Shown piece by piece: positions 1-64,000 of a stretch of 64,000 nt of DNA. The stretch spans positions 55,372 through 119,371 of the forward strand of contig PMOK01000267.1 of assembly GCA_003162425.1 (NCBI GenBank), in the 5' to 3' direction. The notes beneath the pieces were generated by a model. The model was not told where the DNA came from, made no database searches, and worked only from the letters and a program-made list of their open reading frames with translations. Positions within the stretch are counted from its first letter, which is position 1; each line of letters opens with the position of its first letter. The position numbers and the translations under genes are program-made. The stretch comes from Bryobacterales bacterium (GTDB lineage Bacteria; Acidobacteriota; Terriglobia; Bryobacterales; Bryobacteraceae).

Positions 1-33
1 GGACGAGGGCGTCCGCCCCACGTTACGTCATGA
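1..33 (+). CDS. C-terminal end of an upstream gene (partial)
   Basis: A reading frame enters from the left edge and ends at a TGA that overlaps the ATG of the ABC exporter gene in an ATGA arrangement. Only ten residues are visible, so no family can be given. The overlap suggests translational coupling with the exporter, as expected if this were the last biosynthetic gene of a peptide cluster, but that is inference. Confidence 0.35.
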   Translation, partial: GRGRPPHVTS

Positions 34-1682
34 ACAAATTGAAGCGGTTCGGCATTTTTTCTTTCCTGCAGCGTGAAACGCACGCTCTCGACCGGAAACT
101 GCTGGTACTCACCGTAACTTCCGGCATTGCCAATGCGATGAATCTGGCGGTGATCAATGCCGCCGTCGACGCCCTGAAGACTGGCGGACCGTCCTGGCGG
201 CTCTTTGTGAGCTTCGGCCTATCCATCGCGCTGTTCGTTTATTCGCTGCGCTACATTCTCTATGAATCCACCCGGATTACCGAGGCCGCCATTTGCAGCG
301 TGCGGTTGCGGCTGGCCGACAAGATCCGCCGCTCCGACCTGCTGACGCTGGAATCCATCGGCGAGGCCGACATCCACTCCCGGATCAGCCGGGACACGGC
401 AGCCATCTCACAGGCGGCGCGGCCGCTGTTCGCCGCCGCTCAAGGCGCAATCATGATCGTCTGCATCGTGGCCTATATGGCCTTTGTGTCGCCGGTGGCA
501 ATGCTGCTTTGCGTCATCCTGATCGCGGCCGGCGCCGGCAAATATTTCAAGGATCGCGCCGCCTATGACCAGGGCTTGCAGGACGCATCGAAACAGGAAG
601 ACGAACTGTTCGAATCCCTCGACGGCTTACTGAAAGGGTTCAAGGAACTCCGCATCAACAAACTGAAAAGCGACGACGTGTTCGAGGAATTCCAATCTAC
701 TGCCACGCGTGTTCGCGACGTGCGCGGGCGTGTAATGATTCTGTTCTCGAACAATATTATATTTATTGAAATGTTTTTCGTTCTCTTATTGGGGGCTGTT
801 GCCTTTGTGCTGCCCGTAATAGCGACATCATTTGTGGGAACGGCCACAAAGATTGTCGCTGCTATCCTGTTCTTTTTCGGGCCGCTGACCAATGTGGTTG
901 TCATGATCCCCTTGCTTTCGCAAGTGAACGTCACGGTGGAAAACCTGCGGCGCCTGGAAGCGATGCTGGACGGGGCGCTAGCGAAATCCAACGGACAGGA
1001 AGCATCACCCCTGGTTGACATGAGTTCCTTCCACGCTATCCGGTTCGAGGGAGTCTCGTTCACCTATCGGGACCCGGAGGGCAATGCCACGTTTCAGGCC
1101 GGTCCCATCGACGGCGAAGTCCGGCGGGGCGAAATCCTGTTTCTGGTCGGGGGCAATGGCAGCGGCAAGACAACATTCCTGAAACTTTTCACGGCCCTGT
1201 ACTGGCCGGCGGAGGGGGCCATCCGCGTGGATGACGTAGCGATCGGGCCAGCCAACATACAGTCCTACCGCAACCTGTTTTCGGCCATCTTCTCAGACTT
1301 CCACCTGTTCGACAAACTGCACGGCCTGAGCGATGCGGCGCCGGAACGCGTCAACGCCTTGCTCGAATTGATGGAAATATCCGACAAGACGGCATTTCGC
1401 AACGGTCGGTTCACCAATACGCATCTCTCTACCGGCCAGCGCAAACGTCTGGCCCTGATCGTGTCGTATCTTGAGGACAAACCCGTGTATGTTTTCGACG
1501 AAGTGGCGGCCGATCAGGACCCGCATTTTCGCCGCTATTTCTACGAAACGATGCTGCCGGAACTGAAAAAGACCGGAAAAACGGTGGTGGTGGTGTCGCA
1601 CGACGACCGCTATTTCCACGTCGGTGACCGCGTGCTCGAGATGGATTACGGCAAGTTAATCGACCTTCCGCAACGGCGATGA
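30..1682 (+). CDS. Cyclic-peptide-type ABC exporter (SyrD/PvdE-like half transporter)
   Basis: This 550-residue protein fuses a membrane domain (roughly residues 20-310, several hydrophobic helices) to one nucleotide-binding domain (about 335-548). Walker A is GGNGSGKTT near residue 373, the signature is LSTGQRKR near 467, Walker B is VYVFDEV near 486, and an H-loop VVSHDD lies near 522. Length and order match the TIGR01194 family, which moves nonribosomal peptides or siderophore precursors across the inner membrane. The D-loop after Walker B reads AADQDP, as in SyrD/PvdE relatives. It probably works as a homodimer. An upstream gene ends within its start codon. The A-domain operon at 5.4-8.7 kb is on the other strand, so a link between the two is only suggestive. 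Confidence 0.9.
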   Translation: MNKLKRFGIFSFLQRETHALDRKLLVLTVTSGIANAMNLAVINAAVDALKTGGPSWRLFVSFGLSIALFVYSLRYILYESTRITEAAICSVRLRLADKIRRSDLLTLESIGEADIHSRISRDTAAISQAARPLFAAAQGAIMIVCIVAYMAFVSPVAMLLCVILIAAGAGKYFKDRAAYDQGLQDASKQEDELFESLDGLLKGFKELRINKLKSDDVFEEFQSTATRVRDVRGRVMILFSNNIIFIEMFFVLLLGAVAFVLPVIATSFVGTATKIVAAILFFFGPLTNVVVMIPLLSQVNVTVENLRRLEAMLDGALAKSNGQEASPLVDMSSFHAIRFEGVSFTYRDPEGNATFQAGPIDGEVRRGEILFLVGGNGSGKTTFLKLFTALYWPAEGAIRVDDVAIGPANIQSYRNLFSAIFSDFHLFDKLHGLSDAAPERVNALLELMEISDKTAFRNGRFTNTHLSTGQRKRLALIVSYLEDKPVYVFDEVAADQDPHFRRYFYETMLPELKKTGKTVVVVSHDDRYFHVGDRVLEMDYGKLIDLPQRR

Positions 1683-1803
1683 AAGCAGTCCAGGAAAGCG
1701 CACGTCTGTTAAGATTATTACGCGCACCTCTCGCTTGCGGATGCAGCCGTTTTCCTGAAAGAATTATTGCAACCCAACGCGGCCGGTCATCGTAATCAGA
1801 TAC

Positions 1804-2991
1804 GTGAGGGCAACTCGCTGTAGCTTGGCCTCGATCGCATTGGTCTTGAGCGGAGTCGGTTCAGGGGCCGCAGCGATTCGCTTCGAAGATTTCGCTTCAG
1901 TCCAGGAGCTCACCTTGGTTGGTGATGCCGTGGTGACTGGCAACACGTTGCGGCTCACGCCTGCCAAGGGCAATCGATCGGGCGCCGCTTGGTTCCACGA
2001 GAAACAGCCCGTGGGATCCGGTTTCGAGACCACGTTCCAATTCCAATTGACGCATCCAGGCGGACTCGGACACGGCGCCGACGGGTTCGCTTTCGTTCTA
2101 CAGAATTCGGGGCCCGAGGCATTGGGAGGACGTGGTTCCGCTGGCGGCTTTGCGGTTACCGACCCGGATTTCCGCCACAGGGAAGCGGCCATCCCATGGA
2201 GTATCGCGGTCTTCTTCGATACATACAGGAACAAGGATGAAGGCGATCCTTCTAACAACTACATCGCGTTCTGTACGTATGGCAGACCCAGCGAAGAGCG
2301 CTGGCCGGCGCCACGCCTGGCGTTCACGCCGAATTTGCCGGTTCGGTTGAAGGACCAGAAGGTGCACGCGGCCCGCATACTGTTTCAGCCGCCGGTTCTT
2401 TCGGTCTTTCTAGATGACTCTTCGGCTCCCGTGCTGCAATCGGTTGTGGATCTTTCGATCGTGGTGGATGGAAACGGCGGAGCCTGGGTCGGATTTACGG
2501 CTTCAACCGGTGGCGGGTACGAGAATCACGATATCCTCAACTGGTCTCTCACGGCGACGGGCGTTTCCTCCAGCATGTCCGTGGTCTCTTCTGCGATCAC
2601 GTTTCACACGTCCGCGTGTCTCGCCGGTCGCAACCTGTGCACGCCCGAGAGCGCCGTCGTCGAGCACAGCGGAGCAGGCTACCATGTCATTCTGCCCGGC
2701 AATTTGGAATGGGGCGCTAGCATTCCTAATCCGCCCGGTAGAACGGTAGTGGTGACAAACGCTCACGGCATTGTTTGTTGGGACCTCACCGCGCAAGGCT
2801 CGGACGGATGCAGCGGGCCCGCAGGCAATGCTACAACCGTTGGCTCTGGGTTCCTGGCCGCTGACACGCCGGCCGGGGCCTTGCTGATGAGGACCCATGA
2901 TGGACAGGTCTGGTTTTCCGTGAATGGGCGTAGTGGCGTTGAGTTCAAGAACAATCAGGGCTTTTACGAATTCGATTTGGAAATCAAATAG
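1804..2991 (+). CDS. Secreted legume-type lectin-domain protein
   Basis: The gene starts with GTG and begins with a basic, then hydrophobic, signal peptide ending around residue 24 (AIALVLSGVGSGAAA-like run). Residues about 25-245 carry the L-type lectin pattern: an early F-x-D-F strand, a GHGADGFAFVLQN block and a later GGGYENHDILNW block. This is the beta-sandwich of plant-lectin and VIP36-type folds that binds sugars through Asp and Asn near a metal site. Residues about 255-395 form a second region ending in a GALLMRTHDGQVWFSV/FKNNQGFYEFDLEI pattern, which resembles PA-IL (LecA)-like domains. It is likely exported and carbohydrate-binding. The ligand is unknown. Confidence 0.8.
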   Translation: MRATRCSLASIALVLSGVGSGAAAIRFEDFASVQELTLVGDAVVTGNTLRLTPAKGNRSGAAWFHEKQPVGSGFETTFQFQLTHPGGLGHGADGFAFVLQNSGPEALGGRGSAGGFAVTDPDFRHREAAIPWSIAVFFDTYRNKDEGDPSNNYIAFCTYGRPSEERWPAPRLAFTPNLPVRLKDQKVHAARILFQPPVLSVFLDDSSAPVLQSVVDLSIVVDGNGGAWVGFTASTGGGYENHDILNWSLTATGVSSSMSVVSSAITFHTSACLAGRNLCTPESAVVEHSGAGYHVILPGNLEWGASIPNPPGRTVVVTNAHGIVCWDLTAQGSDGCSGPAGNATTVGSGFLAADTPAGALLMRTHDGQVWFSVNGRSGVEFKNNQGFYEFDLEIK

Positions 2992-3079
2992 CTGCTTCCG
3001 ATCGGCAGTGAAATATAGACTGGCACCAGCAACGTCCATATCGCGGGTTCCACGACCGGCAGCAGGACTGAGAGTTCGG

Positions 3080-3352
3080 TCAGGGTCGGCGCGAGCGTTG
3101 GGCCAGATAGTGTTGATCGAGCGCCTGCCGGACCAGCGTTTTGATAACAGCTTGGCGGCTCACATTGAGGTCCTTAGCAGCTTTGTCCAGTTCCTCTAAC
3201 ATGCTCGCAGTAACGTCTACGTTGACCCGTTGAATTGGCTGAACCATCCGGCCTTGGCCCTTGAAAAAATGCGAGACGTCTTTACCTTGATCGGCCAACC
3301 GGGCAATCGCTTCAGCAGAAACCGGTCTGGCAGTTTTACGAGTTTTCTTCAC
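3080..3352 (-). CDS. CopG/BrnA-type antitoxin
   Basis: I place the start at the GTG at 3352, giving 90 residues, because a strong Shine-Dalgarno (AAGGAGG) sits about 12 bases upstream on the minus strand. The C-terminal half has a ribbon-helix-helix pattern: IQRVNVDVTASMLEELDKAA followed by LNVSRQAVIKTLVRQALD. BrnA/CopG antitoxins use this fold to repress their own operon and neutralise a BrnT ribonuclease. The frame remains open upstream and encodes what looks like the end of a BrnT protein, so the toxin partner appears to be broken or fused. An orphan antitoxin is the simplest reading. Confidence 0.75.
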   Translation of the reverse strand: MKKTRKTARPVSAEAIARLADQGKDVSHFFKGQGRMVQPIQRVNVDVTASMLEELDKAAKDLNVSRQAVIKTLVRQALDQHYLAQRSRRP

Positions 3353-3490
3353 GCAATCGTATCTCCTCCTTCGCACCGGAACATCCGGCCGCTGATCGAG
3401 CCAATAAGGTCGAGAGAACAACTCCTGCACCTCTTCGAAACCGGTGCCGCGCCGTGGATTCGCTCTGAGGCGCTTTTCGAAGATCGAAGC
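3353..3490 (-). pseudogene. Remnant of a BrnT-like toxin gene
   Basis: Directly upstream of the CopG/BrnA gene and in the same frame, the minus strand encodes a stretch containing FEKRLRANPRRGTGFEEVQE. It resembles the BrnT pattern in which RANxRKHGVSFEEA precedes the first catalytic strand. The usual N-terminal start and the second half of the toxin (about 40 residues) are missing, and the His of the RKHG motif is absent. Strong antitoxin translation signals lie inside it. I read this as a truncated toxin. The similarity is short, so confidence is modest. Confidence 0.4.
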
Positions 3491-3689
3491 TAAACCGCAT
3501 CTGATATGACTGTTATACCGCTATGGCCCGTTCGCCGCCGTCCGCGTTCATGTTGCTGAGCGCCCTCCGGCTGCGGATGACGCTTCAGTTCGCAACCCAA
3601 CGAATTCTACGATCAGCCGGGAGTTGGCTTCTGTCCTCCGATGTGGCCGGCAGCTCGCGTGAAGCAACTGGACACGCGATAATAGTTTC

Positions 3690-4004
3690 GTGGTTCCAAC
3701 CGGCTACGTCAATCAGGCTCAGCTTGGCGAGATCATCTCCCAGGCTGCCCAGCATCTGGGGCCGGAGGTCGTGCACGTCGCGTACAGCCTGGGACCGGAC
3801 TCGACCGGCGAACCGTCGCTCTTCTTCCGCATCCTGCTGGCCGATGTGTATATCCGCGAGGAGACTATCGCGGACTTAAGGGGCCGGATCTCCGCAGCCC
3901 TTTTCGACGCCACACGCCCCATCGAAAACTGGGGCTTGCGGCCATATTTTAATTTCAGGAGCAAGTCCGAACAGGACCGCCGCCGTGATCCTGATTGGGT
4001 ATAG
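3690..4004 (+). CDS. Small protein of unknown family paired with a HEPN protein
   Basis: A GTG-initiated frame of 104 residues whose stop codon is immediately followed by the ATG of the HEPN-domain gene. I do not recognise a named family. Visible features are a mixed alpha/beta pattern with a central VVHVAYSLGPDSTGEPSLFFRILL block and a polar tail, YFNFRSKSEQDRRRDP. The tight pairing resembles MNT/HEPN toxin-antitoxin modules, where the small partner is a nucleotidyltransferase, but no GSxxxG-D-x-D nucleotidyltransferase motif is visible. It may be an inactive relative or an unrelated antitoxin. The start codon is uncertain. Confidence 0.6.
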   Translation: MVPTGYVNQAQLGEIISQAAQHLGPEVVHVAYSLGPDSTGEPSLFFRILLADVYIREETIADLRGRISAALFDATRPIENWGLRPYFNFRSKSEQDRRRDPDWV

Positions 4005-4478
4005 ATGGCGTATCACGATGACCTGCTGGCGCAGGCACTACAGCTTATACGCGTCACCCCACCGAGCCAACTGACCCTGCGTCGCGCGGTGTCCGCCGCG
4101 TACTACGCAGTTTTCCACTATTTGATCGCGGAAGCCACATCCAACTGGAACAACATCCCGTTGCGGACAGCTCTCGGAAGAGCCTATGACCACGGCACCA
4201 TGAAGACCGCCTCCAATCGAATACTAAATCCAAAAGATTTTCCTTACACCGGCGAGGACCCGGTGGTCGTCATCAACCTTCGATTCGTTGCCCAAACCTT
4301 CAGTCAGCTTCAGGAAAACCGGCACTTCGCGGACTACAATCTCACGAAGGATCTTGATCCCGTGGAAGCGTTAACACAGGTAAAGTCAGCGGAGAAAATC
4401 TTCAATACCTTGCCGACCATACGAGGAGAGCAAATCTCCCAAGCCTGCCTTGTATCCCTGCTTGTGAAACGCGTCTAA
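4005..4478 (+). CDS. HEPN-domain protein
   Basis: This 157-residue protein starts directly after the stop codon of its partner, with no gap. Residues about 25-43 hold the helix pattern LRRAVSAAYYAVFHYLIAE, with the SxAYYAxFH motif of HEPN proteins, which often act as RNA-cleaving toxins or as binding modules in nucleotidyltransferase/HEPN pairs. The rest is mostly helical, with polar segments around residues 65-90. The context of toxin-antitoxin modules on both sides (BrnA-like, HicAB) supports an accessory defence or stress role. Whether this member is catalytic cannot be told, because the R-x4-6-H motif is not clearly placed. Confidence 0.7.
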   Translation: MAYHDDLLAQALQLIRVTPPSQLTLRRAVSAAYYAVFHYLIAEATSNWNNIPLRTALGRAYDHGTMKTASNRILNPKDFPYTGEDPVVVINLRFVAQTFSQLQENRHFADYNLTKDLDPVEALTQVKSAEKIFNTLPTIRGEQISQACLVSLLVKRV

Positions 4479-4573
4479 AGGCTGAACGACGTGCAGTCGC
4501 CAAACCGGACAAATGGTCGAACGCTCTCAGAGATCCCCGGACACGGCGATCTGAAAAGTGTCTGGCTACCCCT

Positions 4574-4642
4574 CTTAAGTGAACCGTATTGCACCTAAGC
4601 CTTAGCTGACTGCTGCCCGGCACGGCGCGGATCGGGCAGCGC
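4574..4642 (+). repeat. Left copy of a 69-bp direct repeat flanking HicAB
   Basis: This stretch matches 5363-5431 over about 69 bases with a few substitutions and a one-base gap; both start with CTTAAGTGA and end with GGGCAGCGCG. Read on the minus strand it encodes ALPDPRRAGQQSAKA and a stop, almost the same as the C-terminus of the adenylation enzyme at 5383-6921. It is therefore a detached copy of that gene's 3' end, with two amino-acid changes. Confidence 0.85.
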
Positions 4643-4893
4643 GCGCCGGGGTTCCGTGGAAGGGAAAATCGTGCTCACCAATGGCTTATTCTGGGCGGCG
4701 GCCAAGCGTACCTATGCAACCTTTTGAGATTCGGCGTCAGCAGCAGTAGAACACGCAAGTCGACAGGCAGCGCAAGGCTGGCCACACGGTGGGCAAGTGT
4801 TCGGCTTCGTAATCGTGTAATTCAGCCGCTGCACCTGCGTCGGCTGACTCGCCAATCGGAGAGAACCACTCGGACGCGTCGCCAAACCGTACT
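4643..4893. other. Stretch without a recognisable gene
   Basis: No convincing coding region is seen between the left repeat and hicA. A short segment around 4765-4800 on the plus strand could encode RKAGHTVGK, faintly like part of a serine recombinase, but it is broken by stops in every frame, and I do not call it. Confidence 0.5.
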
Positions 4894-5154
4894 TTGTCTG
4901 CCCCTAAAGGAGGAAAACGGGAACTTTGCCTTGTGCGCATATGGAGCGTGGGCGAGTCTGTTCTGGTTCGAGTATTGCGGGGCTCGTCGGACGCTGGCAT
5001 CCGATTCGATGACCTTTGCGCGCTTCTTCGACGGCTCGGCTTCGCGGAGCGGATCAGAGGCAGCCACCACATTTTCAATCGAGCGAAGCCGTATCAGGTC
5101 AAACAAGTACGCCGAGTTCTGGTTCAATATAAACTGGCAGAAGAGGGGCAATGA
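4894..5154 (+). CDS. hicA: HicA-family mRNA interferase toxin, internally shortened
   Basis: The C-terminal part contains the HicA pattern: SDAGIRFDDLCALLRRLGF, then the catalytic His region RGSHHIF, then AKPYQVKQVRRVLVQYKL. HicA toxins are small dsRBD-like RNases that cleave mRNA. The strand that normally lies between HHIF and AKPYQV (about 15-18 residues including an INLQ segment) is missing without a frame change, so this copy may be inactive. The N-terminus is uncertain: the longest frame begins with TTG at 4894, and the first 25 or so residues do not look like HicA. The stop overlaps the hicB start in ATGA. Confidence 0.75.
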   Translation: MSAPKGGKRELCLVRIWSVGESVLVRVLRGSSDAGIRFDDLCALLRRLGFAERIRGSHHIFNRAKPYQVKQVRRVLVQYKLAEEGQ

Positions 5155-5360
5155 CGAAATACGAAGTCATCCTGTATTGGAGCAGCGAAGATGATGCGTT
5201 CATCGCCGAAGTGCCGGAGTTGGCTGGCTGCACGGCAGATGGCGCCACACGCCAGGAAGCTCTCGCCAACGTCGAGGTGATTATCGCCGAATGGATGGAA
5301 ACGGCCCGGGACCTGGGGCGTTCCATTCCCGAGCCGAAGGGGCGACTCTTGTTCGCGTGA
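5151..5360 (+). CDS. hicB: HicB-family antitoxin
   Basis: This 69-residue protein has the partial RNase H fold of HicB: an opening YEVILYWSSEDDAFIAEVPELAGC strand-turn-strand pattern, then ADGATRQEALANVEVIIAEWMETA, and a short tail with GRSIPEPKGR. HicB binds HicA and blocks its RNase activity. No C-terminal DNA-binding domain is present, as in the short HicB class. Its ATG overlaps the hicA stop by four bases, so the pair is translationally coupled. The gene ends just before the right copy of the 69-bp repeat. Confidence 0.9.
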   Translation: MTKYEVILYWSSEDDAFIAEVPELAGCTADGATRQEALANVEVIIAEWMETARDLGRSIPEPKGRLLFA

Positions 5361-5362
5361 GC

Positions 5363-5431
5363 CTTAAGTGACCATTTTTTCGCTAAGCCGTAGCTGACTG
5401 CTGCCCGGCATGGCGCGGATCGGGCAGCGCG
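5363..5431 (+). repeat. Right copy of the 69-bp direct repeat flanking HicAB
   Basis: Matches 4574-4642 in the same orientation. This copy holds the real 3' end and stop codon of the adenylation-enzyme gene on the minus strand. The two copies bracket about 720 bp carrying hicAB, so the module may have arrived with a duplication of the target. Confidence 0.85.
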
Positions 5432-6921
5432 TGACGGTCCAGCTTGCCGCTCGAGGTGGTGGGGAGCGAGCCTATCAGGACGATGCTCGCTGGCAACATA
5501 TAGGCGGGTAGAGCTGCGGCGGCCAGGGTGCGCAGTTCGTCGATGGATGGCGGAGCCTCGGGCTGCACCGGAACCAGCCAGGCGGCCAGGTTTTGTGCGC
5601 CGGCCGAGTCGAGCCAGGCGGTGACGGCCGCTTCGCGGACCAGTCCCGTGCCAGTGAAGAATGCCTCCACGTCGGCGGGTTCCACGCGGTAACCCCGGAT
5701 CGTGATTTGAAAATCGCACCGCCCCAGGTGCAGCAGACAGCCATCGGGCAGCAGCCTGCCCAATTCACCAGTGCGGAACAGACGCCGGTCGCCGCCTTCC
5801 GGGTCAGGCAGAAACGCCGCTCGAGTCAGCTCGGGACGGCTCCAATAGCCGCGGGAAAGATACCGGCTCCGCACGACGATTTCACCGGGACTGCCCGCGG
5901 CCACCGGGTTCCCGTCGTTGTCCAAGAGCAGCAACTCGACATCTTCCGCGGCGTAGCCTGCCGGAACGGTGGTCCCCTGAATTCGAGTGCCCGCGTCCAC
6001 CAGGAACTGGCAGACGGGACTGATCTCCGAACCGCCCAGGTTCACGATCATGCGCCACGCCTCGGAAAAATGCCGATGGAAGAGATCGACGTCGCCGGCG
6101 TAGACCGTTTCGCTGCCCAGTTCGATCAGCCGCATTGCGGGGAATCGGTCGTCGAGCGAGAGCAGGCGGCAAAAGTTCCGGAACATGGTGGCCACCGCGA
6201 AGAATACCGTGATCTGATTTTGCCGCAGCCAGGCGGCCAGGGTTGTGATGTCCCCGCGGTGTACGTCGAAAGTAAACAGCGCCGCTCCATTGAGGAGGGA
6301 GCAATAAATATCTCGAACGGCGCCGGCAAAGCTTGGCGGCGAGAGCAACGCCAAACGGTCCGCTGACGATATCTGACCGCTGTTGGTGTAGACCATGGTC
6401 AGATGCAGCACGTAGCGATGATCGTGCATCACCCCCTTGGGTTTTCCGGTGGAACCTGAAGTGTAGAGCACGTACGCCAGCGTGTCAGCGGAGATTTCAA
6501 GGCCCGGATTCTCTTCGGAAATACCCGGCTCCAGTGCGTTTAAGTTAAGCAACGGCGCGGTGCACAGCGTCTCAGCCTGTTCCATCCGTGGGTTATCGGC
6601 AATCAGCAGAGCCGGCCGGATTTCCGCGAGGATCGCCGCCATCCTCTCCATGGGCTGCGAGGCGTCGAGTGAGACATAGAACTTCCCGGCCTTCAGTACT
6701 CCCAGCATGGCGGCTACAACGGGGACGCCAGTTCCAAGCAGCAGCGCAACAGGCTCCGGCGCCGGCCCACGGACCGTCAGTATGGCGCGCGCGATGCGAT
6801 TGGCCAATCGGTTGAGGTCGCGATAGGTGAGCGCGGTTTCGGGATCCTGAATGGCGACCCGGTCCGGATACAGGCGCGCCTGCTGCTCGAACCGGGCCGG
6901 GATGGATTGCTCGATGGTCAC
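5383..6921 (-). CDS. Stand-alone amino-acid adenylation enzyme (NRPS A-domain type)
   Basis: I place the start at the GTG at 6921, because the preceding gene's TGA overlaps it as GTGA; this gives 512 residues. It is a full ANL-superfamily adenylation domain. The A3 loop YTSGSTGKPKG lies near residue 155, RSRYLSRGYWSRPE and LFRTGELGR represent the A6/A7 region, and the A10 lysine is in SSGKLDR near residue 494. It should activate a carboxylic acid, probably an amino acid, as the acyl-AMP. No carrier or condensation domain follows, so it must act on a separate carrier protein or release the adenylate. It is the last gene of a minus-strand operon with a racemase-like and a diiron-oxidase-like gene. 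A 3'-end copy lies at 4574. Confidence 0.88.
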   Translation of the reverse strand: MTIEQSIPARFEQQARLYPDRVAIQDPETALTYRDLNRLANRIARAILTVRGPAPEPVALLLGTGVPVVAAMLGVLKAGKFYVSLDASQPMERMAAILAEIRPALLIADNPRMEQAETLCTAPLLNLNALEPGISEENPGLEISADTLAYVLYTSGSTGKPKGVMHDHRYVLHLTMVYTNSGQISSADRLALLSPPSFAGAVRDIYCSLLNGAALFTFDVHRGDITTLAAWLRQNQITVFFAVATMFRNFCRLLSLDDRFPAMRLIELGSETVYAGDVDLFHRHFSEAWRMIVNLGGSEISPVCQFLVDAGTRIQGTTVPAGYAAEDVELLLLDNDGNPVAAGSPGEIVVRSRYLSRGYWSRPELTRAAFLPDPEGGDRRLFRTGELGRLLPDGCLLHLGRCDFQITIRGYRVEPADVEAFFTGTGLVREAAVTAWLDSAGAQNLAAWLVPVQPEAPPSIDELRTLAAAALPAYMLPASIVLIGSLPTTSSGKLDRHALPDPRHAGQQSATA

Positions 6922-7859
6922 GCCCGGCAAAGTGCTTCCTCCATTGGGTCGACGATCCTCACGCGGGAAAGAAAGGCGGCGACCGCGAGGCTGCCGTGGA
7001 GTCGCAGGAGGTCGATCAAGAGCGGGAGTTCCGTACATCCAGCCAGAACGCAATCATAGTCCCACCTGCTTTCGAGAATGGTTTCGAAGAACTCGTTGCC
7101 AAGGTCCACGGCCCCTCGGTCGTCGAGCGCCTTCACGCCTTCGAAGATGGCGCGCATCAAAAGACGGCTCAGCGTGGGCGATGGCTCGTCAAACGCTATG
7201 CCGGCATCACGGAAGGGTGCCGAAAACACCTGACCTACGCGGGCTCCCTCCGCTGTTAGCACCAGCGTCTTTCGCGAGGGCTGCGATTGGAGTGCATGCA
7301 GGGTTGAATCCACCAAGGAGATCATCTGCACTTCGCACTCCCGGAGCTCGTCTTCCAACAGCCGCCAGAAATAATGAGCGGAATTGCAGGCTATGATGCA
7401 GCGGGCGGTCTGACTGGGGGAACCAGCGACACCTACGGCAAGCCTCACGGCGGCGGCCAACTGCGAAGCCACTTCGCTGGACAATCGAGTTCGCTGGCCG
7501 TCCTCGTGTAAGATGATCGTGGAGCGGTCAGGCACGGAGCAGGCCTGAAAGAGCACCACGGCGCGGGAATCCCGGAAGCGCGAGCAGGCGCGGCGGAAAG
7601 CCATGGCGCCAGCCAGCGGACCCATGCCTCCTACGATCGCCAGAGGCGGCTGCAGGGGCCGCGCCGGAAAAAAGCAAAACACTTCTTCCAGCTGGTCCTG
7701 GTCGGTGACGGTCCCCCCGTTCCGGCGTCTGCGCAACGCGTTCTCGCGCAACGCCGCTTCATAGCCTGCCATAGCATCGGCCGCAGCCGCGTATTCGAAG
7801 AATCGCCGCACTGGCGCCGGAATTTGCGAGGGCGCCATGGCGGATTGTGAAGCGGACAT
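6918..7859 (-). CDS. Asp/Glu-racemase superfamily enzyme
   Basis: A 313-residue protein with the two-cysteine layout of cofactor-independent amino-acid racemases: a GGMGPLAG turn near residue 73, the first catalytic Cys in IIACNSAHYFW near 156, and the second in LAGCTELPLLI near 273. The first 70 residues are an extra N-terminal extension. The family interconverts L- and D-aspartate, glutamate or related acids by proton transfer between the two cysteines. It lies in an operon: its ATG follows the upstream gene's TAA with no gap, and its TGA overlaps the adenylation gene's GTG. It may supply a D-amino acid for the adenylation enzyme. That coupling is inferred from context. Confidence 0.85.
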   Translation of the reverse strand: MSASQSAMAPSQIPAPVRRFFEYAAAADAMAGYEAALRENALRRRRNGGTVTDQDQLEEVFCFFPARPLQPPLAIVGGMGPLAGAMAFRRACSRFRDSRAVVLFQACSVPDRSTIILHEDGQRTRLSSEVASQLAAAVRLAVGVAGSPSQTARCIIACNSAHYFWRLLEDELRECEVQMISLVDSTLHALQSQPSRKTLVLTAEGARVGQVFSAPFRDAGIAFDEPSPTLSRLLMRAIFEGVKALDDRGAVDLGNEFFETILESRWDYDCVLAGCTELPLLIDLLRLHGSLAVAAFLSRVRIVDPMEEALCRA

Positions 7860-8726
7860 TTAAGCGTGTACACCGCTGGCCGCCAGGGGCTTCGCTCGAC
7901 CGCAGGCGAGTTCGGTCCGCATCATCTCCGTCAATTTCCGCATTACTGGAGCGAGGTTTCCTAGATATGTGCGGAAAACGGAAGAGGCCCGCTCAGCGTC
8001 GAATTGTGTTTTAGCGGCGGCCAGGTAACGATCGAGCGCTTCCACTACTACCAGAAAGTGATCGGCCTCGGTATCGTCCTCCACATGGGCGGCGATGTAG
8101 GTGATGGCTTTGCGGCGTTCTTGCGGGGTGAGGCGAGTGTGTTGCTGGAAATAGGCGTCCGCCGACGGTTGAGCGATTGAATACTCGCCATGATTGTAAA
8201 TTTCCGAGAACATGTTGGTCAGCAATCCATCGGCGATGGGTTCCACTACCATGTTGCGGTAGCACCATCGGCTGAAACGATGGGCCTCCGGGAGACGGAA
8301 TCTCCGTAGCGTCCAAAGGTCGCCGCCGGTGAGAGCCTCCGCAAAATCGTCGTAGAGCTCCGCGTGTGTGGCGCCATCGAAGTCCAGGCCGAGATCCTCG
8401 TAACTGGTGGCTGCATTCCGCGCCGCGGCAAGGTATAGGTTGGACCGGTCCGGGTCTTCCGCACCGCCGGCGGATCTTTGCAGGCGGCAGGAAAGCCCAT
8501 AGATCCCGAGCATCTTGAGGTGCGTCGCCTTCCAGGAACCAGCGAACGTACACAGCAGGTCGCGCGACCATGCCGATGAAGGGAGCATGCGGAAGAACTC
8601 TTCGATGCTTTCTACCGCGGTCTGCTCTGCGGAGAAAGCGCTCCGCAGCGTGTTACGGAGCTCCACGCGAGGGACCAGAGAGATTATAGGGTCGACGACG
8701 GAAGTTAGGGAAGTATCACTATGCAT
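7860..8726 (-). CDS. Heme-oxygenase-like diiron oxidase (HDO) family protein
   Basis: This 288-residue, nearly all-helical protein has acidic and histidine residues spaced as in the TenA/heme-oxygenase-like fold: ELYDDFAEAL around residue 128, MFSEIYNHGEYS around 185, and YIAAHVEDDTEADHF around 222. Proteins of this type (UndA, BesC, SznF central domain) bind two irons and perform oxidative cleavage, desaturation or N-oxygenation of amino and fatty acids. It is the first gene of a three-gene operon with a racemase and an adenylation enzyme, pointing to an amino-acid-derived small molecule. I identify the fold from the pattern, not a close homolog; a diiron site is likely but not proven. Confidence 0.7.
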   Translation of the reverse strand: MHSDTSLTSVVDPIISLVPRVELRNTLRSAFSAEQTAVESIEEFFRMLPSSAWSRDLLCTFAGSWKATHLKMLGIYGLSCRLQRSAGGAEDPDRSNLYLAAARNAATSYEDLGLDFDGATHAELYDDFAEALTGGDLWTLRRFRLPEAHRFSRWCYRNMVVEPIADGLLTNMFSEIYNHGEYSIAQPSADAYFQQHTRLTPQERRKAITYIAAHVEDDTEADHFLVVVEALDRYLAAAKTQFDAERASSVFRTYLGNLAPVMRKLTEMMRTELACGRAKPLAASGVHA

Positions 8727-9109
8727 TGCGATAGGAGTGGCTTCAGGGCCAGGATATTCTCACTGAAATGTTGCCTTACTGCCTGCCTGAATGACATTCT
8801 TCGTTAATGAAAGCGCCGCCGAGAAGCGGCCTCGCGCCCGTTGCCGGAAAAAATACGTCGGATACCAGTGCTCCAGTGCTGGTCTTGGCCGATCCGCCAA
8901 GGCGGGGTTCGAATCTCTTGTCGGATAGATAACAGGTGGCGCTGGGTGTATTATTCGGTCAACGAACGCTGGCTTGCCTTTCGAAGAGCGGCGCGTTGGC
9001 TTTCAGAATACTTGAGGTGCAACCGCAATAGTTTGTAACGCCTTGTCACGCCGGCGCACGATTCATAGTGCGCCAGTTTGCTCCAAACCGGTAATCTGAT
9101 GGTTTTCTA
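8727..9109. other. Intergenic region between divergent transcription units
   Basis: About 380 bases with no convincing gene. It must carry the promoter of the minus-strand HDO operon, but no clear -35/-10 pair stands out. Around 8880-8925 a GGGTTCGAATC string looks like a tRNA T-loop, but no cloverleaf can be drawn. Confidence 0.5.
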
Positions 9110-9137
9110 TTGACGGGGCCCGCGAAAGGTGGTATAA
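9110..9137 (+). promoter_or_regulatory. Sigma-70-type promoter of the PilZ gene
   Basis: TTGACG at 9110-9115 and TATAAA at 9132-9137 with a 16-base spacer. Transcription would start near 9144, leaving a short leader that holds GGAGGGG ahead of the ATG at 9170. This argues against a longer reading of the downstream gene. Confidence 0.75.
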
Positions 9138-9169
9138 AAACGTCATTCTGTATCTTTTCTGGAGGGGAA

Positions 9170-9550
9170 ATGTCTCCCGCCATGGCACGTACCGCTGTTC
9201 GGCTTTTAGAAACCCATCGAGCTGATCAGCGTTTACACCAAAGGTATCCGATCACACTGAAAGTTGAATACAAGTTGCTGAAAAAGGGGCGAGTTGATCG
9301 TCTTGGAACCGGCCTTACAATGAATATCAGCAGCGGCGGAATCTTTTTTGAAACCGGCGACACTCTGCCGGTGAAAAGCCGAGTGGAGTTAGCCATGGAT
9401 TGGCCCTGCTTATTGGAAGGTGTGTGTGCCCTGAAGCTGGTAATGCGGGGGCGCATCGTTCGTAAAGATACTACAGGAGTTGCGGTTCAGATCGCGAGTC
9501 ATGAGTTCCGCACGGCGGGCCTTCGGTCCCTGAGCCGTCCCACGGCATAA
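9170..9550 (+). CDS. PilZ-domain protein (c-di-GMP receptor)
   Basis: A 126-residue protein, essentially a single PilZ domain. The c-di-GMP-binding motif RLHQR (RxxxR) is near residue 20 and the second motif NISSGGIFF (N/DxSxxG) near 47; both are intact. PilZ proteins sense c-di-GMP and adjust motility, exopolysaccharide output or transcription through a partner. The start was chosen at 9170 because GGAGGGG sits just upstream and a promoter overlaps the longer N-terminal extension. No effector domain is present, so it should act by binding another protein. Confidence 0.88.
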   Translation: MSPAMARTAVRLLETHRADQRLHQRYPITLKVEYKLLKKGRVDRLGTGLTMNISSGGIFFETGDTLPVKSRVELAMDWPCLLEGVCALKLVMRGRIVRKDTTGVAVQIASHEFRTAGLRSLSRPTA

Positions 9551-9595
9551 AGCGGGCTTCGGCGAGCGGGCTACCGGTACATCCGCCAAGTGCTT

Positions 9596-10267
9596 TCAGG
9601 TCCAGGTGTCTTCGCAGTCTTCCTCCAGTTCCTTCCAATACCGTTCGACGGCGGCGCGGACCAATTGCGCCCGCGAGCGAACACCGGTCTTGCGAAAAAG
9701 CTGCTGGAGGAACGCTTTGATGAGTGATTCCGATACACCCAATTTATGCGCAATTTCTTTGTTGGTCCGGCCACTGAAAACGCCGCAGAGCACCTGGCGC
9801 TCGCGCGGTGTGAGGGGATGCCCCGCTTCCGGATAGCCGTTCTGTTCGGTGCGGACGATACTGGTGGCCCCTCCCTCGAGCTGGTCCGTACCCCGCATGA
9901 TCTCGCGGATCTTCTCGATCAGGAGCTGGGGACGCTCATGCTTTAAGAAAATTCCCGCGCACCCCCGTTGCAGCAGCCGGCCAGCCTCGAGCTTGCTGAC
10001 ACCCGCCGTTACAACCAGCACTTTGCCCGAAAATCCTTCCGCTCGCGCCAAGTTCAGAAACGCCCCGCCTTGCTCGAAGCCAAGATTGATATCCAGGAGC
10101 ACAACATCCACTGGCCTCGACTTCACAATCTCCAACCCCTCGCCGACAGTGGCGCCTTCTCCGATGATTTCGATATCGGTCTGGGCCGCCAGCAGGCGTG
10201 CAATCGCTTCACGAAACAAGGCGTGATCGTCGATCAGCACGATCTTCGTCGCGTCAGGCACTGGCAC
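9596..10267 (-). CDS. NarL/FixJ-family response regulator
   Basis: This 223-residue protein has an N-terminal receiver domain (KIVLIDDHALFREA start, phospho-acceptor Asp in VVLLDINL near residue 59, Thr in VVTAG, Lys in IFLKHE). A C-terminal LuxR-type helix-turn-helix covers about 150-215 (LTPRERQVLCGVFSGRTNKEIAHKLGVSE is the recognition region, seen in pieces). It would be phosphorylated by the kinase encoded immediately upstream, whose gene overlaps it by 14 bases. It is probably a transcription activator; targets are unknown. The C-terminus has an acidic extension after the HTH. Confidence 0.92.
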   Translation of the reverse strand: MPVPDATKIVLIDDHALFREAIARLLAAQTDIEIIGEGATVGEGLEIVKSRPVDVVLLDINLGFEQGGAFLNLARAEGFSGKVLVVTAGVSKLEAGRLLQRGCAGIFLKHERPQLLIEKIREIMRGTDQLEGGATSIVRTEQNGYPEAGHPLTPRERQVLCGVFSGRTNKEIAHKLGVSESLIKAFLQQLFRKTGVRSRAQLVRAAVERYWKELEEDCEDTWT

Positions 10268-11684
10268 TTTCCTGAGCCATTACGGTGGGAAGCTCAACTA
10301 CAAAGCAACACTCCCCGGGCTGTTGCGTATGTTGCAGCTCGCCGCCGAAGGTCCGTATAATCGCTCTCGATATGAACAAACCGAAACCAGTCGACGAAGC
10401 TCCGGACTGCAAGGGCTGGAACATTCGATCCGCGGCCGAGATGCCGGGCCCATTGTCGGTAAAACGGATGATAACCGACTCGCCTGTCAACCGATCCGCA
10501 CTAATGCGGAGTTGTCCTTCCGGCCTGCCTTTCAGCGCTCTGCAACTGTTTTGAGCCAGATTGATGAACACCTGCAGCAGACCCGAATGGTCCGCCCGCA
10601 CATGGGGCAGGGAAGCGCCGATTCCCCAATCGAGACCAGCCCCAGCTTCGTCGAAAGTTGGCGAGATGATGGTGCGCAGCTCCTGAAGCAGTTCGGCCAC
10701 ATCGACGCCTTCCAAAACCTCTTCACTATCGTCCTCAAGATCCTGGGACGAGAGCTTCAAAACACTTTCTATCACGCTGCCAAGAGCGCCAAAGTCCGCG
10801 CTATCCCGCACGCCGGCACAGTTGTTGAGGTTCTGGTAAAGAACGGACGCCGCAGCCGCCAGATTGCGTATTTCATGCGAAACGGCGCCTGCAATGATTC
10901 GTGAACTGCTCAGAAGCTGCCGAAGACCGCTCTCTTCGCGGTCGCGGAGTTGCTCGGTCACATCGGATATGATCGCCGCCAGGCGTGGACCGGAGCGGCC
11001 CACATACAGGGAGACCCAGATATGTGCATAGAATGTCTCGCCATTGCGCAGATGCCCGCTGGCCTCCACCACCGTACGCATCACACGAATTGTCGGCTTC
11101 GATCGCAGGAGCTTGGCGAGTAGTGGAATGTAAGTTTCGATAGATTCGCCTTCCGGAGACCCCTGCGCAAATCCCAACAGCCGCCGAGCCGCTTCATTCG
11201 TCCTGGCGATCTTACCTTCCGAATCTACCGTGAGAACGGCAGCGGGACTGCTCTCCACCAAAGCGCGCGCTTCGCCCTCGGCGTCCGAACGAGCCATTGC
11301 TTCCTCTCGCATTCTGCGCATGATCCTGCCGTTTCGAACCAGCTCGCCGGCAAACAGCGCCGCTCCCGTAAATGCAACCAGGCTCAAGCTGATCCGCACG
11401 GGCGCACTTTGGTCGAACGCAAAGGGTCCGAAGATCTCGCGCTCCAATACCAGAGCGATCGCCAGCAGGAAGATCATCCATCGCGGTACGAAAGCCGCGG
11501 CAACCAGCAGTGGAAGAAAGAAGAGAGATGCAAGCGAGACCTTGGGGCCGAGCAATCGTTCGCAAATCGTCAGTCCGGCAACCGCGACGGCGCAAAACGA
11601 CAGGACTATCAGGCGGGTTCGGGGCGAGACTGGGTCGGTGAGGTCGACTGACATCGCTGCCATTCGATGATAACTCTTGACCAA
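10254..11684 (-). CDS. Membrane PAS-domain sensor histidine kinase
   Basis: This 476-residue kinase starts with about three or four hydrophobic helices (residues 25-120). A PAS domain follows (about 140-260; ALVESSPAAVLTVDSEGKI). The phospho-acceptor His is in AVSHEIRNLAA near 268, and a HATPase domain holds the N-box INLAQNSCRAL near 377, G1-box DNGPGI near 412 and G2-like GFGLFIS. The periplasmic loops are small, so it probably senses something in or at the membrane, or through PAS. The 3' end overlaps the response-regulator gene by 14 bases, making a two-gene two-component operon. Confidence 0.92.
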   Translation of the reverse strand: MVKSYHRMAAMSVDLTDPVSPRTRLIVLSFCAVAVAGLTICERLLGPKVSLASLFFLPLLVAAAFVPRWMIFLLAIALVLEREIFGPFAFDQSAPVRISLSLVAFTGAALFAGELVRNGRIMRRMREEAMARSDAEGEARALVESSPAAVLTVDSEGKIARTNEAARRLLGFAQGSPEGESIETYIPLLAKLLRSKPTIRVMRTVVEASGHLRNGETFYAHIWVSLYVGRSGPRLAAIISDVTEQLRDREESGLRQLLSSSRIIAGAVSHEIRNLAAAASVLYQNLNNCAGVRDSADFGALGSVIESVLKLSSQDLEDDSEEVLEGVDVAELLQELRTIISPTFDEAGAGLDWGIGASLPHVRADHSGLLQVFINLAQNSCRALKGRPEGQLRISADRLTGESVIIRFTDNGPGISAADRMFQPLQSGASSTGFGLFISRAIIRTFGGELQHTQQPGECCFVVELPTVMAQESASA

Positions 11685-11755
11685 CCGCCGCGGAAGTTTT
11701 ACTTTTCCACGGCTATTCTAGGCAAGAGGAACCGTTGGGATTAGATGCGAAGAAT

Positions 11756-12241
11756 CTAGGAGCACTCTCTTCGCGCAACGCCGGCGGCTTCGACGTCCTT
11801 CACCACCCTGCGCACACATCCCAGCCACTCCTTCTCGGAAACTGGCCCCCAACCCGAAGGGCGTTCCAACGTGGCGTGGGCGTGCACCGCGGTGCGGACG
11901 CGAGTATCGCTGTTGCGAATGGCGATGATCTTGACGGGCCGTTCGGAACTCAGGGATTGTATCAACTCCGAGACACCCGCCAACTCTGGATTCACCACAA
12001 TGACATCGATTTTCAAATTCAAATCGCGGGCGAGAGAATCAGTCTGCCCGGAATTCAAAGCGGGCACGACTTGACAGCCTGCCTGACTAAACATCTGGCC
12101 CAACCACCAGACAAAGCCCAGGTCCTCATCAACGATGAGGACAACTGGGGCACGTGAAGGTTCCGACACGCGCCATGCTCCCCAGGTTGTCGCCGGAGGA
12201 AAAACCTCGCGATGAGGGAGCGCCCGCAGTTTGGAGTTCAT
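11756..12241 (-). CDS. Degenerate receiver-domain protein
   Basis: A 161-residue protein when started at the ATG at 12241 (a TTG start would add nine residues). After a 30-residue leader, residues about 32-150 look like a receiver domain: VVLIVDEDLGFVWWL is the acidic pocket and IDVIVVNPELAGV is the position of the phospho-acceptor. There Asp is replaced by Asn, so normal phosphorylation is unlikely. It sits upstream of the kinase on the same strand, 71 bases away, and may act as a phosphorylation-independent partner or titrator. The assignment rests on pattern only. Confidence 0.6.
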   Translation of the reverse strand: MNSKLRALPHREVFPPATTWGAWRVSEPSRAPVVLIVDEDLGFVWWLGQMFSQAGCQVVPALNSGQTDSLARDLNLKIDVIVVNPELAGVSELIQSLSSERPVKIIAIRNSDTRVRTAVHAHATLERPSGWGPVSEKEWLGCVRRVVKDVEAAGVARRECS

Positions 12242-12434
12242 AGTTTTGAGTAGTAGCCGATGCCACAATTCGCTTGCTGTCCCGAGTTAGTCATTCGCAT
12301 GAGAAATTGGGAGCGAAGCCTAGTAAAACATGTCGGTTATAAGGTTGCAACCTATCTTTCGTACAGGTGGATACTGCGAGTTAGGGGTAGAACCAAGGCG
12401 TAGCCGGCACCTTTCAGTGAAATTTCCAGGTGCG

Positions 12435-12448
12435 GTAACAAATGTTAC
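12435..12448. promoter_or_regulatory. Perfect 14-bp palindrome, possible operator
   Basis: GTAACA-AA-TGTTAC lies in the 450-base gap between the receiver gene and the TPR gene, about 250 bases before the latter. Perfect two-fold symmetry suggests a site for a dimeric regulator, but the regulator is not recognisable. The rest of the gap holds no gene that I can support. Confidence 0.4.
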
Positions 12449-12698
12449 AGGCGTGAGATTATCCGCCATAAATCTAGCTTACAGTTCCATTCCAGAGAGG
12501 ACCGAAGTTCGCGACTGTCTTCCTGGATTCACATCTGTCACCCACAATTTCCATTTCCAAACTGACCATCCAATGCTACACTGCTGTTAACATATTTGTA
12601 ATCAAAGAGACACATGATTGAAATATTTAGTCGAGTTCTAAGGTAGAGACCTGAGTCTGACGTTCCCCAATCAGCGGACGATGGTCCGGGAGGTTTGG

Positions 12699-14084
12699 AT
12701 GGCGCCGAACCCAACGAAACAAAAGAGGTCGGTGAAGTTCGCGGTAGGAATCCTCGGTTGTTGCGTTTTCGGGCCACCGGCCTCGATGGCGCAAGACGCG
12801 GAATGGGGGCAATTGCTTGCCCAAGGCCAACAACTCCAAGCCCAAGGGCGATATGCCGAGGCTGCTTCCTCCTTTCAATCCGCACTTGATCTTGCTAGCG
12901 CGTCTTCACAACCGTTGGAGACGGCGCAGAGCCTGTATCAACTGGCGCTGGTGAAGCAGGTTCTCGGCGACTATTCCTCGGCGGGCGCGCTATACGAGAA
13001 AGCCACGGCCCTGTGCGAGCAGCACCCAGCGCCCAGATTGATGGGAGCAATCCTTCTGAACAACGCTCGTTTGTACGGAGTGGAAGGCAAGTTTGAAGAG
13101 GCAGCGGTCCTGGCGGGAAAATCGCTGGAGATCCATCAGACGCAGCTCGGGCCAAACCATCCGAGCGTGGCCGACACGCTGGACGCGGTGGGCTGGATTC
13201 AACTTCGGCTAGGCCATTATCAGCAAGCGGAGTCGGCTTACGTGCAGTCCCTCGCGATTCGGGAGAAGGCGAAAACTCCGGACCAATTGGGAGTGGCCGC
13301 AACTCTGAACGATCTGGGCTTCCTGCAGTATTCGCTGGGGCATTACCTAGAAGCAGAAGTATCGTACCGGCGGGCGCTGGCGTTACGGCGTGCGGGTCTT
13401 GGATCGAACCATCCCGATCTGGCCGATAGCATGCTGCGGCTGGCCGAGTTGTATCGAGTGAAGCATCAGTTCAGCAAGGCCGAACAACTTTTCGAAGGGA
13501 CGATTCCCATGCTTCAAGCGGCGCTCGGTCCCGAACATCCCCGTGTGGCGAATGCGAGCAACAACTTGGGAGTGCTGTACTGCGACGAAGGCCGGCTGGA
13601 GGAAGCCCGGCCGCTGTTCGACCGTGCCCTCGATATTTATGAGAAGGCTTTTGGCAAGGACCATTATCAATTGGCTGGCGTACTGAGCAATCTGGCGCTC
13701 ATCGAGACAAATCAACACGCCTATCAGAACGCCGAGAGTGCATACTTACGTGCGCTGGCAATTGAAGAGAAGACGGTTGGGCCCGATCATCCCGAAGTGG
13801 CGGCCATGCTGAACAACCTGGCCCAGATCTATCGCTTCGAAAGCCGCTACGCGGACGCCGAAAAGGCATATCTCCGGGCCATTGGCATCTGGGAGCAATC
13901 CGTCGGGGCAGCGCATCCCGATTTGGCCGGATGCCTGTTGAACTATGCCGCGCTGCTGCGAAAGGTCCATCGTAAGAAGGAAGCCGCTGAGATGGAAGCG
14001 CGGGCGAAACAGGTGCTGGCGGCACACGGGCAGAACTATTCGGCCGCGACGCTGGTAGATTGGCACGAACTGCAGCGGCATTAA
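12699..14084 (+). CDS. Secreted TPR-repeat protein
   Basis: A GGGAGG Shine-Dalgarno five bases before the ATG at 12699 decides the start (461 residues). A signal peptide (KFAVGILGCCVFGPPASMAQ) precedes about nine 42-residue tetratricopeptide repeats of the kinesin-light-chain type. Each repeat carries variants of a GPxHPxVAxxLNNLAxLY core and ends in AExxYxRALAI. Such repeats form a superhelix for protein binding. It should act outside the cytoplasm as a scaffold. No enzyme domain is present. It is apparently a single-gene unit, followed by the PadR promoter region. Confidence 0.88.
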   Translation: MAPNPTKQKRSVKFAVGILGCCVFGPPASMAQDAEWGQLLAQGQQLQAQGRYAEAASSFQSALDLASASSQPLETAQSLYQLALVKQVLGDYSSAGALYEKATALCEQHPAPRLMGAILLNNARLYGVEGKFEEAAVLAGKSLEIHQTQLGPNHPSVADTLDAVGWIQLRLGHYQQAESAYVQSLAIREKAKTPDQLGVAATLNDLGFLQYSLGHYLEAEVSYRRALALRRAGLGSNHPDLADSMLRLAELYRVKHQFSKAEQLFEGTIPMLQAALGPEHPRVANASNNLGVLYCDEGRLEEARPLFDRALDIYEKAFGKDHYQLAGVLSNLALIETNQHAYQNAESAYLRALAIEEKTVGPDHPEVAAMLNNLAQIYRFESRYADAEKAYLRAIGIWEQSVGAAHPDLAGCLLNYAALLRKVHRKKEAAEMEARAKQVLAAHGQNYSAATLVDWHELQRH

Positions 14085-14140
14085 TCAGAAGGCGGCAGGA
14101 GGCAGGAGGCAGAGGGCAGCCCCGCATGTGAGTAAGGGTA

Positions 14141-14178
14141 CTGTAGACACTCTACAGAATATATGGTAGACTGCCTAC
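14141..14178. promoter_or_regulatory. Probable PadR operator region
   Basis: A perfect inverted repeat CTGTAGA-CAC-TCTACAG at 14141-14157 is followed by GTAG-ACTGC-CTAC at 14166-14178, ending three bases before the PadR start codon. TGTAGA-type dyads are typical PadR sites, so this is a good candidate for autoregulation. No Shine-Dalgarno is visible, so translation may be leaderless. Confidence 0.7.
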
Positions 14179-14181
14179 ACA

Positions 14182-14538
14182 ATGAGCCCCAAGCCGCCCA
14201 CGCGCGTTGAACTACTGCAAGGCACGCTCGATCTCCTGATCCTTCGCACATTGCTGGCCGGTCCGAGCCACGGCCACGCCATCGCTAAACACATTCAGCG
14301 GACTTCGGAGGAATTGCTCCAAGTAGAGACCGGCTCTCTCTATCCGGCGCTCCACCGCCTGGAGGCGCAAGGTTGGATCGCGGCTTCCTGGGAGCTATCG
14401 GATAAAGGCAAGCGAGCCAAGTATTATCGCCTCACGCCTCGCGGGCGGAAACAGCTCGCCAGCGAGCAATCGAAATGGCAGGCGTTCGCCCGCGCCATGG
14501 GACTGGTCTTGAAGCCAGCCGATCAGGAGGCCGAATGA
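14182..14538 (+). CDS. PadR-family transcriptional repressor
   Basis: A 118-residue winged-helix protein with the standard PadR pattern: LLQGTLDLLILRTLLAGPSHG, then a wing region SLYPALHRLEAQGWIAASW and KYYRLTPRGRKQL. It lacks the long C-terminal Vir domain, as in subfamily 2. PadR proteins repress transporters and stress genes through TGTAGA-type dyads, two of which lie directly upstream. The stop overlaps the permease start (ATGA), so the pair is co-translated. This PadR-permease pairing is very common in Acidobacteria. Confidence 0.92.
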   Translation: MSPKPPTRVELLQGTLDLLILRTLLAGPSHGHAIAKHIQRTSEELLQVETGSLYPALHRLEAQGWIAASWELSDKGKRAKYYRLTPRGRKQLASEQSKWQAFARAMGLVLKPADQEAE

Positions 14539-17306
14539 ACGCGTTCTTTCGCAAGTTGAGTTGGTTGGGACGGCGTCCGAGCAAAGAAGATGAGCTACAC
14601 GCGGAACTTCAGTTTCACCTCGACGAGGAAGCTGAGGAGCGTCAGGCACAAGGGCTGGCGAACGAAGAAGCGCGACGGGCCGCACGCCGCGATTTGGGAA
14701 ACGTAACGTTGGTGCAGGAGAATACGCGCGCAACGTGGGGATGGACGCTGCTCGAGCAGCTTGGCCAAGACTTGCGCTACGCCTTTCGGACCATGGCCGC
14801 AAACCGGCTGTTCACTCTGCTGGCGGTGGTGTCGCTAGCGCTGGGAATCGGAGCCAATACGGCGATCTACAGTTTCATGGACGCGATCCTGTTGCGCTCG
14901 CTGCCGGTGGCTGATCCTGAGTCGCTGGTTGTGCTGAATTGGCACGCGAAGACCACCGGGCCCGATTTCGTCATGCACGGCATGAGCGGCAGCTCCTATG
15001 ACGATTCGTCGGGAATCACGACCGGCATTTTCCCCTTCCCGGCCTACGAACTCTTCCGGAAAAACGACGCCGTTTTCTCTATCGTGTTCGCCCACTACCC
15101 ATCCTGGCAAGTGAGAAGTATGAATCTGGTGGCAAAAGGACAAGCCGGCATTGCCGCCGGCTGGATGGTGTCGGGCGACTACTTTCGCGGACTCGGAGTT
15201 CTGCCGACCGTCGGCCGGCTGATCAATCCCGACGACGACCGGCCAGGAGTTCCCGCAGTGGCCGTTGTCAGCTACGCGTTCAGTCAAAGGCGATTCGGAG
15301 GAGCCGCGAATGCAGCCGGCCAGCCGATCCAGATCGACAACTTGCCCTTCACCGTGGTGGGTGTGACGCCGCCTGAATTTTTCGGCGTCGATCCCGCGGA
15401 GACTCCCGACGTCTATCTTCCAATGCACACCAATGAACTGCTGGGAGCCGGCAATCAGTTTGGTTTTCGACCCGAGCGGTATCTCGATGACCACTACTAT
15501 TGGGTCCACATCATGGGCCGATTGCGGCCCGGGGTCAGCATCGCTCAAGCGCAGGCTGCATTGGCGCCGGCGTTTCATCAATGGGTGGCGAGCACGGCCG
15601 CGAATGAGCGGCAGCGGGCGAATCTTCCCGAGCTAATGGTGAAAGAAGGCGCGGGCGGCCTCGAGACTCTGCGCCGTCGGTATTCGAAGCCCCTCTATGT
15701 ATTGATGACCATGGTGGGATTGGTCCTGGCCCTGACGTGTGCCAACGTCGCGAATCTGCTGCTGTCGCGTGCCGCGGCCAGAAGGCGGGAAATAGCGCTA
15801 CGCATGAGCGTGGGCGCGGGCCGGTTTCGCATTGTGCGGCAATTGCTGACCGAAAGCGTTTTGTTAGCGTCGCTGGGCGGCGCCATGGGCGTATTGTCCG
15901 CGATTTGGGGGATTCGTTTCCTCACGCTGTTGTTGGCAAACGGCCGGACGAATTTTACTCTGCACGCTAACTTGAACTGGCACGTGCTGGGTGCAGCGGT
16001 GGCGCTGTCCCTTCTGACTGGCGTACTGTTCGGCCTAGCTCCGGCGCTGCAGGCTACACGCGTGGACGTGATGCCGGCCCTGAAGGAAACACGGGCAGGC
16101 CAACTGGCTGCCCGGCATTCTTTTCGGCGCATTAGCTTAAGCCACCTGCTGGTAGTGGGGCAAATCGCCATTTCGCTGCTGATGCTGGTTGCAGCCGGAC
16201 TCTTTGTGCGGACGCTTTCGAATCTGCAATCCATCGAACTCGGCTTCACTCGCGAGAACGTGCTGTTGTTCCAGTTGGACGCCCGGAAGGCCGGACACCA
16301 AGACCCGGAAATTGCCGCTTTTTACGGCGAACTGCGCAGGCGATTCAACGCGATCCCCGGCGTGCGTGACGCGAGTCTCTCCGAGGATTCGCTCATCGAA
16401 GCCGGGACTGGACTGCCCCTCAGCGTAGCTGGCGCCCAACCGAATCCGCACAACCGCATTTTGAGCGTTGGCCCGGCGTTCTTCGGAACCATGCAGATTC
16501 CGATATTGGCCGGCCGTGATATCGAGGAACGTGACAGGCCCGGCTCGCCCGGCGTTGCAGTGATCAACGAAGTATTTGCCAAGGCCAATTTTGGCAATCG
16601 GAATCCGCTAGGGCAGCATCTGATCCTGGGGCCAACCGAGGAAGGAGGACTTACAACTCGTGATATGGAGATTGTCGGAGTATCCAAGAACGCACGTTAT
16701 GGCGGCCTGACCAATGACATTCCGCCGGTGGTGTACATGCCGTATAACCAAGGCTTCCCGCGGCCGGACGCGATGGTGTACGCGTTGCGCACGTCAGGCG
16801 ACCCGCTCCGGTATATCAACTCCGTGCGCGAAACGGTGCGCCAAGCCGACGCGCGCGTTCCGGTGTCCGAGATACGAAGCCAGGCAGCGGACATCGACCG
16901 CACCATCAACCAGGAAATCACGTTTGCCGAGTTGTGTAGCGGCTTCGCGATTCTGGCGCTAGTGATCGCCTGCGTCGGTCTTTACGGCACGGTTTCGTAT
17001 AACGTCGCCCGCCGCACCGGCGAGATCGGCATTCGGATGGCGCTCGGGGCGCAGAGTGGCAGAGTGGTCTGGATGGTTCTCCGTGAGGTGTGTGTGCTGG
17101 CCGCTGTAGGCCTCGCGATCAGTGTGCCGACGGCATTGGCGACATCCAAGCTGGTCGGGTCGTTCCTTTTCGGAATGAAGCCCAATGATCCGGTGTCGCT
17201 GACGCTGGCAGTGGTGATTTTGCTGATGGCCGCGATTCTAGCCGGCTACATGCCCGCGCGGAAGGCGTCCAGGATTGATCCGATGATCGCGCTGCGGAAT
17301 GAATGA
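14535..17306 (+). CDS. Orphan MacB/FtsX-type permease (ADOP family)
   Basis: A 923-residue membrane protein. Residues 1-90 form a soluble prefix domain (DELHAELQFHLDEEAEERQAQ), followed by a first transmembrane helix near 100. A MacB-type periplasmic domain covers roughly 130-340, three FtsX helices lie around 390-510, then a second periplasmic domain and three helices at 790-920, with a GEIGIRMALGAQ loop. The two permease halves are duplicated in one chain, and there is no ATPase domain, as in the acidobacterial duplicated orphan permeases. Substrates are unknown; peptides or macrolide-like compounds are typical of the MacB branch. The start follows from the ATGA overlap with padR. Confidence 0.92.
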   Translation: MNAFFRKLSWLGRRPSKEDELHAELQFHLDEEAEERQAQGLANEEARRAARRDLGNVTLVQENTRATWGWTLLEQLGQDLRYAFRTMAANRLFTLLAVVSLALGIGANTAIYSFMDAILLRSLPVADPESLVVLNWHAKTTGPDFVMHGMSGSSYDDSSGITTGIFPFPAYELFRKNDAVFSIVFAHYPSWQVRSMNLVAKGQAGIAAGWMVSGDYFRGLGVLPTVGRLINPDDDRPGVPAVAVVSYAFSQRRFGGAANAAGQPIQIDNLPFTVVGVTPPEFFGVDPAETPDVYLPMHTNELLGAGNQFGFRPERYLDDHYYWVHIMGRLRPGVSIAQAQAALAPAFHQWVASTAANERQRANLPELMVKEGAGGLETLRRRYSKPLYVLMTMVGLVLALTCANVANLLLSRAAARRREIALRMSVGAGRFRIVRQLLTESVLLASLGGAMGVLSAIWGIRFLTLLLANGRTNFTLHANLNWHVLGAAVALSLLTGVLFGLAPALQATRVDVMPALKETRAGQLAARHSFRRISLSHLLVVGQIAISLLMLVAAGLFVRTLSNLQSIELGFTRENVLLFQLDARKAGHQDPEIAAFYGELRRRFNAIPGVRDASLSEDSLIEAGTGLPLSVAGAQPNPHNRILSVGPAFFGTMQIPILAGRDIEERDRPGSPGVAVINEVFAKANFGNRNPLGQHLILGPTEEGGLTTRDMEIVGVSKNARYGGLTNDIPPVVYMPYNQGFPRPDAMVYALRTSGDPLRYINSVRETVRQADARVPVSEIRSQAADIDRTINQEITFAELCSGFAILALVIACVGLYGTVSYNVARRTGEIGIRMALGAQSGRVVWMVLREVCVLAAVGLAISVPTALATSKLVGSFLFGMKPNDPVSLTLAVVILLMAAILAGYMPARKASRIDPMIALRNE

Positions 17307-17310
17307 TTGT

Positions 17311-17344
17311 TTGGTGGACGCGGTCGCGACCTCTTCCATGCCAT
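17311..17344 (-). repeat. Fragment of tRNA-Ala(GGC), likely a decayed attachment site
   Basis: This segment aligns with the 3' half of the intact tRNA-Ala at 20288-20363, in the same orientation. TTGGTGGAC matches the CCA end and acceptor, GGTCG matches the T-stem, and an exact 18-base match (CGACCTCTTCCATGCCAT) covers the variable and anticodon region. About a dozen bases of the T-loop are deleted. A 3' tRNA fragment downstream of the intact gene is the expected footprint of tRNA-targeted integration. Confidence 0.7.
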
Positions 17345-17411
17345 TTAAGAAATATCAATCACTTGCAGACAGCATGAAGTAAAGCAAAGGACTTAGTTAG
17401 CAAGAGACTAC

Positions 17412-17470
17412 TTGGACTCCGGTGGACTCCAGTGCGCGCTCGCATGATTGTGGACTCCCGGTGGACTCGC
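17412..17470. repeat. Short GGACTCC direct repeats
   Basis: TTGGACTCC-GGTGGACTCC at 17412-17430 recurs as TGGACTCCC-GGTGGACTC at 17451-17468 and again as TTGGACTCCACGTGGACTCC at 18541-18560. The repeats lie beside both tRNA-Ala-like fragments. Their function is unknown; they may derive from repeated insertion at the tRNA end. Confidence 0.55.
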
Positions 17471-17490
17471 GTGCCGAAGCGCGGGTTGAT

Positions 17491-17763
17491 TCAGCGATAA
17501 GCCTCGCGTCGATGGCGGACGCCGGTGATTTCTATGGTGGTCTCTTTTCCGTGATCAAAGAAGACGCGGTAGTCGCTACAGCGGAGACGAAAGCCGGTTT
17601 TCGGCGGTTTGAGTTTTTTCACATCGCCGGTGCGATTGGATAGGTAACGGTCAATGCAATGGAGAATCTGAATCGCGGTCTCCCGATCGATGGCCCTCAG
17701 ATCGGCACGGGCTTCTGGCGACCAGTTGACCGCAATGCGCTCGGGGGCGGCGTCCTCGCTCAC
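17491..17763 (-). CDS. RelE/ParE-superfamily toxin
   Basis: The GTG at 17763 overlaps the antitoxin's TGA (GTGA), giving a 90-residue protein. Its pattern is that of the RelE/ParE fold: VNWSPEARADLRAI helix, a central IDRYLSNRTGDVKKLKPP segment, and the strands GFRLRCSDYRVFFDH followed by IEITGVRHRREAYR. The basic Arg and Tyr near the C-terminus are the usual catalytic residues of ribosome-dependent RNases. It is encoded downstream of its antitoxin, as in ParDE/RelBE operons with normal order. Whether it cleaves mRNA or poisons gyrase cannot be told. Confidence 0.85.
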   Translation of the reverse strand: MSEDAAPERIAVNWSPEARADLRAIDRETAIQILHCIDRYLSNRTGDVKKLKPPKTGFRLRCSDYRVFFDHGKETTIEITGVRHRREAYR

Positions 17764-18020
17764 TGCTTCAGGCCGAATTCGCGGAGGATTTCGTCGTGCG
17801 GGATGCCCTCTCCACGAGCGAGTGAAGCACGGGCGCGGTCCAGCGCAGCGGCGGTGTCCGGCGTGAGATCTTCCTCTTCCAATTGCGCCAGCGCCAGGGA
17901 GCGTGCCAGAGGCTCTACCATGACTTCGAGCAGAGTGCGGACGGCATTCAGCTTTTCGGCTGGCAGCGCGTCCAGCAATGCGTGAGCCTGTCGGCGCTCC
18001 TGATCGGAATTCGGTTCCAT
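17760..18020 (-). CDS. Antitoxin partner of the RelE-like toxin
   Basis: This 86-residue acidic helical protein starts at the ATG at 18020. The N-terminal part (RRQAHALLDALPAEKLNAVRTLLEVM) is a helical segment common in small antitoxins linked to RelE toxins. The C-terminus (ARGEGIPHDEILREFGLK) matches the toxin-binding tail of this class. No clear ribbon-helix-helix is visible, so DNA binding is uncertain. The stop overlaps the toxin start. Confidence 0.75.
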   Translation of the reverse strand: MEPNSDQERRQAHALLDALPAEKLNAVRTLLEVMVEPLARSLALAQLEEEDLTPDTAAALDRARASLARGEGIPHDEILREFGLKQ

Positions 18021-18080
18021 GGCTGTCCTGTTGGGGCTGATTCCAGTTTACGCGATTTGGCCAAGATGAGCGGAACGGCG

Positions 18081-18481
18081 CTACGTCCCAACCGTGAGCT
18101 TGGCACGCAGCTTCCTGGTCCACCGAAACCGTACGATCCGCAGATCCCACACGTGAAGGTTGAAGCCAGGGCTTGAAATGCCAAGCCAGTAAGCGCCTCG
18201 GCGGAGTTTAGGCAACCGGAACTGCCCGTTCCCTTCGGCGGTAATGTCTAGGAGAAGGGTGTCCACGCCTTGGACCTGCAATTGAATCCGGGCGCCCGGT
18301 ATTTTCCCGCCCAATTGGTCGGAGTGCCGATTACGGAGGTCGCCCCAATCGGACGGGAGTACTGGACCATCTCATTGCCGCCGCAGAACACCCCTTTCGG
18401 CCCTGATGCACTTTGTCCAGAGGCGGATACAGAACTCAGGAGGATGACGAACAGGACGGACGTTTTGACACCCGACATCAC
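18081..18481 (-). pseudogene. Frameshifted secreted protein with carboxypeptidase-regulatory-like domain
   Basis: Two overlapping frames join into one protein. The first, from an ATG at 18481, gives a signal peptide (VKTSVLFVILLSSVSASGQ) and CGGNEMVQY. The second gives GARIQLQVQGVDTLLLDIT, then GNGQFRLPKLRRGAYWLGIS and SPGFNL, the pattern of a Cna-B/carboxypeptidase-regulatory beta-sandwich. The frame changes by one base near a GGGAAAA run around 18300-18310. Repaired, it would be about 130 residues. It could also be a sequencing error in the homopolymer. No partner gene is evident. Confidence 0.65.
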
Positions 18482-18830
18482 GTCGATCCTACGACAACGA
18501 CACTCCCCTAAAACCGATCTTCAGACCGAAAAAACGAGAATTGGACTCCACGTGGACTCCGGCGACCTCTTCAGCGATGTGGAAGCATACTGATCAATTT
18601 CGTTAGTCTTTGTTTTACTTGGCGTTAGGCTGGTGGATCTGGTGAGATAGCGCGGCTGCGGACACGCCCGGTCACGATCACGGAGGATTGGGGTTGCCTC
18701 ACAATCTCGTGGTCGAGGTACGCTCCGCGAGTGTTCGCCCGGCAACGGCTGCTGGAATTGATTGCCGGTGGCCAGTAGGTGGCTCTCTTCACGGTGCAGA
18801 AGTCTTTTGTGCTTCTTTGAGCAACACACG
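18482..18830. other. Stretch without genes, holding a second tRNA-Ala-like fragment
   Basis: No coding region is supported here. At 18541-18586 lies the GGACTCC repeat and a string GTGGACTCC-GG-CGACCTCTTC-N7-TGGAAGC. This string keeps the acceptor, variable-region and anticodon-stem segments of tRNA-Ala(GGC) in the same order and orientation, but with the anticodon loop replaced. Confidence 0.5.
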
Positions 18831-19457
18831 TTAGGCTTTGAAGTCAACGCTAGCCTTCACTGAAGATCCTACGATCCCCTTGACCTCGGCGTAGACTACT
18901 TTAATTCCAGCCCAGAACTGCTCGGACCAGAGAGAGCCACGTAGCTCGTCAAGGGATTTGCCGTTTTCAAGCATCTGATGAATTCTCGTGAGAAATCGCT
19001 GCAGGGCACCTTTCGTGTTTGATAAGGCGAATAAGAGGTCAGACCGGAGTTCAATGAAGTCCTCCATTTCGGGTGAGTCACTGACGATTAATGTCGGGCA
19101 GTCAACTGCGCCGAACTTCCCAGTAGCGCACTTGAATTCGCGGCGCTCCGAGCTTTGGATACAAAGCAGCATTGCTGAGTCTTTCGCGAAAAAGTGCTTC
19201 CAGGTTAGTAGCGCTGATGCAATCTCCATCTCCTCGATTTGATTGATGCCTGAAACTAGGAGAATCCAAAACGTTGCAGACAAATCCCTCCGCTCCCAGA
19301 GATCCATGAACTCAACGGTCTGGGCCTCAGCGAGCGCAGCCTGCCAAAGCTCCTCCATCATGGGGCGGTCTTCGGACTGAACTCCGGCAAGATACGCCTC
19401 CAACGCCAGCGGGAGCTTTGATGCGCGCAGTTCTCTGGGGGAGTGATTGCGGCTCAT
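18831..19457 (-). CDS. Unknown protein coupled to an ECF sigma gene
   Basis: A 208-residue soluble protein whose ATG overlaps the sigma-factor stop (ATGA). I do not recognise a family. Visible features are an N-terminal helical region (LRASKLPLALEAYLAGVQSE), a central region with a CIQSSERREFKCATGKFG block and two Cys, and a helical C-terminus (GALQRFLTRIHQMLENGKSL). No membrane helix is present, so it is not a classical transmembrane anti-sigma factor; a soluble modulator or effector is possible. The coupling to the sigma gene is the main clue to its role. Confidence 0.65.
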   Translation of the reverse strand: MSRNHSPRELRASKLPLALEAYLAGVQSEDRPMMEELWQAALAEAQTVEFMDLWERRDLSATFWILLVSGINQIEEMEIASALLTWKHFFAKDSAMLLCIQSSERREFKCATGKFGAVDCPTLIVSDSPEMEDFIELRSDLLFALSNTKGALQRFLTRIHQMLENGKSLDELRGSLWSEQFWAGIKVVYAEVKGIVGSSVKASVDFKA

Positions 19458-20098
19458 TCGGAAGCCTTGACCCGATTCTCTGATGACATCAGTGACGTCA
19501 GCGCTGCTTGGAGTCTCTTTATGATCCGGTATCTTCTAACGCGGACGGCGGACTCGGAAAGCCCCAGTCGCTTCGCAATGGTCTCGGAATTTTCCTCGGC
19601 AAGAAAATAGCGCTCAAGAATCTCGCGATCTGCCGGGCTCAACTGCGCTATGGCGGCTTGCAGAATCTTTTGTTTGTACGAAGCGTCCAACTTTGCAATT
19701 GCCTCCCGTTCCCCATCCTCTTGACGTTGAATCCCTTCCGTTATAGCTTCAGAGGAATCTTCTTCTCGAAGCACTTCAGAAAGCGACGGCGTGTTAAGGC
19801 TACGTCGTGATTCACGGCGATACATATCGGCCGCGACATTGCGAGCAACGATATATGCCCAGCGAGAAGCAGCTGCTTTATCTAAGGTGCGACCGGGCTG
19901 TTTTTCAAGGAAGCGATCAAGGTTTCGATATATTGTCAGAAGCGTTTCTTGAGCAATATCGTTCGCATCAACTTCAGTATGGGCGGAACGCGATATAGCC
20001 CTGGAATACGCGACCAGCCTCGGATAGAGCGAATCGAAGAGCTCCCGCAGTGCTGCTTCGTCTCACGCTTCGAGCTTTTTGGAGTCAATTGCGTCCAT
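19454..20098 (-). pseudogene. ECF-type sigma factor gene interrupted by an in-frame TGA at codon 12
   Basis: The frame from the ATG at 20098 (preceded by GAGGT) runs MDAIDSKKLEA, then TGA at 20065-20063, then stays open for about 200 codons. After the TGA, region 2 is clear (LRELFDSLYPRLVAYSRAI, DIAQETLLTIYRNLDRF, RWAYIVARNVAADMYRR), then a linker, then region 4 (LSPADREILERYFLAEENSE, IAKRLGLSESAVRVRRYR). Everything needed for promoter recognition lies after the TGA, but no ATG, GTG or TTG start occurs before region 2. The gene is probably disabled or started at a non-standard codon. It is translationally coupled to the 208-residue protein downstream. Confidence 0.8.
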
Positions 20099-20180
20099 CC
20101 GACCTCACAGGCTGTTTAAATCTACCTCTGCCATTATGATTCATTCTCTGCCAGCTAGGCTCGGCGAGGTTCGAACGGAA

Positions 20181-20223
20181 AAAAAAGAGCTTATGGAGCC
20201 CCTCCCGCGTCAAGGGGAGGGCA
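20181..20223 (-). terminator. Possible terminator of tRNA-Ala
   Basis: Downstream of tRNA-Ala on the minus strand, CCCTCCC and GGGAGGG can pair around an eight-base loop (plus-strand 20200-20221). A run of eight T follows about a dozen bases later (plus-strand A-run near 20181-20188). The gap between stem and T-run is longer than usual, so this is tentative. Confidence 0.35.
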
Positions 20224-20287
20224 GGCCATTCGGGTTGCGCACGCCCATGCTTTATCGGAACCGATCACCCGTAAGTGATTGAGGGAT

Positions 20288-20363
20288 TGGTGGACCTGGT
20301 CGGGTTCGAACCGACGACCTCTTCCATGCCATGGAAGCGCGCTCCCAACTGCGCCACAGGCCC
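20288..20363 (-). tRNA. tRNA-Ala (anticodon GGC)
   Basis: A complete cloverleaf on the minus strand: acceptor GGGCCTG pairing with CAGGTCC, D-stem GCGC/GCGC, anticodon stem CTTCC/GGAAG with loop ATGGCAT (anticodon GGC), T-stem GTCGG/CCGAC with TTCGAAC loop, discriminator A and an encoded CCA. It reads GCC/GCU alanine codons. Fragments of this gene lie downstream at 17311-17344 and, more weakly, 18541-18586, so it appears to have served as an integration target. Confidence 0.95.
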
Positions 20364-20428
20364 ATTGATTCCACAGTGAGGGAAGACTTGAGCTTACACG
20401 GCCAGTATAACACTGAAGATGCGCGGCC

Positions 20429-21607
20429 TTAGTCGCCCTTCACGTTCACTATCTGCTTCAGAGTGTGCTCGATCTTCACCAACTCCCGGCTGTTCTCCAT
20501 CACTTCATCGATGTCTTTGTAGGCTCCCGGTATTTCATCGATAAGACTGGGGCGCAGGCGCGAGGCAACGCCTTGCATAGCCTGCTCCAGGTCCTGCATG
20601 GTGAAAATCTCGCGCGCTTTGTTCCGCGACATCCTTCTTCCCGCGCCGTGCGGCGCCGAATGATAGGAATCCGCGTTTCCGAGGCCTGAGACGATGTAGC
20701 TGCGCGTGCCCATGGAACCGGGAATCACGCCGAGCTGCGCCTGCTTCATCTGGATGGCGCCTTTGCGCGTGATCCACATGTTCTTTCCGAAATGCGTTTC
20801 CATCTGCGTGAAGTTGTGATGGCAATTGATGCGTTGCTTGGTGAAAGATTGCTGGTGTCCCGCTTCGCCGAACAGCGTGAAGGAGAGTTCCGTCATGGCG
20901 CGATCCATCATTTCTTCGCGGTTCGCGAGAGCATAGTCCTGCGCCCACAGCAAATCGCGAATGTAGTCCTTGAATTCGGGAGTCTCCTCCGGCAGATAAG
21001 CAAGATCCCGGTCTTTCAGCGGCACCTTGCGCAATTCCATCAGCTTTTGGGCGATTTTAATGTGATGACTTGCGATTCGATTGCCGACACCGCGTGAGCC
21101 GGAATGCAAGACCAGCCAGACTTGCTGCGCTTCGTCCAGGCACACTTCCACGAAATGATTCCCGCTGCCGAGTGTTCCAAGTTGTTCCTGCCAGCCGGAA
21201 AAGGTCCGATAGTCGATGCCGGCCGCTTTGTTCTCCAGCCTTTCTATCCGTTCTTGTGCCGTCGGAGTGATCTTCGCGTTTTTTGCCCCCACGCCGAGCG
21301 GAATTCGCCGCTCGATTCCAGTTTCGATGCGGTTCAGGTTATCCGGCAGTTGGCTGGCTGAAAGAGTGGTCTCAACCGCGATCATCCCGCAGCCAATATC
21401 AACGCCCACCGCGGCTGGAATGATGCCGCCGGTTGTAGGAATCACCGAACCGACGGTGGAACCTTTTCCATAATGGCAATCCGGCATCACAGCAAGGTGG
21501 TGAGCCAGGACCGGCGATTCCGACGTGTTGATGAGTTGCTCGAGAGCCTGAGGCTCAATTGTCTCAGGCGACAGGAACGCTATTATTTTCTCGCTGATTG
21601 TGTACAC
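20429..21607 (-). CDS. rtcB: RtcB-family RNA ligase
   Basis: This 392-residue protein has the conserved RtcB signatures in order: MPDCHYGKGSTVGSVIP, GVDIGCGMIAV (metal-binding Asp and Cys), GSGNHFVEV, LHSGSRGVGN, IPGSMGTRSYIV, and the guanylylated-His motif SAPHGAGRRMSR. RtcB uses GTP and Mn2+ to join RNA ends with 2',3'-cyclic phosphate or 3'-phosphate to 5'-OH ends, in RNA repair. The length matches the shorter bacterial class (E. coli RtcB is slightly longer). It stands alone, divergent from the HD gene; no RtcR or archease gene is next to it. The start codon is close to the divergent gene, so the exact N-terminus is uncertain. Confidence 0.93.
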   Translation of the reverse strand: MYTISEKIIAFLSPETIEPQALEQLINTSESPVLAHHLAVMPDCHYGKGSTVGSVIPTTGGIIPAAVGVDIGCGMIAVETTLSASQLPDNLNRIETGIERRIPLGVGAKNAKITPTAQERIERLENKAAGIDYRTFSGWQEQLGTLGSGNHFVEVCLDEAQQVWLVLHSGSRGVGNRIASHHIKIAQKLMELRKVPLKDRDLAYLPEETPEFKDYIRDLLWAQDYALANREEMMDRAMTELSFTLFGEAGHQQSFTKQRINCHHNFTQMETHFGKNMWITRKGAIQMKQAQLGVIPGSMGTRSYIVSGLGNADSYHSAPHGAGRRMSRNKAREIFTMQDLEQAMQGVASRLRPSLIDEIPGAYKDIDEVMENSRELVKIEHTLKQIVNVKGD

Positions 21608-21653
21608 GGCGGCAGGGTTCCTTCCACACTATAACGCACGCACTTTCGATACC

Positions 21654-22247
21654 ATGGTCGCAATGGATCGAGAACAAGCCTGGAGCATTCTTTGCGAATT
21701 CACCAAGTCCGACAGTTTGCGCCGCCACGCGCTGGCAGTGGAAGCTTGCGTCACAGCTTACGCCCGAAAATTCAATGAGGACGAAACTAAGTGGTCCGTT
21801 ACGGCGCTGCTGCATGACTTTGATTACGAGATCCATCCCGACGCGCCCGATCATCCGATGAAAGGTGAGCCCATGTTGGCCGAACGCGGAGTGGACGCCG
21901 AGATCCGCCGGGCCATTCTTTCGCACGCCAATTACAGCGGCGTATCGCGTGATTCGTTGCTCGAAAAAACGCTGTTCGCCTGCGATGAACTGGCCGGCTT
22001 TCTGACGGCCTGCAGTTATGTGAAACCGAACCGCAGCATTCACGAGGTGGAAACCAAGTCAGTGCGGAAAAAGCTGAAGGACAAAGCATTCGCGCGGTCA
22101 GTGAGCCGCGATGACATTGTGAATGGCGCAGCCGGATTGAATGTGGATTTGGATCAGCACATCGAATTCTGCATCGAAGCCATGAAGCAGCGCGCCGCGG
22201 ACTTGGGCCTGGCGGGAACACAAGCGGGAGCATCGGCGACAGGCTGA
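21654..22247 (+). CDS. HD-domain phosphohydrolase
   Basis: A 197-residue protein of the HD superfamily. The first metal-binding His is in LRRHALAVEAC near residue 24 and the HD pair is in VTALLHDFDYEIHP near 52, with later His and Asp residues in ILSHANYSGV and FACDELAGFLTAC. Members dephosphorylate nucleotides or other phosphate esters. I prefer the ATG at 21654 because a longer frame would overlap the divergent rtcB start. It could also start at 21663. It is followed 27 bases later by tRNA-Sec. The substrate is unknown. Confidence 0.85.
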   Translation: MVAMDREQAWSILCEFTKSDSLRRHALAVEACVTAYARKFNEDETKWSVTALLHDFDYEIHPDAPDHPMKGEPMLAERGVDAEIRRAILSHANYSGVSRDSLLEKTLFACDELAGFLTACSYVKPNRSIHEVETKSVRKKLKDKAFARSVSRDDIVNGAAGLNVDLDQHIEFCIEAMKQRAADLGLAGTQAGASATG

Positions 22248-22274
22248 AGACGTTCCAGGTGTTAGAATCACCGA

Positions 22275-22369
22275 GGAAGCTAGTCTTGGCCGGTGCTGGG
22301 CCTGGTCTTCAAAACCAGCGTGGGGCACTCCGTGTCGCAGGTGGGTTCGACTCCCACTAGCTTCCGCCA
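22275..22369 (+). tRNA. selC: tRNA-Sec (anticodon TCA)
   Basis: A long tRNA with an eight-base acceptor stem (GGAAGCTA pairing with TAGCTTCC), anticodon stem CTGGT/ACCAG with loop CTTCAAA (anticodon TCA at 22309-22311), an extended variable arm, T-arm GTGGG-TTCGACT-CCCAC, discriminator G and encoded CCA. These are the hallmarks of bacterial selenocysteine tRNA, so the organism should decode some UGA codons as Sec. No selA, selB or selD lies in the window. A tyrosine integrase gene starts about 70 bases downstream, marking selC as the insertion point of a mobile element. Confidence 0.96.
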
Positions 22370-22439
22370 TTAAGTGATTGATAATAAACATGTTATTAGG
22401 CAGTTGAATCGGTGTACGCTTTCGTGTACACTTTTCGAC

Positions 22440-23729
22440 ATGGCGTTGATCATCTACCGCCGTCATGCCAGGAGTTGCAGCAAGGGCTACGAACAGAACG
22501 CCCGCACTTTTCCGCCTCGAACTTCCAAGGAGATCAAAGCGGATTGCGAGTGTCCGATTGTTTGTTCCGGTACTACGCCTAGCCAACCAAAGGCGCTCCG
22601 GCATCTATCCCTGGATACGAGCAACTGGGACGTGGCGCGAAGCCTCATCAAGCGCCTCCAAAGTGGAAAGCTGGCAGCCGATCCCGACCCGCAAGAGAAA
22701 GGCGTAACCGTCGATCAAGCCATTGCACGTTACCTCAAAAAGAAAGGGCCGAGCGGTGAAAACATCTCCAACGCAACTCTGCGCAAGCATCAAGTGATGT
22801 TGCTCGATCGTATAGCGCCATTTTGCAAAGATCGCGGGATTCAATTGATTTCTGCTTTCGATGATGCGGCTGTTGTGGAGGAGTGCTTCCTGTCGTTTAA
22901 GAATCTGAACGCAAATCACAACAAACGATCGGACACCCTCATGGACAAGCCTCTCGGTGACCGAACGAGGGCGAAGGAGCTTGATCGCTATCGCTCTTTC
23001 GTCCGTTACTGTAAAGAACTTGGTTGGCTCAAGCACGCCCATGCAACAAACAAGAACGTGATCAAACCGCCTTCCGTGAAACCATCTCCCAAGTACGGAT
23101 TGGAGCCTCTCGAAGAACTTCAGATTTGGGACGCACTTGAACTTGTCACGAATCGTGGCCAGATGGATCAATACAATTCCAAGGAACTCCGAGCGCTCGT
23201 CATGGTGATGCGCTACACAGGCCTGAGAATCTCCGACGCCGTCGTCCTCAATCACGCCCAATTAGTTCCGAGAGAGTCTGGTCACGGCTACGCAATTAAG
23301 ATCATGTCAATGCAGAAAACTGACGACTGGGTTCGAATTCCTATCACTTTGGAAACTGCGCAAGCTTTGCATACTCTGAAGTTCAAAGGCGAGAAGAACG
23401 GGCACAAATTCTGGTTCTATACTGGCAATGGTGAACGTGACACGGCCATCACGAATTGGCGGGAACGGGTAGACAAGCTGCTGAAACTAGCACAGCGTCC
23501 GCCGTATAAGCCTTTCTTGCATCACGCGACGCCCCAGACACTCCGGCATACCTTCGCGATTTCGGCCTTAAACAACGGAGCGGACATCAAGATGGTCTCC
23601 CGCTGGCTCGGACACTCCAATACGAAGATCACCGAAGCCCACTACTCCCATGCGATCCGCGCCACCCATATAGCTTCCGAACAAGCCTACGACCAGATGA
23701 TGGCTAGGCAGCAATTATTTTCGTCCTGA
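22440..23729 (+). CDS. int: Tyrosine-type site-specific integrase
   Basis: Started at the ATG at 22440, the protein has 429 residues. An N-terminal arm region with paired cysteines (ADCECPIVCSG) precedes a SAM-like core-binding domain (around 90-220). The catalytic domain carries the Arg in RYTGLRISDAV, Lys in MSMQKTDDWVRIP, the His-x-x-Arg box TLRHTFAISAL, WLGHSNTKITEAHY with the second His, and the nucleophilic Tyr in AHYSHA. All catalytic residues are intact. It lies beside tRNA-Sec and reads away from it, the usual layout for an integrase that inserts at selC. Its 3' end overlaps the convergent HTH gene by 26 bases. Confidence 0.93.
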   Translation: MALIIYRRHARSCSKGYEQNARTFPPRTSKEIKADCECPIVCSGTTPSQPKALRHLSLDTSNWDVARSLIKRLQSGKLAADPDPQEKGVTVDQAIARYLKKKGPSGENISNATLRKHQVMLLDRIAPFCKDRGIQLISAFDDAAVVEECFLSFKNLNANHNKRSDTLMDKPLGDRTRAKELDRYRSFVRYCKELGWLKHAHATNKNVIKPPSVKPSPKYGLEPLEELQIWDALELVTNRGQMDQYNSKELRALVMVMRYTGLRISDAVVLNHAQLVPRESGHGYAIKIMSMQKTDDWVRIPITLETAQALHTLKFKGEKNGHKFWFYTGNGERDTAITNWRERVDKLLKLAQRPPYKPFLHHATPQTLRHTFAISALNNGADIKMVSRWLGHSNTKITEAHYSHAIRATHIASEQAYDQMMARQQLFSS

Positions 23730-23976
23730 TGATGAGATCGAGCACACAGGCAGGAATCCTATGCGGCTTGCTGCGCCTGATGATGGGGAATCCTCGGGCA
23801 TGGATCCGGATGGTCTCCGGACCGCAGCCGATCAATTCCGCTGCCTCCTCGTACGTATAAAGCCGGCGGTTCTGAACGTCCTGGAATATTCTTTCCGAGA
23901 GATCTGGCGTGAGGACAGAGCAATCTGATGGATTCGGGCGGCTGCTTGATAGAAGCTCTTGGATTCTTTTTTTCAT
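23704..23976 (-). CDS. Excisionase-like helix-turn-helix protein
   Basis: A 90-residue basic protein starting at the ATG at 23976. Residues about 40-75 have a winged-helix MerR/excisionase pattern: RLYTYEEAAELIGCGPETIR followed by a HARGFPIIRRSKPHRIP wing. Such proteins bend DNA next to attachment sites and steer integrases to excision. It is convergent with and overlaps the integrase gene, so opposing transcription could influence both. It may instead be a transcription regulator. Confidence 0.6.
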   Translation of the reverse strand: MKKRIQELLSSSRPNPSDCSVLTPDLSERIFQDVQNRRLYTYEEAAELIGCGPETIRIHARGFPIIRRSKPHRIPACVLDLIIRTKIIAA

Positions 23977-24156
23977 TACGAGCACCGCCCTGCCGTGCGC
24001 CCCGAGCAACGCTCAGGACTTCGACCGGAGAAGTTCGCTTGGCGCGGGCTGCGCGACGGCTGGCGAGAGCGATCTTCGACAGTACCGGGCGATGATGGCG
24101 GAGACTGACCCCTTTCCACTGATCTCCGCGTTTGTCATACAGCTACCTTTCATCGA

Positions 24157-24588
24157 TCAAATTAAGCCTTCTCTATTAGCGGATGGATCGTATTCGAATC
24201 TGGACAGCTTCGCTTTCTCCCGCTGCTCCCGCAGGTTTCTGAAAGGATCGGAGCCTGGCGGAGTTGGTGATGCGTTCTCCTCGCTCGTCTGCGGCGGCGG
24301 TTGCTCTGGCAGTGGTTGAGAAGGTTTCTGCCGCCGTCGCCTCAGCCTTGAGATGCAGACGCGGAATTGGCCGTACGACATATCGAGTCCATCGCGGCCT
24401 GCAGCCTCCCAGATTTCCTTGAGCTTCATGCCCGCTGCGAGGCTAGCCTCAATTTCGGCCCAAGCCCAAGTCACTTGCCCGATCTTAGTTGCCGGCTGGG
24501 TTAAAGGGAGGGAGCGCAACTGGACCAAGTCCGATCTTGTTTTTCTTCGGCGCGCTTTTGGAGTATTGTCCATCGACGTTGCCTGCAT
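24157..24588 (-). CDS. TraK-like (DUF5338-type) mobilization protein
   Basis: The start at 24588 is chosen for its GAGGGAG Shine-Dalgarno. The 143-residue protein has a basic N-terminus (KARRRKTRSDL), then WAEIEASLAAGMKLKEIWEA and GLDMSYGQFRVCISRLRRRR, the pattern of TraK/DUF5338 proteins. A proline-rich, charged C-terminus follows. TraK binds oriT in IncP-type systems and helps assemble the relaxosome. It diverges from a CopG-like gene across a repeat-rich region, matching the oriT-traK arrangement. The family call comes from the WAEIE and LDMSYxQFR motifs. Confidence 0.65.
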   Translation of the reverse strand: MQATSMDNTPKARRRKTRSDLVQLRSLPLTQPATKIGQVTWAWAEIEASLAAGMKLKEIWEAAGRDGLDMSYGQFRVCISRLRRRRQKPSQPLPEQPPPQTSEENASPTPPGSDPFRNLREQREKAKLSRFEYDPSANREGLI

Positions 24589-24592
24589 TTGC

Positions 24593-24977
24593 TCCCTCAC
24601 TTGATAAGGAAATGGCGGGAGGGGCGCGGGACGGTCAAATTCGCGTTTTTTGCGGTGTGCAACAGTTTGCAAACAGTTTGTTACTAAAGTGCATCAGTTT
24701 TCGGTTCGCGTGAGGGGGTGCATCAGTTCGTTAACAAAGTGCATCAGATTGTTACAGTGGCCCCCTCCAGGACGGCTCCCCAGACAACCAAAAATGCGTA
24801 GTGGAACATAAGGGTTGGGATGTGCCGCTGCGCGTTTTGATTGCTTTGTGGTTGCTGGGCTAGCACTTCTTACGGGATGCACTTCGGTCGAAATGCATCC
24901 CAGTTGGGATGCGGCATTAATTCTGTCGATTTTTGTCATCCCGAGAGGCCTTCGCCATTTCCTTATCAGGTGAGGGA
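24593..24977. other. Candidate transfer origin (oriT) with inverted repeats, iterons and a hairpin
   Basis: The gap between the divergent traK-like and CopG-like genes is bounded by a 25-base inverted repeat (24593-24617 and 24953-24977, one mismatch, core CATTTCCTTATCA) that includes both genes' ribosome-binding sites. Inside are three copies of GTGCATCAG at 24689, 24718 and 24739. A strong hairpin, GGGATGCA pairing with TGCATCCC with an inner TTCG/CGAA, lies at 24874-24901. No gene is seen. The arrangement suits protein binding and nicking at a transfer origin, but no nic site was identified. Confidence 0.55.
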
Positions 24978-24985
24978 CCCCACAT

Positions 24986-25399
24986 ATGGCACAGCGAGCG
25001 ATTCGATTCTCTGAAGCTACGGACAGAGCCATTCACGAAGCGACCGAGAAGCGTGGCTTCTCGTCACCGACGGCGTTTATCCGTCACGCCGTGGAGCAGG
25101 AATTGGCCGGACACGCGGAACAACTGGTGACTACCGAGCAGCGTCTCGTCGCTGGTATCGAGCAGGTAAAGGGGGAAGTGATAGCGCTGGGGCGGTCTCA
25201 GCAGGCCTTATTCGCGTTAGTGGACAGTCTGGCTAAGATCCTGTTGACCTGTATTCCCGAACCAGACATACACGCGTTAGAAGCCGCCGTCGCTAGGGCG
25301 CAAGGCCGTCATGCCCGACTGTTGAAGAGTGCAGGCCAGGCAATGGGCGCCGATTCGCGGCTGACAATGCAGGAGTTGGTGAAGCATGGCGAAAGATGA
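24986..25399 (+). CDS. CopG-like relaxosome accessory protein
   Basis: A 137-residue protein that begins with a short ribbon-helix-helix pattern: QRAIRFSEATDRAIHEA, then GFSSPTAFIRHAVEQELAG. A long helical, coiled-coil-like region follows (TTEQRLVAGIEQVKGEVIAL). This layout is found in DNA-binding auxiliaries of relaxases such as TraJ/MobC types. It overlaps the start of a broken relaxase gene by 14 bases. Its divergent partner is the TraK-like gene. It probably binds the intervening repeats. Confidence 0.6.
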   Translation: MAQRAIRFSEATDRAIHEATEKRGFSSPTAFIRHAVEQELAGHAEQLVTTEQRLVAGIEQVKGEVIALGRSQQALFALVDSLAKILLTCIPEPDIHALEAAVARAQGRHARLLKSAGQAMGADSRLTMQELVKHGER

Positions 25400-25536
25400 G
25401 GAGCGTAAGTTTCGGCTTCGGCCGCGGAAGCCAGCCGCGCGGAGCGAGCGCCGTGCTTTGGCTTTTGGCGTACAAGACCATCATGCATTATGCTCGCGTG
25501 AGCGGCGTCCGGAGGCGCAGGAGGTCCCGGGTTTAA
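25386..25536 (+). pseudogene. N-terminal remnant of a relaxase gene
   Basis: The first frame reads AKDEERKFRLRPRKPAARSERR. After a one-base shift the next frame reads LLAYKTIMHYARVSGVRRRR and then meets TAA. Together this is how relaxases of TraI/VirD2-like mobilization elements often start, with a KFRLRPRKP motif and a MHYAR motif. The catalytic tyrosine and histidine domain is missing. A dead IS6-family element follows about 275 bases later. The identification rests on short motifs. Confidence 0.5.
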
Positions 25537-25810
25537 ATCCCAGTCTTGTATCCCTGGGCGAAACATTGGCCTGGGAAGCTGGTGATCTAAATCCTCCATC
25601 ACGCTACGAATGAGCTCTTCGTCCAGGGCACAGTGAATCAACTCCGACAGTGTATGTAATCGAATGTCCGGCACTGAGCCAGAAGGCGCGATCATTATCG
25701 TTCCCGGGCGATTCAGATGCGCCAAAAAAGGCCGGAGACCGTCCGGTGCTCGAAACGCGATGGTGAGCCAGCCAGCAGTGAGATTACATGCCTGTCAATC
25801 GACGCCTCTA
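25537..25810. other. Stretch without genes between the relaxase remnant and the IS6-type element
   Basis: I see no supported coding region. The sequence may be leftover relaxase DNA, but no frame shows a relaxase motif. Confidence 0.4.
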
Positions 25811-26629
25811 GGCTCTGGTGCAAACGCGCCTGCGCCAGGCGATGATGAGGAATGGAACGGTTCAACCCGATCGAGGCGGTGTTCAAAGGACGGCACTTCG
25901 ACGGGCAGATCATCATCTTGTGCGTGGCCTGGTACACGAGCTTCAAGCTGAGCCTCCGGGATTTGGTGATCATGATGGCGGATCGCGGGATTCCCGTGAC
26001 ACATACAACGATTCTCCGGTGGGTCCAGCGCTACCTTCCGGAGTTCGAGAAGCGCTGGCGTCGCTACGCTCGGCCCATCGGTGGATCTTGGAGGATGGAC
26101 GAGACGTATATAAAAGTTCACGGACAATGGGTGGACCTGTACCGCGCCGTTGACAAAGCGGGCCAGACTGTCGATTTCTTTCTCAGCCAGAGCCGAGACG
26201 TGAACGCCGCCAAATCGTTTCTGCGGAATGCAATGAAGAACACTCGCGTGCCTACGAAAATCACGTTGGGCGGCTATGCTGCCTCGCACCGCGAGAGATG
26301 CGAGAAGACGGTGAACGTCCGGGTCGCGTGCAGGTTCGATCCAGACAGTAATTGAACAATCTGGTCGAACAGGACCATCGGAGAGTGAAGCAACGAATCC
26401 GGCCGATGCTGGGATTCAAGCGATTCGATTATGCGGTCGTAACGATCTCCGGAATCGAGCTAGCAGAGAAGATCAAGAAGGGGCAATTTAAGACGGGCAA
26501 ACTCGGCGGGCGCAATGCGACTATCACGGAGCTTTGGAACGCGGCACTTGCAGCTTGACTCCATTCGCAATCACTCAACGAGGCGGAGCTTAACCGATCT
26601 CACCGTTGGCTTGAGTTTGCACCGGAGCC
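25811..26629 (+). mobile_element. IS6-family insertion sequence, degenerate
   Basis: An 819-bp element bounded by inverted repeats: GGCTCTGGTGCAAAC at 25811-25825 and its complement with one mismatch at 26615-26629. The GGCTC-TGCAAA terminus is typical of the IS6/IS26 family. No eight-base target duplication is visible. The single transposase gene inside is broken, so the copy should not transpose by itself. Confidence 0.85.
25852..26558 (+). pseudogene. Broken IS6-family transposase gene
   Basis: The first frame has the N-terminal helix-turn-helix and the first catalytic Asp in WRMDETYIKVHGQW. The second catalytic position reads TLGGYAAS where the family has TLDGYAAS, so Asp is Gly. The frame then shifts around 26280-26330. 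In the restored frame a TAA replaces the codon for the Tyr of the KYLNN motif. The catalytic Glu follows in NNLVEQDHRRVKQR. There are therefore three independent lesions: a catalytic missense, a frameshift and a nonsense codon. The order and spacing are otherwise those of IS6 DDE transposases (about 235 residues). Confidence 0.85.
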
Positions 26630-26739
26630 GTTTCACCGACCACGAAATCCGGATCGCAACGCCGCCAGTCCTTACCCGAACTGAGGCGCTGATGGAGCGA
26701 TAATGAATACATCGACAGCAAGCACATGTCAAAAAACTC

Positions 26740-28434
26740 ATGCGACTGACACGCAGGCAAGCGCTGCTGGCAGCGGCGGGCGCAGCGTGGGCGCTGCGAG
26801 TGAATGCAGCGGACGAGAGCGGCAACCCCCTTTTCGAGCAGATCGCGCCGGAGACGAGCGGCATCCGATGGGTGCACGATAACGCGATGTCCGACATGCA
26901 CTACCTGCCGGAAACAATGGGGCCGGGCGTGGCGTTCCTGGACTACGACAACGACGGTTGGATGGATCTGTATCTGGTTAATTCAGGCCCGAGCGATTTC
27001 TGGAAGCCGCCCCGGCCGATCCACAGCGCGTTGTACAAAAACAATCGCGACGGCACTTTCACGGATGTGACTGCGAAGGCAGGGGTAGCGGGGAACGTTT
27101 TCGGGATGGGCGTGGCGGTTGGGGACTATAACAACGATGGATTCCCCGACATGTTCGTGTCCGCAGTCGGGGCGCCCAAGCTATATCGCAACAACGGAGA
27201 CGGCACCTTCACTGATGTCAGCGAGAAAGCCGGCCTGGGAGCGGCTGTGTTCGAGGGTCATTGGACCACAAGCGCCGTGTGGTTCGATTTCGACAACGAC
27301 GGCCGGTTGGACCTGTTTACCTGTAGCTTCGTCGATTACGGCAAAGAGCATCACTTCTCCTGCGGCGACAATAAATTGGGCCGCCACTATTACTGCATTC
27401 CGCGGGTGTTCAAGGGGACCAGCAGCCTGTTGTTCCACAACAATGGAGACGGAACGTTTTCTGAAGTAGGGCGCGGAACCGACATCGAGAAAGCGATCGG
27501 AAAAGGGCTGGGCGTGGTGGCCACCGACATCAATAACGACGGGCTGATGGATCTGTTCGTCGCGAATGACACGGTGCAGAATTTCCTGTTCGTCAATCGG
27601 GGCAAGGACGCTTACGGCAAGACTAAATGGGAAGAGATCGGGCTGGCAGCGGAGGTCGGGTTCAGCGACAACGGTCAGGCGCGCTCGGGCATGGGGGTGG
27701 ATTCCGCCGATTTCAACGGGGACGGCTACATGGATCTGTTCGTGGCCAACGTAGATCAGGAGATGTTCTCGCTATACCGGAACAACAAGAACGAGACCTT
27801 CACCGATGTAGCCCGCAAGGAGAAAATCGCGCAGGCGACGCGGCTGCTGAGCGGCTGGGGTTTGAAGTTCTTCGATTACGACAACGATGGCCAACCAGAC
27901 CTGATACTCGCGAACGGGCATCCCGACGACATGATCGATAACTACTCGCAGCAGGTGCACTATCGCGAGCCGCTGCTGCTGTTCCATCACGATGACGGCG
28001 GGCTGCGGAATGTGAGCGCGGACGCAGGTGCGGCGTTCACGTATGCCTACTCCGCCCGCGGCCTGGCGATTGGGGATTACAACAACGACGGCCGCCTGGA
28101 CGTGGCGGTGGGCGTCAACGGGGGAGCGCCGTTGCTACTGCGGAATCGGGCGGGCCAAGGGAACCACTGGCTGGGGTTGAAGCTGGTGGGAACAAAATGC
28201 AACCGCGACGCGATCGGCGCCAGAATCACGTGGTCGGCCGGCGGCGTGAAACGATCGAGATTGAAGACCAGCGGCGGAAGTTACCTCTCTTCGCACGATC
28301 CGCGCGAAGTGTTGGGCGTGGGTGAAGCCGCCAACATCGATTGGGTGGAGATTCACTGGCCCTTGCCGAGCGGCCGCGTGCAACGGCTGACGGATGTTCC
28401 AATCGACAAGTACATAACCGTGACGGAAGCGTAG
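26740..28434 (+). CDS. Secreted CRTAC1/FG-GAP-repeat protein with ASPIC-UnbV C-terminus
   Basis: This 564-residue protein begins with a Tat-like leader ([16 protein letters not shown]). At least seven FG-GAP/VCBS repeats follow, each with a calcium-type D-x-D-x-D-G loop such as [14 protein letters not shown] or [14 protein letters not shown]; they should form a beta-propeller. The last ~100 residues match the ASPIC/UnbV domain ([22 protein letters not shown], then a WPLPSGRVQ motif). Such proteins are abundant in Acidobacteria and Planctomycetes and are thought to act at the cell surface; the reaction, if any, is unknown. It lies between two dead insertion sequences. Confidence 0.9.
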
Positions 28435-28506
28435 GGCGGAAGTGAATGGTCAGCGGTTTTGGTTCTTCGAAGACTTGCCGAGAGTCCATGTCAGGCCGTT
28501 CTCGAA

Positions 28507-28732
28507 CTAAACACGAACGATCCGCGATGTGTAGCTTATAGGCTTGCCCGTTTTGCTGTCCTCCGGAAGTCGGCAGACTCCTGGCAAAGACAGATCTTTG
28601 GCGGATTTGACTTGCGCATTGACAAAGCAACCAAGACTTTCGAACCCGCCGGAAGCGAATTGAGTGTCGACTTTGAATCCAACAATATTGTAAGGCGGCA
28701 GGTTGACGAGGTTGTAGGATAGAGAGCCCCCT
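28507..28732 (-). pseudogene. 3' fragment of a gene cut by the downstream IS
   Basis: On the minus strand one frame runs open from the IS end to a TAG at 28509, reading LSYNLVNLPPYNIVGFKVD, then FASGGFESLGCFVNAQV and KTGKPISYTSRIVRV. This looks like a beta-rich secreted-protein C-terminus. The 5' part would lie beyond the IS at 28733-29864, but no continuation is seen after it. I do not recognise the family. Confidence 0.45.
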
Positions 28733-29864
28733 TGTAGGTCGCCAAAACACAGTCTGGCGGGTCAACCACCAGCACACCCGTTAGTCTTGTGATAAGAACG
28801 GATTCATGCATTGGCTGATCTTGGGTTTGTTCACGTGGCTGAGAAGTTTTATTCGGTCTCGTCATGACTTGGGGCTTGAAATCGTCGCCCTGAGGCAACA
28901 GCTGGTTGTATTGAAACGCCGAACCAAGCGGGCGCGCCTGCGCCGTTCCGACCGCCTGTTCTGGGTCATGCTGCGCCGACTGTGGTCGAAGTGGTCGAAT
29001 CCCCTTCTGATCGTAAAGCCGGATACGGTAGTTCGTTGGCATCGGAAAGGTTTCCGTCTGTACTGGCACTTTCGATCCCGAAGCAAAGTGGTCGGGAGAC
29101 CAGTCACCGCAGGCGATGTTCGAGCTTCCATTCACACCATGGCGAAGGAGAATCCAACCTGGGGTGCCCCGCGCATCCATGGCGAGCTAATGAAGCTCGG
29201 GCTTGAGATTTCCGAGCGAACCGTCTCACGCTACCTGTCCCGGATGCGTCGCACCGATGGGCCAACTCAACTGTGGCGAAGCTTTCTGAAAAATCACCGC
29301 GAGGTGATCGCCGGGATGGATTTCTTCACCGTGATCGGTGAACTTCCGGATTCTGTACTGCTTGTTTCTGATTCGCCATAGCCGCCGAGAGATCATCCAC
29401 TTCGATGTGACCGAGTCGCCCACCAGCGAATGGGTGGTGCAACAACTCCGTGAAGCATTCTCAGACAGTACCGAGGACCGATACCTGATCTTCGATCGAG
29501 ACGCAAAGTTCAGCTCCGACGTGCAAGGGTTTCTGGACTCGGCCGGTGTTTCGGCCATACGTACTAGCTACCGAAGCCCGTGCCAGAACGGAGTCGCCGA
29601 AAGGTGGGTTCGAAGTTTTCGGAACGATTTGCTGGACCGTGTGATCGTAGCCACGTCAACCGTCTTGCACCAGATTACCTGCACTATTATCACGCGGATC
29701 GCACGCACGACGGACTGAACAAGGATACTCCTCAAAGGAGGACGAAATCGATCAGGAATCCCGGTGAGCGACTGGTTTCGCTTTCTCGTCTTGGAGGTCT
29801 CCACCATCGCTATTCCTGGGCAAAGGCTGCGTGAGCGAGGCGGATGGATTATTGGCGACGTACA
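28733..29864 (+). mobile_element. Integrase-core insertion sequence, degenerate
   Basis: A 1132-bp element with TG...CA ends and 13-base terminal repeats: TGTAGGTCGCCAA at 28733-28745 and, inverted, TGTACGTCGCCAA at 29852-29864. It contains one frameshifted rve-type transposase gene. No target duplication is evident. It is inserted next to or within the minus-strand gene fragment at 28507-28732. Confidence 0.8.
28806..29834 (+). pseudogene. Frameshifted integrase-core (rve) transposase gene
   Basis: Three frames join into one protein of about 340 residues. The first has a hydrophobic start, LGLEIVALRQQLVVLKRR, a helix-turn-helix region TWGAPRIHGELMKLG and the first catalytic Asp in IAGMDFFTV. 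The second has RYLIFDRDAKFSS with the second Asp and SPCQNGVAERWVRS with the catalytic Glu. The third ends YYHADRTHDGLNKDTP and LGGLHHRY. The frame changes fall near 29335 and 29640. All three DDE residues remain, but the protein cannot be made in one piece. Confidence 0.85.
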
Positions 29865-29943
29865 GATACCAACGATCTACTGTCCGCACAGTCGTACTAG
29901 CGAGTTGGACCGGCTCACCCGGCATCGCGCGATCTGGCCGCGT

Positions 29944-29958
29944 TTGCACCAGAGCCAG
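29944..29958 (-). repeat. Solo IS6-type inverted repeat
   Basis: GTTTGCACCAGAGCC is the exact inverted complement of the left end of the IS6 element at 25811, and the match extends three bases further inward (GCG). No transposase lies next to it. Together with 25811 it brackets 4.15 kb, as in a composite or pseudo-compound transposon. Confidence 0.65.
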
Positions 29959-30001
29959 AAATGCCAGGATACGCCCTGAAGGTGGTAATCTAAACTCCAA
30001 G

Positions 30002-30013
30002 CATACCTGTATG
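30002..30013. promoter_or_regulatory. Variant of the GGTATGATA-type operator at the dehydratase start
   Basis: CATAC-CT-GTATG is an inverted pair that overlaps the ATG at 30011 and resembles the operator found upstream of several other genes in this region (core CATACCTATCATAC). Confidence 0.45.
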
Positions 30014-31324
30014 TCAACCAAACAAACCGCCTGGCGGCGCGAATTTCTGCAGGCGATGGCGGCTGGGATTCTCGGAAGGTCCGTTGCGTTGGGACAGACG
30101 CCCAGCTCGGTTAGTGCGTGGACCGGGAAGGATACCAACTCTGTCCTGAATCAAGCGCGTCCGATCACCAAGGGAGCCCTCAAAATAACGGCAATCGAGC
30201 CAATCGTCCTTCGGCTCAATGCGCGCAACGAGGATCTCAGCTTGTACGCGCAAGACTACTTGATGTGCCGAGTCCAGACGGACGAGGGTATCGTCGGCTG
30301 GGGAGAAGGGACAAACTGGCCGAAGGTCGCGACGGTCGCGACCGAAATCGAAATGGTTAAGCCGATGGTTGTGGGCCAGAGCGCCTGGGATATCGAGAAG
30401 ATCTGGAACATGATCTTCCGGACCAGGAATGAGATGCACGGCAGTCATGTGCAATCAGCTATTTCCGCCATCGACATCGCCTTGTGGGACATCGTCGGGC
30501 AGAAGCTTGGCGTTCCTGTCTACAAACTCACGGGCGGCCGGGTTAACGAAAAACTTCGCATCTACACAAGCTACCGATGGGGCGACATTCCCCGAACGGC
30601 GGATGCCTACGCCAAGCGGACGCGAGAGCTTATTGCCGAGGGCGCCACGGCGGGGAAGTTCGATCCATTTTTCGAACCGTATGACTTTTACCTCAATCTC
30701 GAGGCGAGCACCAAGACCATTCACGAAGTGGCAGAGCTGATCCGCGGTATTCGCGAGGGCGGTAAAGACTTCGATATCTGCGTGGAAGCTCACGCGAAGT
30801 TCAACGCCATGACAGCCGGCCGTATCGTGAAACAGCTCGAGCCTTACGATCCTTTCTGGATCGAGGAGCCGGTTCCGGCGCATAACGTGGAGGCCATGCT
30901 CGAAGTGCAACGGGCTACCAGTATTCCCGTGGCGGCTGGGGAACGGCTTACTTCAAGGCTGGAGGCACAGGAATACTTTGAACGGCAAGCAATCCGAGTA
31001 TTTCAGCCGGATGCCTCGCATGTCGGCGGCATCACCGAATTTCGAAAGATGGCCGCGATGGCGGAAAGCCACTTCATACCTTTTGCGCCCCACAACTCCA
31101 ATGGGCCTGTTTGCCTGGCCGCGCATCTCCATTTGGGCGCCTCAATGGCCAACTTTCTGATCCTGGAGGAGGGCGATACGGACCCCAAGATTTGCGAGGA
31201 GATTTTTGGTTCGTGGCGGGACAGCCGAGCCTACTTTCTTCCTCCGGAACGACCAGGTCTGGGATTGTCGATCTCGGATGCCTTCGTACGCGAGCATCGC
31301 GTGAGTCTGGAACAGTCTAAATAG
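30011..31324 (+). CDS. Exported enolase-superfamily sugar-acid dehydratase (galactonate-dehydratase-like)
   Basis: Started at 30011, the protein has 437 residues and a Tat-type leader (WRREFLQAMAAGILGRS). The N-terminal capping domain (about 55-165) and TIM barrel follow. Catalytic-site residues are a Lys in AGKFDPF, metal ligands in ICVEAHAKF, FWIEEPVP and AAGERL, and a His in FAPHNSNGP. This pattern fits mandelate-racemase-group acid-sugar dehydratases such as galactonate dehydratase. The first ligand is Glu rather than Asp. Export of a dehydratase is unusual. It converges with the flavoprotein gene, leaving only three bases between the stops. Confidence 0.82.
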   Translation: MSTKQTAWRREFLQAMAAGILGRSVALGQTPSSVSAWTGKDTNSVLNQARPITKGALKITAIEPIVLRLNARNEDLSLYAQDYLMCRVQTDEGIVGWGEGTNWPKVATVATEIEMVKPMVVGQSAWDIEKIWNMIFRTRNEMHGSHVQSAISAIDIALWDIVGQKLGVPVYKLTGGRVNEKLRIYTSYRWGDIPRTADAYAKRTRELIAEGATAGKFDPFFEPYDFYLNLEASTKTIHEVAELIRGIREGGKDFDICVEAHAKFNAMTAGRIVKQLEPYDPFWIEEPVPAHNVEAMLEVQRATSIPVAAGERLTSRLEAQEYFERQAIRVFQPDASHVGGITEFRKMAAMAESHFIPFAPHNSNGPVCLAAHLHLGASMANFLILEEGDTDPKICEEIFGSWRDSRAYFLPPERPGLGLSISDAFVREHRVSLEQSK

Positions 31325-31327
31325 GCG

Positions 31328-33217
31328 CTAGCTTTTTGCAAGAAGCTCTAAGACGGCGCGCCTGGCCTGTATCATGGCTCCTCCGAAATACTGCCCGCCC
31401 TCCAATTCACTATGCGCAAAAGCGATGCGGCCAAACGATTTCGACGCCGTCTCACGAACCGGCGGCTCGCCGTTGCGTCCGAAGATGAAGCCCGGCTCGG
31501 GGACCGCAAAGGAATGGCCCCAGCGATTTAGAATGATGCCCGCAACGTCACGGGAAGCATCGAATCCACTCGGCGCAAAGAGGTCCGCCAGATGTTCACG
31601 AATCTGCCGCTCGTACTCGCCAAAGCTTGTGCCGAAGAGCTTTTGACGGCCGAGCAAAACCTGTTCTCCCACTGTTTTACCCGGTGTGTAAAAAGGAACG
31701 TAGAACGTAAGCACGGTCGGCGAGTCCGGGTGAAGCTTGGGCCGATAACTCCCGATCAGCATCTGCTGGCGGATATTCGCAGTATATCCGAAACCATCGA
31801 ACCAACGCGCTCCAGTAATGCCCAGCTTGTAAAGGAACCGCCAATTCGTCAGCGCGACGTTTACGACCAGTGTCGAGGAGTGATGAAACTGCTTGTAAGC
31901 GTCAGCATTGGCAATTGGAAGATCGCGCACCACATGGTGATTGATCCATCCGCCAGAAGCGACAACCACCCGGCGCGCGCGCAGTTGGTAAAGAACGCTA
32001 TCTTTCAAATACATCACCCGGACAAATTCGGCTTGATCGGGTTGGCCGAGATGCTCCACTCGCACGACGGTACAGCGCGGCCGAATGCGGGTGAGATTCT
32101 CCGGCCTGTCAAGCGCGTCCAGGCGAACTGGGTTGTTGTGTACATTGTCGAGCGTCGGCGCGCCGGCGATGGAGTCGGGGATCAGGAACTTACAGAGATG
32201 GCGCAGCGTGTTGCTGTTGCCACCGGGGAAAGATTGATGAGTGGCGAGGTAACGGGAAGTGATTTCTCCATCGTAGGGTCCCGGTGAGATGCCGTGGAAT
32301 CCCGGAAAACGAACGCGATAGGCCATCAGCGCGGAGGTGCCGTCGGCGCCCAAGCCAAAGATGCAAGCCGGTAACGGATCGGCCATGCGCGTGACCCACG
32401 GATCAAAATGCATCTGGGTTTCGAGGTAGTCCCGGTACGTCATCGTGTCAAGCCAGCGCTCGAGCTCGGGGGTTGTCAGCCCTTCGGCGGCTTTGGGCTT
32501 ACGCGTCCCAAACAAACTTTCTTCCAGGTCCCGCTGTGCTCCGCCTGAAAGCGGCGCCTGGTGGAGTTTGCCCCGCCATAGGTCCCGAACGAAAGCGTTC
32601 CTCCCGCTTGCGTCCTTGAAAAAGTAGCCGAAGCTCTCGACCTTGGGCGGGAGAAGCAGCGAGAAGTCACATCCGCGATCAAATTGAAAGTCCCCCAGGC
32701 TGGGATCCCATTGCTGATACTGGAAGCTCGAAGAAAGCAGGTTGATGTCACCATACAGATCGCGCATCCAACCGCTGGTTTCGGACGGCTCGGGGACCAT
32801 GCGCCAAGCGCCCTGCGGACCAATCAAGCGTTCGCCGTTGACGACGAACTCGTTCTGCTTGGCCTCGCCCCCGAAGATGGCGTGGTTCTCGAGAACCAGA
32901 CATTTTCCAGGACGCGGGCTGAGTTTGTGAAAGAAGTAGGCTGCACCGAGGCCGGCGCTGCCGCCACCTACCGCTACCAGATCGTAGACTTCGCCCGTAT
33001 CCTGAGGCTTCAAGCGCGCGGCATTGTTGAAAGCTCCGTCGCGAATCTGGTGCGCGGATGTGACTACATCCCAGGTATTGCCGTTGGCGTCTCGATAATC
33101 GCCGACGCCTCCATAGCCGGTCCACGCGGGGTTCCGATCCTGCGCGGGGGCCGGCGAGGTGAGAAGGGCGGATCCGGAACCGGCCAAGGCGCCATTGATG
33201 AAGTCGCGACGCGTCAC
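31328..33217 (-). CDS. Exported FAD-dependent oxidoreductase (spermidine-dehydrogenase-like)
   Basis: A GTG start at 33217 overlaps the upstream stop (GTGA), giving 629 residues. A Tat leader (TRRDFINGALAGSG) is followed by a FAD-binding Rossmann motif YDLVAVGGGSAGLGAAYFF near residue 80 and a long substrate domain. Length, the TRRDFxNG leader and the GGEAKQNEF segment after the FAD site recall SpdH-type spermidine dehydrogenases, but substrate cannot be assigned. It is co-transcribed with the DUF4832 gene, whose promoter carries the shared operator. It probably acts in the periplasm and passes electrons to the respiratory chain. Confidence 0.78.
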   Translation of the reverse strand: MTRRDFINGALAGSGSALLTSPAPAQDRNPAWTGYGGVGDYRDANGNTWDVVTSAHQIRDGAFNNAARLKPQDTGEVYDLVAVGGGSAGLGAAYFFHKLSPRPGKCLVLENHAIFGGEAKQNEFVVNGERLIGPQGAWRMVPEPSETSGWMRDLYGDINLLSSSFQYQQWDPSLGDFQFDRGCDFSLLLPPKVESFGYFFKDASGRNAFVRDLWRGKLHQAPLSGGAQRDLEESLFGTRKPKAAEGLTTPELERWLDTMTYRDYLETQMHFDPWVTRMADPLPACIFGLGADGTSALMAYRVRFPGFHGISPGPYDGEITSRYLATHQSFPGGNSNTLRHLCKFLIPDSIAGAPTLDNVHNNPVRLDALDRPENLTRIRPRCTVVRVEHLGQPDQAEFVRVMYLKDSVLYQLRARRVVVASGGWINHHVVRDLPIANADAYKQFHHSSTLVVNVALTNWRFLYKLGITGARWFDGFGYTANIRQQMLIGSYRPKLHPDSPTVLTFYVPFYTPGKTVGEQVLLGRQKLFGTSFGEYERQIREHLADLFAPSGFDASRDVAGIILNRWGHSFAVPEPGFIFGRNGEPPVRETASKSFGRIAFAHSELEGGQYFGGAMIQARRAVLELLAKS

Positions 33218-34746
33218 TGCGTGGGTCCTGGGCAGAAGGCGGAATCGCAGGCCTTCTGGACGCGGGCCGCGACGATATGGATGGTTCCCACTTTGTAGCG
33301 CTTGTCCTTGTCGCCGCCGCGGATCGGGAGGTTGATTTGCGGCTTCCCGGCCTGATCCGCCAGTGCGATGCGCACGTCGTAGTCGCCCGGGGCGAGCTGC
33401 TTAGGGAGATGGAAGACGCTGGTGTGCTCGTATTCCGTACCCTTGACCCACGACCTCGGGTCGAAGCTGGTGTCCATCTCGGAGAACTTCTCCACGCCGT
33501 TCTCGCCGGTCAAATAGATCTTCAACCAGTGCAGCTCGGATAGATTACCGACGTTGCGATTCACCCAATGCTGCTTCATCGCCAGTAGATCTCCGGCGGG
33601 CAATTCCGTTTTCCAACTCAGACTGGTCGGCGCCAGGCGATAACCCAGGCCGCCCTTGCCCACGCCTCTTTCGAAGTGCGCCTTATCCTCTTTCATGGCG
33701 CGTGCGTAAGTGGTGGACCGAACGTAGTAGTGGGCCAGGTTGGCGTGATATTCGAGCATGAGGTCCAGGTTTTCATCGAGCGTTCCGTGGGTGCCCTGAT
33801 CCTTGATCTCCAGATAATCCCAGTTATCCTCCGCGATGACGGGGTGGTCTTTCCAATAGCGATTCATGAGATCGCGATCCCAGCCTCCGACGCCGTCGAT
33901 GAAGCCGGTCCAGATCAAGGCAAATTTATTTGCCAGCGCGACGTCGAGAGCCTTGATGTAGATCTGGTCCTGAGGCGACTTGAACTGCTCTTTGTTCCAG
34001 TCGGTACCCGCGAATTCAAAGAGCCGGATGTGGTGAAAGGTATCGATGTAGAGCTGCATCAGTTGCGCCAGCAGATCGTGCTGGGCTTTGGGAGTTGGAA
34101 AAGGATAGTGCGAATACCAAGTCGCGAAATCCGCCCAGTGGCCATACCCCATCACTTGCAGAAGCTCCACCGGCGTGCCGGGTTTGTCATACCGAGCCGC
34201 GAAGGAGTTGAGAAGTTTTTGGAGTGCCGGAACGTACACGCGCTGATAGGATGGGTCAAGGTAATCGGGTTCGCGCTTCTCGGCGCCGCCATTGCCTTTG
34301 TACACTCGAAACTTGAGCCCCTTGGACCAGAGCCAATCGGGAATAGGGTTGGTGCCGGGGTCGCCGTTCCAGCCCGCATCGTCGGTCACCCAGAACCGGA
34401 CGACGAACTGCTTATGTCGGGAGATCCAGTAAGTGAGCACCTGGTCGAACTCGCTCCAGTCGTACTTGCCTTCCTGCTTCTCGATATCCGACCAGTTCCA
34501 GTCGACCATCACCCAGCTAAACAGGGCCGCGTTGTCCGGATAGGCGGTTGTGTTGTCTGCGACGTTGAAGTTTTTGAACTCCCAGTCGCGGGGTCCAACC
34601 CAGATTCCCCACCCGGCATAGGGGTTGACGATAGGGCCGGTTACTTCGATGGGCACGACGGTTTGCATTCCCGCGCGAGGACGTGGAGCGGCGGTCATTT
34701 GCAGTGCGATCGCGATGAACAGAATTCCGAATGATCTGTGCGGCAT
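33214..34746 (-). CDS. Exported DUF4832/GH-like TIM-barrel protein
   Basis: I start at the ATG at 34746, because the promoter's -10 element overlaps any longer start; this gives 510 residues with signal peptide SFGILFIAIALQMTAA. The N-terminal two thirds resemble a glycoside-hydrolase TIM barrel: GWGIWVGPRDWEF, WVMVDWNWSDIEKQEGKYDW, RFWVTDD and a VMGYGHWADF strand. The C-terminus (DYDVRIALADQAGKPQINLPI) is the DUF4832 beta-sandwich. It likely binds or cleaves a glycan or glycoside outside the cell; catalytic acids were not located with confidence. The gene overlaps the flavoprotein gene by four bases. The leader would be only a few bases long. Confidence 0.75.
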   Translation of the reverse strand: MPHRSFGILFIAIALQMTAAPRPRAGMQTVVPIEVTGPIVNPYAGWGIWVGPRDWEFKNFNVADNTTAYPDNAALFSWVMVDWNWSDIEKQEGKYDWSEFDQVLTYWISRHKQFVVRFWVTDDAGWNGDPGTNPIPDWLWSKGLKFRVYKGNGGAEKREPDYLDPSYQRVYVPALQKLLNSFAARYDKPGTPVELLQVMGYGHWADFATWYSHYPFPTPKAQHDLLAQLMQLYIDTFHHIRLFEFAGTDWNKEQFKSPQDQIYIKALDVALANKFALIWTGFIDGVGGWDRDLMNRYWKDHPVIAEDNWDYLEIKDQGTHGTLDENLDLMLEYHANLAHYYVRSTTYARAMKEDKAHFERGVGKGGLGYRLAPTSLSWKTELPAGDLLAMKQHWVNRNVGNLSELHWLKIYLTGENGVEKFSEMDTSFDPRSWVKGTEYEHTSVFHLPKQLAPGDYDVRIALADQAGKPQINLPIRGGDKDKRYKVGTIHIVAARVQKACDSAFCPGPTQ

Positions 34747-34755
34747 CGCGTCCAG

Positions 34756-34784
34756 ACTTATCATACCGGTCACAACAGTGTCAA
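34756..34784 (-). promoter_or_regulatory. Promoter/operator of the DUF4832-flavoprotein operon
   Basis: On the minus strand: TTGACA (-35), 17-base spacer, ATAAGT (-10), with GGTATGATAA spanning the spacer end and -10. The layout TTGACACT-N9-GGTATGATAA is the same as at 36432 and 50051. Confidence 0.75.
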
Positions 34785-34789
34785 GAAGG

Positions 34790-36322
34790 CTACTTGGAGG
34801 TGCTATAGAGAAAGGTCTTCACAAGGTCGGGTTTGCCGGTAATGGCTTCCATCTTTCGGAACTCTTTTTCGGCGCTGGCGGCAAGTTCGTTTTTGCCGAG
34901 CTTGCGGTAAGCGAGAGTCAAGTGATACCAGGGTTCGGCGCTGCGTGATTCCAACTTCAAAGCGGCCAAATACTGGGTGACGGCTTCATCGGTGCGATCG
35001 AGTTGCGCCAGCGCCAAGCCCAATTCCAGGCGAGAGGCGGCGTAATCCGATCGAAGCTTCACGCTGGTTTGCAAGAAGGGCAAGGCGGTAGCCGCGTCGG
35101 TATCTTTCATTGCGATGCGACCCAAGAGATAAGGCGCCATGAAGCGATCGGGATGGCGACGGTAGGAAGCTTGGAGGAGCTCCTTGGCTTCTGGAAGGGC
35201 GATGCCGCTGGATTCGGCGCAGAGTTGGACGTACAGGATGGGAAGGTCTTGGTCCGGAAAGCGACGTGCCAGATCCAAGAACATCGCTTGTGCGGTTTCA
35301 AACTGCTCCAGACCGTAGAGCGCCACTCCCCAGGCAACGTGCAGGCGCATGGAGTCCGGAAAATCGTGAACGGCCGGCTCGGCGATCAGGCGGGCGGCTT
35401 CGAAGTTGAGGTGAGCCAGCAGTTCCGAAACATAGTCGAAGCGGTATGGTTCACTGGCCGGCTCCGTTTCGGCGGCCTTCTGATAGCTCTTCACTGCATC
35501 CAGATAGCGGCCAGCCTGTTCGTAGACACCACCCAGGACATCTTCCACTTCGGCGGTGTCCTGCTGGGAGCGCAGCCCTTCGAAGATGGCGATGGATCGA
35601 GCAGGGTCGCCTGCTTTCTGCGCAGCGAGACCGAGGTTGTACTGCAAGGCCGGGGACTGAGGGAACCGCGTCAGACCCTTCTCGAACGTCTGGACCGCGC
35701 CGGCGTAGTCGCCCGATTCGCCTTGGAGCTCGCCGACGATCTGGACGGCCTGCTCGTCGACGGCGCGCAGGTTCAGGAGGCGGGTGCCGGTGTCGCGAGA
35801 AGCCGCGGACTGACCGGATTTAAGTTGGGCTTGAAAGAGGCCAAGGAGCGTGCGCACGTCGCCGGGCGCGATCTTGTCTGCGGCCTCAAAGCATTTCGTG
35901 GCAGGCCCATATTCCTGTAAGGACATGTGGACCGCGCCAAGGTTGGACAGCGAGGTGGCATCGCGAGGATTTAAAGCCAGCGCCGCTTCGAACTGCTTCT
36001 TGGCATCCGCCAGCCGGCCCAACGACGCCAGGAGATTTCCGAGATTGGTGTGTGGGGCGGAATCGCGAGGCCGCAGCCGGATGGCTTCGCGGAACTGAAG
36101 CTCGGCGGGCGCCGGCTCCTTGAGTTCGCTTAAAACGATGCCAAGCAGCAGGTGGGCATAGCCATCGCCAGGATCGGCCTTGAGCCGCGCATCGAGCGCT
36201 GGCCGCGCCTCCGAAAAGTGACCGGCCGTAATCGCGTTTTGAATGGAACCGTAGTCAAACGAGTTCGCGGCCAGCGCGAGACACGTGCACCACACGACTG
36301 CGACAACACCTCTCAAATCCAT
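34790..36322 (-). CDS. Exported TPR-repeat protein
   Basis: With the ATG at 36322 the protein has 510 residues: a signal peptide (LRGVVAVVWCTCLALAA), then about a dozen tetratricopeptide repeats, for example DGYAHLLLGIVLSELKEPAP, NLGNLLASLGRLADAKKQFE, and YNLGLAAQKAGDPARSIAIF. The C-terminus ends EFRKMEAITGKPDLVKTFLY. It should form a superhelical protein-binding scaffold in the periplasm. Its start codon lies inside an operator copy (36320-36334), so it is likely co-regulated with the TonB-receptor gene that diverges from it. Such TPR proteins often accompany CRTAC1 and TonB-receptor genes. Confidence 0.85.
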   Translation of the reverse strand: MDLRGVVAVVWCTCLALAANSFDYGSIQNAITAGHFSEARPALDARLKADPGDGYAHLLLGIVLSELKEPAPAELQFREAIRLRPRDSAPHTNLGNLLASLGRLADAKKQFEAALALNPRDATSLSNLGAVHMSLQEYGPATKCFEAADKIAPGDVRTLLGLFQAQLKSGQSAASRDTGTRLLNLRAVDEQAVQIVGELQGESGDYAGAVQTFEKGLTRFPQSPALQYNLGLAAQKAGDPARSIAIFEGLRSQQDTAEVEDVLGGVYEQAGRYLDAVKSYQKAAETEPASEPYRFDYVSELLAHLNFEAARLIAEPAVHDFPDSMRLHVAWGVALYGLEQFETAQAMFLDLARRFPDQDLPILYVQLCAESSGIALPEAKELLQASYRRHPDRFMAPYLLGRIAMKDTDAATALPFLQTSVKLRSDYAASRLELGLALAQLDRTDEAVTQYLAALKLESRSAEPWYHLTLAYRKLGKNELAASAEKEFRKMEAITGKPDLVKTFLYSTSK

Positions 36323-36334
36323 ACCTATCATAAC
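36320..36334 (-). promoter_or_regulatory. Operator copy at the TPR gene start
   Basis: CATACCTATCATAAC on the plus strand (GTTATGATAGGTATG on the minus strand) covers the ATG of the TPR gene. It matches the 14-base core at 59706 at 13 of 14 positions. Confidence 0.65.
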
Positions 36335-36431
36335 GGAGCGGCCGACGGATTCACAAACCACGATGATCGATCAACCGACATAGAGTGAGTGTTCTTTAAA
36401 TCATCCAGTTACAAGGCTCGACTCAGGCCCC

Positions 36432-36460
36432 TTGACACTCATCTCACAGGTATGATAACT
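36432..36460 (+). promoter_or_regulatory. Promoter/operator of the TonB-receptor gene
   Basis: TTGACA at 36432-36437, 17-base spacer, ATAACT at 36455-36460, with GGTATGATAA at 36449-36458. Transcription should start near 36467, leaving about 98 bases of leader before the ATG at 36565. Confidence 0.8.
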
Positions 36461-36564
36461 TCTCACAACATGCAAATGTGGGCGGGACGGCCTTTTCACC
36501 CTCGATTCGGCCGGCCCCCAGCGCTTCTCTTTTGATGTTGAGTTCGTTGGCCGGGAGAAACAAC

Positions 36565-39500
36565 ATGCTTTTGAAAAAGACTCTTCGCTTTTTTTTACTG
36601 ACGCTTTTGGGAGTGCCAGGAATCTTCGCGCAGCAGGACAAAGGTACCATTTCCGGTACCGTGTTCGACGCTAGCGGGGCCGCCGTGCCGGCCGCAACAG
36701 TAACCTTGGAGGACAGCGGCACAGGGGCCAGGCGCGTGACGAAGACCGGGAATGCCGGAGAGTTTGTGTTCACGCCGCTCAACATTGGCAACTATTCAGT
36801 GCAGGTGGCAGCCGGTGGCTTTCAGACCCTAGTGCAGAAGAACCTCGAACTTCAGGTTCAACAGACGCTGGACTTGAAGCTGACGCTTTCCGTGGGATCG
36901 CAATCGCGAGTGGTGGAAGTAACCGACACCGCTCCGCCGCTCCAGACCTCCGATTCGTCGCTGGGTCAAGTGATCTCCACGCGCTCCATCACCAACCTGC
37001 CTCTGAATGGCCGCGACGTGTTTCAGTTGTTGGGCCTGGTGCCCGGCGCGGTAACGGGGCCGGATGGGAGCCCGGCCATCAGTGGACAACCGACCCAGTA
37101 TCAGTTCTACGCGATGGATGGCGTCGACAATACGAATTATCAGGGCAATCTTCAATCGGGGCACGCCTGGAATCTGTCGCCCTCGCCGGATGCGGTTCAG
37201 GAATTTAAAGTTCAGACCAATAACTACTCGGCAGAGTTCGGGCAATCCGCGGGCGGCGTCGTAAACGTGATCATCAAGAGCGGCACTAACGATCTGCACG
37301 GCAGCCTGTATGAATTTCTACGGAATGACGATCTGGACGCGCGCAACTTCTTCGCCGCTTCTCGCGCTCCGTATAAGCAGAACCAGTTCGGCGGAAGCGT
37401 CGGCGGTCCGGTGGTGATTCCGCACGTGTTTAACGGCAGAAATCGTCTATTCTTCTTCGGCGACTACGAAGGGTTCCGCTCCGTAAAGGGCACGACTGAG
37501 AACATCTATCTACCTGACGCGAACTATCGAGCAGGAGACTTCCGGAGTTTGCTGACCGGCCAGACTTTTGCCGACCCGTGCACGGGAGCGGTCTACGATA
37601 CCGGGCAGCTCTTCGATCCCAACACGACCAAGCAAGTGACCTGCAAGAATGGAAGCACGGGATTCGAGCGAACCCCGGTGAGCTATAACGGCCAGGCTAA
37701 CGTGATCAATCCGGCTCAGATCGTGACGCCCGCAGCCAAGACTGCCGCGCTATTGCCACTACCGAACAGCGGACCGAACAACTTCATTTGGAGCCCCTCG
37801 TTGAAGCGTAACTATGACCGGTTTGACGTCAAGATGGACCAGCAATGGGGCGATAACGATCACTTCTCCTACCGGTTTTCCATGACCAATACGCCGGACT
37901 ATGGCGTTCCTCAGTTTCCCGGCGAGGCTTCCGGCGGAACGTTCACCAAGACGCTACAGTTTGGGGCCGCGTTCGCGGAAACTCATATCTTCTCGCCGAC
38001 CACGGTGAATGAGTTTCGCGCCGGGTACACGCGCAATTCGGCGGATGTCAGCCTGGCTGCCACCAGCCTGAATCCAGCGACGTTAGGATATGGCGGAGTG
38101 CCTTACGAGCCAGGAATCCTGGGCGGTCTCCCATCTTTGAGCTTCTCGGACGTGAGCGGATTCGGCGCCAATGCGTGGGCCCCTTCGATCTACAAAGGGC
38201 GCAGCACTCAGATTGTCGACACGATGAGTCTAGTGCGGGGCAAGCACACTTTTAAAGTCGGCGGATCGTTCAACCGGTATGGATGGATTCAATACCAGCC
38301 GCAAGGCTCCGCGGTGGGCGCATACAATTTCAGCGGTATTCTGACGGCCAATTTGAATGCCAGCGGCGTCAACGGCGCGGCGGCCAACGGTTCCGGCTGG
38401 GCGCAGTTCTTGTTTGGAATTCCTGACGGTACCGCGATGGGCAGCAGCATTTGGGCGGACAATGTGCGCGAGACCGCTGCTCTGTTCATTCAAGACGACT
38501 GGAAGGTGACCCCCAAACTGACGGTTAACTTGGGATTGCGCTGGGAGTTCGGCAGCACGCTCGGAGAAGGCCACAACCGGGTTACCAATTTCGACGTGAC
38601 CACCGGAGCGCTGGAGATTCCGACGTCGCGGGAGAATCAGCAGCCCATGGTGCCGGCCGGGTTCCCGGTGGAGTACCTGAAGAGCAACACGCTGTTCCAG
38701 AACCACATTCCGAATTTCGGGCCGAGAGTCGGACTGGCTTATGAACTCAGTTCGCGTACCGTGATTCGGTCGGGATTCGGCATCTTCGACCTTTACCCCT
38801 ACCCGCCTGGAACGGCTTCAGGACCACTGAACCTTCCCTGGGCCAATTCGGTGAACGTGAGCGTACCGCAAACGGGTCCGATCGATCCGGTGACGCATCA
38901 GCCGATCGGCGGCGCGGTAACAAATATTGTGAGCGGCTTCCCGGCGGGTTATCTCAATCAGGTGCTCGCGCCCCCGACGTTGTACGCTTACGACACCAAA
39001 CCGCAATTTCCCTATACGATCGGGTGGAACCTGGCGGTACAACAGCAAATAGGATGGGGGACGGTACTGGAAGTGGCCTATTCGGGCTCCTCGGGCAATC
39101 ACCTGCTAACCGGCATTGATCTGAACCAGCCGCTGCCTACCTCCGACCCGAACAGCAGTCCGCAGAGCCGGCGTCCATATCCATTGTATGGACCGATCGC
39201 GCTGGAACAGACGGCCGGCCACTCGCATTATCATTCGCTACAAGCCAAACTTGAAAAGCGCTTTTCCAATGGACTCTCGTATTTGTCGTCGTTCACGTGG
39301 AGCCATTCGATTGACGACGCGCCGCTGTGCTTTGCGCTCGGCAATGACGGCGGAAACGGCGACTGCTTACGCAACTCCCGCAACCGTGGAGCGGACATGG
39401 CGAACTCGTCGTTCGATATCCGGCTTCGCTGGGTCTCGAATATGCTTTACGAATTGCCGGTCGGTAAGGGCCACCGCTTCGGATCAAACTGGCATCCGGT

Positions 39501-40005
39501 TTTGAACCAGGCCTTCGGCGGCTGGCGATTGGGAGGAATCTTCACTTATCAGAGTGGCTTCTATTTCACACCAGATAGCAATTACGATCCGGCAAATTCG
39601 CCGAACGCCTACGGCAGCCCGCATGCATCGGTGATAAACAATCCCTATAATTTCAGTTATGGGCAAGACGCGCAAGCCGCAAATGGTTGCCCGGTGGGAC
39701 ACCAGTCGATTCAATGCTGGTTCAACCCCGCCGCGTTCACGCTAGCGGCGCCGGGCCAGTACGGCAACGCGGCGCGCAACAGTCTGATCGGTCCGAACCT
39801 GATCGAGATTGATGCGTCTCTATTTAAGATTTTCCCGGTGGGTGAGAAAAGGCGATTTGAGTTTAGAGCGGAGTTCTTCAATCTGCCGAATCGCGCCAAC
39901 TTTGCGGTTCCGCAGCACTACGTGGACGGGGCGCAGTTTGGGAGTATCACCAGCACGTTTAATGATCCGAGAGATATTCAGTTTTCGTTGAGGTTTGCAT
40001 TTTAG
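36565..40005 (+). CDS. TonB-dependent-receptor-like protein with carboxypeptidase-regulatory domain
   Basis: The ATG at 36565 has GGGAG upstream and opens a signal peptide (KTLRFFLLTLLGVPGIFAQ). The 1146-residue protein then has a carboxypeptidase-regulatory/CarbopepD beta-sandwich (GTISGTVFDASGAAVPAATV, residues about 25-110). A plug region follows (ITNLPLNGRDVFQLLGLVPG; GGVVNVIIKSGTNDLHGS), then a large beta-barrel ending in GSITSTFNDPRDIQFSLRF with the terminal Phe of outer-membrane barrels. This is the acidobacterial analogue of SusC-type porins, thought to import oligomers using TonB energy. No SusD gene is adjacent. The gene is followed after two bases by the first PSD1 gene. Confidence 0.92.
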   Translation: MLLKKTLRFFLLTLLGVPGIFAQQDKGTISGTVFDASGAAVPAATVTLEDSGTGARRVTKTGNAGEFVFTPLNIGNYSVQVAAGGFQTLVQKNLELQVQQTLDLKLTLSVGSQSRVVEVTDTAPPLQTSDSSLGQVISTRSITNLPLNGRDVFQLLGLVPGAVTGPDGSPAISGQPTQYQFYAMDGVDNTNYQGNLQSGHAWNLSPSPDAVQEFKVQTNNYSAEFGQSAGGVVNVIIKSGTNDLHGSLYEFLRNDDLDARNFFAASRAPYKQNQFGGSVGGPVVIPHVFNGRNRLFFFGDYEGFRSVKGTTENIYLPDANYRAGDFRSLLTGQTFADPCTGAVYDTGQLFDPNTTKQVTCKNGSTGFERTPVSYNGQANVINPAQIVTPAAKTAALLPLPNSGPNNFIWSPSLKRNYDRFDVKMDQQWGDNDHFSYRFSMTNTPDYGVPQFPGEASGGTFTKTLQFGAAFAETHIFSPTTVNEFRAGYTRNSADVSLAATSLNPATLGYGGVPYEPGILGGLPSLSFSDVSGFGANAWAPSIYKGRSTQIVDTMSLVRGKHTFKVGGSFNRYGWIQYQPQGSAVGAYNFSGILTANLNASGVNGAAANGSGWAQFLFGIPDGTAMGSSIWADNVRETAALFIQDDWKVTPKLTVNLGLRWEFGSTLGEGHNRVTNFDVTTGALEIPTSRENQQPMVPAGFPVEYLKSNTLFQNHIPNFGPRVGLAYELSSRTVIRSGFGIFDLYPYPPGTASGPLNLPWANSVNVSVPQTGPIDPVTHQPIGGAVTNIVSGFPAGYLNQVLAPPTLYAYDTKPQFPYTIGWNLAVQQQIGWGTVLEVAYSGSSGNHLLTGIDLNQPLPTSDPNSSPQSRRPYPLYGPIALEQTAGHSHYHSLQAKLEKRFSNGLSYLSSFTWSHSIDDAPLCFALGNDGGNGDCLRNSRNRGADMANSSFDIRLRWVSNMLYELPVGKGHRFGSNWHPVLNQAFGGWRLGGIFTYQSGFYFTPDSNYDPANSPNAYGSPHASVINNPYNFSYGQDAQAANGCPVGHQSIQCWFNPAAFTLAAPGQYGNAARNSLIGPNLIEIDASLFKIFPVGEKRRFEFRAEFFNLPNRANFAVPQHYVDGAQFGSITSTFNDPRDIQFSLRFAF

Positions 40006-40007
40006 TT

Positions 40008-42797
40008 TTGAGAAAGCAAAAGCGCAGACCAAAGGCCTGCTTTACGAAGCTCTTCTTTTGTTTCCCGTTTCTGTTGTTTCGGACGTTCGGGCAAACGCCG
40101 GAGCAGGTCGACTTCTTCGAAACGAGGGTGCGGCCGATCCTAGCGGCGCAGTGCTATACCTGCCACACCAATAGCAGGTTGGGCGGCTTGCGTGTAGACT
40201 CCAAGGAAGCATTGCTGAGCGGCGGGAATTCTGGTCCGGCCATCACTCCTGGAAAGCCGGACGAGAGCCTTTTGATCCGCGCGGTCCGGCAGACTGACGA
40301 ACGTTTGAAGATGCCGCTGGGCGGCAAGCTGAAGCCTGCCGAGATTGAGGCTCTGACAACGTGGGTGAAACTGGGCGCACCATGGTCCGCGTCGACCCAA
40401 GCCAATGGGACGGCAGCGGGCGCGAAGGAATGGAGCATCCGGCCCGATCAGCGCGCCTTCTGGGCCTTCCAACCGATTAGCCGTCCGGCCGCCACATCCA
40501 GCGTCGACAGCTTCATACTGGCGCGCCTACAACAGGAGGGTCTGAAACAAGTACAAGCGGCTGACAAGCACACCTTGATCCGCCGTGCTTATCTGGATTT
40601 GGCCGGCCTGCCTCCAACACCGCAAGAAGTCAGCGCCTTCGAACAAGACTCTTCGCCGCGTGCCTTTGCGCAGCTGGTGGATCGCCTACTGGCCTCGCCG
40701 CAATATGGTGAGCGCTGGGGGCGCTACTGGCTCGACGTGGCCCGCTACGGGGAAGCCGACGTGCGCGGCAATACTAGCATCGGCTATGAGACGTACTCGA
40801 GCGCTTTCCGCTATCGCGATTGGGTGATTCAGGCGATGAATGCGGATATGCCGTACGACCGCTTTGTGAAGCTGCAGCTTGCGGCGGACCTGATGCCGGG
40901 ACAGCAGGATAACATCGCGGCGCTTGGGTTCCTGGGATTGGGGCCGTGGTACTGGGATTTGACCGAGCCGCAGATCGTGCGGGCCGACGAACGTCACGAA
41001 CGTGTGGATGTCGTCACGCGCGGGTTGTTAGGGATCACGGTGGCTTGCGCGCGCTGCCACGACCATAAGTTCGATCCGATTTCCCAGCAGGATTACTACG
41101 GGATTGCCGGCGTGTTCAGTAATGTGCGCTATCACGAGTATCCGCTGGCTGCCGAGCCGGTGGTCAAGGCCTACACCGATCAAGCCATCAAAGTCGAGAA
41201 TCAAGAAAAGGCGATCTCCGAGTACCTGAATGCGCAGGCCCGCAAAGTGGCCGATGCGCTGGCGGGAGAGACCGCGAAATATGCTGCGGCGGCCTACAGA
41301 GTGTTAGGGACGGTGCATGAGAAAGCAGACCAGGTGGCATCCGCGGAACATTTGGATGCGGCGGTTCTGGCGCGCTGGGCTGAATTCTTGGGTAAGCCCC
41401 ATCCAGACTATCTGTACGTGAAGGATTGGGAGGAACTGCTGGCCAAGGGCGGATCGCCGGACCGAGTGAAGCAGGTGGCGGCGGGGCTGCAGGAGACTAT
41501 ACTTCGGGTAAACGCTCAGAAGAAGAAAGTAGACGAAGAGAACGACAAACGGCTATCCGCAATCGCGAAGCCGAAGGCCGGTGAGAAGATTCATCCGGAC
41601 GGGTTCGAGAGTTATGAGGACTTTTGTCCAGGCTGCGGCATCGAGCTGATTCCGACTCCCCGCGCAGAGTACACGTTCTGGGAAGATCTGTTCCACGAAC
41701 AGGACGGGATGGACCCAAACAAGAAGGACCCCGGCGTCCTGTTGTTCAAGGAGAAAGAGCTTGAACGATTTCTCGACGCCGAGAGCAAGGGCCGTCTGGA
41801 GACTTTGCGCGCTGCACTGGATGGCTTGAAGAAGGAGCTACCTCCACCCTATCCGTTTGTACACGGCGTTGCGGACGTTCCCAACCCGCATGATCTGAAG
41901 ATCGCGTTGCGCGGGAATCCGAACAACCTGGGGCCGGAAACACCGCGCCGCTTTCCGGAGATCCTGAGTACGGGAACACCGCAACGTTTCACGCGAGGCA
42001 GCGGGCGCCTGGAACTGGCAGATGCGATTGTGAGTAATCCGCTGTTCGCGCGAGTGATTGTCAATCGCGTGTGGAAGGCGCATTTTGGCCGGGGGATTGT
42101 GGACACCGCCAGCAACTTCGGAGCAGCGGGCGATCGGCCGAGCCATCCGGAATTGCTGGAATACCTGGCCGGTCGGTTTATCGACAGCGGTATGTCGCTG
42201 AAGCAGTTGCATCGCGATATTATGCTGTCGGCGGCTTACCAGTTGAGTACTGACTACTCGGCTGCCGACTACAATAAGGATGGAGAGAACCGGTTTTACT
42301 GGCGCTACAACCGCCGGCGGCTGGACGCGGAAGCTTTGCGGGATTCCATTCTCGCAGTAGCGGGTTCGCTGGATCCAGCGGTGGGCGGTCCATCGCTCGA
42401 TTGGAACGACGACAACCATCGCCGTAGCGTGTATGGGAAGGTGAGCCGATTCAAAGTGGATACCTATTTATCGCTGTTTGATTTTCCGGATCCGTCGACC
42501 ACCAGCGAGCAGCGCGTGACCACCATGGTTCCTTTGCAAAGGCTGTTCTTCATGAACAGCAGCTTCGTCTACAAACAGGCTTCAAAACTGTCCGAAACGG
42601 TGGCCGGCGAGAAGGATGACGGGGCGAGAATTCGCGAGACCTACCGGCGCGTGTTTGGGCGCCAGCCGTCCGAGCAGGAGATGCGGCTGGGGCTGGAGTT
42701 TCTGGACTCTGGCCGGACAGACTCAGAGCGGCAAGAGCTGTGGAGGGAGTACGCCCGCGCGTTGTTCAGCTCCAACGAATTTACTTTTCTAAACTAG
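40008..42797 (+). CDS. Exported PSD1 heme/DUF1549/DUF1553 protein, copy 1
   Basis: A TTG start two bases after the receptor stop gives 929 residues. A signal peptide (KLFFCFPFLLFRTFGQ) precedes a planctomycete-type cytochrome C domain with the heme motif CYTCH near residue 47. DUF1549 follows (about 165-370; a DRLLASPQYGERWGRYWLDVARYGEADVRG-type block and CARCHDHKFDPI near 345). DUF1553 is C-terminal (about 650-900; GRGIVDTASNFG and IDSGMSLKQLHRDIMLSAAYQLS). A zinc-like FCPGCGIEL pair sits in the middle. The function is not known; such proteins are always near DUF1501 genes and sugar-use genes, as here. Confidence 0.9.
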   Translation: MRKQKRRPKACFTKLFFCFPFLLFRTFGQTPEQVDFFETRVRPILAAQCYTCHTNSRLGGLRVDSKEALLSGGNSGPAITPGKPDESLLIRAVRQTDERLKMPLGGKLKPAEIEALTTWVKLGAPWSASTQANGTAAGAKEWSIRPDQRAFWAFQPISRPAATSSVDSFILARLQQEGLKQVQAADKHTLIRRAYLDLAGLPPTPQEVSAFEQDSSPRAFAQLVDRLLASPQYGERWGRYWLDVARYGEADVRGNTSIGYETYSSAFRYRDWVIQAMNADMPYDRFVKLQLAADLMPGQQDNIAALGFLGLGPWYWDLTEPQIVRADERHERVDVVTRGLLGITVACARCHDHKFDPISQQDYYGIAGVFSNVRYHEYPLAAEPVVKAYTDQAIKVENQEKAISEYLNAQARKVADALAGETAKYAAAAYRVLGTVHEKADQVASAEHLDAAVLARWAEFLGKPHPDYLYVKDWEELLAKGGSPDRVKQVAAGLQETILRVNAQKKKVDEENDKRLSAIAKPKAGEKIHPDGFESYEDFCPGCGIELIPTPRAEYTFWEDLFHEQDGMDPNKKDPGVLLFKEKELERFLDAESKGRLETLRAALDGLKKELPPPYPFVHGVADVPNPHDLKIALRGNPNNLGPETPRRFPEILSTGTPQRFTRGSGRLELADAIVSNPLFARVIVNRVWKAHFGRGIVDTASNFGAAGDRPSHPELLEYLAGRFIDSGMSLKQLHRDIMLSAAYQLSTDYSAADYNKDGENRFYWRYNRRRLDAEALRDSILAVAGSLDPAVGGPSLDWNDDNHRRSVYGKVSRFKVDTYLSLFDFPDPSTTSEQRVTTMVPLQRLFFMNSSFVYKQASKLSETVAGEKDDGARIRETYRRVFGRQPSEQEMRLGLEFLDSGRTDSERQELWREYARALFSSNEFTFLN

Positions 42798-42808
42798 AGA
42801 AAGACTTT

Positions 42809-44227
42809 ATGCACAAGTGTGAAACTGCCCGCCCGCTGACCCGCCGCGACGCTCTGCGACGAATTGGCGGTGGATTCGGTCTGGTGGGACTCGCCGGCAG
42901 TCTCGAAGGCTCGGTAAGGCCTGCCAGTAGTCTGGCGGAGCGGCCGCCGCATTTCCCCGGTAAAGCGAAGCATGTCATCTTTCTGTTTCTGAACGGCGGC
43001 CTCTCCCAGGTGGATTCATTCGACCCCAAACCGGCGCTGATAAAATATAACGGTCAGCCCTTGCCAGGCGGCAATCCGAAGACGGAGCGGCGCACGGGCA
43101 ACCTGATGCAGTCGCCCTTCGCGTTTAAGCGCTACGGCCAGAGCGGACTTGAGGTGAGCGAACTGTTCCCGCACGTCGGCACTTGCGTGGACGACATCTG
43201 TTTTATTCGATCCACCACCACGGATATTCCTAATCACGAGCCTTCGCTCTCGATGATTAACAACGGCCATATCCAACCCGGACGTCCGTCGCTTGGCGCG
43301 TGGACGACGTACGGCCTGGGAACGCAGAACCAGAATCTGCCAGGATTCATCGTGCTGTGCCCGGAGCAACCGAATATCGTCGGACCTCCTTTGTGGGGAT
43401 CGGCATTTCTGCCGGCGGTGTTTCAGGGCACCTATATCTCGACCAAGGAGACCGATCCAGAGAAGCAGTTGCCGTATATCCGCAACGGGCAGGAGACGCC
43501 CGGGCAACAGCGCAAAGAACTGGATCTGCTGTCGAAACTGAACCGGCTGCAGTTGGAGTCGGAAGGGTATGACGATCCGCAACTGGAGGCTACCATCTCG
43601 TCGATGGAGGTTGCGTTCCGGATGCAGACGGAAGCTCCCGAAGTGTTCGATCTGAGCAAGGAGACCGAAGCCACCCGGAAATTGTATGGTGAAGGCGAGT
43701 TTGCGCGAGGCTGCATTCAGGCGCGCCGGCTGGTGGAACGCGGGGTGCGGGTGGTGCAGATCTACTTCTCCAAGGGCAATCCTTGGGACCACCACAACGA
43801 CATCGAGCAGCATCGCAAGCTGGCCTTGCGGTGCGATCAGGCGATCGCCGGGTTGCTGAAGGATTTGAAGTCACGCGGGCTGCTGGATGAGACTCTGGTT
43901 TTTCTGGGTACGGAATTCGGTCGCACGCCGGTGGTGGAAACCAGCGGTGGATTCGGCGGGGACAAGCTGCAGAACGGGCGCGATCACAATCCGTTTGGGT
44001 TTACGGTGTGGATGGCCGGCGGCGGCGTGAAGGGCGGCACCGTGTTTGGAGCTACCGATGATTTTGGTTTCCATGCAGTGCAGGATCCGGTGCATGTGCA
44101 TGATGTACACGCGACCATGCTGCACGCGATGGGATTAAATCATGAACGGCTCACGTATCGGTTTAGTGGGCGGGATTTTCGATTGACGGATGTGGCGGGG
44201 AATGTGATTCATCAGGTGTTGAGTTAG
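42809..44227 (+). CDS. Exported DUF1501 protein, copy 1
   Basis: Starting at 42809 the protein has 472 residues. A Tat-like leader (LTRRDALRRIGGGFG) is followed by KHVIFLFLNGGLSQVDSFDP, the signature of DUF1501, which belongs to the alkaline-phosphatase/sulfatase fold. Other conserved parts are NHEPSLSMINNGHIQPGRPS, NPWDHHNDIEQHRKLALRCD, GTEFGRTP and GRDHNPFGFTVWMAGGG, whose Asp and His could bind metals. No sulfatase Cys/Ser motif CxPxR is seen. The gene follows copy 1 of PSD1 by 11 bases. Export together with PSD1 suggests a periplasmic partnership, but no reaction is known. Confidence 0.9.
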   Translation: MHKCETARPLTRRDALRRIGGGFGLVGLAGSLEGSVRPASSLAERPPHFPGKAKHVIFLFLNGGLSQVDSFDPKPALIKYNGQPLPGGNPKTERRTGNLMQSPFAFKRYGQSGLEVSELFPHVGTCVDDICFIRSTTTDIPNHEPSLSMINNGHIQPGRPSLGAWTTYGLGTQNQNLPGFIVLCPEQPNIVGPPLWGSAFLPAVFQGTYISTKETDPEKQLPYIRNGQETPGQQRKELDLLSKLNRLQLESEGYDDPQLEATISSMEVAFRMQTEAPEVFDLSKETEATRKLYGEGEFARGCIQARRLVERGVRVVQIYFSKGNPWDHHNDIEQHRKLALRCDQAIAGLLKDLKSRGLLDETLVFLGTEFGRTPVVETSGGFGGDKLQNGRDHNPFGFTVWMAGGGVKGGTVFGATDDFGFHAVQDPVHVHDVHATMLHAMGLNHERLTYRFSGRDFRLTDVAGNVIHQVLS

Positions 44228-44266
44228 GTGTGGGACTTGGTGAATCGCTGCGCCACACTGGATCAG

Positions 44267-45040
44267 TTAGATTTCGGCTAGTACGGGGGTGGGGACTTCG
44301 ACGCCTTCGGCAGCCGTAAAGGCGTCGACGATCAAGTTCTCGGAGTAGCAGATGTGCTCGATCATCGCTTGGCGGGATTTTTGGGGGTCGCCTTCGCGGA
44401 TGATCCTATATAACGCCTGATGCGACGTCAGCTCGTTCTTCTTGAAAGCAGCTAGGTCGTCAACACTGGATTCCAGCAGTTCGCCGGCCTTCGCCATCAA
44501 GTGAGTAAACGAGCGCACCAGTTTTGCCAGCACGCAATTGTGCGTAGCCTTCGCAACTGCGTAGTGGAACTCAGGTGCAATGTTAGCTACCGGTTCGTCG
44601 CGCTGAATGGCGCGGTCGATTTTGGTAAGCACGTCTTCCATGTACCAGAAATCTTCCGGTGTGGCGCGTTCTGTGGCTACTTGCGCGGTGCCGCCTTCGA
44701 CGATCTTGCGGGTTTCAATCACTTCGAGAATCGCTTCCTTCTCGAGCAAGATGGCCAGTACGTCGGCGTGAATGATGTACTCGGGCGAGACCCTCCTAAC
44801 GAAACAACCCAGGCCAGGTTTGATTTCGATCAGGTTCAGAACGGACATCATTTGGAGAGCTTCGCGGATCCCCGTGCGGCTGACACCGAACTGCTCCACC
44901 AACTCGTTTTGCGAGGGCAGTTTACCGCCGGGCTTAAAGGTCCCATCCTTAAGCCAGCCGATCATCTGATCCAGGGTCTGCGTGGATAGCGTGTCACGAA
45001 GCACTGTAGAAGGATTCCTACGTGGGTTACCGCTCGACAA
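44267..45040 (-). CDS. GntR-family regulator, FCD type
   Basis: A 257-residue regulator. The N-terminal winged helix has the GntR pattern DGTFKPGGKLPSQNELVEQFGVSRTGIREAL at about residues 30-62 (in two visible pieces), and the C-terminal helical FCD domain follows with metal-type residues such as EFHYAVAKATHN and a late His in MIEHICYSE. FCD members bind sugar acids or other organic acids and lose DNA on binding. An operator copy (45071-45088) lies directly upstream, so it probably represses itself, and by inference the other genes carrying the same site. It is the only GntR gene in the region. Confidence 0.92.
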   Translation of the reverse strand: MSSGNPRRNPSTVLRDTLSTQTLDQMIGWLKDGTFKPGGKLPSQNELVEQFGVSRTGIREALQMMSVLNLIEIKPGLGCFVRRVSPEYIIHADVLAILLEKEAILEVIETRKIVEGGTAQVATERATPEDFWYMEDVLTKIDRAIQRDEPVANIAPEFHYAVAKATHNCVLAKLVRSFTHLMAKAGELLESSVDDLAAFKKNELTSHQALYRIIREGDPQKSRQAMIEHICYSENLIVDAFTAAEGVEVPTPVLAEI

Positions 45041-45070
45041 GTTGTTCCTCCAAAAGGCTTATCCTAACAC

Positions 45071-45088
45071 GATCATACGTATCATACC
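45071..45088 (-). promoter_or_regulatory. Tandem operator upstream of gntR
   Basis: GATCATACGTATCATACC holds two ATCATAC half sites, and GTATCATAC is a perfect odd palindrome. It includes the stop codon of the deacylase gene and ends 30 bases before the gntR start. Confidence 0.75.
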
Positions 45089-45999
45089 AGCAATCGAGGG
45101 AAGAAGAGCTGCACCAAGCGATCGCCGGGCTGGGCCGAGGCGAAGGTGCGCAGGATCGCGACCTGGCCCGTAGCAGGCGCGGTGATGGTCTGCAACAGGG
45201 AGCCGTCCAAGCCGCGAATGGTTCCTAGTTGTGCGCCGGCCTGGACGTGGTCGCCGATTTTGAGAGCGGAGTGGAAAAGTCCGGCGGATTCCGCAAAGCA
45301 ATCGGCATGGCCCACTTCAGACGACGCGACGGTGAGCGGGGCGCCTTCCCACGGTAGAATCTTCCAGAAATCGAGGAAGCGGAGAATAATTTGCCGCGAG
45401 AGCGCCTGCCCTTCGGGCGTAATGGTTCCCTGGCCGCCGATTTCGGTTTCCACCGCTGCGATCCCCTTTTCGAGCGCGGAGTTGCCGAGCACACCCTCGG
45501 GCCATTCGTAAGGATGCAGGAATTGGAAACCCAGGTGATAGGCGCAGGCCTTGCTTAGGCGGCCAGCCTCAGAGTCGTGCAGCGGATACTCGCCATAGGG
45601 CATGACCAAAGCTTCCTTGCTCCAACCATGCAGAGAGAGCATGGCGTCGTTGCCATCGAGCAGTTCGTCCAGGATTAGGCGGGCAAGGCGGCTGGAGACC
45701 GATCCGTGGGGATCGCCGGGGAAGGTGCGGTTGAGGTCGACGGAGTCCACCGGATTGCGGCGCAGTCCGGCTGCAAAGGCCTGCGGGTTCACCACCGGGG
45801 CTATGGTCACGGTCCCGGTGAGTCGAACCGGATCAAGTTCCTCCGCCATGCGATGCAAGGCTGCCACCCCTTCGTATTCGTCGCCGTGCACGCCCGCGAA
45901 AATGACGACGCTCGGTTTTTCGGAGGCGCCTCGGAGGACAGTGAACGGAATCTTCACGTCGAAGCCCAAGGTCAGGCGCTGGATGCTATGCCGGGACAT
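45082..45999 (-). CDS. Succinylglutamate desuccinylase/aspartoacylase-family deacylase
   Basis: A 305-residue zinc hydrolase. Zinc ligands are the His and Glu of FAGVHGDEYEG near residue 38 and the His of LSLHGWS near 123; the catalytic Glu is in VETEIGG near 190. NPVDSVDLNRTFPG is the substrate-binding Asn-Arg segment. The C-terminal 80 residues form a lipoyl-like beta-barrel (ALKIGDHVQAGAQLGTI). The family removes acyl groups from N-acyl amino acids (AstE, aspartoacylase, and the ectoine-pathway deacetylase DoeB). It lies six bases after the M24 hydrolase gene in the same operon. The natural substrate is not visible. Confidence 0.88.
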   Translation of the reverse strand: MSRHSIQRLTLGFDVKIPFTVLRGASEKPSVVIFAGVHGDEYEGVAALHRMAEELDPVRLTGTVTIAPVVNPQAFAAGLRRNPVDSVDLNRTFPGDPHGSVSSRLARLILDELLDGNDAMLSLHGWSKEALVMPYGEYPLHDSEAGRLSKACAYHLGFQFLHPYEWPEGVLGNSALEKGIAAVETEIGGQGTITPEGQALSRQIILRFLDFWKILPWEGAPLTVASSEVGHADCFAESAGLFHSALKIGDHVQAGAQLGTIRGLDGSLLQTITAPATGQVAILRTFASAQPGDRLVQLFFPRLLV

Positions 46000-46004
46000 G
46001 GTCG

Positions 46005-47147
46005 TTAAAGGGCAATCGGCTGCAGGTTGCGCGGTGACCGGGAGAGCACTTCAGCGCCATCTTTGGTGATCAGGACATTCTCTTCCACGTGGAAGGTTCC
46101 GTAAGTGGTGGCGACGCCTGGCTCGATGGTGATCACCATACCTTCTTGCAGCACGGTTTGATCGTGCGGGCCCAGGTGAGGCGGTTCGGTCATGTCGAGT
46201 CCCATGCCGTGGCCCACGCGGGCCGCCAGTTGCGTGATGGAAGAGGTGATCGGGAAGAAGAGCGCCTCCAGTTCTTTCAGGCAGAACTGCCAAATCCAGG
46301 AGGCTCGCACGCCCGGGCGCACCATGGTGACTGCCTCGGTGGTGATGCGGTGAATGGCGTCCTGGGCCGAGCGCTGCTCGTCGGACGGTGGTCCCACGAT
46401 TCCCGCGCGTGAGTAATCGGACCAGTAGCCGTTGACGGTGCAACCGGCATCCATCCAAACCAAGTCGCCCGAAACCAGCGGGCGGTTCTCGGGCGGCTTG
46501 GTGACGAAGTCGTAGTTGCCGGATCCGGACGTGATGGCGAGAAAGATGGTCCCATCGGAATGTTGGACCAGATAGTCTTTCATGGCCAAGTAAACGTCGC
46601 GCTCGGGCATGCCGGCGCGCGCGGAGCGGAAAGTGGCCTGGTAAGCCTCGCTGGTGGTGTCACAGGCCTGGCGGATGCAGGAGATTTCCCAGGGCGACTT
46701 CACCATCCGCAGCGCCCACAGCAGCGGCGCGGCATCAGACAGGGTCAGGCCGGGTAAGGCGTCGCGCAAGCGGTTGAATTGCAGATAAGAGTAATCGAAG
46801 GCCTGCTCCGCGCCGAGTTCCATTCCGATGGTGGCGTTGAGCAGACTTTTTTCCGCGAGGGCTTCCTGGATCAGGTCGACAGGGACAGTCGCGAGTGGCT
46901 GGTAGTCGCGAATATCGGAGATCCAGGAGAAGCGCCGGGCTTCGGCTGCATGACCGGTGTGGGTGAAGAAGACCGGATCGCCCGCCAGCGGCAGCAACAC
47001 GAAGAAAGGCCGTGGCACGCTACGGGACGGTGATGGGTAGCCGGTGAAATACGCCAAGTTGGCGCCGGTGCCGAGCAGGACGGCCTGCATGCCGTGCTCC
47101 TGCATCAGACCGCGCAGACGCTCCAAGCGCTGGGAGTGTTCGCTCAT
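46005..47147 (-). CDS. M24-family metallohydrolase (Xaa-Pro dipeptidase-like)
   Basis: The ATG at 47147 overlaps the upstream stop (ATGA), giving 380 residues. The creatinase-like N-terminal domain (about 1-125) is followed by the pita-bread catalytic domain. The five metal ligands are present: Asp in VWMDAGCT and WSDYSRAG, His in VGHGMGLDM, Glu in ITIEPGVA and HVEENVLIT. Relatives cleave Xaa-Pro dipeptides, creatine, or (DoeA) open the ectoine ring. It is immediately followed by the aspartoacylase-family gene, a pair also found in ectoine degradation. The intact metal site makes a peptidase or amidohydrolase role equally possible. Confidence 0.88.
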   Translation of the reverse strand: MSEHSQRLERLRGLMQEHGMQAVLLGTGANLAYFTGYPSPSRSVPRPFFVLLPLAGDPVFFTHTGHAAEARRFSWISDIRDYQPLATVPVDLIQEALAEKSLLNATIGMELGAEQAFDYSYLQFNRLRDALPGLTLSDAAPLLWALRMVKSPWEISCIRQACDTTSEAYQATFRSARAGMPERDVYLAMKDYLVQHSDGTIFLAITSGSGNYDFVTKPPENRPLVSGDLVWMDAGCTVNGYWSDYSRAGIVGPPSDEQRSAQDAIHRITTEAVTMVRPGVRASWIWQFCLKELEALFFPITSSITQLAARVGHGMGLDMTEPPHLGPHDQTVLQEGMVITIEPGVATTYGTFHVEENVLITKDGAEVLSRSPRNLQPIAL

Positions 47148-47932
47148 GCGCGGTGGGGCCCGGCCAGCCACTGAACCATTTGGGTCAGGAAGGGACCGGA
47201 GTGGGGCCAGTCTTGAAATCCGGCTCCCCAGTGCGGCGCGATATCGGAGGTGAACGCAAGCGACCGCCCTTGGCCGAATTCTCCGACCACCACCAGCGGG
47301 TCCTCTGCTTCGCCGATGCGCGCCAGCACACTGGCGTTGGGCTTCAGGGTGACACGATTGTAGCCGTTGAAGATCGGCTCGCGCGACCAGTCCAAGCCCT
47401 GCATGATGGGGTGCGCGGCATCGACGACTTGCGCGAGCGCGCCCTCAGGAGTCTCGATGCGATCGTCATTGCGCTCCAGACAGTTCACCGGCAGAACCTC
47501 TTCGATGGGCGTGCCGCCGTAGTTGCCGGCGTTATGCCGGCCGGTGAAGGTGGCGTAGCCGCCGATCATGGCCAGGGCCCCGCCGTGCCGAACGAATTCT
47601 CGCACCAGCTTGAGGCGGTTGGGGCCCATCGGCGCACGCATGGAGCGATCCATGGGATAGAGAATCAGCGCGTCGCTTTCGACATCGCTCAGAAAGACGA
47701 CGTCATATTGACCGATCGCTTCCCTCGTTTCCGGAAAACGTGCGAGTGCGTCCCAGCCGGTCATGTAATCGACTGAGAATTGAGGATCGGAGCGCCAGTG
47801 ATCGATGATTCTCTGGGCTTGGTTTTCGACACTGGCGCCGCGCAGGTCATAAGTGAGGCTGCTGAAAGCGCCCAGCGTTCCAGCGGTCATCCAGGAGTCG
47901 CCCACGTACAGTATCCGGATCGGTTTCGACAT
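47144..47932 (-). CDS. Glutamine-amidotransferase-fold (ThuA-like) protein
   Basis: This 262-residue protein has a class-I amidotransferase-like flavodoxin core: IRILYVGDSWMTAGTLGAF at the start, YDVVFLSDVESD near 80, FVRHGGALAMIGGYATFTG near 115, and a late GEFGQGRSLAFTSDIAPHW. The catalytic Cys of true amidotransferases is not apparent at the nucleophile position, as in ThuA-type proteins linked to sugar use. It is the third gene of the operon from 49996 and overlaps the M24 gene by four bases. Its reaction is unknown. Confidence 0.7.
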   Translation of the reverse strand: MSKPIRILYVGDSWMTAGTLGAFSSLTYDLRGASVENQAQRIIDHWRSDPQFSVDYMTGWDALARFPETREAIGQYDVVFLSDVESDALILYPMDRSMRAPMGPNRLKLVREFVRHGGALAMIGGYATFTGRHNAGNYGGTPIEEVLPVNCLERNDDRIETPEGALAQVVDAAHPIMQGLDWSREPIFNGYNRVTLKPNASVLARIGEAEDPLVVVGEFGQGRSLAFTSDIAPHWGAGFQDWPHSGPFLTQMVQWLAGPHRA

Positions 47933-47933
47933 G

Positions 47934-48719
47934 TTAGAGGAGATTGTAAATGTAGGGCATCACGCCTTCGGTGTAGCCGCCTGAAGCGAGTTCACCGCCG
48001 TCAACAACGATAACGGACCCAGTGACAAAGCGGCTGGCGTCGGAGGCGAGATAGATCACTGCGCCCACGATCTCTTCGGGCTCCCCGGCTCTGCCTAACG
48101 GGATCTTAGCGATGATGGGGCGCAGGTATTCATCCGATTTCAAGATGGCCTCGTTCATCGGTGTGCGGATGAAACCCGGGGCAATGGCATTCACGCGGAT
48201 GTTGAAGCGCGCCCACTCGGTCGCGAGCGTGCGTGTCATTTGGGCCACTGCGCCTTTGCTGGCTGTATATGCGACCGCGGTGGGGTAGCCGATGAAGGAG
48301 AGCACCGAGGCGATCTGAATGATGGCTCCGCCGCCGTGATCTTTCATCTTGCGAGCCGCAGCGCGCGCGCAGAGAAACGACCCCTTGGCGTTGACACTCA
48401 ATACTTCGTCCCAGCCGTGTGGCGTCTCGTCCTCGGCGCGTGCGCCTCCGCCGATGGCCGCGTTGGCGATCATGATGTCGATCTGGCCGAACTCCTGGCA
48501 GGCTTTCTCGACCAGGGCTTCCACGTCCGCTTCGCGCGATACGTCGGTCCGCTGGAAGCGGACGTTCTTCTCGGGGAAGCCGGTTGGATCGCGAATATCA
48601 GCTCCCACTACGAGCGCGCCGGCATCGGCGAGACCGCGCACCAACGCGAGTCCGATGCCGCCAGACGCTCCGGTGACGACGGCGACTTTGCCGGAGATGT
48701 CGAATAAGGACGAAGTCAT
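47934..48719 (-). CDS. Short-chain dehydrogenase/reductase
   Basis: A 261-residue classical SDR. The cofactor motif VTGASGGIGLAL is near residue 15, NAAIGG near 86, and the catalytic set is Ser in IIQIASVLSF, Tyr in AVAYTASKGA with Lys four residues on. The C-terminus ends in SVIVVDGGELASGG. Asp in VVGADIRD after strand 2 favours NAD. Likely it oxidises a hydroxy acid or sugar alcohol. It overlaps the threonine-synthase-like gene by four bases and precedes the amidotransferase-fold gene with one base between. Confidence 0.9.
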   Translation of the reverse strand: MTSSLFDISGKVAVVTGASGGIGLALVRGLADAGALVVGADIRDPTGFPEKNVRFQRTDVSREADVEALVEKACQEFGQIDIMIANAAIGGGARAEDETPHGWDEVLSVNAKGSFLCARAAARKMKDHGGGAIIQIASVLSFIGYPTAVAYTASKGAVAQMTRTLATEWARFNIRVNAIAPGFIRTPMNEAILKSDEYLRPIIAKIPLGRAGEPEEIVGAVIYLASDASRFVTGSVIVVDGGELASGGYTEGVMPYIYNLL

Positions 48720-49996
48720 AAGCCTTGCAAGACGCGTGTGAGGGTTTTGATCCCGGAGTGTTGATCTACCTGGATTTTCTTCACTGGCAGCGTGCGCGCC
48801 AGTTCGCCGATTTCGCGAAATCCGGAGCCGCTCAGCAGGACCACCACGGTTTCTCCGCGCTGGATCGTCCCGCTGTGGCGCAGTTTGGTGAGTGCCGCGT
48901 AAGAAACCACTGCTGAGATCTCCGCGTAGAGGCCTTCTTGCGAGCCTAATTCCATCTGTGCGGCAAAGGCTTCCGGATCGGAAACGTTCAGGAACACACC
49001 GCCTGAGTTGCGGATGGCGGCGATGGCTTCAATGCCGTCCGGGGGAAATGCCATGGCCAGCTTGGCCTGAGCGGTCTCCGGTGCGGGGTGCACGGCTGCG
49101 CCCGCCAGACCGCGCAGTTCCAGGTCGGTAGAGATGCCATCATCGAGGCCGTCTTGCAGAAGCGTGTAGTGCTCCGGCAGAATGCCTGCCAACTTAGGGA
49201 GCTTGGCGCTTTCCCCGTAATCACGGAGATCGCAAAAGCCGCGCCAGATCCCGGACAGGGTCCCACCTCCGCCCACCGGCACCAAGCACCAGTCCGGAAC
49301 GAAGCCCAACTGGTCGGCGATTTCGTAGGCGATGGTTTTGGGTCCCTCGCTCTGATAAGGATTGGCGCGCCGGTAAGTGGTGGTCTCATAAAGATCCAGT
49401 TCCTGACAGGCGGCATGTACCCAGTCCAGAGCGTCCGCGGCTGATCCGGCATATTCGAGAACCGTGGAATCGTAAACCAGCAGAGGCAACAAACGGTAGT
49501 CGGGAGCGCCCTGGGGGACCAGCGCAATATTGTGCATCCCCGCGCGCGCCGCATAAGCGGCGGACGACAAGGCCGCGCTTCCATCGGAATACAGCATGCA
49601 GGCGTCAAACCCGAATTCAGTCGCTTTGGTGATCGCGATGGAGAGCGCCCGATCCTTGTGCGACCCGGTGGGGTTGACGGTTTCGTTCTTGAAGTAAAGG
49701 TCGACGCCGTGATCGGCACGGGCACGGATCAGGGGGGTGTCGCCTTCCCCCAACGTGACGATCTTGGAGGCATCCCACACCGGTAACTGGCCGCGGTACT
49801 TCCACATCGAATGGACCGGCTCGGAACGTCTAAACGCGGTATCGAGATAGTTGAAGACTAGCGCGCCGCCGCAATCCTGACAGACCGGGCGATAGATCTC
49901 CGAGTCGATGACGCGATCGCACTTCTCGCAGAAAACAGCATAGAGATGGGTTTCGCCGGGGGTGCAGACTCGCGAGGAGGGGAATGGATTAGGCAT
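48716..49996 (-). CDS. Threonine-synthase-like PLP enzyme
   Basis: A 426-residue fold-type-II PLP enzyme. It starts with a zinc-ribbon-like pair of CxxC motifs (FCEKCDRV and CQDCGGAL), then the PLP-lysine motif NPTGSHKDRAL near residue 107, and a phosphate-binding GGGGTLSG loop near 240. This layout is that of the ThrC/threonine-dehydratase group, but the extra Cys motifs and the catabolic operon suggest a beta-elimination or replacement on another hydroxy- or amino-acid. It is the first gene of a five-gene operon with SDR, amidotransferase-fold, M24 and deacylase genes. A GGTATGATAA promoter lies upstream. Confidence 0.82.
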   Translation of the reverse strand: MPNPFPSSRVCTPGETHLYAVFCEKCDRVIDSEIYRPVCQDCGGALVFNYLDTAFRRSEPVHSMWKYRGQLPVWDASKIVTLGEGDTPLIRARADHGVDLYFKNETVNPTGSHKDRALSIAITKATEFGFDACMLYSDGSAALSSAAYAARAGMHNIALVPQGAPDYRLLPLLVYDSTVLEYAGSAADALDWVHAACQELDLYETTTYRRANPYQSEGPKTIAYEIADQLGFVPDWCLVPVGGGGTLSGIWRGFCDLRDYGESAKLPKLAGILPEHYTLLQDGLDDGISTDLELRGLAGAAVHPAPETAQAKLAMAFPPDGIEAIAAIRNSGGVFLNVSDPEAFAAQMELGSQEGLYAEISAVVSYAALTKLRHSGTIQRGETVVVLLSGSGFREIGELARTLPVKKIQVDQHSGIKTLTRVLQGL

Positions 49997-50050
49997 TCAG
50001 GCTGTTTTTTCGGGGCAAGAACGAGTCAGGATTAAGAGCGCGCTCAACAT

Positions 50051-50079
50051 AGTTATCATACCTCTCAGACAAGTGTCAA
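50051..50079 (-). promoter_or_regulatory. Promoter/operator of the PLP-enzyme operon
   Basis: Minus strand: TTGACA, 17-base spacer, ATAACT, with GGTATGATAA overlapping the -10. Same module as 36432 and 34756. Transcription would start about 48 bases before the ATG. Confidence 0.8.
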
Positions 50080-50129
50080 CTCAATGGAGAATTGACGTAG
50101 ATCATGATCGAACTTGCAGGAGAGTTTCC

Positions 50130-50140
50130 GGTATGATAGG
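50130..50140 (+). promoter_or_regulatory. Operator copy upstream of PSD1 copy 2
   Basis: GGTATGATAGG, preceded by a TTGCAG-like -35 at 50114 and followed by TATACT at 50141. It lies 30 bases before the start of the PSD1 copy 2 gene, back to back with the divergent promoter at 50051. Confidence 0.65.
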
Positions 50141-50169
50141 TTATACTAAGCGGAAGCGGGATGCAATGA

Positions 50170-52962
50170 ATGGGTTCGTCTGCGCCATTTCTGAAGGCGA
50201 TCGGTGTCCTTTGTTGCGCGGCAGTGGCGAACGGCGCGACGATCTCGCCTGAGCAATCAGAGTTTTTCGAGTCTCGCATTCGTCCTTTATTCGTTTCCAA
50301 GTGCCATTCCTGTCACACCGAGTCGAAGTTGGGCGGGTTACGGCTGGATACAGCGGCGAACCTGCTGGCGGGTGGCAAATCAGGACCTGTGGTGATCCCG
50401 GGAAAGCCGGCGGAAAGCATTCTGATCCAGCGCGTAAAAGAGAAAGATCCGGAGCGGCGGATGCCCATGGGTGGCAGTTTATCCGCTGCCGAGATTCAGG
50501 ATCTTGAGAAATGGATCGCCCTGGGCGCGCCTTGGCCGTCGGCTGCGCCAAAGGAAATCGGACCAACGCTGGGGCAGAAGGAATTCTGGTCGTTCCGGCC
50601 GATCCAAAAAATGAAGCCGCCCAAAGTAGCCGATGCCGGCTGGGTGCGCAATCCGATCGACGCCTTCATTCTGGACAAGCTTGAATCGAAAGGTAAGAAG
50701 CCAGCCCGTCCGGCAACCAAACTCGAACTGATCCGCCGTGCGACGTTCGATCTAACCGGGCTGCCTCCAACGCCCAAAGAGATCGACGAGTTCGTAGCGG
50801 ACGCAGCGCCGCAAGCCTATGCCAAGCTGATCGACCGGCTGCTCGCGTCGCCTCACTATGGAGAACGCTGGGGCCGGCACTGGCTGGATGTGGCTCGCTA
50901 TGGCGAAGACGACGTGCGCGGCGCGGTCCCGGCTGGATACGAACCGTACGAGAATGCCTTTCGCTATCGCGATTGGGTGATTCAGGCCTTCAATCAGGAT
51001 ATGCCGTACGACCTGTTTGTGAAGGCCCAACTCGCGGCCGATCTGCTGGATCGTCCGGACCGGCAAAAGCTGCTGCCGGGACTAGGACTGCTCGGGCTGG
51101 GACCATGGTATTTCGATCTGGCGGATGCAGCGCAAGCGCGAGCGAACGAAAGGCACGATCGGGTGGATCTGGTGACGCGCGGATTTCTGGGTCTCACGGG
51201 CGGATGCGCGCGGTGTCACGACCATAAATACGATCCGATCTCGATTAAAGACTATTACGCTATCGCGGGGGTGTTTGCGAGCACGGATTATCGCGAGTAC
51301 CCATTGGTGCCGGAAGCGGTGGTCCAGGATTACAAGGCCCAAGAAAAACAGGTCAAGGACAAAGAGGCGGCGCTGAAGGAGTATCTGAACGCGCAGAGCC
51401 AGGAACTGGCCTCCATCCTGTCCTTCAAAAGCGCCCGGTACATGGCGGCGGCGTGGCAGGTGTTGGGTCCGCCGAAAGCGGATGTCGCGGCGGCGGCCGC
51501 CGCGGAGAAGCTCGATAAAGAAACGCTGGAGCGCTGGGTGTCTTATCTGGCGCCGCAGCAACGAGAACATGCGTATCTGAAAGAGTGGGACGCTCTGCTG
51601 CGGAAGGGCGGAACCGCGGCCGACGCGTATGAGGTAGCGGCGCGCTTTCAGAACCAGCTACTGAGCGTGCTCGGCGAAAAGAAAGCCGTGGATTCCTTCA
51701 ACCAGCGAGTGCTCTCGGAAGCGAAAGAAAAACGCGGCGCGCCGTTTGCTTATCTTCCGAACGGCTTCGCGCTTTACGACGGCGATACGGATAACTGTTT
51801 CGGTGTCAGCGTAGTCGTGAAATCGCTGGATCGCGAGAAGTATCTACTGTGGAGCGATATCGCGGGGGAACGGCAGGTTTTGAATCGCGGCAAGAAGGAA
51901 CCTGGAGTCTTCGTGTATAAGGACGAGCATCTGGAGCGATTCCTGGGAGATGAATGGAAGGATTACATTCTTGGCCGGAAGGCCGATCTGGAAGCCGCGA
52001 AGAAGGCGCTTCCCGCGAGATATCCATATCTGCAGATCGTTGGCGAGAGTTCGCGTATCGGGAATTTGAAGGTTCACCTCCGGGGTAGCCCGTACAATCT
52101 GGGCGAGGAAGTACCACGACATTTTCTTTCCGTGCTGGAGCCATCCGATCCGCAACAGTTTCAACCCGGCAGCGGACGGCTGGAACTGGCCGAACGTATC
52201 GCGGCGCATCCGTTGACGGCGCGGGTGATGGTGAATCGCATCTGGCAGCATCACTTCGGACGAGGAATCGTGGGCACGCCGAGCAACTTCGGCCGCATGG
52301 GAGATAAGCCGAGCGAGCCGGAGCTGCTGGAATACCTGGCGGGGCGGTTCATCGAGAGCGGCTTCTCGATCAAACAACTGCATCGCGACATCATGCTCTC
52401 GTCCACCTACCAATTGAGCACCCAGTTGGTGAAAGCGAACATCGAGCAGGATCCAGACAATCGTCTGTTCTGGCGCGCGAACCGGCAAAGGCTGGACGCG
52501 GAGACCATTCGGGACACACTTCTATTTGTCGCCGGCGATTTAGATCTAAGCATCGGTGGCCCCTCGCGGGAGTTGGATCTGAAGAACGCGCGGCGCTCCG
52601 TTTATGCCAAGGTCAGCCGCTTCCGGCTGGAACCGTATCTGGCGCTGTTTGATTTTCCCGATCCTGGAATGACCAACGAAGTCCGCAACGTAACCAACGT
52701 TCCGCTGCAAGGACTATTCTTCCTGAACAGTCCGCAGGTCTCGCAGGCGGCGGAACACCTGGCCGAGCGCCTGGCGCGAGAAGCCGGATCGGACGACACC
52801 GCGCGGATCCGTCTCGCGTATCGTCTCCTCTATGGCCGCGAGGTGACCGATCGGGAACTGGAGTTCGGCCGGGCGTTCCTCGGAAACAACACGACGCCGG
52901 CAGCATGGCGAGAGTACGGACAGGCGCTGCTGAGCGCGAATGAACTGGTTTTTGTGAACTAA
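50170..52962 (+). CDS. Exported PSD1 heme/DUF1549/DUF1553 protein, copy 2
   Basis: A 930-residue paralog of copy 1, starting at the ATG at 50170, with signal peptide LKAIGVLCCAAVANG. The heme motif is KCHSCH near residue 47. DUF1549 contains LLASPHYGERWGRHWLDVAR and CARCHDHKYDPIS. A long charged linker (about 385-640) carries no CPGC pair, unlike copy 1. DUF1553 holds FGRGIVGTPSNFGRM and GFSIKQLHRDIMLSSTYQ. It opens an operon with DUF1501, Rieske and GH38-like genes. The recurrence of the PSD1-DUF1501 pair under the same operator suggests a shared role with different substrates. Confidence 0.9.
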   Translation: MGSSAPFLKAIGVLCCAAVANGATISPEQSEFFESRIRPLFVSKCHSCHTESKLGGLRLDTAANLLAGGKSGPVVIPGKPAESILIQRVKEKDPERRMPMGGSLSAAEIQDLEKWIALGAPWPSAAPKEIGPTLGQKEFWSFRPIQKMKPPKVADAGWVRNPIDAFILDKLESKGKKPARPATKLELIRRATFDLTGLPPTPKEIDEFVADAAPQAYAKLIDRLLASPHYGERWGRHWLDVARYGEDDVRGAVPAGYEPYENAFRYRDWVIQAFNQDMPYDLFVKAQLAADLLDRPDRQKLLPGLGLLGLGPWYFDLADAAQARANERHDRVDLVTRGFLGLTGGCARCHDHKYDPISIKDYYAIAGVFASTDYREYPLVPEAVVQDYKAQEKQVKDKEAALKEYLNAQSQELASILSFKSARYMAAAWQVLGPPKADVAAAAAAEKLDKETLERWVSYLAPQQREHAYLKEWDALLRKGGTAADAYEVAARFQNQLLSVLGEKKAVDSFNQRVLSEAKEKRGAPFAYLPNGFALYDGDTDNCFGVSVVVKSLDREKYLLWSDIAGERQVLNRGKKEPGVFVYKDEHLERFLGDEWKDYILGRKADLEAAKKALPARYPYLQIVGESSRIGNLKVHLRGSPYNLGEEVPRHFLSVLEPSDPQQFQPGSGRLELAERIAAHPLTARVMVNRIWQHHFGRGIVGTPSNFGRMGDKPSEPELLEYLAGRFIESGFSIKQLHRDIMLSSTYQLSTQLVKANIEQDPDNRLFWRANRQRLDAETIRDTLLFVAGDLDLSIGGPSRELDLKNARRSVYAKVSRFRLEPYLALFDFPDPGMTNEVRNVTNVPLQGLFFLNSPQVSQAAEHLAERLAREAGSDDTARIRLAYRLLYGREVTDRELEFGRAFLGNNTTPAAWREYGQALLSANELVFVN

Positions 52963-52980
52963 GAAGGAGAAACGAGCGAC

Positions 52981-54399
52981 ATGAGTTTCAGAGCGCCGCA
53001 GACCAGAAGAGAAGCGCTTCGCACCATTGGCGGCGGGTTCGGGATGCTGGGCTTGGCCAGTTCGATCTCCAGCGCGCTGGCGGCAACGGGCGAGCCCGTG
53101 ATGCGTAGCGCTCTGGACGTTCGTCCCACGCACTTCCCCGCCAAGGCCAAACACGTCATCTTTCTATTCATGAACGGCGGGATCTCGCAGGTGGATACGT
53201 TCGATCCCAAACCGATGCTGACGAAGTACGACGGCCACCCCATGCCCGGCGGGTCGTTCACAACGGAGGCCAAGACCGGGAACCTGATGCGATCGCCGTT
53301 CACCTTCAAGAAATACGGGCAGAGCGGAATCGAAGTGAGCGAGATCTTTCCGAAGATCGGTGAGTCGATCGACGATATTTGCGTGATTCGGTCGGTCCAG
53401 ACGGAGGTTCCCAATCACGAACCGTCGCTATTCATGATGAACACCGGGGTGTTTCAGCCGGGGCGTCCGGCGATGGGCGCTTGGTTGACCTATGGGCTGG
53501 GCACCGAGAACCAGAACCTGCCGGGCTTCGTCGTGCTCTGTCCGGAGATGCCCAATGTGGTGGGGCCGCCCTTGTGGAATTCGTCGTTTCTGCCGGCGAT
53601 CTACCAGGGCACCTACGTTTCGACCAAGGAGAAGGATCCGAAAAAGCTCATCCAATTCCTGAAAAACACAGAAATGGACGGCGTTACGCAGCGGCGGCAA
53701 CTGGATCTCGTGAATCAACTGAACCGGCTGAACATGGACGGACAGGCGGACGCCGATCCTCAGCTGGAGGCGAGAATTCAATCCATGGAAATTGCTTACC
53801 GCATGCAGACAGAGGCTCCGCAGGTGTTCGATCTTTCAAAGGAAAGTCCGAAAACGCAGGAGCGCTATGGGACCAGCGACTTCGGCCGGGGCTGTCTGAT
53901 GGCTCTACGGCTGGTGGAAAAAGGGGTACGCACGGTGCAGGTTTACTTCGACAAAGGCAATCCCTGGGACCATCACGAAGACATCCAGGTGCATCGCCAG
54001 CTGGCCAATCAGTCGGATCAGCCGATCGCGGCGCTGATTCAGGACCTGAAATCGCGCGGCCTGTTTGACGAGACGATCGTTTTTATGGCGTCGGAGTTTG
54101 GGCGCACTCCAGTGAACCAGACCAGCGGCAACATTAAACTGCAGGCCGGTAGAGATCACAACCATCTGGGATTCTCCGTGCTGCTGGCAGGCGGCGGATT
54201 CAAGGGCGGCTTGGCCTACGGGCAGACCGACGATTTCGGTTTTCGCGCCATCGAGAATAAGGTGCAGGTGCACGATCTACACGCCACCATCCTGCATCAA
54301 CTGGGCATCGATCACGAGAAACTGACCTATCGTTACAGCGGGCGAGACTTCCGGTTGACCGACGTGGCGGGCCGGGTTGTGAAGGATGTCTTAGTCTAG
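52981..54399 (+). CDS. Exported DUF1501 protein, copy 2
   Basis: A 472-residue protein, the same length as copy 1. It has a Tat-like start (TRREALRTIGGGFGMLG), the KHVIFLFMNGGISQVDTFDP signature, NHEPSLFMMNTGVFQPGRPA, GNPWDHHEDIQVHRQL and ASEFGRTPVNQ with conserved Asp, His and Glu. It lies 18 bases after PSD1 copy 2, behind an AGAAGGAGA ribosome-binding site. The fold is that of alkaline phosphatases and sulfatases, but the CxPxR sulfatase motif is absent. It is likely a periplasmic partner of PSD1 copy 2. Confidence 0.9.
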   Translation: MSFRAPQTRREALRTIGGGFGMLGLASSISSALAATGEPVMRSALDVRPTHFPAKAKHVIFLFMNGGISQVDTFDPKPMLTKYDGHPMPGGSFTTEAKTGNLMRSPFTFKKYGQSGIEVSEIFPKIGESIDDICVIRSVQTEVPNHEPSLFMMNTGVFQPGRPAMGAWLTYGLGTENQNLPGFVVLCPEMPNVVGPPLWNSSFLPAIYQGTYVSTKEKDPKKLIQFLKNTEMDGVTQRRQLDLVNQLNRLNMDGQADADPQLEARIQSMEIAYRMQTEAPQVFDLSKESPKTQERYGTSDFGRGCLMALRLVEKGVRTVQVYFDKGNPWDHHEDIQVHRQLANQSDQPIAALIQDLKSRGLFDETIVFMASEFGRTPVNQTSGNIKLQAGRDHNHLGFSVLLAGGGFKGGLAYGQTDDFGFRAIENKVQVHDLHATILHQLGIDHEKLTYRYSGRDFRLTDVAGRVVKDVLV

Positions 54400-54401
54400 C
54401 C

Positions 54402-55361
54402 ATGAATGAACGCGATGCGTTCCCGGCCCTGCGCGCGTACTGGCATCCGGTTGCCAGAAGCGCCGATCTCCAAGATAAGCCGGTGGCGGTCTCGCTCTTA
54501 AACGAACGGCTGGCGCTGTTCCGGCTACCCGGGGGCGTGACCTGCTTGCAAGACCTCTGTATCCATCGCGGCACCCCGCTTTCGCTGGGCTGGATGGAAG
54601 GCGATCGCATCGTATGCGCTTATCACGGGTGGAACTATAACAGCGGCGGAGTCTGCACTCGCATTCCCGCTATCAGCCCCGACCGGCCGATTCCCGACAA
54701 GGCTCGCGTGCCTGCTTATCAGTGCGAGGAAAGGTACGGGCTGATTTGGGTGTGTCTCGATCAGCCGCACGCGCCCATTCCGGAGTGTCCCGAGTTCGAC
54801 GATCGCAACTACAGCCACTATCTCGTGGGTCCCGTCACGTGGGACTGCGGAGCTGCGCGATCGATTGAGAATTTTGTGGACCAGGCGCACTTTCCTTGGG
54901 TCCATGAAGGGATTTTGGGGGATCGCGCGAACCCCGAGACTATCCCGGTAAAAGTGCAGCGCTGTCCCGAAGAACTGCGGTACTCTTTCGTGGATCGCCC
55001 CAACCCCATGCATCCGATCCCACATCGGCGGGTGTATCGTATTTATCGCCCCTTTGCGATTCATCAACGCAAGGAGCGGGAAAACGGCGAGGTGGAGGCG
55101 TCCTTTTTTGTGGTGACTCCGCATTCCTCCAAACGCAGTACAAACTATCTGTATGTTCTGCGAAACTTTGCACTCAGTGAATGCGAGTTGCGCGAGCGTT
55201 ATGAACTGGATGTGAAAATCATGCTGCAGGATAAGATCATTCTCGAAAATCAGCGTCCGGAGGAACTGCCCCTCGACCTCTCGGATGAGTTGCATATCAA
55301 GGGTCCCGACGCGGTGGCGGTTGAGTACCGCCGGATGCTGGCTGAACTGGGAGTGGTCTAG
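54402..55361 (+). CDS. Rieske non-heme iron oxygenase
   Basis: A 319-residue oxygenase subunit that starts two bases after the DUF1501 stop. The Rieske [2Fe-2S] motif is CIHRG near residue 47 and CAYHGW near 68 (C-x-H...C-x2-H). The mononuclear iron motif is in ENFVDQAHFPWVHEG near 155 (D-x2-H-x4-H). No ferredoxin or reductase gene is adjacent, so electrons must come from elsewhere. The shorter length and layout recall the vanillate-demethylase/pheophorbide-oxygenase branch, which removes methyl groups or hydroxylates ring and N-methyl compounds. No signal peptide is present, so it acts in the cytoplasm, unlike its exported neighbours. Confidence 0.9.
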   Translation: MNERDAFPALRAYWHPVARSADLQDKPVAVSLLNERLALFRLPGGVTCLQDLCIHRGTPLSLGWMEGDRIVCAYHGWNYNSGGVCTRIPAISPDRPIPDKARVPAYQCEERYGLIWVCLDQPHAPIPECPEFDDRNYSHYLVGPVTWDCGAARSIENFVDQAHFPWVHEGILGDRANPETIPVKVQRCPEELRYSFVDRPNPMHPIPHRRVYRIYRPFAIHQRKERENGEVEASFFVVTPHSSKRSTNYLYVLRNFALSECELRERYELDVKIMLQDKIILENQRPEELPLDLSDELHIKGPDAVAVEYRRMLAELGVV

Positions 55362-55364
55362 CGG

Positions 55365-57893
55365 ATGGCCACACGCCGGAGTTTCCTCGCGGCGCTGCTG
55401 GCCAGTGCGTCGGGCGGCGCGCAGGAACAGCAGCACGAACCGTGGACCATCTACATCACGAACGATTCCTGCTCCGATTTCACATGGAACAACACCGCCG
55501 AGGACACGCTTCTGGCCTATGCGGAAATCATCCGCTCGCATCTGGATGAGATGACGCTCACAGATGGCGAACTGCCGGAGAATCGCGACCATTACAACTT
55601 GTCGATAACAGGTGAGGCCATTTCGTTTTTCAACCGCTATCCAGAACGGAAAGACGAGTTCATCCGGCGCGTTAAGGAAGGACGCATCTCGATCAGCCCG
55701 TTTCTAAACAACAGTTTGTTCGCGTTCCAGAGCACCGAGAGCGCGATTCGCAACTTCTACCCGGCGGTTCGCATGCAGCGAGAGTGGGGCTTGCCGCTGG
55801 ACATCGCCGAACACATCGAATGTCCGTCGATGCCATGGGGCATGGCTCCGCTGCTGGCCGCCTGCGGGGTGCGGTGGCTAACGGTGCCGTTCCTGGACTA
55901 CGATTCCAGCTTCAAGCATCTGGAGATCCCACCGCTATTTATTTGGGAAGCGCCAGATGGATCAACCATCCGGATGGCGTTCGACAAATTTGCGTCGCTG
56001 GCCGGAAGCTACTCGCAAGGGGCGTTCCTGCTGAACGATCCTTCCAAGATTGAAAGCTCGTGGGTGCCTCATTATGAGTCGCTGGGAGATGCGTATCCGC
56101 TGCGGTTCTCCCTGGCCAGCGGGACCCACAATGATTTGTACCTGAAGAGTACGCGACAGACGCGGCCTTTCGCGGAAGGCATTCGCGCGTGGAATGCCAA
56201 GGCTGGAGATCGAGTGAAGTTGGTCAATGCCACGCTGCCGCAATTCTGCCAGGCCGTCGATGCCGCTCAGCAACGGCGGCCTTTTCTTAAACGCGTGCGG
56301 GGCTGCTTTGGCCACTCTTGGGATTTATGGCCGCTCACGACCGCGAAGTATGCGTCGGGGATGCGTACCGAGGGGTCGCGGTTGCTGGACGTGGAAGCTC
56401 TGGCTACGGTCGCTTCGCTGGCGGAACCCAAGATCATCGACGAGGTGCGAAACGCCATCAGAAAGGGTGAATGGGCGTGGACGATGCTGGCGGATCATGC
56501 CTGGAATGGTCAGGACGAAGCCAATCGTAAGGGGAATTCCACCATCCGCCGGAACTGGCTGGCGGATCTGGAGCGCTCCAACGACACGGTTGCCAATACC
56601 GTGTGGCAGGCGCTTGAATTGGTTCCGCAGCCGGACGCGGTGACGGTGTTCCATCCTGTGACGTTTGAACAAACTGCCCTGGCTCGGATCCCTGTTGACT
56701 TCCAAGGACAGGGTGTTCAACATGGATCGGCGGTGGCGCCGAGCCAGACGGTGGAAGAAGACGGGCTGCAGACCACCTACTTCGCGCTCCAGAAACTTCG
56801 CGGACATGAATTGAGCACGTTCTCAATCGTGAAGAATGCGGGCGCGTCCAATCAGGCTTTGCAGGGATCCGACACGAGCCTGAAGGGGCCCTTCTACCGG
56901 TTGCGTGTAGATGCTCGAACGGGCGGCCTGGCCAGTTTGATTCATGTGGGATCCGGGCAAGAACTCCTAACGCCAGGCAGCACTCGGACTCTCGGACAAA
57001 TGGTTTATCACGATGGCCAGGAACATCCGCTGAGGAACTTCACGTCCAAACTGGTAACGGCTGGACCGGTGTTGGCGCGTCTGGCGATCAGCGGCACGAC
57101 TTCCGACATCCGCCATGAGACCTTCGTCACGATCTATGCTGACGTTGATCGAGTCGACTTTGATGTTCGGATCGAGAAGCCAGTGACTACTCGCGAGCAG
57201 CGTTTGTGCCATGTCTTTCCCGTGGTTCCGGCCAACGCTGTACTGCGCGCCGATACTACGGGAGTGGTGATTCGGCCTTATCCCCAACCAAAGGGAGATC
57301 TGCTGCCGGGGGCCGATACGGGGCGCTTCGCGGTGCAGGGCTTCGTGGACGCGTCCGTCGAGGGTGGGTTAGGCGTGACCATCGTTCCCGTCGAGGCCTT
57401 CGCGTTGCGATTGGATCTGGATACGCTCGGCTTTGAAGTGCTAGGGAACGACCAGAATTATCAGGAGTCGACGCGGGATCAGAACGGCGAGAACCAGTTC
57501 CGGTTTCGCTATTCATTGCAGGCCCACACCGGGGGCTGGCGCGGGGCGGCGGCAGCTGCGTTCAGCAGCAGTGTGACTTCGCCGTTGATGGTGGTTGCGG
57601 GCGGGATTTCTCTCAAAGTTCGCGAGTTAAAGGTCCCCAAGGTGGAGGCGGATCGCGCCCTGGTAACTGCTTTCAAGCCCGCGGACGATCCGAAAACCGG
57701 TGGACACATTCTGCGCCTGTGGGAACGCGCGGGGAAGTCGGGCAACCTGAACATAGCCGTTCCGGGTTACAAGCGCGCCGTGCAAACCGATTTACTGGAG
57801 CGCGACGGGGCCGAGCTGCCGATCACGAATGGCCAAGTGGCGATCAAGCTTGCCGCCCACGGCTTTGGTTGTGTGCGGCTATTCCCCGCTTGA
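55365..57893 (+). CDS. Exported GH38-like (alpha-mannosidase-related) protein
   Basis: An 842-residue protein with a short leader (RRSFLAALLASASGG). The N-terminal region opens with ITNDSCSDFTWNN, the divergent version of the GH38 metal-binding strand seen in Acidobacteria and Planctomycetes. FGHSWDLWPLT and AWTMLADHAWNGQDEAN correspond to the helical GH38 domain, and the C-terminal half is the GH38-type beta-sandwich (LKGPFYRLRVDARTGGLASL; FDVRIEKPVTTREQRL). The usual nucleophile Asp could not be placed, so it may cleave an unusual glycoside or be inactive. It is the last gene of the PSD1 copy 2 operon, three bases after the Rieske gene. Confidence 0.75.
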   Translation: MATRRSFLAALLASASGGAQEQQHEPWTIYITNDSCSDFTWNNTAEDTLLAYAEIIRSHLDEMTLTDGELPENRDHYNLSITGEAISFFNRYPERKDEFIRRVKEGRISISPFLNNSLFAFQSTESAIRNFYPAVRMQREWGLPLDIAEHIECPSMPWGMAPLLAACGVRWLTVPFLDYDSSFKHLEIPPLFIWEAPDGSTIRMAFDKFASLAGSYSQGAFLLNDPSKIESSWVPHYESLGDAYPLRFSLASGTHNDLYLKSTRQTRPFAEGIRAWNAKAGDRVKLVNATLPQFCQAVDAAQQRRPFLKRVRGCFGHSWDLWPLTTAKYASGMRTEGSRLLDVEALATVASLAEPKIIDEVRNAIRKGEWAWTMLADHAWNGQDEANRKGNSTIRRNWLADLERSNDTVANTVWQALELVPQPDAVTVFHPVTFEQTALARIPVDFQGQGVQHGSAVAPSQTVEEDGLQTTYFALQKLRGHELSTFSIVKNAGASNQALQGSDTSLKGPFYRLRVDARTGGLASLIHVGSGQELLTPGSTRTLGQMVYHDGQEHPLRNFTSKLVTAGPVLARLAISGTTSDIRHETFVTIYADVDRVDFDVRIEKPVTTREQRLCHVFPVVPANAVLRADTTGVVIRPYPQPKGDLLPGADTGRFAVQGFVDASVEGGLGVTIVPVEAFALRLDLDTLGFEVLGNDQNYQESTRDQNGENQFRFRYSLQAHTGGWRGAAAAAFSSSVTSPLMVVAGGISLKVRELKVPKVEADRALVTAFKPADDPKTGGHILRLWERAGKSGNLNIAVPGYKRAVQTDLLERDGAELPITNGQVAIKLAAHGFGCVRLFPA

Positions 57894-58334
57894 GGCGACT
57901 GCTACCGCCGCGACCGGCTCAGCTTCCTGAGACAGCAGGACCACGGCGATCAACGCGCAGAGTACCCCGATGGCCTCTATCAGCGTAACCTTCTCGTGAA
58001 AGACGAACGGCGCCAGGAAGACCACCGGCAACGGATAGAGCGCGCAGAACGGCGAGACGATGGATGCCTTGCCCCCGCACTTCATGGCTTCAAACAGTCC
58101 CCAGGCTCCTACATTGCTCAGCAGGCCGCTCAGCAATCCATACCAAATGTGTTTCGTGGAGTAAACGGATAGGGGCTTGGACGGATAAACGAACGGTTGA
58201 AAGAGGAGAAAGCCGACAATGAGCCAGACCAGCATAGATTCCGCCGAAATATAATTCGACGCGACTTTCTGGAAAATGCCCAGTACTCCCCAGGAAACGA
58301 GTACGACGATGACATAAATGAGCCAGGTTTGCAC
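57879..58334 (-). CDS. Half-size EamA/DMT transporter, B subunit
   Basis: A GTG start at 58334 gives a 151-residue membrane protein with about five hydrophobic helices (WLIYVIVVLVSWGVLGIF; AIGVLCALIAVVLLS). It is one EamA repeat, half of the usual ten-helix drug/metabolite transporter. Its neighbour encodes a second half-size EamA, so the two probably pair as an antiparallel heterodimer, as in paired SMR transporters. The last 15 bases overlap the convergent GH38-like gene. Likely it moves a small metabolite of the pathway. Confidence 0.85.
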   Translation of the reverse strand: MQTWLIYVIVVLVSWGVLGIFQKVASNYISAESMLVWLIVGFLLFQPFVYPSKPLSVYSTKHIWYGLLSGLLSNVGAWGLFEAMKCGGKASIVSPFCALYPLPVVFLAPFVFHEKVTLIEAIGVLCALIAVVLLSQEAEPVAAVAVASSGE

Positions 58335-58342
58335 GGTTTTCC

Positions 58343-58780
58343 TTACTGCATCGAGAAGATTACAAGGGCCACGCCCGCGAAACCAACCCCGACTACTTGC
58401 GCCTTGGTGAGCCGCTCTTTCAATAAGGGAACTGCTAGGGCAACAGTAACAAGCGGATATAAGGACGTCGCGGTGGTGATGATGGCGGCGTTGCTGCCCG
58501 TGCCGTAAGCGGCGAACATGGCGAGTTGCCCTACGGCCGACAGAATGCCGACCGTCAAGCCGTAGAAGATGCCTTTCGTGCTCTTCTGAATGCGAAAGCG
58601 CTGCATCACAAGGACAAACAGAAGCACCGGCACGCCGCCCCAGGTGAACAGGTATTGCATGGTGGGCGCGGGAATCTCTTCCGATCCCAGCTTGGAAAGG
58701 ATGGCCCACGGCACCCAACAAGCTACACAGAAAACGCAACACCAGAACCAACGTGCTCGAAGAGCTGAGGGCATCTGCAT
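58343..58780 (-). CDS. Half-size EamA/DMT transporter, A subunit
   Basis: A 145-residue membrane protein of about five helices: RWFWCCVFCVACWVPWAIL, YLFTWGGVPVLLFVLV and TSLYPLVTVALAVPLLKERL with the EamA signature, then VVGVGFAGVALVIFS. It lies eight bases downstream of the SMP-30 gene and eight upstream of the second half transporter, forming an operon. The pair together has the ten helices of one normal EamA protein. The substrate is unknown; co-expression with a lactonase suggests a sugar acid or related metabolite. Confidence 0.85.
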   Translation of the reverse strand: MQMPSALRARWFWCCVFCVACWVPWAILSKLGSEEIPAPTMQYLFTWGGVPVLLFVLVMQRFRIQKSTKGIFYGLTVGILSAVGQLAMFAAYGTGSNAAIITTATSLYPLVTVALAVPLLKERLTKAQVVGVGFAGVALVIFSMQ

Positions 58781-58787
58781 TGATCTC

Positions 58788-59708
58788 CTAAGATTTGGGC
58801 CGGCTGATTCGAGCGCGGTACTCTACGCGCCCCCGGATTTCAAGATTGGCGTGAAACAAGCTGCCGCCGATGTATCCACTTTCCGGATCGTAGCCTGGGG
58901 GCGCCAAGGGAAGCGAATCGGATTGAGCAGCGCTGGTGATGAAGATATCCGTTAAATCCGGGCCGCCAAACGCAACCGAGGAAGTCTGCTTCGCGGGAAC
59001 GCGTAGGGTCCGCTCAATCTTGCCATCAGGATCGTAGCGCACCACGCAACCACCGAACCAGTGGGCGCACCAGATGTAGCCTTCAGCATCCACCGTGAGA
59101 CCGTCAGGAAGACCGGAGTCGCCAGGCACGCGCACAAACTCACGGCGGTTACGGATCTCGCCGGTCTCGGCATTGTAGTCGTAGGCGTAAATTAGGCGCG
59201 CGACGGAGTCGGCGAAATAAAGCGTCTGCAGATCGGGCGCGAAGCCCAGCCCGTTCGCAAGATGAATGCCTTCGTCGACGATTTTGCCCGAACCGTCGCG
59301 GTCGATGCGGACCAGGTGGCCGAGCGGGTAGTCTTCGCGGGTTGGATCGTAGAACCAGGAGCCTGCGAACAGACGGCCCTGGGGATCGGCGATGCAATCG
59401 TTCATGTTACAGCGCTGTCCGTCGATTTCAGAGGCAATCAACTGCAGCGGGCCGGTTCCGTCCCACAGCCAGATTCCTCCGCTGTTGACCACTACCCAGC
59501 CTTCCGGTTCGTTGAACGCCGCGCCGCAGATCTCGAGTTCCTGTTTGAGAATCGAACTCTGGCGGGTCTTCCAGTCGTAAGAATAGAAGCGCCGCCCGGT
59601 CATGTCCGTCCAGAAGAGGCGCTCCCCACTGGGGTCCCAAAGTGGATTTTCGCCGCAGAGATCGTTGTAGTCCGCGATACTATTGATCGGGTTGATGCTA
59701 TTTATCAT
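58788..59708 (-). CDS. SMP-30/gluconolactonase-family lactonase
   Basis: A six-bladed beta-propeller of about 306 residues. Metal-binding residues typical of the family are seen: Glu in CGENPLWDP near the N-terminus, Asn in MNDCIADPQGRLFAGS, Asn in IHLANGLGFAP and Asp in SGLPDGLTVDAEGYIWCA. The family hydrolyses sugar lactones to sugar acids. The start is uncertain: the ATG at 59708 lies inside the predicted -10 of the promoter, and no later ATG, GTG or TTG precedes the first blade. The two EamA genes follow in the same operon. Confidence 0.88.
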   Translation of the reverse strand: MINSINPINSIADYNDLCGENPLWDPSGERLFWTDMTGRRFYSYDWKTRQSSILKQELEICGAAFNEPEGWVVVNSGGIWLWDGTGPLQLIASEIDGQRCNMNDCIADPQGRLFAGSWFYDPTREDYPLGHLVRIDRDGSGKIVDEGIHLANGLGFAPDLQTLYFADSVARLIYAYDYNAETGEIRNRREFVRVPGDSGLPDGLTVDAEGYIWCAHWFGGCVVRYDPDGKIERTLRVPAKQTSSVAFGGPDLTDIFITSAAQSDSLPLAPPGYDPESGYIGGSLFHANLEIRGRVEYRARISRPKS

Positions 59709-59732
59709 ACCTATCATACAGGTGTTGGTCAA
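59704..59732 (-). promoter_or_regulatory. Promoter with tandem operators upstream of the lactonase operon
   Basis: Minus strand: TTGACC, 17-base spacer, TATGAT. The spacer and -10 hold two copies of TATGATA in tandem (TATGATAGGTATGATA), the fullest form of the shared operator. Confidence 0.75.
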
Positions 59733-59736
59733 TATG

Positions 59737-60507
59737 CTAAATGCTGATGGAAGCTTTGGCCAGCACGCCGCCATCGCAGACCAGTTGGGAGCCCGTGACG
59801 TAGGCCGATTCATCCGAGAGCAGCCAAATTACGGCCTTAGCGACGTCGTCCGGTTGGCCGATCCGGCCCAGCGGAATTTCGCGGTTCAGTTGGGCCCGCA
59901 TGCGCTCGATCTCTGGCGGCGTCACATTGTTCCACAGCATGCCGGTCTCGGTTGCGCCAGGAACAATGGCGTTCACGCGAATGCCCCGCGAGGCGTAGTC
60001 CACCGCCATGCATCGCACCAGCGCGGAGATGCCACCCTTGGTCGCACTGTACGCGCCCATGCCGCCCACCGGCAGAGCCACGAGGCCGCAAGGAGACGCC
60101 GAGCAGACGACGGATCCCCGGATGCCTGCCTCGATCATCTGCTGCAGACCGTACTTACAGCAGAGGAAAATGCCGGTAAGGTTAATGGAGAGGGTGTTGT
60201 TCCATCTTTCGAGCGGCAGTTCGTGGATGGCCCCACCGTCGTCGATTCCGGCGTTGGCGAAGACTCCCCAAACTGGGCCGAACTTTTCTGCGGACTGCGC
60301 GAAGGCGTCGCGAACCTGAACTTCGTCGCGGACATCGCATGTGATTCCCAAGGCGTTCGCTCCTAAGCTCCGGCAGGTGTGCGCCGTTGTTTCAGCCGTA
60401 GCGCCGTTTATATCCAAGGCAACTACCTGATCTCCTCGCTTCGCGCAAGCCAACGCGGTGGCACGGCCGATGCCGCTCCCGGCGCCAGTTATGATGATGG
60501 ATCGCAT
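59737..60507 (-). CDS. Short-chain dehydrogenase/reductase
   Basis: Started at the ATG at 60507, this is a 256-residue classical SDR: IITGAGSGIGRAT cofactor loop, VVALDING with the Asp that favours NAD, NAGIDDGG, and catalytic Tyr in AYSATKGGISA with Lys. The catalytic Ser is in VVCSASPCGL. The C-terminus ends SQLVCDGGVLAKASI. Its gene lies just upstream of the lactonase promoter on the same strand and diverges from the sarcosine-oxidase-like gene, so it could be read from the operator region at 60537. It probably oxidises a sugar alcohol or hydroxy acid. Confidence 0.88.
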   Translation of the reverse strand: MRSIIITGAGSGIGRATALACAKRGDQVVALDINGATAETTAHTCRSLGANALGITCDVRDEVQVRDAFAQSAEKFGPVWGVFANAGIDDGGAIHELPLERWNNTLSINLTGIFLCCKYGLQQMIEAGIRGSVVCSASPCGLVALPVGGMGAYSATKGGISALVRCMAVDYASRGIRVNAIVPGATETGMLWNNVTPPEIERMRAQLNREIPLGRIGQPDDVAKAVIWLLSDESAYVTGSQLVCDGGVLAKASISI

Positions 60508-60536
60508 GAGCACGAATTCTAGCATAGCTGATAAAG

Positions 60537-60553
60537 TATGACAGGTATGATTT
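60537..60553 (+). promoter_or_regulatory. Operator copy at the start of the flavoenzyme gene
   Basis: GTATGACAGGTATGATT matches the tandem operator of 59704 with two changes and overlaps the ATG at 60538. It lies in the 30-base gap between two divergent genes, so it could control both. Confidence 0.65.
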
Positions 60554-61716
60554 CCAGCTACGACGTAGCGATCATCGGTATGGGAACGATGGGCAGCTTC
60601 GCCGCTCTGGAAGTGATCGAACGGGGGGCGTCCGTGATCGGCTTCGATCGTTTCCAGCCGCCGCATTCATTCGGGAGCCATGGCGGGCAGAGCCGCATCT
60701 TCCGCGTCGCGTATCCGGAAGGTTCCGGCTACGTGCCGATGGCTCAACAGTCCGGCCAGCTGTGGGATCAGTTGGGCGAACGATTCAAAACGAAACTCCT
60801 CCATAGGTCGGGCATGCTTTACATGGGCGCAGCAGGGGAAAGCTTTCTTGGCGGAATCCAGGAGAGCGCCCGGGTTCACCAATTGCACCTGGAAAATTTA
60901 GACGCTTGGGAAGTCCGAGAACGCTTCCCTGCTTTTCAAATCCCAGACCAGTACGCCGGGCTGTTTGACCCAGTCGCCGGCTGGATCGACGTGGATGCCT
61001 CGATTCAGCAAGCCCATCAACAACTACGGTTACTCGGGGCGGAGGTAGTTCTAAATACGCCGGTCCTTCGGTGGCATCCGGACGGCGCCGGCGTGCGCGT
61101 GATAACGGCTAACCGTGAAGTAAGGGCGACCAAGTTTATTTTCACCGCTGGCGCTTGGACGGGCCCAATACTTTCTGAGTTGAGTCTGCCTCTGACCGTT
61201 CGCCGTAAAGTTGTTACCTGGTTCGAGCCTCTCGTTCCTGAGTTATTCGCCGAAGGCCGCGCTCCTGTATTTACGTTTCCTGAAAACTGGTTGTATGGAT
61301 TTCCCATCTTCGCCGGCCGAGGCGTGAAGCTGGCGGAACACCTGGGTGGGCTGGATATCCCCAATGCCGGTGACCCGATAGCGGTTCCGGATGGGTCCGA
61401 CATCGATCCGATTCGGGCGACAGCATCCAAATATATGCCCCAATTAGCCGGTCCGCCGCCCGGTGGCGCGGCGCGCCTTCTAGACGCGATAACCTGTCTA
61501 TACACTTTGACACCCGACGAAAACTTCATTGTAGATTTTCATCCCGCGCACCATCAGGTTATTCTGGCGGCGGGCTTCTCCGGGCACGGATTCAAGTTCG
61601 CTCCACTGATGGGAATCGCCTTGGCCGATCTTGCTTTACAGGGTCAAACGGATGTGCCCATCGGATTCCTAGGTCTGAGCCGTTTCTTGGGCCAAGCGAG
61701 CAACATTAGATTATGA
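60538..61716 (+). CDS. N-methyl-amino-acid oxidase (sarcosine oxidase/SolA-like)
   Basis: A 392-residue flavoenzyme. The FAD-binding motif is AIIGMGTMGSFAALEVIERG near residue 12. HSFGSHGGQSRIFRVAYPE is the FAD-contacting block. The Cys that covalently holds FAD in monomeric sarcosine oxidase is in CLYTLTPDENFIVD near residue 320, and the C-terminus has AAGFSGHGFKFAP. It should oxidise an N-methyl or secondary amino acid with release of H2O2. The neighbouring Rieske oxygenase and flavoprotein add to the suggestion of an N-methylated substrate. Its stop overlaps the next start (ATGA). Confidence 0.9.
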   Translation: MTGMISSYDVAIIGMGTMGSFAALEVIERGASVIGFDRFQPPHSFGSHGGQSRIFRVAYPEGSGYVPMAQQSGQLWDQLGERFKTKLLHRSGMLYMGAAGESFLGGIQESARVHQLHLENLDAWEVRERFPAFQIPDQYAGLFDPVAGWIDVDASIQQAHQQLRLLGAEVVLNTPVLRWHPDGAGVRVITANREVRATKFIFTAGAWTGPILSELSLPLTVRRKVVTWFEPLVPELFAEGRAPVFTFPENWLYGFPIFAGRGVKLAEHLGGLDIPNAGDPIAVPDGSDIDPIRATASKYMPQLAGPPPGGAARLLDAITCLYTLTPDENFIVDFHPAHHQVILAAGFSGHGFKFAPLMGIALADLALQGQTDVPIGFLGLSRFLGQASNIRL

Positions 61717-62897
61717 AAATCACCCGAATCGATTGTCATGTCCTGCTGGATCCGGGTTATGACATAGGTGCAACCAGTTCTGCGCAAGACGACATCGTTG
61801 TGGAAATCCACACCGACCAGGGTCTCACCGGCATCGGAGAAAGCGATGTCAATCCCTGGATCGCGCGCGCCTGTATTCAGGCGCCCTCTACACACACCAT
61901 GGGGCTCGGTCTTGCCGAAATGCTGATTGGCGAAGATCCTCTCCGTGTAGAAGAACTGTGGGACAAGCTGTATGTTGGCTCTGCCATGAACGGACGCCGT
62001 GGTGCCGTAATTCACGCGATTGGAGCGCTCGACATGGCTCTTCACGACCTCCGGGGCAAAGCCTTAGGTAAGCCGTGCTACGAATTGCTGGGAGGCGCCA
62101 CCAAGTCCCACATCACACCTTACGCTTCCCTCCAACCCGAGGTATCGTCGTTCGATGCTTATCGAGCGTCGCTTCTCGACTGGGCTGCGACGGCTAAATC
62201 GCTGGGCTTTCGGGCGGCGAAGCTGGAGGTAACTCCGAGCGGCCCTTACCGGCACAAGGGACTCCACGCCACTCAAAAAGAAGTGACGGAGACCATCGGC
62301 GCCGTTCGAGAGTCCGTCGGTCCGGAATTTACTTTGATGGTGGATGTCCAGTACGGTTTCCCCGATGCGGACACATGCCTACGTGCCATCCGCGATTGGG
62401 TGGATTTCAACCTGTTCTTCGTGGAAACGCCGCTGCCCTCCGATGATTTGGCAGGCTACGCGCGTGTCGCGACCGAACAGCCCATACCGATCGCAGCGGG
62501 AGAATGGTTGGCGACACGATATGAATTCCTGGAGCTGATGGATCGCGGCAAAATTCAGGTGGTCCAGCCGGATATGGGCCGGGTCGGGGGACTAACCGAG
62601 GCCAAGCGAGTTTGCGATCTGGCTCTCGACCGCAAGCTCACCGTGGTGCCCCACCTTTGGAAGACCGGCATATCCATCGCTGCCGCCGCGCACTTGGCCG
62701 CCGCGACGCCCCATTGTGCGTTCATTGAGTTCCTCCCCGCCAGTCTTTGCGCATCGGCGCTTCGTAAGGAACTTGTTTCGGATGAATTGAGAATGATAGA
62801 CGGAGTCGTACCATTGCCCGTGCGCCCAGGTCTGGGAGTGGAATTGAACCGCGAAGCTCTGTCGCGGTTCAGCCGCGCTGCGGAAAAAGTGATGTGA
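61713..62897 (+). CDS. Mandelate-racemase/muconate-lactonizing-enzyme-family protein
   Basis: A 394-residue enolase-superfamily enzyme translationally coupled to the flavoenzyme gene. The capping domain spans about 1-120. Barrel residues include the KxE-type AAKLEVTPSG near 170, metal ligands in TLMVDVQYGF, LFFVETPLP and IAAGEWLAT, and a general-base His in VVPHLWKTGIS. The lack of a Tat leader sets it apart from the dehydratase at 30 kb; this one is cytoplasmic. It probably dehydrates a sugar acid, or racemises or cycloisomerises a related acid. The two-gene operon may also feed on the SDR and lactonase products. Confidence 0.85.
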   Translation: MKITRIDCHVLLDPGYDIGATSSAQDDIVVEIHTDQGLTGIGESDVNPWIARACIQAPSTHTMGLGLAEMLIGEDPLRVEELWDKLYVGSAMNGRRGAVIHAIGALDMALHDLRGKALGKPCYELLGGATKSHITPYASLQPEVSSFDAYRASLLDWAATAKSLGFRAAKLEVTPSGPYRHKGLHATQKEVTETIGAVRESVGPEFTLMVDVQYGFPDADTCLRAIRDWVDFNLFFVETPLPSDDLAGYARVATEQPIPIAAGEWLATRYEFLELMDRGKIQVVQPDMGRVGGLTEAKRVCDLALDRKLTVVPHLWKTGISIAAAAHLAAATPHCAFIEFLPASLCASALRKELVSDELRMIDGVVPLPVRPGLGVELNREALSRFSRAAEKVM

Positions 62898-62929
62898 CCC
62901 CAAGCACTTTGCTAGAAGGCTCTTTGGGG
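62898..62929 (+). terminator. Weak stem-loop after the enolase-family gene
   Basis: CCCCAA and TTGGGG pair across a 20-base loop just after the stop codon. No T-run follows, so this is at best a weak terminator. Confidence 0.3.
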
Positions 62930-63005
62930 TTATGTACCGATGAATGGGAGCTCCGCGAGGCGAGCCCTCGCAACCCGAGTAAACTTGAAACTGGAGCGTA
63001 CCAGC

Positions 63006-64000
63006 ATGGCCCGGATGAAAGATGTCGCCGACCGCTGTGGAGTAGCTGAATCTACGGTGTCGCACGTCTTGAATAACACGCGCTATGTATCCCCCAAAAT
63101 CAAGGATCGCGTACTCGCCGCGATGCGCGAGCTGAATTATCACGGCAACGCGCACGCAAGGAGGCTAGCCCGCGGCGCGAGCGATTTCCTAGGCCTCATC
63201 ATCTCCGATATCGAAAATCCATTCTTTCCGGGACTGATCAAGGCGTTTGAATCCGCCGCTCTCCGGCACGGGTTCGACGTGCTACTCTCCACCACCAACT
63301 ATGAACCCCAGCGGACCGAAAAAGCCTTTCGCAAAATGGTGGAGAACAAGGCTCCGGGCGTAGCCGTGCTTACATCGGGGGTGGACCCGGCGCTGGCCGG
63401 CCTGCTGGAATCGAATGGCGTGGCGTCCATTTTCCTGGATGCCGGCAGCGTCGGACCGAAGCGGAGCAACGTCCGCCTGAACTATGCCAAGGGCGCAAAC
63501 GAGGCCGTCCATTATCTGTACAACCTGGGACACCGGGATTTCGCCCTCATCGCTGGTCCCCAAAATCGCCCTTCCCACGTTGCCTATCGGGAGGCCATCA
63601 CCGCGGCGCTGCAGGAAACGGATCTCCAGCCGCAGGTGTTGGATGGATCTAACGACGTCGAGGGCGGCGCCCGTGCAGTCCAGCAACTGCTCACCGGCAG
63701 GCAGTTTCCGACCGCAATACTCTGCAGCAACGATCTCACCGCGATTGGGGCCTTGCGCGCGCTGTTTCGATCGGGTATTCGCGTGCCCGACGATGTGGCG
63801 CTTGTCGGCGCCGACGATATCCCTTTTGCGGAACTCACCCGTCCGCCGCTCAGTACGGTGAGGATCCCACGCGAAAAGCTGGGGGAGCTGGCGTGCCAGG
63901 TCCTGCAAGAGATGCTGATCGAAAAGCAGCCGGGCTCGGACCGCCTGTTGGATACCGAACTGGTGATTCGCGAATCCACAGCCGGCGCGCCCGATGGAAG
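63006..64000 (+). CDS. LacI-family transcriptional regulator (partial, runs off the edge)
   Basis: The frame opens at 63006 after a GGAGC ribosome site and is still open at the right edge (331 residues). The N-terminal HTH reads ARMKDVADRCGVAESTVSHV with the hinge-helix region RRLARGASDFLGLI. A periplasmic-binding-protein-type sensor domain follows (SDIENPFFPGLIKAFESA; LGHRDFALIAGP; ILCSNDLTAIGALRAL; RVPDDVALVGADDIPFAEL; PPLSTVRIP). The hinge sequence YVSPKIKDRVLAAMRELNY is typical. It probably senses a sugar or purine-like ligand and may control the neighbouring catabolic genes in addition to the GntR regulator. Long open frames on the opposite strand here are shadows. Confidence 0.93.
   Translation, partial: MARMKDVADRCGVAESTVSHVLNNTRYVSPKIKDRVLAAMRELNYHGNAHARRLARGASDFLGLIISDIENPFFPGLIKAFESAALRHGFDVLLSTTNYEPQRTEKAFRKMVENKAPGVAVLTSGVDPALAGLLESNGVASIFLDAGSVGPKRSNVRLNYAKGANEAVHYLYNLGHRDFALIAGPQNRPSHVAYREAITAALQETDLQPQVLDGSNDVEGGARAVQQLLTGRQFPTAILCSNDLTAIGALRALFRSGIRVPDDVALVGADDIPFAELTRPPLSTVRIPREKLGELACQVLQEMLIEKQPGSDRLLDTELVIRESTAGAPDG

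Follow-up and report, generated by a model that had tools for sequence, protein, structure and literature searches.

The window, by which we mean the whole 64,000-nucleotide stretch analysed here, carries a compact set of mobility genes beside a tRNA-SeC gene that is the target of an element insertion (Table 1). The integrase gene is followed by that of a small helix-turn-helix protein, labelled excisionase (AlpA)-like because its gene adjoins the integrase gene, and by two genes that diverge, as the initial annotation had them, and encode a TraK-like protein and an RHH (CopG-like) protein. Matched directly against Pfam, the TraK-like protein gave a weak hit (DUF5338, E = 0.035), and its family profile matched R751 TraK (36.4 bits, E = 6.5e-11), a score by which the family is homologous to IncP TraK. 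The corresponding link of the RHH family to R751 TraJ is weak, with 9 bits only (E = 0.016 on a small database), and a related Limnobacter member matches NikA-like proteins in Pfam below the curated cut-off (E = 2.6e-4). The same draft genome contains five more copies of the RHH gene, and comparison with the two closest copies in the genome gives a dN/dS of 0.13–0.15.

Table 1. Features of the element and of the interval between its divergent genes (window positions)
Feature	Position	Strand	Basis or remark
tRNA-SeC gene, target of element insertion	22275..22369	+	ARAGORN
Tyrosine integrase, 451 aa	22374..23729	+	Pfam Phage_integrase, E = 8e-18
Small helix-turn-helix protein, excisionase (AlpA)-like, 101 aa	23704..24009	-	weak: HTH_17, E = 0.055; excise domain, E = 0.015
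TraK-like oriT-binding protein (predicted), 143 aa	24157..24588	-	ATG at 24588; family profile against R751 (IncP) TraK, 36.4 bits
Left mirrored-leader arm	24593..24643		first 25 nt 24/25 identical to right arm
Iterons GTGCA(T/A)CAG, predicted TraK-like binding array	24657, 24689, 24718, 24739 (24657..24747)	+
Core GTAGTGGAACATAAGGG (consensus GGTAGTGGAACATAAAGG), predicted relaxase nick region	24798..24814
Arm 1, TGGGATG, predicted RHH-protein site adjoining core	24816..24822	+	covariation
Hairpin GGGATGCA...TGCATCCC, doubled RHH-type site (predicted)	24874..24901
Arm 2, CATCCCA, inverted partner of arm 1	24896..24902	-
Right mirrored-leader arm	24927..24977
RHH (CopG/NikA/TraJ-like) accessory protein, 137 aa, intact	24986..25399	+	RHH family profile
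Relaxase gene remnant, first ~45 codons, frameshifted	25386..25508	+	tblastn with intact C161 relaxase, 54% over 41 aa
tRNA-Pro-like T-arm fragment, directly 3' of relaxase stub	25514..25541	+
IS6-family transposase, truncated	25852..26355	+	NCBIfam IS6, E = 1.6e-48

Disrupted remnants of IS481/IS3-like transposases lie 3' of the element at 28806–29718. A search with exact 11- or 13-mers of tRNA 3' ends gave no convincing attR, and a single 12-mer at 29602 was rejected as a candidate since it falls inside a transposase ORF. Judged as an integrative mobilizable element (IME), the element thus has its tRNA, its integrase and a predicted oriT; its relaxase has been lost, and no attR is defined.

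The interval between the divergent genes had been read as an IncP-type oriT and as the transfer origin of an element inserted at selC. Insertion at the tRNA-SeC gene and the oriT-like anatomy agree with the second claim, although the element is without a working relaxase. For the first, the agreement is one of anatomy: as in R751, a TraK homologue (the family match of 36 bits) diverges from an operon in which a relaxase gene follows an RHH gene, and the intergenic distance is similar (373 bp in R751, 395 bp in the window). In RP4, TraK covers some 200 bp on the side of traK and represses both divergent promoters; the target of TraJ is an inverted repeat that lies 8 bp from nic, and TraJ acts as a repressor at its own promoter (PMC7314908). 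The layout predicted here resembles that of RP4 and R751, with a binding array on the TraK side, an RHH site by the nick region and, likely, autoregulation. The IncP nick consensus YATCCTG/Y, however, is absent from positions 24591–24985, where the core reads GTAGTGGAACATAAAGG instead, which rules out membership in the IncP nick family; moreover, the relaxase domain is joined here to DUF3363 rather than to the TraI C-terminal region of IncP. The strongly helical iterons and the 30–50-bp mirrored leaders described below also differ from the R751 oriT, in which no mirrored leader rises above shuffled sequences and iteron periodicity is slight, so the IncP parallel is confined to layout and TraK homology. 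We predict from this arrangement an oriT that works like that of IncP and stands outside the IncP nick family.

A conserved core upstream of DUF3363 relaxase genes

The main feature of the interval, GTAGTGGAACATAA at position 24798, did not figure in the initial annotation; the iterons and hairpin named there are element-specific accessory sites, and the core lies elsewhere. All aligned copies carry GTAGTGGAACATAA exactly or with one change. For an unbiased test, relaxase loci were collected by protein alone, and 26 of them had upstream DNA; the exact 13-mer TAGTGGAACATAA is present in 23 of the 26, located 518–628 bp upstream of the relaxase start, with relaxase identity ranging from 85% down to 37% (the query itself aside). 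With its last base changed, the core also precedes the RHH-DUF3363 relaxase genes on plasmids of Comamonas (NZ_CP139995), Acidovorax (pYSCONJ) and Acidisarcina (pACPOL3). A search around two other DUF3363 relaxases, that of the Tn4371-like pPNAP01 and that of a Cupriavidus gilardii plasmid, did not find it, so the core is restricted to a subset of the DUF3363 relaxase family. RlxS/VirD2-type relaxases, known from Tn4371-like elements, Mesorhizobium ICEs and the CopG1-VirD2-1 pair of Bradyrhizobium, likewise carry DUF3363 behind the Relaxase domain. T4SS genes of Bradyrhizobium sp. SUTN9-2 are repressed by a CopG protein from the T4SS cluster that also contains virD21, encoding a VirD2-1 with DUF3363 (PMC11201211).

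Outside the core, sequence is poorly conserved among 52 non-redundant oriTs that have an RHH gene (among the matches listed). Raw core matches do not count as evidence, as about 120 chance matches to a 16-mer are expected in 257 Gb, and real sites were told from chance by RHH, arm and iteron tests. Rfam at the gathering score returned only tRNAs for eight loci; the core is therefore unexplained by any known RNA family. A 16-base core precedes the genes of one relaxase family in both Acidobacteria and Proteobacteria, and it also occurs in elements that have lost the relaxase. A cis site of this sort, located beside relaxosome genes and conserved together with the relaxase, is one mark of the oriT class, and we predict that the core is the nicking region of the Relaxase/DUF3363 relaxase.

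Some loci contain more than one core. Two divergent cores about 110–150 bp apart share one iteron set in L105 (6734–6895), L122 (5437–5598) and L144 (3384–3506); these predicted twin transfer origins lie beside an integrase gene with no relaxase nearby. In each of L121, L140, L154 and L176, a pair of cores points the same way at a spacing of about 250–850 bp, and those of L121 and L140 (both Dyella) are near an integrase gene and a tRNA. Two identical copies of the core with its flanks stand at 303 and 7691 in L153 as direct repeats 7.4 kb apart, which may be the borders of an element or the outcome of recombination between oriTs. In L044 (1456) and L166 (3077) the core is fused directly to relaxase codon ~146, as if the interval between oriT and gene had been deleted.

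Accessory sites flanking the core

On the TraK side of the core lie the iterons. Three had been counted; GTGCATCAG is indeed present at 24689, 24718 and 24739, and a fourth, diverged copy (GTGCAACAG at 24657) had been missed. Elsewhere in the 64 kb, GTGCAWCAG occurs only once, on the minus strand at 18403. Across the 52 oriTs (among the matches listed), 5-mer autocorrelation of the iteron region reaches z = 23 at lag 10, 14 at lag 11 and 12 at lags 20–21, with nothing between, and 5-mer repeats upstream of the core peak at lags 10–11, 20–22 and 29–32. Such phasing would be expected if proteins were lined up on a single face of the DNA helix, and the iterons, phased at 10–11 bp, are probably bound by the TraK-like protein. 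Iteron sequences differ between elements. Phased iterons bound by a TraK/RHH-type protein and travelling with a relaxase might instead constitute a partition centromere or a plasmid origin, and in some plasmids a ParA-like protein annotated as TraL does adjoin the TraK-like gene. Most copies, however, are chromosomally integrated with no adjoining ParA or Rep gene, and it is the relaxase-linked core rather than the iterons, which vary between elements, that is invariant. We consider such a role highly improbable, and on the last of these points the partition-centromere reading was rejected.

On the other side of the core we identified a pair of arms that had not been annotated, the right one coinciding with the right half of the hairpin. 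The hairpin noted earlier is real (ΔG = -9.2 kcal/mol, with shuffled sequences averaging -3.0; z = -3.9), with arms of 13 nt that are 92% complementary. In related elements, a short arm at about +16 likewise forms an inverted pair with a partner located roughly between +70 and +110 in the same element. For the 52 oriTs (among the matches listed), the mean arm pairing score is 7.17 within elements and 5.47 between them, and the best of 5000 permutations gave 6.15. Start-to-start arm distances display no helical phasing; the symmetry axis of the arm pair, among strong pairs only, is quantised near 11 bp (R = 0.55 against a 99% jitter null of 0.38).

The arms also covary with the RHH protein. The beta-strand AQRAIRF occurs with GGGATGC (the window type), PRRTIRL with CTGACG (the type of the C161 copy, see below), RGLR[ILV] with TTGCGCG and [IF]AIRV with TGTCGGAC. 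When the rest of the protein is held fixed, arm and beta-strand remain correlated (partial Mantel 0.223), a value as high being reached in 0 of 5000 permutations (maximum 0.170). Judging from this covariation, the RHH protein probably binds the arm pair.

The outermost features of the interval are the mirrored leaders. The 25-base inverted repeat reported earlier (24593–24617 against 24953–24977, 24/25 complementary) holds and extends to 51 nt at 75%, with a score of 25, whereas 200 Markov resamplings averaged 9.1 and never exceeded 13, and both arms do span the ribosome-binding stretch of the divergent genes, as had been claimed. Depending on where transcription starts, the two mRNAs might also share a nearly identical 5' end, as had been proposed. 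Leader mirroring scores 11.0 within elements and 8.8 between them (best of 5000 permutations, 10.0), and the window is among the strongest cases. Because the mirrored leaders match within elements and differ between them, symmetric regulation of the divergent genes is made more likely. The leaders would then probably be paired operators at which the RHH or the TraK-like protein represses both genes.

Regulation at the site is also what would be expected if the core were a promoter or operator of a transfer regulon common to mobile-element operons, with the oriT elsewhere or nearby; in relaxase-less elements the core indeed occupies a promoter-like place, 150–430 bp upstream of Int or AlpA-Int genes. 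The core is nevertheless unlike a sigma-70 promoter, the only promoter-like site in the scan being at 24731–24758, and two cores can co-occur, either divergent or in tandem. Furthermore, the core sits at the position of the IncP nic, between TraK-type iterons and RHH arms, and it tracks the relaxase. We regard a transcriptional role of this kind as unlikely.

Our favored interpretation, which we hold with high confidence, is that positions 24590–24985 are the oriT of a small integrative mobilizable element at tRNA-SeC, with the core as its nicking region flanked by docking sites for the TraK-like and RHH proteins. The oriT would be built in two tiers: a near-invariant core, GGTAGTGGAACATAAAGG, nicked by the Relaxase/DUF3363 relaxase, and element-specific docking sites around it, where phased iterons would dock the TraK-like protein on one side and the inverted arm pair the RHH protein on the other.

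Relaxase loss and relaxase-less relatives

The sole intact relaxase in the draft genome belongs to the copy on contig C161, in which a tRNA end, integrase, TraK-like gene, oriT, RHH gene and relaxase gene follow in this order; the protein combines a MobA/VirD2-type nuclease (PF03432, E = 4e-8) with DUF3363 (PF11843, E = 1e-10). No T4SS coupling protein (PF02534) and no TrbE/VirB4 (PF03135) were detected in the draft genome, which is an estimated 93% complete. The window copy is non-autonomous: its relaxase is a frameshifted stub of ~45 codons, so the element no longer works as a transfer unit and may be inert. This decay of the relaxase was absent from the initial annotation.

Two sister copies in the same genome, C53 (L002) and C125 (L003), have the same relaxase-stub junction as each other, identical to the base, after ~50 relaxase codons. 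Their RHH genes differ at 14 nonsynonymous and 30 synonymous positions, out of 308 nonsynonymous and 103 synonymous sites (p = 2e-9). Since sisters with a common stub junction differ mostly synonymously, these data suggest selection on the RHH accessory protein after relaxase loss. The stubs, of similar length, end directly at tRNA 3'-half fragments, tRNA-Met-like and antisense in C53 and C125 and tRNA-Pro-like in the window (25508–25541); in sequence, such junctions resemble the edge of an attachment site situated within the relaxase gene.

It is quite possible, if somewhat short of an even chance, that the window copy is a dead relic whose oriT, RHH gene and TraK-like gene have been decaying without function since the relaxase was lost. 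The frameshifted stub with the IS6 fragment behind it, the lack of an attR and the lack of a coupling protein or VirB4/TrbE in the draft genome all favor decay. On the other hand, the RHH, TraK-like and integrase ORFs are intact, selection on the RHH gene apparently continued after relaxase loss in the sister copies, and relaxase-less oriTs with all accessory sites are widespread. Decay of this sort concerns the present activity of the window copy and is compatible with its identity as an oriT. As an oriT, the window copy would retain the core, iterons and arms together with the RHH, TraK-like and integrase genes; its own relaxase being lost, it would be mobile only with a related relaxase and transfer apparatus supplied in trans.

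Core sites without an RHH gene also occur in Acidobacteria and Proteobacteria, where 23 non-redundant sites are near an integrase gene and 24 are not (among the matches listed). Both groups alike have matched arms and phased iterons. The 28 sites presumed to match by chance, most of them from other phyla, have no matched arms (p = 0.05) and no phased iterons (counts 29 vs 34), a control that was not blind, since its members were hand-picked by host names and by the absence of neighboring transfer genes. At an E-value threshold of 1e-5, a homologue of this relaxase is missing from eight of nine genomes with orphan sites, and a different relaxase could serve these sites.

Relaxase-less IMEs such as MGIVflInd1, MGIVchHai6, MGIVmi1 and SGI1 carry an integrase, an oriT-like site and sometimes a relaxosome accessory factor, and they need a helper (PMC5704250). 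The related elements described here resemble them in having an integrase and a predicted helper-type oriT without a relaxase, which suggests that the relaxase-less, integrase-side copies are satellites mobilised in trans. In Gammaproteobacteria, the MGIs rely for help on SXT ICEs or IncA/C plasmids, whose relaxases are of the MobH type (PMC5704250), whereas the oriT here is of the DUF3363-relaxase type and its hosts are mostly Acidobacteriota.

A 2.2-kb block with neither integrase nor relaxase inside is 97.6% identical in two species of the genus (L008, 8222–10411; L207, 9003–11232). It comprises a tRNA-Lys 3' half, an AlpA-like gene, an internally deleted TraK gene, an oriT, an RHH gene and a relaxase stub, and has a sharp end and unrelated right flanks. 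The sharing reflects either transfer or a shared insertion; the contig of the second species ends inside the tRNA.

Implications for accessory-site evolution and mobility detection

What is new here is the predicted nick core and the modular, co-varying accessory sites. A broader proposal, to which we give only slightly less than an even chance, is a two-tier oriT family with a nearly invariant nick core, common to a relaxase subfamily across Acidobacteriota and Beta- and Gammaproteobacteria, and private, co-evolving TraK and RHH sites. Such a family would support trans-mobilised satellites of soil Acidobacteria that carry an integrase and no relaxase and keep only the accessory protein under selection, and possibly also 2-kb elements without relaxase or integrase.

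In the literature searched, we found neither the core sequence in a transfer context nor DUF3363 paired with an oriT. MOB-suite typing in PLSDB lists all three core-bearing plasmids that were checked (Comamonas, Acidovorax and Acidisarcina) as 'non-mobilizable'. The family also offers a natural data set in which the specificity of accessory proteins, as RHH strand versus arm sequence, can be read directly and apart from relaxase specificity. If the core is the nick site, the 16-base signature combined with the arm and iteron tests would expose plasmids open to mobilisation and satellites without a relaxase, both of which escape the relaxase-based tools now in use, above all in Acidobacteriota.
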